Part shown: piece after piece, positions 1 through 51,420 of the stretch | Numbering within the stretch: the stretch's first letter is position 1 | Layout: each line of letters opens with the position of its first letter | Assembly: GCA_943704525.1 (NCBI GenBank) | Contig: CALSCQ010001224.1 | Span: 1 to 51,420, forward strand | Source: Pigoraptor vietnamica | Taxonomy: Eukaryota > Opisthokonta > Filasterea | Length of the DNA: 51,420 nucleotides | Direction of reading: 5' to 3' | Program-made: the position numbers and the translations under genes | The notes under the pieces: generated by a model | The model's database searches: none | Seen by the model: the letters and a program-made list of their open reading frames with translations, nothing else | Told to the model about the DNA's origin: nothing

Positions 1-107
1 GCGTACGACTCCTTGCGGCGCTTCGTGCGCTTCTTCTTGTCCTTGGCATCGGCGGCGACGGCCTTGCCGGCCTTCTTCTCAGCCTTCTTTCCAGCCTTGG
101 GCGGCAT
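1..107 (-). CDS. H2B: Histone H2B, N-terminal part (runs off window)
   Basis: The first 35 codons of a core histone H2B, read leftward from an ATG at 105-107 and cut by the window edge. The visible protein is a Lys/Ala-rich tail starting MPPKAGKKAEKKAGKAV and reaching KRRKESYA, which is the junction between tail and histone fold typical of H2B. H2B pairs with H2A in the nucleosome. The gene is divergent to H4, and their core promoters mirror each other: a GGGTATAAAAGGCC TATA block lies 76 nt upstream of this ATG. No intron is seen in the visible part. The identity rests on the tail only; the histone fold lies outside the window. Confidence 0.9.
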   Translation of the reverse strand, partial: MPPKAGKKAEKKAGKAVAADAKDKKKRTKRRKESY

Positions 108-172
108 GTTTGCGAGTGTTTCGAGACGGGGGTTTCGAAAAACGGGTGAGGGATGCGATGTCGATGCGCGAT

Positions 173-186
173 GGCCTTTTATACCC
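173..186 (-). promoter_or_regulatory. TATA box of H2B
   Basis: The minus strand reads GGGTATAAAAGGCC, identical over 14 bp to the H4 TATA block at 634-647. It lies 76 nt from the H2B ATG, against 74 nt for H4. A second shared word, TTCGAAACC, sits about 44 bp downstream of each TATA box (131-139 on minus, 682-690 on plus), so the two core promoters are copies of one design. Confidence 0.85.
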
Positions 187-266
187 GAATAGCTGTGTGT
201 GATGATTAGGCGGGAAAGATTTGCGCGCCATGGATTTTTGTGAGGGAGTCGGATAAAAGTGGTGTT

Positions 267-501
267 CACTATGGGAAATGTATGAAAATGCGCACAAATT
301 GAGCACACGGGGCGGATCAAAGGGCTGCTCACTATGGATTAACTATGGGATCAGCAGTGTAACCAAAAATTTGAATTGAGTTAGTATGACTAACTATGGA
401 GGAGAAAAATTGACAAATGGTCGGATAAAATGCAACTTCACTATGAGTTCACTATGGAGATCCTAAATCACTATTGGATTTCCATAGTCAAATACTATTG
501 G
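267..501. promoter_or_regulatory. Repeated (C/A)ACTATGG motif in H2B-H4 promoter
   Basis: About nine copies of one short word lie in 235 bp between the divergent histone genes: CACTATGG at 267, 330 and 450; AACTATGG at 341 and 392; CACTATGA at 439; the inverted form CCATAGTC at 482; and variants with an extra T (CACTATTGG at 469, TACTATTGG at 493). The density is far above chance and the stretch is AT-richer than its surroundings. A shared upstream activating element serving both genes is the simplest reading. I do not recognise the binding factor. Confidence 0.6.
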
Positions 502-633
502 AAAAATTCATACTTTGGCCCAACACACTTTTCGTGCCCATCACTGTTTTCGAGTGTGTCGCCACACACACACACAACACACACACCCTCCTCCTCGCAG
601 TAAATCTTCCCGCCTTTCCCCCTCGATTCCTCA

Positions 634-1022
<389 letters not shown>

Positions 1023-1082
1023 ATGCCCCTTTGCCACCGACGAACGTCGACTCGGTCTCGCGACGGCGAACCACAACCCAAC

Positions 1083-1101
1083 TGGTGTTTTTTAAACACC
1101 A
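1083..1101 (+). promoter_or_regulatory. Candidate histone 3' stem-loop
   Basis: TGGTGTTT-TTT-AAACACCA is a perfect 8-bp stem 61 nt after the H4 stop codon. Its upstream CCAACT and downstream CCCCCAC flanks resemble the C/A-rich context of the metazoan replication-dependent histone stem-loop. The stem sequence is not the canonical GGCTCT/AGAGCC, and the core can also be drawn as a 6-bp stem with a 5-nt loop. The role is inferred from position and shape. Confidence 0.4.
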
Positions 1102-2114
1102 CCCCCACACCTCAAGGATCTTTTATCATACCTATGTGCTCGCCTTTGCTTGTGTGGCCTTGTGGCCCTGCGAGGTTGAATTTTGTTGTCACACGTCTGT
1201 ACTATTGGTTGGAGTTGCTGCTTCATGCCTTACGCTCCGTGTGTGGCCTCGTGCTTTAACAGATGCTGCTGTGGCGGCATGAACATGGCGCTTTGTATTG
1301 CTCAATGGTCACGGGCCCGGCGGTGTGAGTGCGTAATTGCTGACGTTGTATGTTGTCATACAATTTTGTAGGACTCAACTTTGCAGCGGATGCGTGACCA
1401 AAAATGCGCGTTATTGTGTAACAAGTATTGTATTGTTTCTGTGGACCGTGGTTGCTGGCTGATCACTTGACGGACGACTCCATGTCCCTCGTCTTGAGAT
1501 ACAATCGTTGCTATCTGACCGCGTGCGATGTGCCCTGGCTCCATTTCGGGCCTGCTTTTCCTAAACCAACCATGCAATACGTGGTACTATGGACAACATG
1601 CAGTAAGCACCTTTGTCAGATACGCTGCGCACACGCGCACACGTGCACACGCACACAGACGTCCTAACTGTGAGCAAGTCTGCGCTCGCGTGGGCGTGGT
1701 CGAAGGTACGGCCGATGCGGTTGTTGGAGGAAAGTCTCCTTGCCGAGCACCAATCGAGCAACAACAGACGCACGCGAGCAGATGCAGTAGACCCTGCGAA
1801 CCAGCGTTGTAACGAGTCGCAATGACTGCCCGTCCATTTCTTCAGCTTAAACAATATGTGACAAGGACGAGAACACAGACGTACGCCACGGGCATGCAAT
1901 CGACTGTTGCAACTACCACCTGGCCGCTCGCGCTCACCAAGGTCTCGTTTTCGCTTCGCCCCCGCGTCTCTACCCCTTCTGTCTCTACCCCTTCTGTTGC
2001 CTTTTCCTCTCTCCCACCTCCTTCGTTTTTTCCCCTTCCCTTTTTCATTGTTACGCACGCTGCGCACGCAAAAGTCGACCGACAGCCGGAATAATGGCAT
2101 CGCGGACACGGTTC
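1102..2114. other. H4 to F-box/LRR spacer, no gene seen
   Basis: About 1 kb between the H4 3' end and the 3' end of a leftward F-box/LRR gene. It has a short CA-rich stretch near 1622-1655 and a direct repeat of TCTACCCCTTCTG near 1968-1997 in a pyrimidine-rich tract. I see no protein with family features and no tRNA. Confidence 0.6.
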
Positions 2115-3236
2115 TCAATCTTTCCTCCGTTCCCCGCGCCCTATCACCGGTGGTTGGAAACCAGCGGCGACATCAAACCCTCTTATTCGATTGATAATGT
2201 ACGCATCAATGGTACGACTGTAGCCGTCCCATCGACGCAGTTCCAGCGGAAGGCCCTCACAGCAGACTGTGTTGAGCACTCTCACCGACGAAAGCGCCGA
2301 AATGTCCGTTATGTTGACGCAGAAGGCGATATCAAGCTCACGCACACCCCCGAGCATGCTCACGTCACGCACGGGCGTCTCGCGAAGCGACAGCCTGCGC
2401 ACGCCCGCGAGCGCAGAGACGTCCTCCACTGGGCAATGGTCGAGCACGAGGGTGTCGACCCCGCCGAGTGCAGACACATCGCGCACGTTCATGCACCACG
2501 ACAGGTCCAAATACTTGACGGAACGAAGCGACGACACGTCCGAAAATGAGCCAAATATGCGCAAGTAAGTCGCATTCCCAAGCACCGCAACATCGGCGTC
2601 GTCGGCAGCCACAACGCTCACGCACGTCGACCGCGCAAGGGGCGAGAAATCGCCAGTGAAGTCCCCCAAACACACGGTGTGGACGCCCTCCAATGCGCGC
2701 ATGTCCCTCGCGAGCGGACAACTGCTCATACCGAAGTAGCGCAGGCGACCGTTCGCCAGCGGAGACAAATCGACGAGCGAGTCCAAGAATGAAATCTCGA
2801 GCACTTCGACGTTGCGCAGCGCACTGAGGTCCGTAATGTTGTGACTGTGGCTGAAGCGCAGCGCAACGGCCGACCCAAGCACGTCGAGGTCGGCGTTCGT
2901 GAAGGGTATCGTGTTGCGCACATCGAGCGTGCGGAACCCTCGCAGCGCCGACACGTGCTTGAGCACACGGATATTGGACAAATCAACGAGTGTGTGCTCG
3001 CGCGGGAAAATCGAAGGAAACGCCGTGTCGTCCGTACACAGCCTGCTCGCTGCGTCGCATTGGAGAACGAACGGGCGCACGCGCGACACGAGCTCACGCA
3101 GGCTGCGGTTGACCTTGCGCACGGCCACAACCTCCTTGTCCCCAAGATAGGGCACGACATGCGACAGAAACACCTCCACAGGAAGGTCCAACAGGAGACT
3201 GCGCCCGTGCGAGGGAGGAAGAGAGTCTTCGCACAT
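2115..3236 (-). CDS. F-box/LRR protein, copy 1
   Basis: A 373-aa intronless protein. Residues about 10-45 (LLLDLPVEVFLSHVVPYLGD ... VRKVNRSLREL) are an F-box, the Skp1-binding motif of SCF ubiquitin ligases. The rest is about ten short leucine-rich repeats of 20-23 residues with the pattern VxxLxVSxCxxLxDhSAL, the usual substrate-recognition surface. The start at 3236 (MCEDSLPPSHGR) was chosen because it aligns with the start of copy 3. The frame stays open to 3374 but that extension has no counterpart. Copies 2 (15569-16695) and 3 (17104-18270) share long near-identical DNA blocks with it, most strikingly around 2330-2520. Its C-terminal tail (ELRRWDGYSRTIDAY) differs from theirs. The substrate is unknown. 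Confidence 0.8.
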   Translation of the reverse strand: MCEDSLPPSHGRSLLLDLPVEVFLSHVVPYLGDKEVVAVRKVNRSLRELVSRVRPFVLQCDAASRLCTDDTAFPSIFPREHTLVDLSNIRVLKHVSALRGFRTLDVRNTIPFTNADLDVLGSAVALRFSHSHNITDLSALRNVEVLEISFLDSLVDLSPLANGRLRYFGMSSCPLARDMRALEGVHTVCLGDFTGDFSPLARSTCVSVVAADDADVAVLGNATYLRIFGSFSDVSSLRSVKYLDLSWCMNVRDVSALGGVDTLVLDHCPVEDVSALAGVRRLSLRETPVRDVSMLGGVRELDIAFCVNITDISALSSVRVLNTVCCEGLPLELRRWDGYSRTIDAYIINRIRGFDVAAGFQPPVIGRGERRKD

Positions 3237-4072
3237 TGCTTCGTGACCGTGTGAACGAGCGCAGGGAGAGATGCCGGCGACGCAAGTGCCACTCTCCGCA
3301 GTCGCAGCGACGAGTGGACTCCCCCGCTCGGCCACGCCCATCGCAGCGCGCTCTGTCGCCATGGGTGAGAACAAAAGCCTTTCTCACTTGGAGATGGACG
3401 CGTCGCTGTTACCGAGCCAGTCACCACTGCCGGTCACTCTCCACAATCAAAAACTGCCCATTTACGTTCGGAAATGGAGGCGCCCTTCGACGTTCTCGGT
3501 TTTGACGCCCATCCCCCCATCGATGGGCCAACGCACTTCACAAAAAAAAACACAGCGTGACAACGGCCATCTTCGGCCATCACGTGACCTCCATATCAGG
3601 CCTAATTCGGACGCATTCCTCAAGTAAGTCCCAGCCAATCGGAGCGAGGGGTGTCGGCATGCACGGTCACACAGTCCCACACGCACGCACACACGCACGC
3701 ACACACCTCTCTCGCCTCGTACACTCTGCGTCATGGCACCCCCGCGCATTTTGACGTGCTTCATGTGGCTATCTTTACTCAAAGAGCAAAACGTAATTCA
3801 AATTTATCTTCCCGTTTGTGTTTGCGGCGACACTCAAAAGGGGCGTGTCGCCATTCGCGGCGTGGCTATTCATCTTTTCTCACCACTCGGATAACCCGTT
3901 TCTATCTCGTCACTCTCCGTCCCCACGTCCGCGCATTTGTGAGAGGGGCACCTCGTCTTCTTCGCTTCTCTGTTGGTGGCTCAAAAGCGGTTCGAGTGGT
4001 TGCTGCGTCGCGTGCACGTGCGTCGACATTGGCTGACGAGCGGTTGACGCATCGACTCCGACGTACGGTGCC
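3237..4072. other. Divergent spacer between F-box/LRR copy 1 and ABHD18
   Basis: About 840 bp holding the 5' flanks of two divergent genes. A CA-rich stretch lies near 3668-3705. No TATA box as clear as the histone ones, and no coding region I can support. Confidence 0.5.
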
Positions 4073-5701
4073 ATGGCGGCGACCATTGGACAGTCGGCCG
4101 CGGCGAGGGCAAGCGCGCTCGATCGCATCTTTCGTCAGTTTGTTATGCGCACGCGCTTTTTCCAGGACGGCTTTGGGACGGTGGAAGAGATCAACCGCAT
4201 CCTTACTCTCCGGTCGTGGGCCTTTTCGAGCCGGGACAACGTGCGGGCGCTCGTTGCGCCTCGCCACCCTGTGACTATTGACAAGGTACTCAGAGAGGCT
4301 GCATGCGGTCATTGTGTGTGAATTTATGCATGGCTGCTGCATGTGTGTGCCGATGTGTTTTGTGTTGCGTACATTCGCGCGTGTGACGTGTTTACGTCTC
4401 GGACAGGGATGTGCTCACACGCTCACGTCACATTGGGCACACAAAAGGCACACGTGCATATGTGCCATGTGTGTAAGAGTATGGGAGCATGTTGGGTCCG
4501 TCAGGGAGTGTAGTGTCTGTGTGTTTATATGGGCGTGCTAGCTGACCATCCCCCCCCCCTCCCCCCCCGCTTCCTTCACGGCGCAGATGGAGACCCAGCG
4601 CGACTGCCGCGTGTTCTCCGGCCACCTCCGCGCCCCACTCACCGAGTGTCTTCCCGGCGCACTCCCAAAAGAGAGCGAAACGGCGCACTTTGAAATGATA
4701 CTCCCCAAAGCACCGCAACAGCGACAGCCCATCGTCATCCACTTTGGCGGCACCGGCGACCACTTTTTCTGGCGGCGGCGCGTCTTCCTCGCCCGCCCTC
4801 TCCTCGCGCACGGCATCGGATCGATCATCCTCGAGAACCCGTTCTACGGCGTTCGCAAGCCCGCGCGGCAGTACCGTTCGTCTCTCCGGCGCCTCACGGA
4901 CCTCTTCGTAATGGGGGCGGCGCTCGTGCTCGAGTCTGTCGCGCTGTTCCAGTGGTGTGAACAGCAGGGCTACGGCCCGTTTGGAGTGACGGGGATATCG
5001 ATGGGCGGGCACATGGCGTCGCTGGCCGCGGGTGCATGGCACAAGCCGCTGGCGATCGTCCCGTGCCTGTCTGCGAGCAGTGCTGCGGCGGTGTTTACGA
5101 AGGGCGTCATGTCGCACGCGTGTGCGTGGAAGGAGCTGTCGGAGCAGCTCAAGGACGAGGGACCGGTGGGTGTTGTGGGGACAGACGCATTGGACTGCAG
5201 TGGCTGCATGGAAGTAGTATGGGCTCATAATGGGCTCACCATGTGCATATATATTTCTGTCTCGTTGCACGACTGTCAGTGGGAGTTCAACCCCTATGAC
5301 GGCGTACTGAACTGAGGTCTTTGCATGACATGTTTCACCATTCCCATTCTCACCCACGCCGCTTCTCTCTGCAGAACATTCGCAAGGTGCTCCAGGCGGC
5401 CTCCCTCCAGTACTCGACGACGCCCACAAACCTCCACGAGGAAACTGTCGCCATGATGCGCTGCCTGCTTGACGAAGCCACGTCCCTCCGCAACTTCCTC
5501 GTTCCCGTGAGCACCGCCGCCTCCATCTTTGTCGTCGCGCGCAACGACGCGTACGTTCCCCCGGAGTCTTCCGAGCCCGTGCGACAGCTATGGCCCGGCA
5601 GCGAGCTGCGCTACGTCGACGGCGGTCACGTTAGCTCGTTCTTGTTGCGGCAGAAGGATTTTCGCCGCGCGATTACCGACGCGTTCGATCGTCTGGAGTG
5701 A
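4073..5701 (+). CDS. ABHD18: ABHD18-type alpha/beta hydrolase
   Basis: Three exons, 4073-4285, 4587-5216 and 5375-5701, joined in phase 0, give about 389 aa. The donor of intron 2 could also be at 5214 (one codon shorter). The family signature is clear: LDRIFRQF ... TRFFQDG at the N-terminus, IHFGGTGDHFFWRRR (oxyanion-hole region), LENPFYGVRKP, LFVMGAALVLES, then GVTGISMGGHMASLA with the nucleophile Ser near residue 209 in a GxSxG elbow. The likely acid and His are in RNDAYVP and DGGHVSSF near the C-terminus. ABHD18 (DUF2048) proteins occur across eukaryotes and have been linked to mitochondrial lipid (cardiolipin) handling; I infer the same class, not a tested substrate. Intron 1 ends in a C-rich tract before the acceptor. 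The long insert between the nucleophile and the acid residue seen in the human protein is missing. Confidence 0.9.
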
Positions 5702-6282
5702 GCGTGCACAAGTGCTCTCTCTCTTTGCCACCGTGACAATCTATGTGTATGTGCGTCTGGGCATATGCTATGTGCGTGCATTCTGCGTACATTAGGGACT
5801 TTTCCTCCTGCGTCCCTGATTAATGGTGTGTGGATGTGCTGCGAGTGCCATCGTGTGGCCTTGACGCCCCACGAGCGCGCTTCGCCCGAACTGTAAATAC
5901 TTTGCGTCGTCGTCGATTTCATTTCGTGTGTATGAGTGTGGTTACGCGCGTGCGTGCGTGTCGTGCCTTCGCCGCGACCTGGCGTTGTGACGTGTGGCGC
6001 CAACGTTTTGAACTGTGCACGCGAGGGGTTTATTCACTCTCGCGTTTGCGACTGTTCATGTAAATACAGCCGAAAGAAAAGAAGAAAAAACGTGTGAGCG
6101 TGTGTGTGGGAGCACTTTGCCAAATCACGTGCTCGATTTTGCTCCACTTGATCGATGACTCACGCAGACTGCCGTTGGACGGGTCCAACAAACAGATCAT
6201 TTTCGTTCTCACTCTATTTTGTGCGTCCCTCTGCGTTTGCACCCGTGTGCGCACGCATTGACGCGTGCGTCGTCGTTTCAGC
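5702..6282. other. ABHD18-CARS2 spacer with two TGTAAATA sites
   Basis: Same-strand spacer of 581 bp. TGTAAATA occurs at 5892-5899 and 6059-6066. This is the RNA octamer bound by PUF (Pumilio) proteins, and TGTAA is also a polyadenylation signal in some protists, so these may be 3' UTR elements of the hydrolase gene. TTTCAG directly precedes the CARS2 ATG, so an upstream untranslated exon is possible. Confidence 0.4.
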
Positions 6283-6820
6283 ATGCTGCAGAGGGCGTTG
6301 CTTGTCAAAGCGCGATCTCACAAGGATGCCGTGCGACACGTGCGCGTGTCATGCGTGCGCTCCCTCTCGACCGCAACGAAGAGCAAGACGGAAGTGAACG
6401 ACACAGGCGTGCGCATATACAACTCGCTGAGGGATCGCATTGAGCCGCTTGTTGTTGCGCGTGGTCGGCCTATGTCGTGGTACGCGTGTGGACCGACAGT
6501 GTACGACGTGGCGCATCTCGGCCATGCAAGGTGTGTGATTCACGTGAGGAGTGTGCCGTCTCCTTCTGACGGTGCGGTGTGTTTTACACTGAGCTCTCTC
6601 TCCCACGTGCACTCAGACACATGCGTGCGCGCATGTGAGTGCACGCAGACACACGCTGGCATATGCTCACACTGGCATTTGTATATCGCACACCCAGTTG
6701 CTATGTGCGCTTCGACATTGTGCGTCGCATACTCCAGAACTACTTTCGCCTCCCGATTGTGCAGGTGAGTGGTTGGCCACCGAGGTGTGACGGGGGCTTG
6801 TGTGTGAGAGTGTGTGTGTG

Positions 6821-6866
<46 letters not shown>

Positions 6867-9800
6867 GTGTGTGTGCGCGCGCGCGCGTGTGTGTGTGTGT
6901 GTATGTATGTGTGTGTGTGTGTGTATGCGTGCGTGCATGAGCCTGTGTGTGCGTGCATTTTAGCTGCAAATACTTCTATTGAAACTGCGTGCGTGACACG
7001 GACTGTCCTGTTGTGCGTGTGTGTGCGCATGTGCGTGCGTGCAGGTAATGGGAATGACCGACGTCGACGACAAAATCCTCGCAAAGGCGACTGCGCTTGG
7101 CGTTCACCCGACCGAAGTTGCGCGGCAATACGAGGCCCTCTTCGCGAAGGACATGGCGGCATTAGGGGTGCGTCGGCGTGCACACTGTGTCACCATATCT
7201 CCCTTGTATCTCTCTGCGTGCCTCGCTCTGAGCCACTCGTGTATCTCTTGCTGTTTCACCCGCGTGTCCCTCTCTGTGTCCCTTTGTGTCTTCGCATTCA
7301 TCCACTCTGTAACTCCCTGTGTCTTGACATTCAATCACTCGGTGTGTCTTCGCATCCATCCACTGATGAGTTCATGCTGTGTCTTCACTCATGTATCTCT
7401 CACCGTCTCGCCCGTGTGTCACTCTCTGCGTCTCCCTGTGTCTTCGCATCCATCCACTGATGAGTTCATGCTGTGTCTTCACTCATGTATCTCTCACCGT
7501 CTCGCCCGTGTGTCACTCTCTGTGTCTCCCTGTGTCTTCACATTCATCCACTCTGCTGCACTCAATGAGTTCATGCTGTGTCTTCGTCACACGTCTTGTC
7601 GCCTCTGCCGTATTGAACGATTCCCAGTGACTCTCCCATACTCAGTTTCCCATCGCCTCACCCTTTATCGGTCGTTCTGTGCAAAGCTGAGAAACGCCGA
7701 CAGCTGTCAAACCATAGTAACGACTTGCACATTACGTGGGTGCAATTCGCGCAAGCTGACCCTCCCTTCTCGCAGGTCCTTCCCCCGCACTGGATTGCGC
7801 GCGTGTCAGAGCACATCGACGACATTGTCGCGTTCGTGCGGCGTCTCGAATCACGTGAGTTTGCGTACACTGCGGGCGACGGCGGAGTCTACTTTGACAC
7901 GCGAAAGCTGCCGAACTACGGCGCACTTGCGCGGGGGCGCGAGGCATCGCAATGGGACGACGAGTCGACAGAAGGCAAAGGTGAGCTTTCTTTCTCTCCA
8001 TCTCTCTCCACGTGCGCTGATAGAGTCGATGAGGGATCAACCCATGTGACTGTCGCGAACTGAGGTCTCTGCGTGCGCTTTAGTGGATGGACAGCTGTCT
8101 ATGAGTAAGGACTGAAGGGTGTCTGAGTGCAATTGGCGTTGTGCAGTCCAGTTGTGCATGCGGCGTTGCAACTTAGATAAGCGCACTAAATACAGTCAAT
8201 ATATACGGCGCACAGTCGCGCAGCAAGGCACGCACGCGCCTTCTCACACGCGCTCTCGTGCACCTTCGCAGCGTCCGTTAAGCGCCATCCGGCGGACTTT
8301 GCGCTGTGGAAGCCGTGGAAGGCGGGTGAATCGCTGTCGTGGGACTCGCCGTGGGGCAAGGGGCGCCCCGGGTGGCACATCGAGTGCTCGGCCATGGCAA
8401 GGTATGGCGTGTGTCGCCGTCACGTTGTGCTATAATGCCCGGCACAAGTCCTGTCTATTCTGCTGTCACTTGTGTGTGCCCCGAGTGTTACATGGGCCAA
8501 AGTAGATGGGAGAAGGGGGCTTGTATGATGACTCCATGACGTTGTATAGCCTCTCTCCTTCGTTCACTCACACGTGCAGTTAGCACTGAAAACGCAACGC
8601 GCGTTGCAATGGACTCGGCCCTTTGTGCTTTCGTTCATCCGCTGACATTGACGCAGCCGAATGTTTGGTGCGCACCTGGACTTGCACTCGGGCGGCATCG
8701 ACCTTCGCTTTCCACACCACAACAACGAAGTGGCGCAGTGTGTGGCGCATCACGGGTGTGAACAGTGGGGGAATTACTTCATGCACTCGGGTAAGTGGCA
8801 TGTGCTGTGTGTTTGAGGCACGATGCACGCCGCGCTCACTCTCACGCAGACTCAAACGCACGCGCACATCCTTAACCCATAACGCACGCATGCACATCCC
8901 GCACACACACGCGCGCGCATGCAAGCCTCCCACTCATGCATCGTCCGACGATGCCCAGGGCACGTCCACATTGAGGGCCGCAAGATGTCCAAATCACTGA
9001 AGAACTTTGTCTCCATCGCCGATTTTCTCGGCTCGGGCGACGCGGCCGCAACGCGCGCGCGCCACTTTCGCATTCTCTGCCTCCTTTCTTCGTACCGCTC
9101 AAACATTGAGATAGGGGACCCCTCGTCCGCCCTCGTCCACGCCGAAACCGTCGACAAGAAGATTTCGGCGCTTTTTGAGATCGTCGGGGCGGTGTCTGGT
9201 GTCGGGAGCGGCGGCTCAAGCGAGTGGGGCGCCTCGCTGCCGTCGATGCGCTGGGGGAAGGAAGAGGAGGAACTGCTGAAAGCGTGAGTGTGCGATTGTG
9301 TGTGTGTGTACTGCAGAGTATGCAAGACGCTGTGGACGGAAACACCTGGCACACATGCGGACTTGGATCTCCGCCCCCTTTTAGTGTTGACTATGTGTTA
9401 CCAGTCTCTTCTCAATTGCAGTCTCTCACACTAGCGGGCCTCTCTGTCGCAGGCTTTCCGATACCGAGATGGCCGTCGATGGCGCCCTTCGCAGCGACTT
9501 CAGCACGCCGGAAGTGGTCATGGCCACACTCGCGCTCGTCAGCCGGGCGCACGCGTACATTATGGGCGCGTGGACGGCGTCGTCGGGTGGCAACGTGGCC
9601 AACACGGCGGGCGCTGTGCACCTGCCCCTCGTCGCGAATGTCGCGCGCTTCATCAACGAGACTTTCTCAGTGTTCGGCGTGTCGTACAGTCACGTGAGTG
9701 AATTGCATGAAGGCTAGTGGGTTGCCATTGCTCTCTCGCTTCCCCCCGTTCCGCTGACGCGTTCGTCCCGTTGGTGCACGTGCACAGGGAAAGACAGTCG

Positions 9801-10253
9801 CGGCGGGCGGCGATTTCGACGCTGCCGTCGACGTTTTGAGCGTTTTTCGCACGAGCGTGCGGAATGCCGCGCTCGCGACTATGAGGGACGCGCGGCGTGG
9901 CGGGAAAGACGGTGGTGCGAAGGAAGTTGGCGGGAAAGCGCCGGAACTTGCTTCGTCAATACTTGCCGCGTGCGACGGCCTGAGAGACGAGAGCCTCAAG
10001 CGAATCGGTGTTGCCTTCAAGGTACGAAATGCCCCGTTGCTGTATTCGTGCGTGCGCGCTTGCGAATGTGTTGTGGTTGTCGAGTGTTGCATGGGTTTGT
10101 GCGTGTGTGCTTGTGCTTGTGTTGTTTGCGCTGGTTGTCATAGATGCATCTCATCTGCTGTTTGCGAATCGGCCTGAACATCATGTTGGCCGTGTGCAGG
10201 ACACGCCGTCCGGTGGCACTTGGACGAGAGGCACACCCGATGGGAAGAGTTGA
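6283..10253 (+). CDS. CARS2: Cysteinyl-tRNA synthetase, mitochondrial type
   Basis: Charges tRNA-Cys with cysteine. Ten exons (6283-6530, 6698-6764, 7045-7167, 7776-7980, 8272-8401, 8657-8790, 8959-9283, 9453-9693, 9788-10021, 10200-10253) join in frame to about 586 aa. Class I motifs are intact: ACGPTVYD (zinc-ligand Cys) with AHLGHA as the HIGH motif, [41 protein letters not shown], and KMSKS. The first ~35 residues are rich in Arg, Ser and Ala without acidic clusters ([13 protein letters not shown] ... RSLSTA), fitting a mitochondrial targeting peptide. The [16 protein letters not shown] stretch and the [13 protein letters not shown]-terminus match animal CARS2 rather than the cytosolic enzyme. 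Intron 2 holds a long (GT)n tract and intron 3 a 94-bp minisatellite. Confidence 0.95.
6812..6952 (+). repeat. (GT)n microsatellite in CARS2 intron 2
   Basis: An almost pure GT tract with a short GCGCGCGC interruption, lying between exons 2 and 3 with GT on the transcribed-sense strand. Confidence 0.95.
7345..7532 (+). repeat. 94-bp intronic minisatellite
   Basis: Two almost identical 94-bp units (7345-7438, 7439-7532), each containing CGCATCCATCCACTGATGAG and CTCACCGTCTCGCCCGTG, inside CARS2 intron 3. Degenerate partial copies lie on both sides (about 7262-7344 and 7533-7580). The intron is pyrimidine-rich throughout. Confidence 0.9.
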
Positions 10254-10445
10254 GGTCAAGTCGCGGTCAGGTGCTAGCGCGAGGACGAGTGACCGACGGA
10301 AAGCAGTGTCGACTCACACGGTTGAGATGCCCGTGACGAGACGCCATTTTGCGAAACTGCAATGTGTTCATTTCGGCACTGTCCTCGCTATGATTTCGCA
10401 ATAGTTATGTATTATCACATATGCATAACGCGAAGGGGCGTCGTA

Positions 10446-10451
10446 AATAAA
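10446..10451 (+). terminator. Candidate poly(A) signal of CARS2
   Basis: AATAAA, 193 nt after the CARS2 stop codon. It lies in the 300-bp convergent spacer shared with the MFS transporter 3' end, which also has CA-rich DNA at about 10487-10530. Confidence 0.4.
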
Positions 10452-10553
10452 CGGACTGCCGCTCGCGTGAAACACAGTATCAAGGCACAACACGCACACA
10501 CGCACTTGTATACACGCACGCACACGCACGGGAGCAGCACATCACGTGCCCGC

Positions 10554-12899
10554 TCAGTGCGCCATCATAACGCTGTGGGCAGCCGCACCGGACGGCTTCC
10601 GCGATGAGCGCTTCTTCTTCGCAACCGGCCGCTTCGGCTTCGCGGGGTCCACCGATAGCGCGAGCTCGTCGACAGACTTCATCACCGCCGACGTGTTCGC
10701 GTCAAACACCACGTCATCGTCGTCGTCCCCGCTGTCGTCAACACCGCGAATGACGCCAGAGGCGTTCGAGTACTCGGACTCGCCGTCGCCGGAGAGTCGC
10801 GTGGTCGAACTCGCGGCCATCCGCTGCTGCTCGGCGAATGGGTAGATGATGTACGGAGGCAGCTTGTACGAGAACGCGGCGGTTATGAGCGTAATGACCG
10901 ATATGCACGCGAAGGGTATCCCCTGGTGGAAGGGAAACTCCGCATGCGACGACTGCGACCACAGCACCCCCGCGAGTGCGGGACCGACCGCGCGCGCAAG
11001 GGAGGCCATCGACTGGCCGATGCCGTTGGCGCGGCCCATTAGCTCCATAGGAACGCTCGAGTTGACGAAGATCATGATGCTTGTGAACGACGTCGCGCCG
11101 AGAGCGCCGCGGATGGTGAGGTTGGTGAGGAGGACGGCCCACAGGACGCCCTGGGGGAGATGCGCCTCGACGATGTAGTGGAGGACGGGGAACGTCATGA
11201 GGACGGGGACGGTCGCGTAGAGGCACCAGCGATAGCAGTTCTGCGAAGGAACGGCAGGGATTTAGTGTTGGAAGGTTGCGCGTTTAAACAACTTAGACGC
11301 ACAAGGCCATACACAGGCACGCACGCACGCACGCACGCACGCGCACACACACACACACGCGCGCGCGCGCGCATGATCACAGAAAACAAACGCCGCACTC
11401 CGCACCCACCATGAGCCCGATCTTCGCAACGACAAAGCGGTACAGCACGAGCGTGTAGAAGAGCACCGTCCCGCCCATGATGCTCAGCGACATCCCAATA
11501 CGGCCCGAAGTGAACCCCAGCCCTCCGTGCTCCGGGGCCGTCGAGCAGAACAGCGGGTACGTCTCATCCATCATAATGTAGACAAACGCGAGCATGCCGT
11601 AAAGTGACGTCGTCAGCCACACCATCTTGCCAAGCGCAGGCGCCTTCGGTTGCGTCGACGAGGAAAATGTCCGGCGTCGCCGTGACCCCTTCGCTACGAC
11701 CGCCGTGATCTTCACCTCTTCAACGTCAACGCCGACGTCGGCGTGCTTGAGGCCGTCGTCGAGCGCTTCGCCCTCCGTCGCATCCTCCGCGTCAACGTCG
11801 TACTCGGCGTCGGACTGCTCGAGCGGCGCGTAACCACCGCGGGTGTTACGCAGCGCCGACAGGAGTCCGCGCGGGCCCCCGCGCACATGACTATTGTCAC
11901 AGTCGCCCACGCCGCTGTCGCCAAGACCGGCCTCCCCCTTCTCCTCATCGGCACAGGCCGCAGCGCTCCCGGGGCGCGAATCGCCGTCCCCTGTCTCGCC
12001 GTCGCGCTCACCAACAAGTGCGTCGAGCTCAAGGTCGCTCCCATCGCCGTCGTCAGCGGACACGCCCTCCGCCCTTCGCGGTCGGGGTGTCTCCTTGAGC
12101 AGGAACACGGTGAGCACGAAGCTCAGCGCTACAAAGGACGCCGCGACGAGGCACGGCAGGAGGTAGCGGTGCTTTCCAAACAGGCCGCTCTCCGAGAAAA
12201 GCGAGGGGTACTGGCGCGCAGGGTCCGCCAGCAAGCCGCCGACAGCAGGTGCCACGATGCTGCCGGTGCCCCACGCAAGTGACAGCACCGCAAACGCATT
12301 GCTTTGGTTCGTCGAGTCCGTCACCTTCCCAAGATAGCTCTTCAGGACGCCGATATTCCCGTTAAGGAGTCCCGCGGTGATCCGCGACGCCGCCGCCATG
12401 GCCACGGACGTGCTGAACCCAAACACGAGCGTCGACGCCATCGTACCGAGGAGACTGACCATCACGACGAGTTTTGTGCCGTAGCGGTCGGCCATGACGC
12501 CCCACACGTAGCTGCTGAGGAATTGCCCGAACGCAAAGCACGCGGCGACGGCGCCCGCGAACGTGCCGACCTGATCTGGCCTTACGCCGGGCATGTCGCG
12601 CATCATGAAGGGGATGAAGCTGTGAAGGAGGAAGAGAGGGGCGTTAGAAGAGCGTGCAGAGTGTGCGTTGGCGAAAGAGTGACTGAGTGCGTGTGCGCAG
12701 GATGTTGTGGTTCATGACGCACAAGCCAACAAACACGAGACAAAAAGAAGAAAACATTGAGGTCCGCGTGCACCGTACACAAACAAAGAGCGCGCAACAG
12801 CACTCACGGGAAGAGCACGGTAATTTGAAATGCCTCCGCAAATTGGACGACGGCGACGACCGTCATGGGCCGCCGCGGCAAAGGAGTCGCCGCCTTCAT
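10554..12899 (-). CDS. MFS transporter, ZIFL-like
   Basis: Three exons on the minus strand (12899-12808, 12619-11410, 11240-10554) give about 661 aa. The ATG at 12899 has an in-frame stop just upstream. A multi-pass major facilitator protein: the first helix runs VAVVQFAEAFQITVLFPFIPFMMRD; motif A is GVMADRYGTKLVV between helices 2 and 3; then AVLSLAWGTGSIVAPAVGGLLADPARQYP and LFGKHRYLLPCLVAA, which mark the ZIFL / yeast YCR023C-type drug:H+ antiporter relatives. The central cytosolic loop (about residues 205-330) is unusually long and acidic (Asp/Glu/Gly/Ser-rich). The C-terminal half holds the remaining helices, then a Ser/Asp tail and a basic end (KPKRPVAKKKRSSRK). The substrate cannot be told from sequence. 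It is convergent with CARS2. Confidence 0.88.
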
Positions 12900-13370
12900 T
12901 CTCCTCAGTCACAATGTCTTCCAAGAGCCGAGTGACGGAGAGAGGGCAAACTGACAGCACAAACACACAATTACGCGTGTAGAGAGCCACTCATGGCTGT
13001 AGTAGAGAGTGCATGCGTTTGTGTGGGTGCGGAGAGGGAGACGGGCGAACTGTGCGATGTCGGGGGCGTGTGCCCAGCTATCAAACCGCAATGTCCAGTC
13101 AACTGCTGCAAGACGTGCGAAAAGACAGTTATACGCAACACATACGCAAACGCACACACACCCAGACACTCTTGTATCCTACGCACGCACACACACATGC
13201 ACTGTCTTCACGCGTGCACATGCGTGCGTGAGGAGTGCAGAACGTGAGAGCACGGGGATATTGCAGGTGTTGGCATGACGTAATATTTTCTCAGTTTCCA
13301 GGACTCAACGACTGTCACTCGGGACTTTTAATTTGAAAACACAACATTTTGTGCAAAAATTGGAGGCATC
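12900..13370. other. Spacer, no gene seen
   Basis: 470 bp between the MFS transporter start and the 3' end of the next leftward gene. CA-rich patches lie near 13140-13200. Nothing else supported. Confidence 0.5.
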
Positions 13371-14632
13371 TCAATCATATCCGATCCCGTTTCCGTCCGT
13401 GACGTAAGGGTTCTCAGCCGGGCTGACTGGACGGCTGGCGTCGCACACAAACAGCTCGACGTCCGTGATGCGCTCGGGGCCGCTGCCTCCGTAGAAGATG
13501 TCCCCACGCGAGTAGGAGCCCATTTTCGACGACCAGTTGTCTCGCTTGTCCGCCAAGTTGTTGACGGTGAGTTCGCCGTTGCTCCCGAACGCGCACGTCT
13601 TCCCCGTCGGCGTCACCGTGTTGTACGTTGTGCATTCGAAGATGGCCGGCGCCATGGGCTTGCCAGTGTTTCGCAGCACGAAGAGTTTCGTCGACATGGT
13701 TGTGCCCCGCGTGAGATGCTGCGTCGAGAGATTGGGAATGCCCGCACCGAAGAGCACCGACTTGGTCCTGAAAACGGCAATGATTTGCTTCCCCGTCGAG
13801 CCCCTCGCGCCGTTCGTTGGCTGTGGAATGCGCGCGTGGAAGTCCGCGGGCGAGAACCCGTCCCGCGTCGCCCTGTAGACGAGGCTCCACACGCGTCCGT
13901 GCGACGGTGGAAACCACGCGAGGAGTTGCGTGCGCTGGGCGCCGTCCAGCAGCGCAGTGCCTTCGAACGACGGCGTCGGAAAGTAGTCGGCGCCGAGCTC
14001 TCGGAAGAGCCGCCCGAGCAGCGCGTTCATGTCCTTCGTGCTCTCCTTGATTGCGCCGTACTTGGAGGGCTGCTGCGTCGTCTGCTCATCGACCTCTCCG
14101 ACGGCGACTTGGACGATTTCGAAGTTGGCCTGGAACCGGCGCAGCGCATCGACGATAATCTCCTTCTCCTTCAGCATGTCGAACTTGTCCACGACGCGCA
14201 TCATGTCGTCGTTGAGGCGCTTGATGTCCTCCCACGTCTTGGGTGCGTAATTCAGCTTGTCGCTGCGTCAGATTACGGGCCTCAGCACATACTTCAGGGG
14301 GCACGGCATAGCTCAGGGAGTGCGCGACGGCAGCAGCCGACCCACTTGAAGATGTCCGTAATCCCGGCGTCCATTTTCCCGCGGAAGGTCCATTCGTCGA
14401 GGAGGCTGTCCATGGCAACGCTCGTCGCCGTCTCGCTCACCGTGAACTTTGGGGACGTCTCGCTGTTTCCTGCACGTGCCTTGAGCGTTGCTTTCGATGC
14501 GCCCTCCTCGCACTTGTCGACGAGGCGCAGGGGATAGGAGTACGTCGTGAAGCTGCCCTTTGCCTCGACTTTGGCGATAATCTCGTTGTTGATGGCGTGG
14601 ATCGCCCTTATCATCTGCACGAGCTCGTCCAT
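13371..14632 (-). CDS. Coiled-coil/TLDc-like protein, copy A1
   Basis: Two exons (14632-14346, 14262-13371; donor GTGGGT, phase 2) give about 392 aa. The N-terminal half is helical and charged: MDELVQMIRAIHAINNEIIAKVEAK opens it, and residues about 97-160 (YAPKTWEDIKRLNDDMMRVV ... ALRRFQANFEIVQVAVGEVDE) look like a coiled coil. The C-terminal half resembles a TLDc domain: LLAWFPPSHGRVWSLVYRAT, RDGFSPADFHARI, a following strand IIAVFRTKSVLFGAG, and a closing GGSGPERITDVELF. TLDc proteins include OXR1 and amoebozoan signalling proteins, but no catalytic role can be assigned. An in-frame ATG also exists at 14719; the start at 14632 was chosen because copies A2 and A3 begin at the same MDE. The family has three members here. 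Confidence 0.65.
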
Positions 14633-14824
14633 ACTGCCGGTGGGGTGGACGCCGCCTCTGTTTGTGGTCGTTCGTTGACAGTCTGTTTGGTTTTTGTGCC
14701 GAAGGCAAGTCGGTTGCATTGGACTTTCAAACGAGGCACGTGTTATTCCCGACGCTCGGTTAGCCGGCCAGGTTATCTTGATCCTCCGGGTTACCTTTTC
14801 GGTGTGCAGTTGTCCAACTCGGTA

Positions 14825-14866
14825 GTCTGATGCAGGGGTACTCCCGTGACTACCCCTGGTCTGATG
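14825..14866. mobile_element. 26-bp hAT-like palindrome with 8-bp target duplication
   Basis: A 26-bp imperfect palindrome (14833-14858) beginning CAGGGGTACTC and ending ACTACCCCTG, flanked on both sides by exactly GTCTGATG (14825-14832, 14859-14866). Ends of the form CAGGG...CCCTG plus an 8-bp direct repeat are the signature of hAT-family transposition. The element is little more than two terminal repeats joined head to head. A near-identical one sits at 22118-22145 with a different 8-bp duplication. Confidence 0.6.
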
Positions 14867-14870
14867 TGTC

Positions 14871-14891
14871 CAGGGCTTAAAAGCGCCCTTG
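14871..14891. repeat. Short palindrome related to 21908-21927
   Basis: CAGGGCTTAAAAGCG followed by CCCTTG, an imperfect hairpin 4 bp after the previous element. Its relative at 21908 has CAAGGGCTCTAAAGCCCTTG. No clear direct repeat flanks this copy. Confidence 0.45.
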
Positions 14892-15568
14892 GTGTGCGTG
14901 CAAATACGTGGTGCATGTGTGCGTGTGGGCGGGGGAGGGGGAGTGAGGTCCGTGAGCTACGGGCAGTAACTACCCTGTGACGGTGCCGGCTGCCGCCTAT
15001 ACTAATACAGCCGCTGCCCGGCGCCGGCGGACGGCTGCCGCCGGCCGCCGGCGTCCTCCAACATTGGCTAAGGCGCAGACCGCCAATTGTGTTGAGCGCC
15101 GTTCAACGACGAAAACGCAGAAGGGCCTCTTAAAAATGCAAAGATTGCAATTAGAACTTGCAGATACTTTTTTGCCGTAGAAAGCTTTGAGAAGTGTGGT
15201 AGCCCAGTTCATGTTAGTTACTAAATTTAAGGCGTCCGTCTTTCACGGCGCCACTCAATCGGACACTCGAACCCCGCGATGGTCACCCACGTCGGACGAG
15301 CCAGCGCAATGTGCAGCCGGAGCCGACGCAGTGGACCCCAGCATTGCGCTTGAAGCAATTGAGTCTCCAAAATGTCCCGCACTCATTTCTCAGTTTGAAC
15401 CCCATTCATTTCAGCGATGGGTGACAACTGAGACAGGGAATACAGGCGCGCACGCACACTGACCCCAATCGGAGACGCACGCTGCGTGCACACAACTCAC
15501 CGACAGCAAGAACGACGGCACGGCGACAGCATGCTCAACGTCTAAAAAATGGAGCGCAGACAAAGTTC

Positions 15569-16695
15569 TCAACGTTTCCTCCGTTCCCCGCGACCTATCA
15601 CTGGTGGTCGGAGGCCAGCAGCAGTCCACCAGCTCATTCGATTCGAGATGTAGCCTCCCATGGTATAGCCGTAGCCGTCCATTCGCCGCAAATCCTCCAA
15701 AAGGCCCGTACAACCGTATGTGTTGAGCACTTCCACCGACGAAAGCGCCGAAATGTCCGTTATGTTGATGCAGAAGGCGATATCAAGCTCACGCACACCC
15801 CCGAGCATGCTCACGTCACGCACGGGCGTCTCGCAAAGCGACAGCCTACGCACGCCCGCAAGCGCAGACACGTCCTCCACTGGGCAATGGTCGAGCACGA
15901 GGGTGTCGACCCCGCCGAGTGCAGACACATGGCGCACGTTCTTGCAGTGTGACAGGTCCAGATACTTGACGGAACGAAGCGACGACACGTCCGAAAATGA
16001 GCCAAATGTGCGCAAGTAAGGGACATTCGCAAGCACCGAAATGTCGGCGCAGTCGGCTGCCCCTACGCTAACGCACGTCGACCGCGCAAGGGGCGAGAGG
16101 TCGCTGAACCGCAAATACTCCAAACACACGGTGTGGACGCCCTCCAGCGCGCTTATATCCCTCACGAGCGGACATTTGCTCATACGGAAGTAACGCAGGC
16201 GACCGTTCGCCAGTGGAGACAAATCGACGAGCGAATATAGGCCATAAATCGCGAGCACTTCGACGTTGCGCAGCGCAGAGAGGTCCGTGATGTTGCGGCT
16301 GAGGCTGAATTGCAGCGCAACGGCCGTCCCAAGCACGTCGAGGTCGGCGTTCGTGAAGGGTATCGTGCAATACACATCGAGCGTGCGGAACCCTCGCAGC
16401 GCCGACACGTGCTTGAGCTCTCGGAAATCCGACAAATCAACAAGTGTGCGCTCGCGGGGGATGGTCGAAGGAAACTCTTTCGACGCCCTGTCGTACAAAC
16501 ACAGCCTCCGCGCTGCGTCCCGTCTCAACACGAACGGGCGCACGCGCGACACGAGCTCACGCAGGCTGCGGTTGACCTTGCGCACGGCCGCAACCTCCTT
16601 GTCCCCAAGATAGGGCACGACATGCGACAGAAACACTCCAGGGGAAGGTCCAACAGGAGACTGCCGTGCGAGGGCGAAAGAGAGTCGTCGCCCAT
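15569..16695 (-). pseudogene. F-box/LRR protein, copy 2 (frameshifted)
   Basis: Aligned to copies 1 and 3, the gene should start at the ATG at 16693-16695 (MGDDSLSPSHG, then SLLLDLP). One base is missing near 16636, where copy 1 has AAACACCTCC and this copy AAACACTCC on the plus strand. That throws the F-box out of frame with the rest. Downstream, the LRR frame is open to the stop at 15569, from VFLSHVVPYLGDKEVAAVRK through about ten repeats. The open frame has no ATG upstream of the F-box; its first Met lies inside the LRRs. The C-terminal tail (LLEDLRRMDGYGYTMGGYISN) is almost identical to copy 3. It could be a young pseudogene or a single-base assembly error; the LRR part shows no other damage. 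Confidence 0.7.
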
Positions 16696-17103
16696 TGCTT
16701 CGGGGGGACGGTGTGCACGAGCGAGAAGAGAGTTGTCGGCGACGGAGTGCAAAGCCACTCGCCAGGGCGCAGTAATAAACGTTCTCCCTTGCTCCCACTG
16801 CCCGAGGCGAGCCGCTAATTTACGATCGGGATCAGATCGGAATTTTGGAGCACGACCTGTACGCTGGAGTGAGGTGGCCGGGCGGCCGCACCTTTGCTCC
16901 CTCGAAACGACGCTGCAAACCGAGCGTTGCGCCTGAATCAACTGGATCCTCAATATATCGCGCTCATTTTATCGGTTTGAACGCCATTCATTCAGCGATG
17001 AGTGCCAGAGACACTTCTGCCGATAGCGTACGCACGCACACTGAAGCCGAATAGGGAACGCACGGCCGGCACAAGCCTCAGACAGCGGCAAGATAGCCGG
17101 CAT
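16696..17103. other. Spacer between F-box/LRR copies 2 and 3
   Basis: 408 bp of 5' flank of copy 2 and 3' flank of copy 3. No gene or repeat supported. Confidence 0.5.
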
Positions 17104-18270
17104 TCAGCTGAGTTCCGAACGTTCAAAAAACCGCGCGCACACAAAACTCTCAGCGAAGTTCCTCCGTTCCCCGCGCCCTCTCACCGGGGGTACGAGCCCA
17201 GCAGCGGTCCACCAGCTCATTCGGTTCGAGATGTAGCCTCCCATGGTATAGCCGTAGCCGTCCATTCGCCGCAGATCCTCCAAAAGGCCCGTACAACCGT
17301 ATGTGTTGAGTACTTCGACCGACGAAAGCGCCGAAATGTCCGTTATGTTGTTGCAGAACGCGATATCAAGCTCACGCACACTCCCGAGCATGCTCACGTC
17401 ACGCACGGGCGTCTCGCGCAGCGACAGCCTGCGCAAGCCCGCAAGCGCAGACACGTCCTCCACTGGGCAATGGTCGAGCACGAGGGTGTCGACCCCGCCG
17501 AGTGCAGACACATCGCGCACATTCCTGCACCACGACAGGTCCAAATACTTGACGGACCGAAGCGACGACACGTCCGAAAATGAGCCAGATATATGCAAAT
17601 AAGGCACATTCGCAAGCACCGAAATGTCGGCGCCGTTGGGGACCGCGACGCTCACGCACATCGACCGCGCAAGGGGCGAGAGGTCGCTGAACTTGCCCGT
17701 CACATGCACAGTATGGACGCCCTCCAGCGCGCGTATGTCGCGGACGAGCGGACATGCACTCATACTGAAGTAGCGCAGGCGACCGTTCGCCAGCGGAGAC
17801 AGATCGACGAGCGAGTCCAAGAAACAAATGTCGAGCACTTCGACGTTGCGCAGCGCAGAGAGGTCCGTGATGTTGGGACTGTGGCTGAAGCGCAGCGCAA
17901 AGGCTGTCCCAAGCACGTCGAGGTCGGCGTTCGTGAAGGGTATCGTGCAGTACAGATCGAGCGTGCAAAACCCTCGCAGCGCCGACACGTGCTTGAGCTT
18001 GCCGAAATTCGACAACGGAACGAGCGCGCGCTCGCGGGGGATGGTCGAAGGGAACTCTTCCGACGCAGTGTCGTCCGTACACAGCCTCACTGCAGCGTCC
18101 CGTCGAAGAACGAAAGGGCGCACGCGCGACACGACTTCACGCATGCTGCGGTTGACCTTGCGCACGGTCGCAACCTCGTTGTTTACGAGATAGGGCACGA
18201 CATGCGACAGAAACACCTCCACGGGAAGGTCCAGCAGGAGATTCCGCGGAGAAAGAGCGTCGTCGCACAT
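17104..18270 (-). CDS. F-box/LRR protein, copy 3
   Basis: A 388-aa intronless member of the family. F-box at residues about 11-45 (LLLDLPVEVFLSHVVPYLVN ... VRKVNRSMREVVSRVRPFVL), then about ten leucine-rich repeats such as VKYLDLSWCRNVRDVSALGG and VDTLVLDHCPVEDVSALAG. It is a probable SCF substrate receptor, inferred from the F-box plus LRR layout. It lies about 400 bp upstream of copy 2 in the same orientation, and the two share a near-identical C-terminal block, so this is a tandem duplication with probable later gene conversion. Its C-terminus is extended past GRGERR by about 18 residues (FAESFVCARFFERSELS) that the other copies lack. Confidence 0.8.
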   Translation of the reverse strand: MCDDALSPRNLLLDLPVEVFLSHVVPYLVNNEVATVRKVNRSMREVVSRVRPFVLRRDAAVRLCTDDTASEEFPSTIPRERALVPLSNFGKLKHVSALRGFCTLDLYCTIPFTNADLDVLGTAFALRFSHSPNITDLSALRNVEVLDICFLDSLVDLSPLANGRLRYFSMSACPLVRDIRALEGVHTVHVTGKFSDLSPLARSMCVSVAVPNGADISVLANVPYLHISGSFSDVSSLRSVKYLDLSWCRNVRDVSALGGVDTLVLDHCPVEDVSALAGLRRLSLRETPVRDVSMLGSVRELDIAFCNNITDISALSSVEVLNTYGCTGLLEDLRRMDGYGYTMGGYISNRMSWWTAAGLVPPVRGRGERRNFAESFVCARFFERSELS

Positions 18271-18685
18271 CGTTTCGGGGGGACGGCGTGCACGGAGCGA
18301 AGGGAGAGTTGTCGGCGACGGAGTTCAAGTGTCACTTTCCGGTGTTATATAGCAATCGTCCCTTTTTGCTGCCGTCGCGTTTTCGCGCATGTCAGTGGGC
18401 CAAAACACAACACGGCAGTTTTACGATTCATCGGAAAAAACGCGTCGATCGGGGGGAGTCTTTCTTCAGTGTCACACTCAGCAGGGCTCAAAGAGTGCGA
18501 GGTTGAAAGTGTCGTCATGCAGCGTTGTGCCTCCATTTTCTATGGCTTCGACACTTCTGCGTTGTGCCCAAACCATGCGCAAACACTCTGACAAATTAGA
18601 GCGCCGGTCCGGAAGAGTGTCTTGCGTGTGGGACGGAGAATGGCTTCGCACTAACTGACACCGCAGAATTCTCTGGCCTTTTTCA
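18271..18685. other. Spacer, no gene seen
   Basis: 415 bp between F-box/LRR copy 3 and the 3' end of TLDc-like copy A2. Nothing supported. Confidence 0.5.
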
Positions 18686-20065
18686 TTAACTTTCTTCACT
18701 ATGATATGCCGCCCTTGCGCCAAACTCGGACGAAAACACCTCAACGTCGGCGATGCGGTCGGGTTCCGTTCCGCCGTAAAAGATGTGTTCGCCGTACTTG
18801 CCGTTGATGCCTTCCGGGTTGGAGCTCCAGTTTCGACGGTTCGCTGAGAGGTTGCCGACATTCAACTCGCCGTCGTCGCCCACACTCAGCATACTGGACT
18901 CGTGCATTGTGTCGTTGATAGCCAACGAGCGCGAGAGGACGACTGGGCCCACCCGCGGTTTTCGCAAGTTGCGTAGTACGAAAAGCTTCGCAAACACTCT
19001 CTGGCACGTGGATTCGGAAAAGTGAGCGTTCGTGTCCGACAAATACGCACCAAAGAGCGCCGCTGTCGTCCGTAATACCGCAACCATGTGATGGCGCGCG
19101 GACGATTCGGTCTGCGCGGTGGGAATGCGCGCGTGAAAGTCCGCGGGCGAGAACCCGTCCCGCGTCGCCGTGTAGACGAGGCTCCACACGCGTCCGTGCG
19201 ACGGCGGAAACCACGCGAGGAGCTGCGTGCGCTGTGCGCCATCCAGCAGCGCAGTGCCTTCGAACGACGGCGTCGGAAAGTAATCCACTCCCAGCTGTAC
19301 GGAGAGGTCGCCAAGCAACCTGTTCAAGCGACTCGTACCCTCCTGGACGCTGTCGTACTTGGAGGGCTGCTGCGTCGTGCGCTCGTCGACCTCTCCGATT
19401 GCGACTTGGACGATCTCAAAGTTGGTCTTGAACCGCCGTAGAGCGTCGACGACCGCGTCCGTCTCTCGAAGCAGAGCAAACTTGTCCACGACGCGCATCA
19501 TGTCGTCGTTCAGTCGCTTGACGTCTTCCCACGTCTTGGGCGCGTAATCGAGCCTGTTGCTGGCGGTGTGTGCATTCGGCATTGAGTTGACTGTGCCGGT
19601 GCCAGCGCAAGATTTTGTCGTGATTGCACTGCTTATAAAGAGCACGGTTTGAACGCACACAATGAGTGTCCGCGTTTGACGCAACAAGCACCACAATAGC
19701 GAATGCATGCGACATCTTTTGAACTGAAGCGCTCGCAAGAAGGCGCGGACTGTGCAGTTATCGAACGATGCCCGAGCAACCCACTTGAAAATATCCTCGA
19801 CGTTCCCGTCCAGTGTCTCGGCAAACCGCCACTCTTCCAGCACATCCTGCACGTAGACCGTCGCGGTCGTCTCGTGCACCGCAAACGTGGCGCGTGTGTC
19901 CCTATCGGCCCCGGTGTTTGCGCCTGCGCCACCGGCACAGCCGTGTGTGTTGACGATGTGCAGCGGGTACGAATAGACGCTGAAGCTCTCCTTCGCCTCA
20001 ACCTTTGCGATGATCTCCTTGTTGACGACGCCAATCGCCCTCAGTTTCTGAATGAGTTCGTCCAT
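18686..20065 (-). CDS. Coiled-coil/TLDc-like protein, copy A2
   Basis: Two exons (20065-19785, 19559-18686) aligned to copy A1 give about 384 aa, with the same donor context (TTCAA before GTGGGT) and the same acceptor position as A1. N-terminus MDELIQKLRAIGVVNKEIIAK; helical region YAPKTWEDVKRLNDDMMRVV; TLDc-like region VWSLVYTATRDGFSPADFHA, then a closing GGTEPDRIADVEVF. The 225-nt intron is a multiple of three and contains no in-frame stop, so the unspliced message would read through and add 75 residues, including a hydrophobic stretch (LIVCVQTVLFISSAITT). The core shares near-identical DNA with A1 around the RDGFSPADFHARI codons. Function unknown. Confidence 0.65.
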   Translation of the reverse strand: MDELIQKLRAIGVVNKEIIAKVEAKESFSVYSYPLHIVNTHGCAGGAGANTGADRDTRATFAVHETTATVYVQDVLEEWRFAETLDGNVEDIFKWVARASFDNCTVRAFLRALQFKRCRMHSLLWCLLRQTRTLIVCVQTVLFISSAITTKSCAGTGTVNSMPNAHTASNRLDYAPKTWEDVKRLNDDMMRVVDKFALLRETDAVVDALRRFKTNFEIVQVAIGEVDERTTQQPSKYDSVQEGTSRLNRLLGDLSVQLGVDYFPTPSFEGTALLDGAQRTQLLAWFPPSHGRVWSLVYTATRDGFSPADFHARIPTAQTESSARHHMVAVLRTTAALFGAYLSDTNAHFSESTCQRVFAKLFVLRNLRKPRVGPVVLSRSLAINDTMHESSMLSVGDDGELNVGNLSANRRNWSSNPEGINGKYGEHIFYGGTEPDRIADVEVFSSEFGARAAYHSEES

Positions 20066-20546
20066 GGGAGCTTCACTCTCGACGTCGGCACGGCTGCACA
20101 CCGTGTGTCGTCATCAACTTTTGGCAATCGGCCGAGTCCAGACACCTGAACCATCTGACAGCACTTACTGAACGGGCCGAGCTGCCCCGGTGCCGAGCCG
20201 GCGCCGCCGTGCATGCGCCCATGACGCGGATCCCTTTCACTGGGACCTTCAACATATTGCGCACTCAAACCGCACTCACACAGGTGCACATCCCTGGGCC
20301 GCGCCAGTGGATCGCGTCGTTCTGCCGGCTTGAATGCAATGACACGGCGCACACCGGCCACATCGGCCGGCCGCAGCCAGCCAGTTGGGGCGCCACGGGC
20401 GGCCCCGACTCAGACTTGGCCTTGCTGACCGGCTGGCTGGCCACTGAGGCGCCGGCAAAAGCGCACAACTTATTGGCTTAATTTTATGTGCACGCATATA
20501 TCATTGAGTCTGCTCTTGAGTCCACATCACTTCAGTTGACCGTCAA
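20066..20546. other. Spacer with GC-rich palindromic sequence
   Basis: 480 bp between A2 and A3. At 20355-20460 the DNA is rich in CCGGCC, CAGCCAGCCAG and CTGGCTGG words that can pair with each other. No gene supported. Confidence 0.4.
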
Positions 20547-21849
20547 TTATATGTGTTCACACGCAAACATCTCAACGTCAGTGATTCGGTGCCGTTCCCC
20601 CAAAAAATGGCTGCCCGCGGTTGGCACTACTGCTCGAAGTAAACGACCAGTTCTCGCGAGCGGACGTCAAGTCTTTGACGGTCAGCTCGTAAGATCCAAA
20701 CGCGCACATCGCCCCGGACGGTGTCATGTCAGGGCGGTCGGTCGGCAATCGCCAAAAATTTCCGGCGTCAACGTCGGCTTGCAGGCGTTATGAAGCACAA
20801 AGAGACTCGTCGCCACGGACGATCCGAGGGGGGGATTGTCCGTGAGGTACTCCGTATCGCTTCGGTATGCCCCGAAAAGCGCCATTGATGAACGGAAGAC
20901 GACAATAAGCTTGCACTGCTTCCCGACCCTCCGGTTCTTTGTGGGAATGCGCGCGTGGAAGTCCGAGGGCGCAAACCCGTCCCGCGTCGCCCTGTAGACG
21001 AGGTTCCACGCCCGCCCCTGCGACGGCGGAAACCACGCAAGGAGTTGCGTGCGCTGAGCGCCGTTCAGCAACGTTGTGCCCTCAAACGACGCTGTCGTAA
21101 AGTAGTCCACGCCGAGCTCTCGGAAGAGACGACCGAGCACCTCGTTAATGCCGTTCGTGCTTTTCAGGATATCGTCGTACTTGGAGGGTTGTTGCGTCGT
21201 GCGCTCGTCCACGTCCCCGACGGCGACTTGGATTATCTCGAAGTTGGCCTGGAACCGCCGTAGAGCGTCGATCACCCATTCCCTCTCTTTCAGCATTTCA
21301 AACTTGTCCACGACGCGCATCATGTCGTCGTTGAGACGCTTGATCTCCTCCCACGTCTTGGGGGCGTAGTTCAGCTTATCGCTGGTACAAAAGTGTCCAG
21401 TTAGTGACACGCAAAGCGCTCAGTTTGACAGTACAATTAACGCGCCACCGGCTTACAAATGCACTAGTCAGAGTGCGACGTTCGAAGGCAAGCAGATGTC
21501 ACGCAAATACGCACGTGCACATGAATACAACGCACCTGCCCAGTCCACACCAACACGTATTACGCACACACGCACACGCCAGCCAACACCCACAGCACTT
21601 ACTTGAAGGTATCCACAACGTCGGCATCCAGCGTCCCGTTGAAACGCCATTCTTCCAGCACATCCCTCACGAAGATAACAGCGGCCGTCTCGCTCACCGA
21701 AAACGCGGCCTGTGGACCGCCAGCTTTCCCATCGCCAACGAGTCGTAAGGGTACGAGTATCTCGTGAAACTATCCTTCGCCTCCACCTTGGCGATGATCT
21801 CCCTGTTAACGGTGGAAAGAGCCCGCAGCTTCGCGATGGGTTCGTCCAT
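20547..21849 (-). pseudogene. Coiled-coil/TLDc-like protein, copy A3 (decayed)
   Basis: A third family copy that has lost its frame three times relative to A1 and A2. It starts MDEPIAKLRALSTVNREII at 21849. A base is missing near 21750, after SYP, where the other copies continue LRLV. The frame in use ends early at the TGA near 20727, where a shift is needed to reach TPSGAMCAFGSYELTV. A 5-nt loss near 20595-20605 separates FFGGT from RITDVEM. The last stop that fits the family is at 20547-20549. The splice signals of the shared intron (TTCAA before GTAAGT, then CAG) are intact, and the central coiled-coil and RDGFAPSDFHARI parts are still readable. Confidence 0.7.
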
Positions 21850-21900
21850 GTCCGAGCCTGAGGCAACGCCGCAAAAAGGGACGTTCAAGCACTTCACGCT

Positions 21901-21934
21901 GCTTTATCAAGGGCTCTAAAGCCCTTGGCTTTAT
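21901..21934. mobile_element. 20-bp palindrome with 7-bp direct repeats
   Basis: CAAGGGCTCTAAAGCCCTTG (21908-21927), an almost perfect inverted repeat, is flanked immediately by GCTTTAT on each side (21901-21907, 21928-21934). It lies just upstream of the A3 start. The core resembles the hairpin at 14871-14891. The transposition reading is weaker than for the 8-bp cases. Confidence 0.4.
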
Positions 21935-22109
21935 GCAATGCTTTGTGCGAATGCGTGAGCCTTGCGCATGTGTGTTCGACCATCTAGATATTCGGTGCAT
22001 TTAATTTGTGTCTGTGGGGAAAACAGCCTAAAATTACGGAACAAGTTCAATAAACAGTGTTGTGCACAACTCAAGTCCTCTTGCAGACAAGTGTTCGGCC
22101 TACATGACT

Positions 22110-22153
22110 GTTAGGCCCAGGGGTACTCACGGGTGAGTACCCCTGGTTAGGCC
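22110..22153. mobile_element. 28-bp hAT-like perfect palindrome with 8-bp target duplication
   Basis: Two perfect 13-bp inverted arms, CAGGGGTACTCAC and GTGAGTACCCCTG, separated by GG (22118-22145). They are flanked exactly by GTTAGGCC on both sides (22110-22117, 22146-22153). It is the sister of the element at 14833-14858 at an unrelated target sequence, which supports movement rather than local duplication. Confidence 0.65.
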
Positions 22154-22176
22154 CTATGATCCCACACGCAGCGCAC

Positions 22177-22230
22177 GACGTAGGGTCACACACGGACATA
22201 GGGTCACACACGGACGTAGGGTCACAAACG
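22177..22230. repeat. 18-bp tandem repeat, three units
   Basis: Three consecutive 18-bp units of the form GACGTAGGGTCACACACG with one substitution each in units 2 and 3, ending about 90 bp before the next gene start. Possible promoter repeats; nothing more can be said. Confidence 0.85.
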
Positions 22231-22321
22231 GACGGACGTCTGGGCACAGTGACGCAAAAGCCGCATCAAGCGCATCCACCTGACGCGCTCGCCGCAGTGT
22301 GCGCGTGAGCGAGTGGCGCAC

Positions 22322-25300
22322 ATGGCGTCCTTTCTCGACCTCCCCGTGGACACACTCGGCGACATTGGCGCATTTCTTTACAGCGACGACCGCCGCGCCC
22401 TCTCGCGCGTGTCACGTGGGCTGCGCCGCACGGCCGTGTCTCTGTGGCCGGACGATGTCGCGGTCAGTCTCAAGCGGCGCATTTTGCGCGCCATGGTCCT
22501 GGATGCCGCCTTCTGCGCGCTCGTGCGCAACACCCTCCTCTTCGGTCCCCTTGCGCCGCTCCCGATACACGCGGAGGTGGAAGACTGCTGCAAGAGGGGG
22601 GGGGGTCAGGAAGAAAACAATCGCTTCGGCGGCCAAAGGATTTGCGATCGAGGAGGAATGTCAGGTCTGCGGTGCCCGGGAGTCTTCTTCTGCTCTTACC
22701 GCAACAGCGCGCGAACTGACATGCGTCGCCGGTTTCTATCGTGTCGACGTGATGGGCGTGCGGTCGTTGGAGAGCGTGTCGCAGCTTGCCTCCGTGAACA
22801 CGCTTGTGCTTGAGGGCTGCGGCGTGTCGGACATTGCATGCCTGGGGCAGAGTGAGACGCTCCGGAAGGTCGTATTGTCGCAATGCGATCACATAACGGC
22901 GCTCCCACACATTCCTTTCCTTCAGCGAGCGGAGATTCGCCAGTGCCCTGCGCTGACGTCGGTCGATGCGCTGGCACACGCCCGCGAAGTCGTCTTAGAA
23001 GAGTGCGAGGGCGTGTGCGATGTGAGTGCACTCGCCGGTGTGCACGCCGTTACGCTCGAGCGCCGCAATTGTCTTACGGACGTATCGGCGCTTTTTTTGG
23101 GCCGCGTGCATTCGCTGGTGCTGTACGCGGTGGTGATCGCGCCACTGCCGGAGGGCGCGCGCGTTCACTCGCTCACGCTGGTTGGGGTGCGCGTGTTACG
23201 GGGACAGCGACTGCCTCAAGAAGAGCATCCTTTCATTTCTTCGCAGCGGACGGGGTATGAGAGCGTGGACCTTGCGCGTCTCTCGGTCACGTCGCTGTCG
23301 CTGTGCAACCGTCCGCTTACGCCATACGAAGGCCTGGGTGGTGTGCCAAGCTGCTACGATAATTACGCGCCGCGGCACGGCTTTGACGCCATTGCGGCGA
23401 CTATGACGTCGGTTCGCCTCGTTGTTAAATGCTCTTTTGATCTCTCGTGGGCATGCCACCTGTCCAAGGTTGTCATTGAAATCGATCGGCGGTACATGTC
23501 TGAGCTGTCGCTGGCGCCGCTGGCGAACGTGCGGTATGTGACTGTGCGTGGGTGCGGCGAATCGTTGTACGGACTGCTCGCTGCTGTCGCCCGTGTCATG
23601 CAGGAGGCGCCCGCCGACGTGCGCGTGCAACGGCACGGGTGTGGCGCACTCGCCGGCCGCCGGTGGTCCATCGGCTGCAGAGGCGACCGTTTCCGGGACG
23701 GGAGTTACGCGAGCGCCGTCCTCGGCGCCATCGCATCGTTTCCGACGGACGAAGAGGTGGTGTACTGCGGGCTGAGGTCGCTGGCGAAGATGATTGCGCC
23801 CAACTTCAAATTGCAAAGTAACCAGTGCGACCCAGCGTGGGTGGCGGTCGCCCACGCGTGCCTTGGCAGGGACGGGCTGCCGCCGGCGTGCGTAGCGGCG
23901 GCGCTTTCGCTGCTCTTTGACGCGGCCGTAAGCACGTACTGTAGACGGGCGGATGATGGTACGCAAGAAGTGCGCGACGCCCTTCCTCTGGACGAGTTGG
24001 CTCGCGCGGCCGTTCGTGCTGCACGCGCGTGGCCGGATCACGTGGCCGTCCTGGAGGCTGCGGCGCAAACATTCGAATTCTGCGCGTCGATGCCGCGTCT
24101 CGCCGGACGGCAAAGGGCGACGATAGATGGTCGATATCTTCCCTTGTGGGTGATCCAATCTAACAACGTCACGGTGTTCCCCGAAGTCGCTGCAAATATG
24201 CTCCAGGAACGCTCGTGGGTGTCGACTGCTGTGGACGTGGCGCTTGCACTCGCGCAACGCTGTCCCCTCGACCGCCGCGTGCCTTCGGTGCAACTCCCGA
24301 TGAATCTCCTTGCGGCTATATCGCACATCGACCGCAGTTGTGCTCGTATACTGGTGGAGGCCGGTGTGCTTGACATGCTGCTGGAGCGTGCCGCCACGTG
24401 GCGGGACAGCCCTTCCATACTTGCGGACAACTCGTGGATTGGTCCTCTCGCTAGACTCGCGCAGTACGCGTCCGACGACGCAGACACCCACGCGCCCGCA
24501 CTCGTGCCGGCCAATGCGCTGCTGGACGTGGCGCGGCAGCAGTCACAGCGGGTCATCAGTGGCATCGGCTATTCCGAATTGCTGGAGCTGCTACTCGCCG
24601 GAGAGTCCCCATTTCCGTTGCGAGAGCGCGTTGGCAGCCATGTGGACGAGTCGCGAGAAGAGGGCCTCGTTTTGCGCGCCATGAATCGCCACCGCTTCGA
24701 CTACGATCTTGAGGTGGCTTCCGCTCGCGCCTTTCACAGGCGTGTGCCCGCCGTTGTTACTAGACTGTCCTCGTACGTCGCGCGTAGCCCTCACCTAGAC
24801 TGGCATTGCGCGCTAGAAATGATTTCGCTGGAGGAAAGTGCCACTGCGATCGGCCGTGCGGGCGGTGGCTTTGCGTTCCTATCGGCGGTTATAAGGGCCT
24901 CGCTCTCCCACGGGTGCGACGGGAAAAACGCGGAGCTTGAACGCAAACACCTCTGCAAACTTGCGGAGGGCCTCTGCGTGCTCGTCGCGTCCGGTGAGGA
25001 TGGAGGGTGTACGGACGCAGTGGACATGGCGCTGGAGAACTGCGTTGCGTGCCTTAGGATGGAGCGGTTGTGGGATGCTGACCTTCGGTCGTGCCTCCAT
25101 GGCATTGCGCGCGCGGCGTATCTGTTGCTTTTTGCGAAGTGCCGGCCAGATCGCGATTCTGCGGCGCCCGCAACCCTCTGCGCCCTGGCGGCGATGGCGG
25201 CGTTGGGACTGAATGCATTGGAGCCGGAATCAACGGGAACGATGAAGTTAATAGTGCTTGGCGGTTCGCGCGTTGTTGCGACGCCAGAGTCTGTGAATTT

Positions 25301-25763
25301 GCGTGAGCTTTTCGTGTCGGTTGAGGCGATCGCGGAATACTCGGCGTGCGAGGGTGTGCGCGCAAGCGGAGCCCTGCTCTCGCAAACGGCTCGGTTGGTT
25401 TATCCCGGCGTGTACGAAAGGCTGAAGGATCGGAAAGAGGGCGGGCACCGAGTGGCCATCCTCGACGGTACCGCTGGGTCAGAGGTTCGCGTCGCGCGCT
25501 CCTTGCTCACGGTCGTCGCGAGGGGCGGGCTACAGTTGGCTGCTGCCCAGAGGAAGGAGCTGCGGCGCCATCACGACAGCTTCATTGCTACGGCAACCAT
25601 CCTTGCGCTGTGCTCGATGGACGGCCAGCAACGCGCGTCGGTCGTCGAGGATGCTTCACACACGGTGCACGTGTTGCGTCGGTTGTGCGCTGCGGTCACA
25701 TTGGTCGATGCGCAGGCGGCGGATGCCGCACTGGACGAGCTTCAAAAGTTGCTTGCACTGTAA
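22322..25763 (+). CDS. Large F-box/LRR/helical-repeat protein
   Basis: Starts MASFLDLPVDTLGDIGAFLYSD, an F-box with a different sequence from copies 1-3. Downstream, in a frame shifted by one base, come irregular leucine-rich repeats (RSLESVSQLASVNTLVLEGC, then VREVVLEEC-like units) to about residue 330. A long Ala/Leu-rich helical region follows to the stop, resembling ARM/HEAT-type solenoids. The frame change falls at or near a run of ten G (22596-22605). It is removed either by one G fewer, giving about 1,146 aa, or by an 88-nt intron 22577-22664 (GTGGAA donor, TGTCAG acceptor), giving about 1,117 aa. A Skp1-linked substrate receptor is inferred from the F-box; the substrate is unknown. 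It faces away from the TLDc-like cluster. Confidence 0.65.
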
Positions 25764-26104
25764 TACAATATGGTATGCGGCGGGTGTTGGGAGTTTGTTC
25801 AATGGAACGCGCATGCACCAATACACAGTGTGTGCGGCGCAGGCATTTGGTGGCAGGCACCCGGCGGTGAGTGTTTTAAGCATTGTCGGCACCTGGTTCC
25901 GCGGGCTGAGTGAGTGGCCTTCAGTACTTAGCCACTTGAAGATTTCATTCAATTTCAACAGAGAAAACAGTTTCATTTTGCTGGACAGTCAAATTATTTG
26001 GCCGCGGACACTCCGCTAAAACTGACGTGCACCTGTCACTGAAAACGTGCTCTTCGCGCACGCGCCAACCGTGTCCATAACCCGCTTTTGCCGTGTGTGC
26101 TGTC
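25764..26104. other. Spacer, no gene seen
   Basis: 341 bp between same-strand genes. An AT-richer patch lies near 25930-25990. No clear TATA box or gene. Confidence 0.5.
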
Positions 26105-28942
26105 ATGGAGCTCCTTCGGTCACTGAAATGCGCGCTCTTGCTGCTGGGCGCCACGTGCTGGCTGTATGTTGTGTTTGCGTTTATCCGCGCGCCAGCGATT
26201 CACGGCGCACTGGGTTCGCTCGGCACGGTATTCCCGCAATCCGCGGCGAGGCCGGGCGTTGATGTCCTTCGTAATGACGCCTTTGACGAATTACATCGAG
26301 CGAAGGCGGGGGACAAGAAGCGCGCGGATGGTGCGGCCGACCTGCAACTGGCCCTGCGACGGCCTTTACACGCTCACAGACTCAGAGTTGCCGATGTGGA
26401 AACTGACGCGACTAGCCGTCCGTGGCGATCGCTCGACGAGACAATGGAGGAGGTTATCAAGTTCGTCGACGACAAGGCGATGGCGGCGGGCAGAGGGCTC
26501 GAGGGGATGCGCGTGTGCTTCGTAGCGGCTGCCGTCGCGGGCCCGACAGCCTATGGCGGTCTCGGACAGGCCGTTCGGCGGCAAGCCGTGCTGTACGCCG
26601 AGCAGGGCGCGAACGTGGACATTGCGTACACCGGAGGGTGCGCCGCACCTTACAACCACACGCACTGGGAGGCAGAATTCGCGCGCATGGGGATCACGTT
26701 CATCCCTGTGCCGCGATCGGCGCCGAACGACACGTACGGGACCGATCTCATGCAGCGGGCATACGACGTGTACCTCTGGATGCGCCGTCGCCACTCGCAG
26801 GACGGCGTCAACTACGATCTCGTCGTGTTGCACGACTTGCAAGGTCACGGGCTGTACGTGCAGCACGCACAGCGAGCGGGCATTGCGTTCGCGAACTGGG
26901 CCATTGTGACCCACGCGCACAGCTCTCTGCGACTGGCCGACTACTTCAACGCGCGCATGCTCAAAGGCGATTCGGAGCTGGTCACGTACGCGATGGAGCG
27001 ACTCACCGTCGAAATGGCGGATGTGGCCCTGTCGCCGTCCGAGTTCTACTACGCGTGGATGCAAACCAAGGGATACGATCTCAGCCCTGCGCACGTGTGG
27101 ATGCGGCGGTGGACGGTGCAGCTCCTCACGCCACACGAGAGCACGAACGCGCCGCGCGTGTTCGACAACATTGCCCGGTACGGTCAGCACGTCATCTCGC
27201 GAAAGTTCGGCTACTTCGGGCGAATGGACCGCCTCAAGGGCCTGCTCACGCTGCTCGATGCGCTGGACCACCTCGTCGCGCACGCGTCGGCATTTGGCGA
27301 GAACTCGCTGCCGAAGGAGGTCCTGTTCGTGGGCGACTCCGCCGAGCTTGTCGTCGACGGCTACTCCATTCAGGCCGCCGTGTACGTCAACGTGCGAAGG
27401 AGGAAAGGGAATTGGCCGTTTTCCGTGAAATTCGAGGACGGCATGAAGTCTGCCGACGCCGTTCGAAAGTTCGTCACCGAGAACTACATCGTCGTGAACC
27501 CAACCAACTGCGACGTGGCGTCGACTGTTACGCTCGAACTCTTGAGCGCCGGCGTCCCCGTGATCGTAACGAACGCGTGCGCGATTCCAGAGCTCGTCGG
27601 CGACAAGAACATGTTCGACGAGTGGTCGTTTGGGCGCGGTGAGCACCTCGAACTCGCGCATCTCATGCGCAAGGCGATGAGGTACGGCGTGCCTGTGAAC
27701 CGCCCTCACTTCAACAACGCACTCTTAGCGAAGCTATACGTCGCCGTCGCGAAAGCCGCCGTTCACTACGCCCGCGAGCGCAACGTAACGGCGGAGGCTC
27801 TGCAGAGGAAGCAGGAGGACGGGGACGGCGGCGCCACGGGCGAGTGTCCGCTGACCATCGGGGTTGCCACACGTGACCGCCCGGACTACTTGCAGGAGCT
27901 CCTCGAGAGCTTGGTTGCGCAGACGTGGTACCCGCCTGGCACCGAGCTGCTGATCATCGACGTGGCGTCAGTGAATGCGACGGATGTCGAACGCGCGGTC
28001 GACTCATTCCGGGGCGCGCTTGCTACCAGGCGGGTCGCCACGCGGTTCGCGCGGTGGGAGCGACCCGCGCACATTTCGGTCGCGCGCAATGCCATTATGA
28101 CTGACGCCGCCGGCACCTTCATCCTGTTTATCGACGACGACGACATTGCTGCGCCGCACATGGTTGAATGGATGTATAGGGCGGCGGTTCGCGGTGCCGA
28201 CGTCGTGACGGGATTCGCGCGAAACTTTGAGGACGGCAGTAACGGTCGTGTGCAGAAGCACGTGTCGCTATCTGTTGGCGCGGCCCACGAGAGCACGCTC
28301 TTCGTTCACCACACGGGCAAGTCCAACGTCCTCGTGCGGGCGCAGACGCTGCGCGAGGTTGGCGGCTGCACGCTCGACGACTTCTCGGCGCCGACGCCCT
28401 TTGTCGATTGGGACATGTACGACAAACTGCTGGCGCACGGGGCGCGCGTCTTCGTCGTCCCCGAGGTGACCTTCCTTTACCGCATGCGGAGTCGCAACAC
28501 CATATTCTACGGGTCCGTCGGCAAGCAAGATCTCACGCACTTTGCCCACGCAAAGCGTGCACAGAGCGTGTGCGACATGTACGGCATTCCGCAGCACGCG
28601 TGCGCCGGGATAACGGCGGCGATGCAAGAGCTTGCACGACCTGGCGCCGGGCGCAGCTTCCAAACGGGCAATCGCCGCGAGAAAGAGGCGGCGTGTCAGT
28701 GCCAGTGTCCAAATCCGCAGCCGAACGCACCGAGCTTTGCCTCGTCCAAGGCCTCGCCGTCGTCCGTACCTCAGTCGCCGTCGTCGGTCGGTACTTTCCG
28801 TTCACCGTCGTCGGTACCTTCGCCGTCGTCGGTCGGTACTTTCCGTTCGCCGTCGTCGGTCCTTTTGCCGTCGTCTGCACCTTCCACGGGCTCCGCATCG
28901 ACGACTACGGCGAATGTCGCGAGCGAACAAGCGGGCGACTGA
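26105..28942 (+). CDS. Membrane-anchored protein with two glycosyltransferase domains
   Basis: An intronless 945-aa protein. Residues 8-27 (KCALLLLGATCWLYVVFAFI) form a single N-terminal membrane anchor, as in type II Golgi enzymes. Residues about 135-560 look like a GT-B (GT4-type) domain: GPTAYGGLGQAVRRQA, VVLHDLQGHGLYVQ, KFGYFGRMDRLKGL, and NCDVASTVTLELLSAGVPVI before the final helix. Residues about 580-850 are a GT-A family 2 domain: LTIGVATRDRPDYLQELLES, RNAIMTDAAGTFILFIDDDD (metal-binding Asp cluster near residue 675), then VDWDMYDKLLAHG. A Cys-rich spot (CQCQCPNP) and a Ser/Pro tail with repeated SPSSVGTFR units end the protein. It probably extends a glycan using two sugar donors. The start at 26105 is the first ATG and places the anchor at the terminus. 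Confidence 0.8.
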   Translation: MELLRSLKCALLLLGATCWLYVVFAFIRAPAIHGALGSLGTVFPQSAARPGVDVLRNDAFDELHRAKAGDKKRADGAADLQLALRRPLHAHRLRVADVETDATSRPWRSLDETMEEVIKFVDDKAMAAGRGLEGMRVCFVAAAVAGPTAYGGLGQAVRRQAVLYAEQGANVDIAYTGGCAAPYNHTHWEAEFARMGITFIPVPRSAPNDTYGTDLMQRAYDVYLWMRRRHSQDGVNYDLVVLHDLQGHGLYVQHAQRAGIAFANWAIVTHAHSSLRLADYFNARMLKGDSELVTYAMERLTVEMADVALSPSEFYYAWMQTKGYDLSPAHVWMRRWTVQLLTPHESTNAPRVFDNIARYGQHVISRKFGYFGRMDRLKGLLTLLDALDHLVAHASAFGENSLPKEVLFVGDSAELVVDGYSIQAAVYVNVRRRKGNWPFSVKFEDGMKSADAVRKFVTENYIVVNPTNCDVASTVTLELLSAGVPVIVTNACAIPELVGDKNMFDEWSFGRGEHLELAHLMRKAMRYGVPVNRPHFNNALLAKLYVAVAKAAVHYARERNVTAEALQRKQEDGDGGATGECPLTIGVATRDRPDYLQELLESLVAQTWYPPGTELLIIDVASVNATDVERAVDSFRGALATRRVATRFARWERPAHISVARNAIMTDAAGTFILFIDDDDIAAPHMVEWMYRAAVRGADVVTGFARNFEDGSNGRVQKHVSLSVGAAHESTLFVHHTGKSNVLVRAQTLREVGGCTLDDFSAPTPFVDWDMYDKLLAHGARVFVVPEVTFLYRMRSRNTIFYGSVGKQDLTHFAHAKRAQSVCDMYGIPQHACAGITAAMQELARPGAGRSFQTGNRREKEAACQCQCPNPQPNAPSFASSKASPSSVPQSPSSVGTFRSPSSVPSPSSVGTFRSPSSVLLPSSAPSTGSASTTTANVASEQAGD

Positions 28943-29648
28943 ACGCGGGCTGTGCACCACGTGGATCAGCCGGAGGCTGCGTGGATCGCGCCACGAACAA
29001 TGACAACTGAAGCGACGTCCAAGAGGCTCTCAACGAAATCTGACAAAGGTAAACGCTGCTATCGGTGTGTGCAGGAATGTGCTTGCGTCGCGTCAGTCCA
29101 GATAGAATGGTCCAATTGGGCACACACACGCAAAGGTAACATGTGCGCGTTTGTTACTAGGTGAGCCTTCGAACGGCGCGAAAGGGGAACACCAGGTCCA
29201 CCGTCCCTGTCCCGAGAGAGATGCCTCGCAAGACGTTTTCTTTCTCATAAATTATATCTCGGAAGAGAATGTTTGAAGAGCATGCTTCTCCCCTAAGTCG
29301 TGATGTGTTTACCCCTTTGTGTCATGTGATGTGTTGATCGGCAAGAGATCCCCCCGGAGTCAGCCCCTTCGTTTGAAAATAAGAAAAGTTTTAATCAGAC
29401 GCTTCCCGCCAATGGTGAAGCGGAGGAAAGTGCAGACCGGCTGCTGCCCGCATCTGCGGTAGTAATTGTACAACGTTCGTGGGGGAGGGAGGGCATATTA
29501 GACAAGAGCAATAACGCAACGCGACGCGAGGCGAGGCGACGCGCGTGAAACGCAGACGCAGAGACGCGAGGAAAGCGAGCGAGGTATAAACAGAAGTCGA
29601 AGGGAAGGAAAAGAAACGACGACGTCCACGCGGCGACTTGTCTCCCGT
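28943..29648. other. Convergent spacer, no gene seen
   Basis: About 700 bp between the 3' ends of the glycosyltransferase and HSF1 genes. A GCGAGGCGAGGCGACGCG stretch lies near 29524-29545. No RNA gene or coding region recognised. Confidence 0.5.
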
Positions 29649-29802
29649 TCAGGGAAGCGAGAGCGTGTTGTTGTCGCCGAGCACGTCGACGGACGAGTGC
29701 TCGTCGTAGTCCGAGAAGGACACGACGTCGACTTGGACGTTGCTGCCCGTCGAGCCAAAGTTGCCGAAGTTGCCGGGGACGGCGTCAAAGCCGAACATGG
29801 AC

Positions 29803-29835
<33 letters not shown>

Positions 29836-31085
29836 GGCTGCTGGGCCGCGGGGGCGTAGGGGCGCCACTCGTCAAAGGACGTGAAGTCCACGGGCGACTC
29901 CGAGCGCGGGCGCTTGGCTGCGTGAGACGAATTGGTTAGCGCAGCTGTATGAAGCAAAGCGAAGCGAGGAACAAGAAACGCCCCAGGTGACACAAGCGAC
30001 GCTGCACATGCCGACACTCACCCATGCGCTCGCCGTTGGCCGTCTGGTTGAGCGCGGCCGCACGTGCCATGGGAATCTGGCTCGCGCCCTGGATCGAGGG
30101 GAGGTGAGGCGCACCGGCCGACGCGACGTCGTCAGCGATGCCGTACATGTTGCGGTTGAGCGAGGGGGCGTAGACGGCGGCGAGGAAGCGCATCATCTTC
30201 TGCGTCTGGATCTCGTTGCTCTTGAGGCGCTGCTGGGTCTCCTGCGAGAGCGCCTGCATGGCCTGCGAATACAAAGGAGAGGAAGGGTGAGCATGGGTGC
30301 GTGGAGATGACAACCGAACGCACGCACGCGCACACACACACACGCACACACACACACACACACATACACATAAGAACACTCACACTTAGGTCGGCCGCGA
30401 AGCGCTCGATCGTGTGGATGAGCTGCTGGCGCGTGGCCTCCATGTCGCGCAAGCACTCCTCCTTCAGGCGCTCGACCTCTTCGTTGGGCACGCGGCGCTC
30501 CTCGACGACGCTGCCGGGCGTCTTGCGCCGGACGTTCGCGAGGAGGTCGAGGCGGTTGCGGACAAAGTTGGGGTTCTGGAACTCCCAGTCCGTGTTCTCG
30601 GGGGCGCCGGGGTGCGCAGGGTTGATGACCTTGTGGAAGCCGTACATGTTGAGCTGGCGCACGAACGATGAGAAGTTGTTGTGCTTGAAGAAGCGGGGGA
30701 GCACGTTCCTCGCGACTGCGGGGCGAGTCAAGTCAGCACGGCGTGGAAAACAAAAGATCGGGCGAGGGAGGGTGCAAATCATGCGCAATCGACGAGGAAA
30801 CGCGGGATAACTCACGTGCGTCGGGGTCGTACACGAGGATGCTGTCGCCCATTGGGCTCCATCCAATGACGTCGGCGCACTCTTGATCCTCCACCATCCT
30901 GCGAAACAAATTGAGAGGGGTGTTAAAAAGGCGCACGCGCATCGAAAGGACCAAAAGGAACTGCGGGAAGGGAAGGGGAAGGGAAGAATCGCACGGCGAT
31001 TATTTTGCGCTGTGCAAATACACAAAACAACTCACTTGAGGAGCTTCTGCAGAAACGCGGGGGCGCAGGCGAGGACGTCCGACAT
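29649..31085 (-). CDS. HSF: Heat-shock transcription factor, copy 1
   Basis: Five exons (31085-31036, 30898-30816, 30715-30384, 30262-30022, 29917-29649) give about 324 aa. The DNA-binding domain fills residues ~8-110: [20 protein letters not shown], then [20 protein letters not shown] and YGFHKV, closing with [22 protein letters not shown]. The helix of [15 protein letters not shown] is the recognition helix that reads nGAAn sites. A heptad-rich region follows ([21 protein letters not shown] ... [19 protein letters not shown]), which would trimerise. The last exon carries a basic AKRPRSESP signal and a glutamine run (CAG repeat, 29804-29834) before an acidic, aromatic C-terminus typical of activation domains. 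The first two introns lie at the same codons as in HSF copy 2 next door. Confidence 0.93.
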
Positions 31086-31185
31086 TTTCGCTGTCAAGCC
31101 ACTGGCAGTGCTGAAGACTTGGAGGTTGTTTCGATAATCGTCGTGCGATTAATCGCTCAAATCGTGAGACGATGCGTGGGGGGCC

Positions 31186-31383
31186 TTTTATAGTGGGGCG
31201 GTGATGTGAGCAGCGGCAGATGGGCAGCTGAGCGGTGCGCGTGTGAGTCGCACGCACATGACGCTGCACTTTGGGCAACCATATGGCCGAGACAGGCTGT
31301 GCAGTAATAAAAAAATTGGAGTCTCCGTGCGCTGCCATTGGTCGGCCGCGCGACGAAAGGTGCGGATGGCGCACTCCCATTGG
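31186..31383 (-). promoter_or_regulatory. HSF1 promoter: TATA box and CCAAT boxes
   Basis: On the minus strand, TATAAAAGGCC (TATA at 31186-31192) lies 101 nt upstream of the ATG. It has the same TATAAAAGGCC core as the histone promoters. Further upstream are three CCAAT boxes on the same strand, at 31315-31319, 31335-31341 and 31377-31383 (plus-strand CCATTGG), about 20 to 40 bp apart. NF-Y-type binding is inferred. Confidence 0.6.
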
Positions 31384-33279
31384 CTGAGGCAGTGTGCACA
31401 ACTGACAGCTTGCACAGCCCTCTTTCACTTTTTTTTGAAGGGAGAAACAACACGTGTACGTCGTCCGAATTAACGCAAAATAACGCGCGCTCACTATGAA
31501 AAATGTATGGGGTTGGAGCGGAAGGGGCACGGGATGTGGGGCTTGGACCATTGACGTCTACGCTTGCACGCGCACAGCTCGGCTTGCCGACCGGACAACC
31601 ACCATGTGGGGCATTATGTTACTTTTTATGCCATATTGGGATATTTGATTCCTTCGTAGGCTGAGTATGGCAAGTATGATAAGATGCTTTTCTATAAATA
31701 ATCTCGGGCGTTCTGAAACGGAATGATCAAAGAACAATACTTATGGCGCCCTCGTAGCAATGCCGATTCCAGTACTCAATGAAAGACGTTTAATGCACAC
31801 GAAAATCCCCTACTTATTGGGATCTTCGTGGGATGAGGGCGTCACCACCTTCCTGCGGCCTTCGTTGCCCACACTCACGCGACCATTTGCAACGCACTCA
31901 CACACGCTCACACACGCTCACACACACACCCACATCGACGCGCGCCGTGCCGTGCGAAATTGCCCCTAAATTTAAAGGCAAAAATGCCATGGGGAAGAGC
32001 GTCTGCCGAACGTGCGGCTATGGCTGTTTCCGTAAGCCACATGTTCTGGCCGTTCCGTGGAAGTCGGTCGCGCGACTGTCCACTCACTCTCGGGCGGAGA
32101 TAATAGAGGATGTGTGGACGCGTGCAACCCACTTTCCGTCGCTGCCTCCACGGGCAGTCTTCCCTCCGAAGTTCCGAAATTCCTGGTTTGCCTCTCGTCG
32201 TCAAGCAAATCGATCCACTTAACCTCAAAACTTAGTGCGGATGTTATGTCGGCAACAGCGCGCACTGCTGTTGTATGGGGCTCCCGTAAGGCCAAGCACT
32301 ATGCGCCGCATTTGCTGACGTCAGCCGTCGCTCCGTTCGTCAGCCATGTGCGCGGTCCCATTGTCGCCACTGTCTGCGGCCCCGCGTGGCTGAACGGCTT
32401 AGCGGCCGGCCACTGCCGTAGTGGTTATGGGCCGGGTCACTTAGGATCGTCACCGATGTGACGGCCTTAGTGTGCACGCGCGCCTCACTGTGTGTGGTCC
32501 TAACCCCATACACAGGCGGTTCTCCGGCGGCCGCCCCGAGGGGACATACACAGGCGGTCGCGCTAACTTGCATCTACTCAGTGGGGCCACCAGAGTGGTG
32601 ATATGATCCGTACCGCCCGCGACTGAGGCCGCCCAGCAACAGGCGGCGCGCAATGTCGTAAGAGTCTCTGATGTGCAGATAGGTGCCCAACCAGGCCTCT
32701 GCCGTTCTCAGTGCCAGGGCCGCAGCCGGCCCCCGTCCCCAGCCCTTGGTGACTGCTGGCACCGGACGGCCCGAGCACGGCCTCGGCCTTTTCGGCAGAT
32801 CTCGAGAATCACTATTGGGGTGCTGGCCACTTCGATCGCTACATGTAGTCCCGTGCTGACTCTGCCGCGAGTGTCGGCCGATTCAGTCGCATTCTGCATT
32901 GCCGACCCGTTGACTTGGCGCCCTTCAATTTTCACAATAAAACACAAGCTGGCAAAAACACGCAGTGACGATCCGTTTCATTCAGTCGCACTGTGCCTCG
33001 GTACTTTCGCCCAGCGAACACGCACGCACATGCCAGCGCACGCACAATAAAACACAAGCTCGCAAAACGCAGTGGCGATCCGTTTCATTCAGTCGCCGAC
33101 TGTGCCTCGGTACTTTCGCCCAGCGAACACGCACGCACGCACACGCCAGCGCACGCAAGAAATACAGAATAGCAACGCGCCACGCAATCGCACTTGATAG
33201 CGGAAACACAGACGAGGCTCCACGCGCAAATCTTCCTTGCTCGTGCGCCCCACTCCATTTCAGTCTCCTCCGTCGCCCC
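31384..33279. other. Large spacer with possible decayed sequence
   Basis: About 1.9 kb between the two HSF genes. CACTATGAAAAATGTATGGG at 31489-31508 resembles a histone-promoter site at 267. The GC-rich part at 32330-32800 has short open stretches on both strands without recognisable domains, and may be a decayed gene or element. A 110-bp tandem duplication follows at 32935-33157. Confidence 0.4.
32935..33157. repeat. 110-bp tandem duplication
   Basis: Two units repeat in order ACAATAAAACACAAGCT, GATCCGTTTCATTCAGTCGC, CTGTGCCTCGGTACTTTCGC and CCAGCGAACACGCACGCAC. The copies differ by small indels and a few substitutions, so the duplication is recent. Each contains AATAAA on the plus strand, although no plus-strand gene ends here. 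Confidence 0.9.
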
Positions 33280-35342
33280 TCAGATCGACGCGATGTCCGA
33301 AAGGCCGTGCAGAGAGAGAGCGCCGTCCTCGCGACGCTGTGTCTTGCGGCGCTTGTCCACGGGCGTGATGGCAGGCTCGGCCGTGCCGTCCGCCAGCGCA
33401 CCAAACACCATCTCCGCCTTGCGTTTCTCGCCGCCAACGAAAAGCGTGCTGTGCGTCGTCGCAAGAGGGACGACGGGGATAGGCCCTCCGGCAGACCGGC
33501 GCCTCCGATCGATGAGACGGAGCTGTTCCGTGATGCTATTCGGCGCGGCGCCGGCGGTCGGAGAGGACGGATGCGTGCCGCGACCGAACGGTGGCGTCGA
33601 CGTGAGGTCGACCAAGGAGAGGCTGGCGGGCGACTCGGCGCGCTCGTTGCCGACGCTGTCGAGACGAGTGATGTCGCCCCGCGTGCGCTGCTGCACGCCC
33701 AGTCCGGCGTTGGCGATGGAGGCACTGAGCGACGTGGTGATGCTGTTTCCGAGTTCGAGGAGGCCCAGCACTGCGGCGAGGAGGGACAATTAGGACATCA
33801 CTCGCACAACACACACACAAACACGCACGCACGACAAGCGACAGACGCTCCTATATAATGCCAGCACATATGCACGTGTACACGCACGCACGCGCAAGTC
33901 CGACGCAACTACTCACTCGGGTCGGTGCCCGCTGCCGCCGCCAGTTGCGCCGCCTGTCCCTGGGTTATCCACTGCGTGATCCGCGTGATCTGTTCCTTGT
34001 GTTGCTGGAGTTCGAATCCGTTCGTCGCCACGACCTGCTGAAGGTCCTGCACGCAACGACGGGAAGTAGTGAGTGCATGCATACACACGCACGACCAAGA
34101 GCGAAAGCAGCGAGTACACACCACTGACACACAGACACTCAGACACACTCAGACACACACAGACGCGCGCACGTACGCACAAAAAGAACAACACGAGAGT
34201 CGGCGCGCGCCGTACCTGGACCCTCTGCTTCAGAAGCGCGTTCTCTTCGCGCTGCGCCTCATGCGACGCCCGCAGCACCTCTAGCTCCGCCGCATTCTCG
34301 TGGCTCGCGCACTTGCACTTGCACGTCGACTCGGCGGAATCCGACTCGTCGTCCTCCGAGCCCTCGTCAGAGGCTGTCTGGTTGCGGGACTTGGTAGAAT
34401 GGCGGCGCTTGATCTGTGCGATGAGGTCGTAGCGACCGCGAATGAAGAATGGGTGGCTGAACTCGACAGCGCCGGGGGTCTGCGTGGAATAGCGCGACTG
34501 GACGACCTGCATGACACGTAGGGAGTCGGTGTGGCGTCGTCAGCGTGGTTGTTACGTGTGCGCACGCGTGAATGGCAAACACACGAAAACACAACGCGAG
34601 TGAGAGTAGCAGTTCGCAGAGGGAGGAGACACCGACGGCAAATCGATAGAGACACGCGGCGCATCCGCAACGCCCCTGTGCAATGGCAAACGCTGGGACT
34701 TGCCTTATGAAAGCCGTACATGTTGAGCTGGCGAACGAAGCTCGGCATGCTCTCGTGCTTGAAGTACCGCGGAATAGCGAGGCGGGCGACTGTGGGAAGA
34801 GGGGACGCCGGCGAGAGGGGGGCAAGCACTGTCAACATATGACCAAAAATGCGAGTGAATCCAACTTATGCAAGTGCAACAACCACAGACGCAACGACGA
34901 CAGAGAGCTGGAAGATAGAAAAAGTGACAAAGACACTGAGGGGACGGTGCAGACGAGACGGAAACATACTGTAAACACGCAAACACGCGGGAATAGAACG
35001 CTGTATGCGCTAAAATAGAAGCAACTGAGAGCGTGACACTCAAACTCACAGGAGGTCGGGTCGAAGACAACAATGCTAGCGCCGCTGTCGGCCCACTGAA
35101 GGTACGGCTTGCAGAGGGGGTCCTCCAGCATGCTGCGCGGTGCCAAAATGAACTCGGTCGATTAATCGGTTTCAGATTAAACAAAAACCGTCACAGAACG
35201 TGAAATGAACGCAAAAACGGCTAATAAACTGCTGTTGAACTCACGCCAAAAGCTTGGGGGGAAACGGCAGGCTAGGGCCTCCGTTGTGGGTACGGGCGGA
35301 CATCTGCTGGGCAATTCCCGACGGCGAACCCGCGCTCGCCAT
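33280..35342 (-). CDS. HSF: Heat-shock transcription factor, copy 2
   Basis: Six exons (35342-35245, 35132-35050, 34789-34704, 34506-34216, 34046-33917, 33770-33280) give about 392 aa. The DNA-binding domain spans residues ~28-145: [60 protein letters not shown], then FSHPFFIRGRYDLIAQIKRR. A Ser/Asp/Glu-rich linker and a Cys patch (CKCKC) precede a coiled coil (AAELEVLRASHEAQREENAL ... QQHKEQITRITQW). The last exon is Ser/Pro/Thr-rich with basic clusters (EKRKAE, DKRRKTQRR) that may be nuclear signals. The intron after GFHK begins with GCAAGT, a GC-AG intron. It shares two DNA-binding-domain intron positions with HSF copy 1, which indicates an old tandem duplication. Confidence 0.92.
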
Positions 35343-36769
35343 CTTGTTGTCTATCGCCGTCGCCGTTCAAAATCGAGGACTGACGGTGAACTTGCGTCGG
35401 ATCGTCGAGTGCGCTCGCTGGTCCCGCTTGAAGTAAACACAGACGAGTTGCGCGGCACTTAAACGTTGTGCGTCGCCGGTCACCACGAACTTGAGGATTT
35501 CGCAATTACGCCGGTGCACCGCGACACGTGCCGCGAGTCCCGTTGTAAGCGGCTCACGCGACCCTGCTCGTAGATAGTGCGATGGCGTGGATGAGACCGC
35601 GTTTAAGAGTGGTGCACGCAGGTGACCGTCGCATCTCATGTGTGCACGTCCGCGGCTCACGCGATCCAGTTTGCCCACGCACTGTCAGCGGGGCTGTGTC
35701 AACAAGGAACGACGAGGAAACGACGGAAATGGCTAAAATGCGCAAGTAAACGGGCGACTGAAACGCGGACATGTGAAGGGCAATTGACTGACTGCGGTGG
35801 CAGAAATGGTCGCCGGAACTCGCGTGAGGCTAAGTCGAGACTCACCGACAGTGGCGGCGCGTGCCCGATGCGGGACATTCAGTCGCGGTGGCTTTCTCTT
35901 GAGTGCGAGGCGTGAGTCTTATTGCTCACACTTGGCGATCCTGACACTGAGTAAGCGGGCCCACGCGAGCTAGTGTGTCGGGCGCTATTGTGTGGAAACG
36001 GTTCATAGTGAGTCGGTGTCACTGTGCCCGTGTGCGGAGTATTGACACATTTGGCTGTCGCGTGCTTCTGCTCAATGCGGCGATGTTCCGACCTGAGGGG
36101 GGAGCAGCACGTTCTTGCCGAAGTGACGCGGGTGGGGAAACACTCGCGGTTATCATTGGGCAGTGGAGAAACATGCATGCCACAAAAAGGGCAATTATGG
36201 GAACATGGAAGGGTAAAGCTGGTAACAGGGCAATGGGCGCCGTCATGGAAAGTATCCGCCATGGTGGACACCTTCAACGCGTTGCACTGAGTGCGGTACG
36301 CGGATCTTGACAAGCGTGTCAGCAGATCGATTCTGGAAGTCCCAATTAGTATGGCCCAGTACTTCTCGGGGCTCTACGGGTGTTTTGACAGCGCGTGCAA
36401 AATATCCCCAGCAAGGGTAACCGTTGTGCTGTGGTAAGTCGCACGCGCGCCGGACTTTCTGGTTGGACATAACGCCCGATGAAGGGCTAAATACCCCCGA
36501 TGTCACACGACTGTTTTGGAGGAATTTGGCGGGAACTCGGATAATTTGGCGCTGGCACGTGCTGGAAATTGCCGCAATCGACGACATTTGCATCCGATCT
36601 AAACGCTGAGGGCTCAACTCGTAATTTGTCGACGGCGCCTCGAACTGACCGCCTGTTTCACGCAAGGGGCATTCTTTGCTGCGGCTGCTTCGCACGGGGT
36701 GGTTGGGCCGTGCGGGGCCGTTTTGCCGCTCTTACGTTTCCGTTCTGAGAAGACCTATAACCGGCGAAA
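35343..36769. other. Divergent spacer HSF2-DPH3, no gene supported
   Basis: 1.4 kb shared 5' region of two divergent genes. Some short open stretches exist on both strands, but none shows a conserved domain, a good splice chain or compositional bias like the neighbouring genes. CCTATAACC at 36751 is a weak TATA-like site about 19 bp before the DPH3 ATG. Confidence 0.4.
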
Positions 36770-37672
36770 ATGTCTGTCTTTCATGACGAGGTGGAAATTG
36801 AGGACTTTGAGTTTGATGAGGAGACGCAGACGTACTTTTATCCATGCCCATGCGGCGACAAATTTCAGATCACAAAGGTGCGAAATCGTCTGACGATTAT
36901 GTTGTGCGTCGCATGCTGTACTCGTTCAAGCCTAGTGTCGGAGAGGCGACGTGTGATACTAACTGCCCATACACTAAGGCTTCAACTTTTTGGTATATTT
37001 TCTCATCGCTTTTGAACGTGTGTTGTATTCAGGATGAGCTTTTGGACGGCGAAGACATTGCGCGGTGTCCCAGCTGCTCGCTCATAGTGCGCGTTATTTA
37101 CAACCCGGTGGGTGGCTCTTCATTATGTGTGTTCTTTGGTGTCTGTGTGTGGCGTGAGAGAGTAAGACGGGAGTGTGTTTGTGTGCGTGTTTACGAGTGT
37201 ATTGCGTGTGCGTGTGCTTTGCTGTGTGCACGCGTGTGTAAGCATGTACATGCGTGTGCATGTGCATGTGCATTCGTGCATGTGCATTCGCGTGTATGCG
37301 CTATGTGTGTGTGTGTATGTGAGTGTGTGTGTGTGTCTGTGTGTGTGTGTGAGTGTGTGTGTGTGTGTGTGTTTGCGTGTGTGTGTGTGTGTGTGCCTGT
37401 GTGTGTGTTTGCGTGTGTGTGTGCGTGTGCGTGTGTATGTGTGTGTGTGTGCCTGTGTGTGTGTTTGCGTGTGTGTGTGTGTGTGCCTGTGTGTGTGTGT
37501 CTGTGTGTGTGTGTGTCTGTGTGTGTGTGTGAGAGTGTGTGTGTGTGTGAGTGTGTGTGTATGTGTGTGTGTGTGCGTGCACTTCTAATGGCTTTCTTGT
37601 GTGCAGGAGGATCTCGAGCCGAAGAGCGGAGATTCAATGTCTGGCGAACCGACAGCCGTAACTGTCGCTTGA
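36770..37672 (+). CDS. DPH3: Diphthamide biosynthesis protein 3 (CSL zinc finger)
   Basis: Three exons (36770-36877, 37033-37107, 37607-37672), all phase 0, give 82 aa, the usual size of this family. The protein is one CSL zinc finger: acidic N-terminus [20 protein letters not shown], then [12 protein letters not shown] with the first Cys pair and [13 protein letters not shown] with the second. DPH3 (Kti11) donates electrons to the iron-sulfur enzyme DPH1-DPH2, which starts diphthamide synthesis on elongation factor 2, and also works with Elongator in tRNA wobble modification. The C-terminal 22 residues are variable. The second intron (about 500 nt) is almost entirely a (GT)n tract, six times the length of the last exon. 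Confidence 0.96.
37310..37580 (+). repeat. (GT)n microsatellite in DPH3 intron 2
   Basis: About 270 bp of GT with regular GC, TT and CT interruptions, on the sense strand of the intron. More diffuse GT/GC-rich DNA extends back to about 37110. Confidence 0.95.
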
Positions 37673-38053
37673 ATTTATGTCTGCGAGCGCGTTTGACTTT
37701 GCGTGCGCGTGCGTCGCCGTCCCAATGTAATTCTCTCTAACTGGCACAGTGGAATCGATGGGGACACGATGATTAAGCTGATCCGACATCTCTACCTGGC
37801 ACAGTGTGACTGTTGCTAGAGTTTTAAGTGTGAGTTGAGCGATTGCTGTTTGCATATTGTTTGTTATTTGTTGTGTGGAGTGAAAACGCTGTGGCAAACG
37901 CAGCAGAGAAAACGCGGCGCACGCACGCACGCGCAACACGCGGGCACGCCCCGCAAACGCACACGCACACACTACGCAGTGTCCAAAGCAACAGTGCCGT
38001 GAGTTCATGAGGTCAAAAGTTCGAGCGCCGGAAGCAACACTGCTCGCGGCTCT
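37673..38053. other. Convergent spacer, no gene seen
   Basis: 380 bp between the 3' ends of DPH3 and the VWA3-like gene, with ACGCACGCACGC-type sequence near 37920-37975. TGTAA at 37726 could be a 3' signal. Confidence 0.4.
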
Positions 38054-38642
38054 TCACTCATCCTTATCCGCCGCGCTCTCCGCCTGCGACATCTTGATGT
38101 AGCGCTCGTTCGAGATGGGCCAGCACTCGAACTCGCCGAGACCTCGCTGCTTCTGTCCGCTCGACAGCAGCACGCTGACCGTCCCCTTCTGCGAGCGCAC
38201 AACCGTGGCCGGGCAGTACGGCTGCGTCGGGTCTGTCGCCCTCACAAGCGTCCCACGCAGAGACGCGGCGAGCTCGTCGCTCTTCATGCTGACGTCAAGA
38301 GAGCTGTCCGCCAGCGAGTCTGTCGACGCGGACAGCATGCTGCCAGCGACAAACGGAGCCAAGACCTTGTCTCCCGCGCGAAGGCGCACGTGCGGGCGCG
38401 CGTTCTTCCCGCCAATTGGGACGATGAATTCCATGTCGGTGGGTTGGACAGACTCGTGTGGGTCGCTGGCGAACTGCACGTGCACGCGGCCCTCGCGGTC
38501 GGCGCCAACGACTTCGGCGCGGTAAAAGCGCCCGTCGGACTTGCGGCAGGCAAGGACAGTGTTCGGCGGGAACTCCTGTGGGAGTGACAGAGGATGTGTG
38601 AGACGATTGAACCGTCATTACTCTGAACACACGCGTCCCACT

Positions 38643-38684
<42 letters not shown>

Positions 38685-40940
38685 CACACATGCCGTCGCT
38701 CACACACTACAAACGCAAGCCACCCACCACAATTTCCATCGCGTCCATGCTCCCGCGTCGGCTGCCAGGCTGCGGCGCCTCAAGGCTCGCCGAGCTGCCG
38801 CGGCGGCTCCCTCCGGCCACCTCCAAGTTGCCCGAATTGCTTGGCGAACCGCCGTCGTCCGAGCCAAAGGGGTAGCCGTCCTGCCTCTTCAACTCCTTCG
38901 GGCTCCGGGGCACGTCGGTGTCGTCCACGCGCCCGCTCTTCAGGCGCGGAGACGTCGCAACAACGTGACGCTCCAGCGCCTCGGCCGCGTCCTTGGCCGG
39001 CTCGAGCTTCTCCCTCAGCTTCTCCATCTTGTGCCGCACGCGCTGCATTTCGGCGTCCATCCGCGAGAGAATGTACGCGCACACCCGCCCGTGCGTGCCG
39101 GCAGACAGCGGGAACACGTGCACGTGGTTCACGTCGGCGCGCACGTCGTCAAAGAACACGACCGTCGCGTACCTTCCCGCAGCCCTCCCCTTCGAATAGG
39201 GCGCGTCGGCGAGCGTCACAATGCCGGGACGGTACTCTTCCGCATCCGGGGCACGCGCAAGCACGCGGTCGCCCGTCTTGAGCCTCCGCGCGGCATTCGC
39301 AGCCGACTCTTCGACCTGCATCGCGTCAAACGGCGACACGCGGATGCGCTCCCCGTCGTCGAATTCGACCGAGATCTCGTCCTTTCCGGCCGCGGCTCCC
39401 TTTCGCTTGCTCACCGTGCCGCAGTAGTAGAATCCCGTCAGCGGCTTGCGCGCAATTACGCGCTGTCCCGGCACAAACTCAAGCGGCTTGCGAGGCGAGA
39501 CATCCTCCTCTTTCGCAACAGCTTCCGCACGCGCGCGCGCGTCGTCCTCGTCCGCGCTCTCCTCAGAGGACGACGAAGACGACGACGAATCGGACGAGCC
39601 GCTCTCGCGCTCAAACGTGACGCTCTTTCGCTTCATGCTCTCGGTCAGCTCGGGTGTGTCCTCCTTCTTCTCGCCATCGCTATCGTGCCTCTCGTCACTG
39701 GCAGGCGATCCCTCTCCCGCCTGCTGCTGTGCGCTACCAGAGGTCCCCGCGCGCGCCGACTGCGGCCTCTTCGCCTTTGGAGTTGCCTTGCGCGGCGGCG
39801 TGTCGTTCTGCGACCCTTCCGCTTGCGGCGCTTCCTTCTTCTTGTGCGTGAGAAGTTCGCGCGCGACGCGCAAGTTGTCCTCGGTCCGCTCCAGTTCCTT
39901 CTCGAGCAGCTTGATGTCCGTACCGCCCACGTCGCCGCGGAGTCGCAGCTTCGCCACGCGCTTCCGCACGACCTCCTCATCGGACGAATCGTCGGAATTT
40001 CCCTCCGGCAGGGGCGTGGCCGACTTTCCGACGGACGAGAACGAGTGGAAGCGGCCTCCAAACTCCTTCGCAATGCGGTGGAGCGTGTCGTTCGCCTTGG
40101 CGTTGAGGCAGTTGAACGAGATGCCGTGCACGCGAAGCTGGCGTCCCCCGCGCATCTGCCGAATTTCCTCGATGAGCGTCTCCGCCGACAGCTCCGTCTT
40201 CCCGCCGAGAATAAAGTAGACAGAGTCGGCGCCCTCGATGGTCAGCGCCACGCGGAACGCCTGCAAGAGGTTGCGGCGGCCCGACGGGCGCACGCCGCGC
40301 AGCCAGTCGACAACGGTCGCGTGGACCGCCTGCGAGTAGCGCGTGAGACGGCCAAAGCACGCGCGGACGACGTCCCCGAACACGACGACGTCAAACTCGG
40401 TGCTGGCGTGGAACTGCTCCTTCAGCGTGCGCTTGAGTCCCACGACGGCCGTGTCGAATCTACATGTGTAGAAAATGGGTCACTCACGTGCGGTCGTTTG
40501 TCCAAAACTCCACGCGCATAGAGGCAAACACAGTAACTCGGACCGTGCAGAGGCCAGTTCGAACGAGGTTCGTCGGCAAGCACACAGACAACCGCAGCCA
40601 TATTGTTTGTAACTCACCCCTCGACTCCGGTCGATGCGTCGAGCAAGAAGACGACCTTTTCCTCGGTCACCGTGCCCACGACGGCACGACTGGGCGACCG
40701 AAGCAGTTCCAGCCGCGCAACGATACGCTCGCGAAGTGCGGAGAGCCGACGCTCGTACTTGACAAGCTTGGCGCCCGCCGGGTGCACGTGACGCATCTCG
40801 CCGTTCACGAGCTATGACAGGGGATAACAGACGAGGGGATAACAGACGAGGGGGCATTCAGAGCACTGAACTTGTACACACAATGCGTGCGTAATAAGCG
40901 AATAATAGACAATATTCCCCCCCCCNNNNNNNNNNCCCCC

Positions 40941-40971
<31 letters not shown>

Positions 40972-41000
40972 GCACACACACACGCACACACACACACACG

Positions 41001-41037
<37 letters not shown>

Positions 41038-44000
41038 CATCGATCCCCCACACACCTGGTAGTGGCTGAAGACGTCGTCGCAGTACTTGGCGCACACGTG
41101 CCGGTCAATCGACGGCACATACGTCGTGCGGTGCGAAAACGACGTCCCCGAAATGACGTTGAACACGTTCAGCCGCCGCTTCTCCAGGCCGTACATTGCA
41201 ATCCAATCGGCACTCGACATGCGCGACTCGTCCACGCCGGCGCGTTTGCCCCTAGAGCCCATCCCCACCGACGACGCGCGCGCGGCCTTCGCCTTCCTCC
41301 GCATCTTCTTGCGCGCAGAGACCTCCCTCGCCCGCGCGGCCTCCAGCGGCGCGAGGTCAAAGTTGGCCCCGACCATGTCCTTCAGGTCGCCCTGTATCGG
41401 ATAGCGCGGACGCGTCACGGAAAACGGCGGCCGGCTGTCTGCCGCACTCGCGCTGGCGTTACCCATGCCGCCCTTTGTGGGGGATCCGCGGCGGTCGAGC
41501 AGCTTCTTGCCTGTGAGTGACATGTCCAGACGCGTGCCGTCCATGGGTGGGGTCGCCGCCTCGTTCTCCACCCAGTCGACCTCACGCACCTCGACGGGCG
41601 GTCCCTCGCCGCGGTTGACGCACGCCGCCCGCAGCGCCCGCACCTGCTCCAGCGACCGCTTCGCTTCGGCCATCTCCTCGAGTATCGCGCGCACGTCGTC
41701 GCCGTGTCGGCGCACGATCGGCTCCCGCACAAGAGGAGAGGGGAAGATGCCCGGAATAGGCTGGTCCCCGAGCGAGCCCTCGGTCGGCCGCTCCGGGTGC
41801 GAGTACTCCATCTCGACGGAATAGACCTGGTAACGCCCTCCCGTGTCACCCGCCAGGCGCCGGAGGAACGCTTCCGTCACGTCGTCGGCGATGTGGAAGC
41901 TGATCGTGTGGACGGGCACGTTGCGCTCCCTGCTCAGCTCGCGCACGCGCGCCATCACCGCCTCTTCGGGCTGGTTCGGCCGCCCGTCCGTGAGAAAGTA
42001 AATGCCCTCCACGTCGTCGTCGCTGAACGCCATCTCGAGCGCCTGCTCCGCGTTCGTGGACCCGCCGGCCTCCAGGCGCGATATCCACTCACGAGCCGCC
42101 TCCACATTCCCGACGGTCGGGGGGAGGAGGACGGGGCTCCACGCGCTCGCGTGCGTACTGCACTGGATGAGGTTGAAGCGCTTCAGCCGGCACAGCTGCT
42201 CGTCGAGCAGGCGCGCGAGCATCTGTCTAAGGAAGGCCATCCGCGGCTGCATCGACCCCGACGTGTCGATGATCACCGTCACCTTCTCTTCCGTGAGCGC
42301 CCCAAAGACCTCGCGGGACCCCTCGCGAAGCCAGTCGGCGCGCTGTCGCATGCGCGTGACGAGTTCGCCGATGCGTCGCTCGTACGTCGTCATCGCCTCG
42401 TCCGTCACGTACACGTGCACCAGCGTCCCGTCCTTCCACACAAAGTGCGTGAGGCCGTCGCAGTACCGCGCGCTGTCGCAATGGCGGAAGGCACACCCGG
42501 CCAGCGCGTCGTACACCGTCAGCTTCTGCGCGTGTATGCCGTTGGTGGCGAGCCACTCGGACGACGTCACGGGCGCGTCGAGCTCGTGTCGCTCAAAGCG
42601 GCCGGACCGCGTCAGCGACGGGGACATGCGCTGCGATCGGAGCTGCTTCTCGCGCACAGTCTCCAGGTATTCGCCGCGCATCGAGTGAATTCGCTCAATG
42701 ACGTCCTTCCCACGGCGAATTTCCTCGCGCAGCAACTCGAGGTCGTCGCCCTGCGGCACCCAACGCGTCAGCTCGGCGTACTTGGCGCCCGTGTCGAGCC
42801 CCAACCGCACATTGCCCGGCGACGTGCCGCCAATCGTCCCCTCCCTCTCCGCGATAGACGCGAGGTCCTCCTCCCCGCCTACTATCTCCGCGTAGCAGTG
42901 AAAGCGACCCCCCGTGAGCGAGGCCATCATTCGGAGCACGTCGCGCTCCGGACCCGGTGCAATGCCGTACGCCACAGTGTGCACGGCTATCCCCGTCTCG
43001 TCGTTCATCTCGACCACGCGCTCCACAATCCCGGGCGTGATGCCGTCGCCACCTCCCATCGCCCCGGGCACGTTCCGCGCGACGAGGTAGATGGCGTCGA
43101 GAGAGCTGTCGGTAAACGCCGCCGTGAGCGCCTTGAGCGCGTTGTTGCCGTCTCCCGGGCGAAGGTTCTCGATCCACGCAGACGCCGACCGCAGAATGAG
43201 ATCGTCCGGCATGGTCGCCTTCGGTCGCCACGTGTTGACCTCGCCGCCGTAAGCGATGAGATTGAAGGCGCGCCTCGTGTGCAGCTGCTCCTCGAGAAGG
43301 AGGTGAAGCTGCTGCTTGAGCACCGTCAACCCTTCGCGGTCCAGTCCGCTCGCGTCGACGACGATCGCGACCTTGGGCTCGGCGAGTGCCCCGAAAATGG
43401 CGCGCGACCCGCTCTTCAGCCACCGCAGGCGCCGCTTGTAGTCTGCAATGTTCCGCTCGATCCGCATCTCGAAATCTGCCTTCTGCGCCTCGGTGATGTA
43501 CACGTGCTTCATCGTGCCGTCCTTGAAGCGGTAGTGGTTGAAGAGCCCGTGGCAGTACCGCGCGTGCGTCTCGCCCGTCGACACGAGCGCGGCGAGGTCC
43601 TCCGACGCCTTGCAGTGACTGAACCCGACACGCGCAAGAATCTGCTTCATCGTGAGCCCCTGTGCGTGAAGCGAGTGCTCCTCTAGCCACACTTGCGACG
43701 ACATCTGCCGGTCGTCCCTCGCCGGCAACAACCGCGCGCTCGAATTGGAGGACAGGTCGTCATCCCCAAGCACGCGCGTGCCACGCAGCGACGTGACGGG
43801 CGCCGGCACTGCCGTCCCAGGCCGCGGCGGAATCTCCGTCACTTCTGTTCGCGTGGACGATGCGCTCTGCGGCCTGCGCGCGCCTGTTGGCGACGGCGAG
43901 CGGCGGGCGTTGCCGGGTGCGTCCATGAACTTGTGCGACTGCAGCTGGGGATGCATGCGCGCCCCATTCGTCAGAGACAGCGCACTCGACCCGCGTTTGC

Positions 44001-44136
44001 CAGTTGCGGACGTCGGCCGCGGCGGTATGTGCGGCATCGAGGGTGTTGTCCCCTGCGCGCCATTTGTGGGCGCCTCGGCCGCCGAACGACCCGTCGCGGC
44101 GCGTGCGGACGCCGGGCGCGGAGGGGTCGCCCTCAT
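38054..44136 (-). CDS. VWA3-like protein with three vWA domains and tudor-like modules
   Basis: Four exons (44136-41056, 40811-40618, 40459-38728, 38575-38054) give about 1,842 aa. After a Pro/Ser/Arg-rich N-terminus (1-150), a unit repeats three times. Each unit has a W/LxxHGLxxxxLT-type motif, an RYCxG.. or KYCDDVF.. strand, an HVY(I/V)T strand, then a von Willebrand A domain. The middle vWA has a complete metal site (VIIDTSGSM near residue 624, GGSTNAEQ, FLTDGRP). The first (VVDASGLD near 261) and third (LLDASTG near 1085) are degenerate. The C-terminal third has a coiled coil, Ser/Glu-rich low complexity, and three tudor-like modules such as GQRVIARKPLTGFYYCGTVS (DUF4537). This is the order seen in animal VWA3A/VWA3B. 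Intron 1 contains the sequencing gap. Confidence 0.8.
40926..40935. other. Assembly gap (10 N)
   Basis: Ten N inside intron 1 of the VWA3-like gene, bounded by C runs (about 40917-40925 and 40936-40957) and then a long CA tract. The true length is unknown. It does not touch coding sequence. Confidence 0.99.
40958..41036 (-). repeat. (GT)n microsatellite in VWA3-like intron 1
   Basis: CA on the plus strand, so GT on the sense strand, starting within about 20 nt of the 5' splice site. Confidence 0.95.
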
Positions 44137-44786
44137 TTCTCACGCGCGCGCGCCGCCGTCCACCATGCGAAGACTCTCGGCCGTCGCTGGTTGCTTCTCG
44201 CTTGCGCCCCCTTTAGCTGGGCGTGTGTATGGAGAAGGCGATCGCAATCTCGCCAACAGTGTGACTGTTCCCCCGTATAAGAATTCCCCTTGTGAGACTC
44301 TGCGAGCACGAGGGGCCCTTCTTGTCCGTTAGAAGTGCAAAAGAGAGTGTGTGCGAGTGCGAGTGCGTGAGTGGAACGAAGGGCGAGAAAGGCGAGAGTG
44401 CTACTGCATGCTCAGGTGTGCTTAGAGGGCGTACGGTTGCCTTTGACAACACGCCTTTTTAACCTTATTTGGGTATTGCTAATCCCAAATAGCTTTATAA
44501 GAATAATATTTATCTTCATTCCCATATTTGGTTACTAACAGATCAATAACAAAAATGTCCACCTTTTAGTTCTCTACTTATGTAATACTACGAAATAGTA
44601 AATGGATTTGAAGTAATAGTAACGGAGAAGTGTTTCGCGCCTTTTAGCCACATGACCGCAACAGGCACACGCACACACACACAAACACACACACACACAC
44701 ACACACACACAGTCGCACGCACATTTAACTCCCTATTCTGCTATCGTCAAAACAGAGACAGCCCTCTTTCATTGGACTTGACAACA
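44137..44786. other. Shared 5' region of VWA3-like and CLN6 genes
   Basis: 650 bp between divergent starts. The middle (44450-44640) is the most AT-rich DNA in the window, with ATTTGGGTATTGCTAATCCCAAAT as an imperfect palindrome near 44468-44491. A (CA)n tract at 44663-44712 lies just upstream of CLN6. Confidence 0.5.
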
Positions 44787-44927
44787 ATGGACTCTCCATC
44801 GCGGAACCTGCGCTCTCGCGCCAAGGCGGGAGGGGCAGAGCCTGCTGCTGTCGCACCGGTCCCCGAGCCGCGTGTGATCGATGGCGAGGACCTCAAGGCG
44901 CCGAAGAAGTGAGCGATCTATGTGTAG

Positions 44928-44977
<50 letters not shown>

Positions 44978-44995
44978 ATGTGTGTGTGTGTGTGC

Positions 44996-45031
<36 letters not shown>

Positions 45032-46513
45032 ATGTGTGTGTGTGCATGTGTGCGTGTGTGCGCGTGCGTCTGTGTGGGTGTGTCGTGCGAGTGTGTGTTG
45101 TGCCTATGTAGGGGCGCTGTGTTGTGGGCGATCTGCACATCCACTGACAATCGTCTCTATGTCTGTAGGTCTGCGGCGCCCCACTTTCAGACTGCGCTGT
45201 GGCTCGTCTTCGCTGTGCAGAACTGGATCCTCGACTTCGGTCGTCCCATTGCGATGGTGTGTAGCCGTCATTTTGTGTAGCCCTCTGTCGTTGGTTGTTG
45301 TTTAAGTGGGATATGGGCTGCCACCATATCTTATCATACGACAGTTTATACGGTTGTTGAGGCGGTATGGGCTGTAAGTGTGCCCTCGGTTACCGTATGG
45401 CTGTTAGAAGCGGGATATGGACTGCCATTGTGCATTCCATCTTTGGTCCATGGCGTTGCTGTTCTGTGTGTGTGGAGTCCCTGGAGGCCCTAATCTGGGT
45501 AATGGATGGAGACTAGGCCCTTACGAGGTCTCGCACTGACCGCAATGGCCATTTCCGTCTGTCAGCTTTGGGTTCCGCTCGAGTGGTCTCCGCTGAACCT
45601 TCCCAGCGTCGGCGACTATTTCCACATGGCGTACAATGTCATCACGCCCTTCTGCATCCTCTCGGTGGGTGGTCGGTTTGTGTGTGTTGCGTGTTGTGTG
45701 CGCAAGTGTGTGTGTGTGTGCCCGTGTTGCGCCTGTGTGTTTGCGTCTGTGTCTTTGTCTTTGTGTGTGTCTCTATGTATGTGCCTGTGTCTGCATTATA
45801 AAAACCCACCCTCTTCCCTTCCTACTTTCTCACCTGTCGCACGCACACAGCTCCTCGCCCGCTCCCCCCGCAAGGTCTCCCTGAACCTCCAGTTCCTCAC
45901 CGTGATCTTCTTCGTCATGGGCGCCTCCATCCACCTTGTCGGCGATTCCGTCAACCACCGCCTCATCCACAGCGGCTACCAGAACCACCTCTCCGTCCGC
46001 GACAACCCCATCATGAAGTCCCTTAAGCCGGCCTCCCTCATCGACTCGTTCGAGCTCCTCTACTTTTACGACGAGCGCCTCGGCCATCTCATGTGGTACA
46101 TTCCTTTCTTCGCCGCGCTCGTTGCGTACTTCACGGGCTGCTTCGTGCCCAAGAAGTCCGCGGGCGCGCGCACGGGCTCCACGACCACCATCCCCGCCCT
46201 CGCCCTCTACATCCTCCTCCCGGTCTCGAGCCTCTACTACTGGTATCTCGTCACCGAGGGCCAGATCTTCTCGATCTACTCGCTGTCGCTCGTCGCCATG
46301 GTCGGCATCTACGCGTACGAGAACTCGCGCGGAAACACGCCGGACTCGAACGGTCGCTTCCTTCTCGCCACGTTCGCGCTCACCTTTGCCTTCATCGCGG
46401 TGTGGGTTGGTTACCTCTGGAACGACGCCGAGCTGCGCCGCCGTTACCCCAGCCTCATTTATGTCCCGGAGCCGTGGTCGTACTACTCGCTCTACCACGC
46501 CGCGCAGCACTGA
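44787..46513 (+). CDS. CLN6: CLN6 transmembrane ER protein
   Basis: Four exons (44787-44908, 45169-45256, 45566-45664, 45851-46513) give about 323 aa, close to the 311 aa of human CLN6. Family blocks are unmistakable: [38 protein letters not shown] with [46 protein letters not shown] with [18 protein letters not shown], and [20 protein letters not shown] near the end. CLN6 is a polytopic ER membrane protein. In animals it forms a complex with CLN8 that sends lysosomal enzymes to the Golgi, and its loss causes neuronal ceroid lipofuscinosis. Here the protein has a basic, Ala/Pro-rich cytosolic N-terminus and about seven hydrophobic segments. Introns 1 and 3 are GT-rich. Confidence 0.96.
44928..45065 (+). 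repeat. (GT)n microsatellite in CLN6 intron 1
   Basis: A near-pure GT tract beginning about 20 nt after the 5' splice site of intron 1, on the sense strand. Confidence 0.95.
45305..45470 (+). repeat. Degenerate repeats in CLN6 intron 2
   Basis: The intron between exons 2 and 3 carries at least three diverged copies of a GGGATATGGGCTGCCA-like word (near 45308, 45362 and 45412), spaced about 50 bp apart and mixed with TTACCGTATGGCTGTT. Origin unknown. Confidence 0.5.
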
Positions 46514-46889
46514 GCTCACAGCTGTGTGTGAGAGCGTGCGAGCCTCTATGTGAGCGCCTGTATCGCTCACCTTCGACGCTCACCCCTCAAAGTGATCGCG
46601 CCCTGCGCGTGCTGCGTGCATCGAATTCTGTCGAATGAACTCTTGTCGTTTGCGATATGTGCGCGCCATGTGCCGGAGGGAAAGTATTCGCCGGCCAGCC
46701 GCGCACTTCTCGTATCGCACACTAGTTTGCCATTTACCTCTCGTCGTCAACAAGGGTTGAGCCATCTATTATCGGCTCGAACTGTTTGCTACAAATGCAC
46801 GACAGTGGCCCACAAAAGCGCAATTCATTTGCTTCACACACCCGCATTACTCGGGCGCCCACACCAACGCCGTCGACGTCACTGTCGCG
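46514..46889. other. Convergent spacer CLN6-ILK
   Basis: 376 bp between two 3' ends. No gene or repeat supported. Confidence 0.5.
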
Positions 46890-49170
46890 TCATAGCTTCT
46901 CGAGGATGGGAATGATCTGTTTGAAGAGGGGGCGCTTCGAGGGGTCCGTGTTCCAGCACACCTCGATCAACTTGGCATAGTGAGGCGCAACATTGCCGGG
47001 GATGGTCGGGCGGAGGTCCTCAAGAACGACCTGGGGACGACAGGCGCGAGAAATGTCGGATCAGCTAAAGTTATGGACGTGTGTCCATCGACTCCACACG
47101 ACGGGCGCGAGAACGAAAGGTGGGTCGTGCTATGAGACACATTGCGCATTTCATGGTACAATGCAAAGGCAGCGTAGGTCGTGCAACACCCGCAGCATAC
47201 ACACACAACTGTACACAGCGGGCGCACACGCGCAGCACGCACAGAGGCACACGCCGCACCACACGCAGTAAGCACACGCACTGCGGGCGCACGCACCTTC
47301 ATGCCAATCTGCATGGCGTTCATGCCCTGGTAAGGCGGCGTGCGAGTGACGATCTCATTCAAGATGACACCAAAAGAGTAGACGTCCGCAGACTCCTTCT
47401 TCACGGCGAGGAGGCCGCTCCGAAGCACTGCGGAACACGCAACCAGGTCAGCACACACAGCGCATTCTCGATATAATCCCCCCCCCCCCCCCCCCCCGAC
47501 GACACACACACACACGCACGCGGGACTGTACATCCTCCAACACGATGATTTTCCAACGTAAGAAGGAATTAAATCGAAGGACACTCAAACGTTTCGCGAC
47601 AGCACGCACGTACCCTCAGGGGCGGACCAGTGCGGCGTGAACACCTGGCTTGCCTCGGCATAGATGCGGTTGAGTCCGCTGTCGGCCATAGAAAGGCGAA
47701 TGGCAAAATCCTCTCCGATCTAATTGAGAAGCAAACAGCGGTGTAAGAAAATCAGAACGGCATACACTGGCAGCAGTAGGTTCTCTGCGACACGGCAGCA
47801 CCCGCACTCGCACAAGCGCTCGCATGCCCTTGCATGCACACGCGCACACGCTAGCCGTCATCGCACATTCCCACGCCCCCACAACCATCTTGCCCCACGC
47901 ACCATGAGGCTGCTACTCTTCAGCTGGACGGTGGGCGCAGGCGGCGGCAGTGTCGTCATAAAGTCCATTGCCTTCGCAATGCCCAGGGCAAAGGCGACCT
48001 CTCGGGTGGAATTGATCTGGACAGACTTGTCCGCGAGCACCGCCGAGAGCGACCCGCGTGGGGCGAGAGGGGAGACGAGGCCCACGTTCGGAGGGCGGAG
48101 AGAGACGCAGAGCACGGGGAGAATGTTCGGGTGCGTCGTAATTCTGCGCACGGTTCGTCATCAGTGTTAGGGACACTCGCAGGGTGGGAAGTCCTTACCA
48201 ATCGATCGCAGAGACACGTCTTATCTATTGAAACGGAGCATTAAAACGCAACGATTTGCAGTGTAAAGTTCCCATAAAGCCGACTGAGACTCTTTTCATA
48301 TACTGACAAACGGCGCAATGAATCGCATGGTGTAATACCAAACGCCTTCTTCAGAGGTGAACCGGCTGTGTTGCGTGAGTCACACAACGTACCTGAGCTG
48401 TTCGACCTCCGAGGCAAGCTCCTTCAATTCCGGCGCAGTCCATTCTTGCCGGTGGAGCAGCTTGAACACCACGGGACGCCCCGCATACACGCCACGTGAC
48501 ACGCCGCCGAGACTTCCGGCACCAACGGGGGCCTGGTCCGTGGACAGGGCGGTTCGGATAAGTACTCAACAGGCCGAACTTAAGTATTGACAGCAGTACA
48601 AAGACTCCACGTTTGCGCTGCGCGTGTGAACACGAGGACGTATTGCGTATACATTTTCAGCACATGTCCCTAACGATACACACGACAAACGCACGAAACA
48701 CGACAGGCGCACCTCTATCTTGATGGCGGTCGCGTCCACGACAAAGGTAGTCGGCGCCGTACTTATGGTAAACTCGATAGCTGCATGGGGCGACGTCATG
48801 CAAGAAAGAGGGGGGGACCATACGCACACTCGCGTGTAACACAGCGAGAAATACATACCGGATCCTACTCCCTCGAGACTGGGCCTTGCCGCGGAAGGCG
48901 CAACAGTGGCGGCTGCCCCAACGGAGAGAAAGGGTTAGTATGGACAAAGCAAGCATCGATTGGCGGTTCGACGAGTTCCCACTCACATGTAAAGGGGATC
49001 TTAGTGAGGGACTGGCCCTTCGACTTGGCGAGATCTGCGAAAGAGTGAGTGTGCTTCAATGGACTATGAAACGGACGATGGAGAATAGGACAAGAAGGAA
49101 GACACACACACACTCACATGCACGCACACCCGCGCACACACACACACACACACAAACACACGCACGCACA

Positions 49171-49201
<31 letters not shown>

Positions 49202-50499
49202 CACCACCACCACGCACACACACACACAACACTCTTTTCGCAATTGAGAGAGAAATGCATGCAAGTGTTGGCCATGCACGCCATGATATATCGACTACAA
49301 GCATGGACTGGAGGGGAACAGGGCGTGTGGCCGCACCTGCGAGGCGCTGCTTGATGTCTCCGGAGAGCTTGTCGAGCGGCGATTCGCCGTATTTGTTTGC
49401 GCGCGCAATAAGCGCACCCTTCGAGATGAGAAGCTGCCGTGTGGACAGGGCGGATGAAACGCACGATTAGATGTCGGATCGGCTGAGGGGATGGCTGTCC
49501 ATCAATCACAGACGGACTGATCAACGCGTGCGTAAGAGAATCCATCGACCGTGCACGGGAGAGTAAAGAACATACGTTGAGAGAGCAGCAACAACAACAA
49601 CCAAGACGCGTGGAAAGATGCCGTATTCGCCCCAGCAAGGCGCGCGTCACACACCGCAGCAGGCTCTTCCCGTCGGTAGAAGCACGCGTAGTGAAGTGGC
49701 GTGTTGCCGTGGGCGTTCGTGGCATCCACTTCGGCGCCCGCAGCAAGCAGCTGTGACCGAAGGACAATATCACCTCTCTTCACAAAAAATGCCGCGACAG
49801 TCACAATTGCACCGCGGCATTCACGAACGCCGTCCACCCCAAAAGCAGTGGCGTGCACACACACACACACGCACGCACACACGCACACACACGCACACTG
49901 CACGCACACATGCACACTGCACACACACACACATGCACACACACACACTGCACGCAGACACACACACACACACCACACACCACACACACACGCACATGCA
50001 CACACACACGCACATGCACACGCACACACACACACAGAGACACACACACGCACCTTCTCTATGAGAGGGTGGTTCTCGGTGACGGCATAGTGCAAAGGAG
50101 TGTCCCCTGCGTCGTTGCGCTTATTAGCGCTCGCCTTCGCCCGCAAGAGCGTGCCCACGACGGCGAGATGCCCTCGTCGCACGGCCCAGTGCAGCGGCGT
50201 GAAGCCGTGGGAGTCGCTGCAGAGCATAGGTGGGACTCAGTGGCAGCAGCCTGTTCTCTACCCGCGATGGCAGTCATGCAATCATACGTCAGAGTTCAAG
50301 CAATGTCCTATTTCGCTTGATGAGCCGTGCGCTCACTTCTACACACTCGAACTGCGAACTCAAACGCACACATGCTCACACACACAAAGCGGGTGACTTA
50401 CCCTGCATCCACCTTGGCGTCACCCGACGCCAGCCACCGCGAGATGGCCGCCTCGTCGCCCTCCTCCGCCGCAAAGAACGGGTTCACCGGCTCCGCCAT
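46890..50499 (-). CDS. ILK: Integrin-linked (pseudo)kinase
   Basis: Twelve exons (50499-50402, 50216-50054, 49750-49655, 49433-49337, 49034-48987, 48912-48859, 48780-48713, 48532-48393, 48143-47903, 47719-47614, 47427-47297, 47030-46890) join in frame to about 460 aa; human ILK has 452. The N-terminal ankyrin repeats include [40 protein letters not shown] and [20 protein letters not shown]. They bind PINCH in animals. The kinase-like domain has RPVVFKLL (VAIK lysine), [29 protein letters not shown] and a C-lobe ending in [15 protein letters not shown]. The HRD catalytic motif is absent ([10 protein letters not shown] instead), and the DFG position reads MADSG, as in animal ILK (MADVK). It should therefore act as an adhesion scaffold with PINCH and parvin. 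Exon 8 start (48532) is the least certain join. Confidence 0.93.
47480..47497. repeat. Poly-C/G tract in ILK intron
   Basis: A run of about 17 C on the plus strand between exons 10 and 11, next to a short CA tract. It reads as G on the sense strand. Confidence 0.9.
49857..50050 (-). repeat. (GT)n microsatellite in ILK intron 2
   Basis: CA with GC interruptions on plus, GT on the sense strand, reaching the 5' splice site itself (GTGCGTGTGTGTG). A similar tract at about 49110-49230 lies in the intron between exons 4 and 5. Confidence 0.95.
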
Positions 50500-50721
50500 G
50501 GCAGCGAAGCGCTGATGCGCGTGTGGCGATGTTAGTAGTGCCAGTCGCCAAAAGAATTGTTTTGGTTTTGACTGTGGTGACGTCATGTCTGTGATGACGT
50601 GCATCGGATGCCTCGATATCACTTGGCAGTAGTTTTGTTCACTGGTTGTCTCCTACGTGTCAAAAAAGAGCCTCGTTTAATGAAATAAGCGCACGCGAGT
50701 GCGGATGACCGACGTCGCGCC

Positions 50722-51354
50722 TCAAGCGGCGAGAAGGCCGGCAGCGCGCCCCGTGTAGATGTAGTGGAGCACGGAGCAGACGGGGTCGTCGGCGAACTCG
50801 GCGCGGATGCTCGGGTTCTTGGTAAGGTACGTGGCGACGCTGAAGGTCGGGTGAGAGGCGCGGCGCTCGTACACGCCCCAGTTGATGTAGTGGTTGCGGT
50901 AAGAGGCCTCGTTCGCGCCGTAGGCCGCGTTGAGATCTGCGTGGGACAAGTAGAAATGCGCAGCGTTAGAATGGGCGCCATTGCCGTCCACATTCGAGTC
51001 ATATCGGCGAGTCATATCGGCGAGTTACAAATAGAAGAGTAGGGCTGTGTGTGGGTGGGTGTGTTGCGCGAGTGCGTGAGGCCAGGTGCGTGGCGGGTGC
51101 GTAGTCACTTGCTCAGACCCATTCCGCAGCCCCAAAACACCCACCGGCGTTGACGGAGCGGTAGTACTGCCAGTCGAAGGTAACGGGGTCCAGAATGCGC
51201 GTGTCGGCGACCATGCCGGGAGTGTACAGCGGCCTCCAGGGGAGGCTGTCGGGATAGAGGAAGACCTTGACGGCGGACAGCGCAAGGCTCTGCCCGCGCG
51301 AGCCGCAGAAGTGGACAGTGTTGACAGCCGTGTCGCCAGCGAACAGCCCGACGC
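50722..51354 (-). CDS. Unrecognised protein, C-terminal part (5' end outside window)
   Basis: Two 3'-terminal exons (51354-51145 and 50936-50722) give about 141 residues to the stop. The upstream part, GDTAVNTVHFCGSRGQSLAL then KVFLYPDSLPWRPLYTPGM, I do not recognise. The last ~95 residues (TFDWQYYRSVN, NHYINWGVYERRASHPTFSV, YLTKNPSIRAEF, VLHYIYTGRAAG) resemble the short repeat built around D-x2-YY ... HY-x2-G-x2-E-x-R ... F-x3-YL-x2-NP. That repeat is found in secreted and glycan-related proteins of bacteria and some protists. No function is assigned. The gene starts beyond the window; the intron before the first visible exon contains the terminal G run. Confidence 0.55.
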
Positions 51355-51402
51355 CTGGGTGGAGAGGTTGAGTGTCAGTTTCCGTTGTGACGTATGATTT
51401 TC

Positions 51403-51420
51403 GGGGGGGGGGGGGGGGGG
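51403..51420. repeat. Poly-G run at window end
   Basis: Eighteen G up to the last base. With the C runs around the internal gap, this suggests that another assembly break may lie just beyond. Confidence 0.9.

Follow-up and report, generated by a model that had tools for sequence, protein, structure and literature searches.

Two short palindromes in a contig of Pigoraptor vietnamica are very probably excision scars, each left by a P-element-like DNA transposon. The larger one (CAGGGGTACTCACGGGTGAGTACCCCTG) lies at 22118-22145 of the window, the 51,420-nucleotide stretch analyzed here, which comprises all of contig C497 (59% G+C) from a 32.5-Mb assembly of 1,395 contigs. As a sequence-only reading of the window had correctly described, this 28-bp palindrome consists of two perfect 13-bp arms around a GG center and is bordered exactly by perfect 8-bp repeats (GTTAGGCC, 22110-22117 and 22146-22153). 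A 26-bp sister palindrome with imperfect arms (CAGGGGTACTCCCGTGACTACCCCTG) is located at 14833-14858, between perfect 8-bp repeats of its own (GTCTGATG, 14825-14832 and 14859-14866). The same reading had put the pair forward as a candidate for an undescribed mobile unit; we interpret both as P-type excision scars and not as an ultra-short mobile unit. Interpreted in this way, their parts would be as follows (subfamilies are defined below):

22110..22117, no strand: left target-site duplication (TSD) GTTAGGCC, identical to 22146-22153
22118..22132, plus strand: left stub, nucleotides 1 to 15 of a subfamily-A end (CAGGGGTACTCACGG), matching real A ends on contigs C336 and C996
22133..22145, minus strand: right stub, nucleotides 1 to 13 of a subfamily-A end (GTGAGTACCCCTG on the plus strand), joined blunt to the left stub; compared with real A ends
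22146..22153, no strand: right TSD GTTAGGCC
14825..14832, no strand: left TSD GTCTGATG
14833..14843, plus strand: left stub, nucleotides 1 to 11 of a subfamily-A end (CAGGGGTACTC)
14844..14858, minus strand: right stub, nucleotides 1 to 15 of a subfamily-A end, with a single later mismatch (CAGGGGTAGTCACGG); an 11+15 join as in scars on C21, C1042, and C1263
14859..14866, no strand: right TSD GTCTGATG

The window was scanned for inserts of 13 to 60 bp that begin with CA, end with TG, and lie between identical 8- or 9-mers, with at most one mismatch in 7 allowed between the outer arms. Many repeat-rich stretches were listed, and only the two palindromes had such arms; ten mononucleotide shuffles of the window yielded no insert with arms of this kind. 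A single 13-bp arm with up to 3 mismatches occurred 11 times in the window against 11.84 expected and was thus not unusual. The unusual feature is the pair of arms together with the flanking repeats, not one arm alone. Adjoining the 28-bp scar, at 22180-22240, is a short tandem repeat with a unit of about 20 bp (agggtcacacacggac..t), of which three copies were recognized by eye.

A genome-wide search for CAGGGGTAC..GTACCCCTG with 2 to 20 bp between the arms revealed 22 places, and a reversed-pattern control revealed none. With 21 to 50 bp between the arms the pattern occurred once in the whole genome, and with 51 to 80 bp not at all. A relaxed search (7-bp arms, 4- to 30-bp spacing) returned 54 places against 3 in the control, 50 of which entered the listing. 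From all loci extracted from the genome we assembled a wider set of 55 full palindromes, in which one of two nested scars on C164 was removed as a duplicate. Copies with scored flanks, as the sequence-only reading had suggested collecting, showed perfect 8-bp repeats at 11, perfect 9-bp repeats at 6, and a 7-bp repeat at 1 of the 22 places, with none at the remaining 4. In the wider set the repeats were perfect over 8 bp at 28 palindromes and over 9 bp at 8 (together 36/55), measured 7 bp at 2, and were absent at 17. Copies lacking a duplication, which had been named as grounds for rejecting a transposon origin, therefore exist, but as a minority. When the left flank of one site was compared with the right flank of another, none of 2970 cross-pairings matched, and no repeats remained when the flanks were shifted by 1 to 5 bp. 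The flanking repeats are insertion duplications. Both 7-bp cases are at scars L077 (C616:21934) and L044 (C400:2860); the end of L077 is of the CAGGGGTGCTTATA type and perhaps represents a further subfamily.

The commonest scar, the 19-mer CAGGGGTACTGAACCCCTG, was found at 14 places in either orientation, 13 of them with a perfect 8-bp repeat. A recurrent 26-mer, an 11+15 join without microhomology, is exact at three places (C21, C1042, and C1263) and differs by one mismatch in its window copy. On C164, two 19-mer scars alternate with three copies of GATCACGC, i.e., the scars share a site. Viral loci (L031-L038) were left out of the scar counts. These eight IMG/VR viral contigs carry CAGGGGTACTC..GAGTACCCCTG palindromes, seven of which are 29 bp long; an 8-bp flanking repeat was found at 0/8 of them, and they are probably unrelated hairpins.

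Scars could be sorted into subfamilies by the bases that follow CAGGGGTACT, which are CACGG in A, AATC in B, and GAAC in C; D starts with CAAAGGTGCT. Duplication length tracks the subfamily: it is 8 bp for scars of A, C, and D, and for those of B it is 9 bp, perfect in 8 of 9 full palindromes and absent in the ninth. Larger elements with the same ends are also present in the genome. Their ends consist of an outer module of 14 to 16 nt followed by the inner motif GGGGTRTGCAACTC, and the following were seen outside scars (outer module / continuation):

C336, C996: A end, CAGGGGTACTCACGGA / GGGGTATGCAACTC
C674, C1179: B end, CAGGGGTACTAATC / GGGGTATGCAACTC
C440, C570: B-like end, CAGGGGTACTAACC / GGGG..
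C1345: C end, CAGGGGTACTGAAC / GGGGTATGCAACTC
C585, C1253: C end, CAGGTGTACTGAAC / GGGG..
C179, C375, C579: D end, CAAAGGTRCTTATAG / GGGGTGTGCAACTC

At up to one mismatch, GGGGTATGCAACTC occurs at 18 places in the genome (control, 3). Sequence was inspected at 15 of them: 12 come after a recognizable family end, and at C597 (cut by the contig end), C1124, and C308 the family end is absent or poor. The remaining three (C620, C719, and C1212) agree with family ends by coordinates alone. Seven ends (C336, C996, C440, C579, C570, C585, and C1253) sit 113 to 120 bp from a contig end, as if multi-copy repeats had broken the assembly. C1345 carries a C element whose right end, with AATGGACG after it, abuts a 17-bp B scar that AAATGGACG follows; on C1253, a C left end comes after AAATGGACG, and both contigs carry AATGGACG beside an end. 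Judging from these shared flanks, the two contigs may be the two sides of one site, at which a B insertion would have preceded the C insertion. Scars of type D, sought once the D end was known, were found at 2 places (control, 0), one of them with a perfect 8-bp repeat.

To the 55 full palindromes we added 9 truncated scars, and this catalogue of 64 was decomposed against the real element ends. Since the truncated scars were mostly chosen for a visible repeat, TSD fractions are given for the sets of 22 and 55 only. Most scars can be broken down into at most about 15 nt from each end of a real element, joined, often with filler, between the two copies of a TSD; the joins range from 12 to 41 bp. 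Microhomology allowed for, 62/64 keep nothing past the outer module and 2/64 keep one further base. The longer stub most often measures 14 nt in subfamilies C (14/27) and B (5/10), whereas in A it is 15 nt in 7/25 and 11 nt in 8/25. Two subfamily-A scars have a longer stub of 17 nt, and both share 3 nt of microhomology. Overall, 30 junctions show microhomology of at least 1 nt, 25 contain inserted bases, and 9 are blunt; since chance alone should produce a 1-nt match at about one-quarter of joins, microhomology alone is weak evidence. Judged by reading the letters, the filler in L058, L045, and L108 copies pieces of the element end, and a 15-mer within L058 is compatible with several subfamilies. 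In three scars (L010, L015, and L093) a single end is retained and the other is missing as far as the intact repeat. In L007 an additional G precedes the repeat, and in L092 the repeat matches at 8 of 9 bases. The stub lengths of 14 to 15 nt, inferred from the scars, fit a staggered cut placed deep inside the element, after which a stub of each end stays behind at the donor site.

We propose that scars of this kind would arise in the following way. A transposase would insert the element and thereby generate the 8-bp duplication (9 bp in subfamily B). Later, it would cleave one strand at the border of the element and the 5′ strand about 14 to 15 nt further in, beside the inner motif GGGGTRTGCAACTC. 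Once the element had departed, the outer module would remain on each chromosome end as a single-stranded 3′ tail, and the cell would join these tails by alternative, polymerase theta-like end joining. The 28-mer of the window would then be a blunt join of 15+13 nt and its sister a join of 15+11 nt.

The closest known counterpart is P-element excision in Drosophila (PMC2895639). P transposase cuts the 5′ strand 17 bp inside its 31-bp end and generates an 8-bp TSD (PMC7776569). The end-joined excision products, formed from 17-nt 3′ tails, consist of the duplication, up to 17 nt, a junction, up to 17 nt, and the duplication again, with microhomologies and templated insertions (PMC2895639). The scars described here are alike in their 8-bp duplication and short stub of each terminal repeat, in their microhomology, blunt, or templated-insertion junctions, in the few recurrent products, and in sometimes lacking one end as far as the duplication. 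They differ in that stubs are 14 to 15 nt instead of up to 17 nt, in the 9-bp duplications of subfamily B, and in being a natural genome-wide set instead of a laboratory assay. Counting against an origin by P-type excision are the 17/55 full palindromes without a repeat of at least 7 bp, the 9-bp instead of 8-bp repeats in B, and the recurrent 26-mer, which, lacking microhomology, is not obviously favored by repair alone. The 8-bp TSD of the P superfamily was found in A, C, and D (perfect at 28/55) and not in B; because its duplications are 9 bp, B qualifies as P-like solely through its ends and scars. According to PMC3276498, the 1360 element of the P group has a TSD of 7 bp, so that TSD length varies within this group, and here it is 8 and 9 bp.

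Since the scar layout resembled Drosophila P-element excision repair, a P-type transposase was searched for. PF21787 was specified in advance on the basis of P-element biology. The profile gave two matches above the curated cutoff, on C179 (34 bits) and on C888 (28.1 bits), and did not match in any of 14 control genomes; scanned as protein, one of the frames was exactly at the cutoff. The C179 domain (5017-5445) lies inside an element of 7,078 bp (1760-8837) with D ends at 1760 (plus strand) and 8837 (minus strand, two mismatches) and with GCAACAAC on both sides as 8-bp repeats. In the stretch examined, its coding frames are broken into several pieces, either by introns or through decay. A P-type domain within a complete element was seen for D only; the transposase would be linked to A, B, and C only through scar type, end layout, and a common inner motif.

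C888 and C179 can be aligned at FDEV/WDEV and CDG motifs, which may supply the two D residues of the catalytic D, D, E triad; the E was not located. A Pfam scan of four C179 and C888 frames detected nothing beyond PF21787, neither a THAP nor a GTP-binding domain; of the P transposase, Pfam recognized just the N-terminal RNase H half. For residues 380 to 1043 of the C888 frame, a database search found no homolog at an E value of 0.001, the only PDB match (E value of 0.54) was meaningless, and a structure model of part of the frame was uninformative (pLDDT of 35.7). THAP is said to be confined to animals (PMC7776569). In zebrafish, Pdre2 has 13-bp ends and an 8-bp TSD (PMC7776569, PMC10983969). 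With the P superfamily as portrayed in these two sources, the C179 element shares the P-type RNase H domain, the 8-bp TSD, and terminal inverted repeats. It differs from Drosophila P and Pdre2 in its ends (CARAGGTRCT../CAGGGGTACT..), its length of 7,078 bp, and the lack of a THAP or GTP-binding-domain match.

Scars or internal-deletion remnants of hAT elements, comparable to the hAT-like MITEs of Acanthamoeba and pandoraviruses, are an unlikely source of the palindromes. CAGGGG-type ends and 8-bp repeats are hAT-like (A and C), but both are common to other superfamilies. The A-family duplications fit the consensus GTNCGNAC (15 sites), which is that of hobo, a hAT element, and P has GTCCGGAC (PMC3276498); because hobo and P are alike there, the target consensus was dropped as a discriminator. 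The MITEs reported in pandoraviruses resemble the scars in being non-autonomous with inverted ends and an 8-bp TSD, but are 116 to 422 bp long with an interior, unlike the stub joins found here (PMC6004678). The hAT dimerization domain PF05699 had no match in the genome; it was also silent in all 14 control genomes and so is uninformative. Against a hAT origin stand the 9-bp repeats in subfamily B, the P-type domain inside a D element, and, if the palindromes are scars, the constant 14- to 15-nt stubs, since hAT excision is not known to leave terminal-repeat bases. It was set aside mainly on scar anatomy and additionally on the P-type domain. The transposon origin inferred in the sequence-only reading is upheld, and its hAT assignment is not supported; longer elements with the same ends, which it had asked for, exist (A to D ends and the C179 element). 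Quite improbable, too, is that the palindromes are micro-transposons of 19 to 28 bp, made of two fused ends without interior and mobilized in trans by a transposase. This possibility was weighed for its identical copies, namely, the 19-mer with differing flanking repeats and the 26-mer. However, junctions are many and diverse, filler is templated, longer real elements carry the same ends, and synapsis of two ends 20 bp apart would probably be physically hard. Recurrent products are known in Drosophila as well, where two junctions account for 28/66 end-joining isolates of P excision in rad51-deficient flies (summed over Table 1 of PMC2895639). Nor do the palindromes qualify as MITEs, which possess an interior and transpose as units, for they have no interior. 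It was the one-ended and filler-bearing scars on which micro-transposons were dropped, and these forms likewise speak against the earlier idea of an element shrunk to its fused terminal repeats; the scar of an excision event had been offered with that idea as an alternative.

It is very improbable that element interiors were deleted through replication slippage or hairpin processing, with no cutting by a transposase. Inverted ends favor such deletions, and the microhomology at 30/64 junctions would be in keeping with them, but the breakpoints pile up at the border between outer and inner module, and arms 21 to 80 bp apart are almost absent, whereas random deletion should give variable interiors. 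That a conserved RNA or DNA hairpin had its flanks repeated by chance is hardly conceivable. The repeat-free IMG/VR palindromes indicate that such hairpins can exist for other reasons; however, the 36/55 with perfect 8- or 9-bp repeats contrast with no match among the cross-pairings and no 8-bp repeat in the IMG/VR set, and for the set as a whole the duplications have already refuted chance flanks.

Excision scars of P-like elements would also bear on how these transposases cut and paste, and here a tentative reading, somewhat short of probable, is that at least four P-like subfamilies with near-identical ends reside together and differ in modal stub length (14 nt in B and C, 15 nt in A) and in duplication length, which is 9 bp in B as against 8 bp in A, C, and D. 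On this reading, the inner GGGGTRTGCAACTC, not a fixed distance of 17 nt, would determine where the cut falls, so that P-type transposases would be able to evolve their stagger, and dozens of independent excision repairs would be preserved in this genome as a natural archive. New are the shorter stubs, the coexistence of subfamilies with 8- and 9-bp duplications, and the large natural set of repair products. Among the open-access papers listed by our searches, no title or abstract opening announced a genome-wide catalogue of natural P-type scars. In a genome with several subfamilies and dozens of legible excision products, the place of the cut, the length of the duplication, and the habits of end joining can be compared ahead of any experiment. 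As a caution, annotation as ultra-short MITEs should be avoided for short palindromes that have perfect duplications.

A quasi-palindromic motif like GCGAGNNNTCGGC was noticed near scars, e.g., L067, L073, and L091 (C164, C539, and C55). With a pattern chosen post hoc, after inspection of the flanks, it occurred at 1.53 per kb within 100 bp of scars (14 matches) and at about 0.11 per kb beyond 500 bp (6 matches); the window contains 15 matches, none near either of its two scars. The motif is perhaps a promoter element near which elements insert. Elsewhere in the window, a 949-aa open frame (26093-28942, plus strand) joins group-1 and family-2 glycosyltransferase domains and has a single weak database relative, labeled glycosyltransferase by its source. 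TLDc domain matches were found in minus-strand frames at 13371-14204 and 18686-20101, the second below the curated cutoff.
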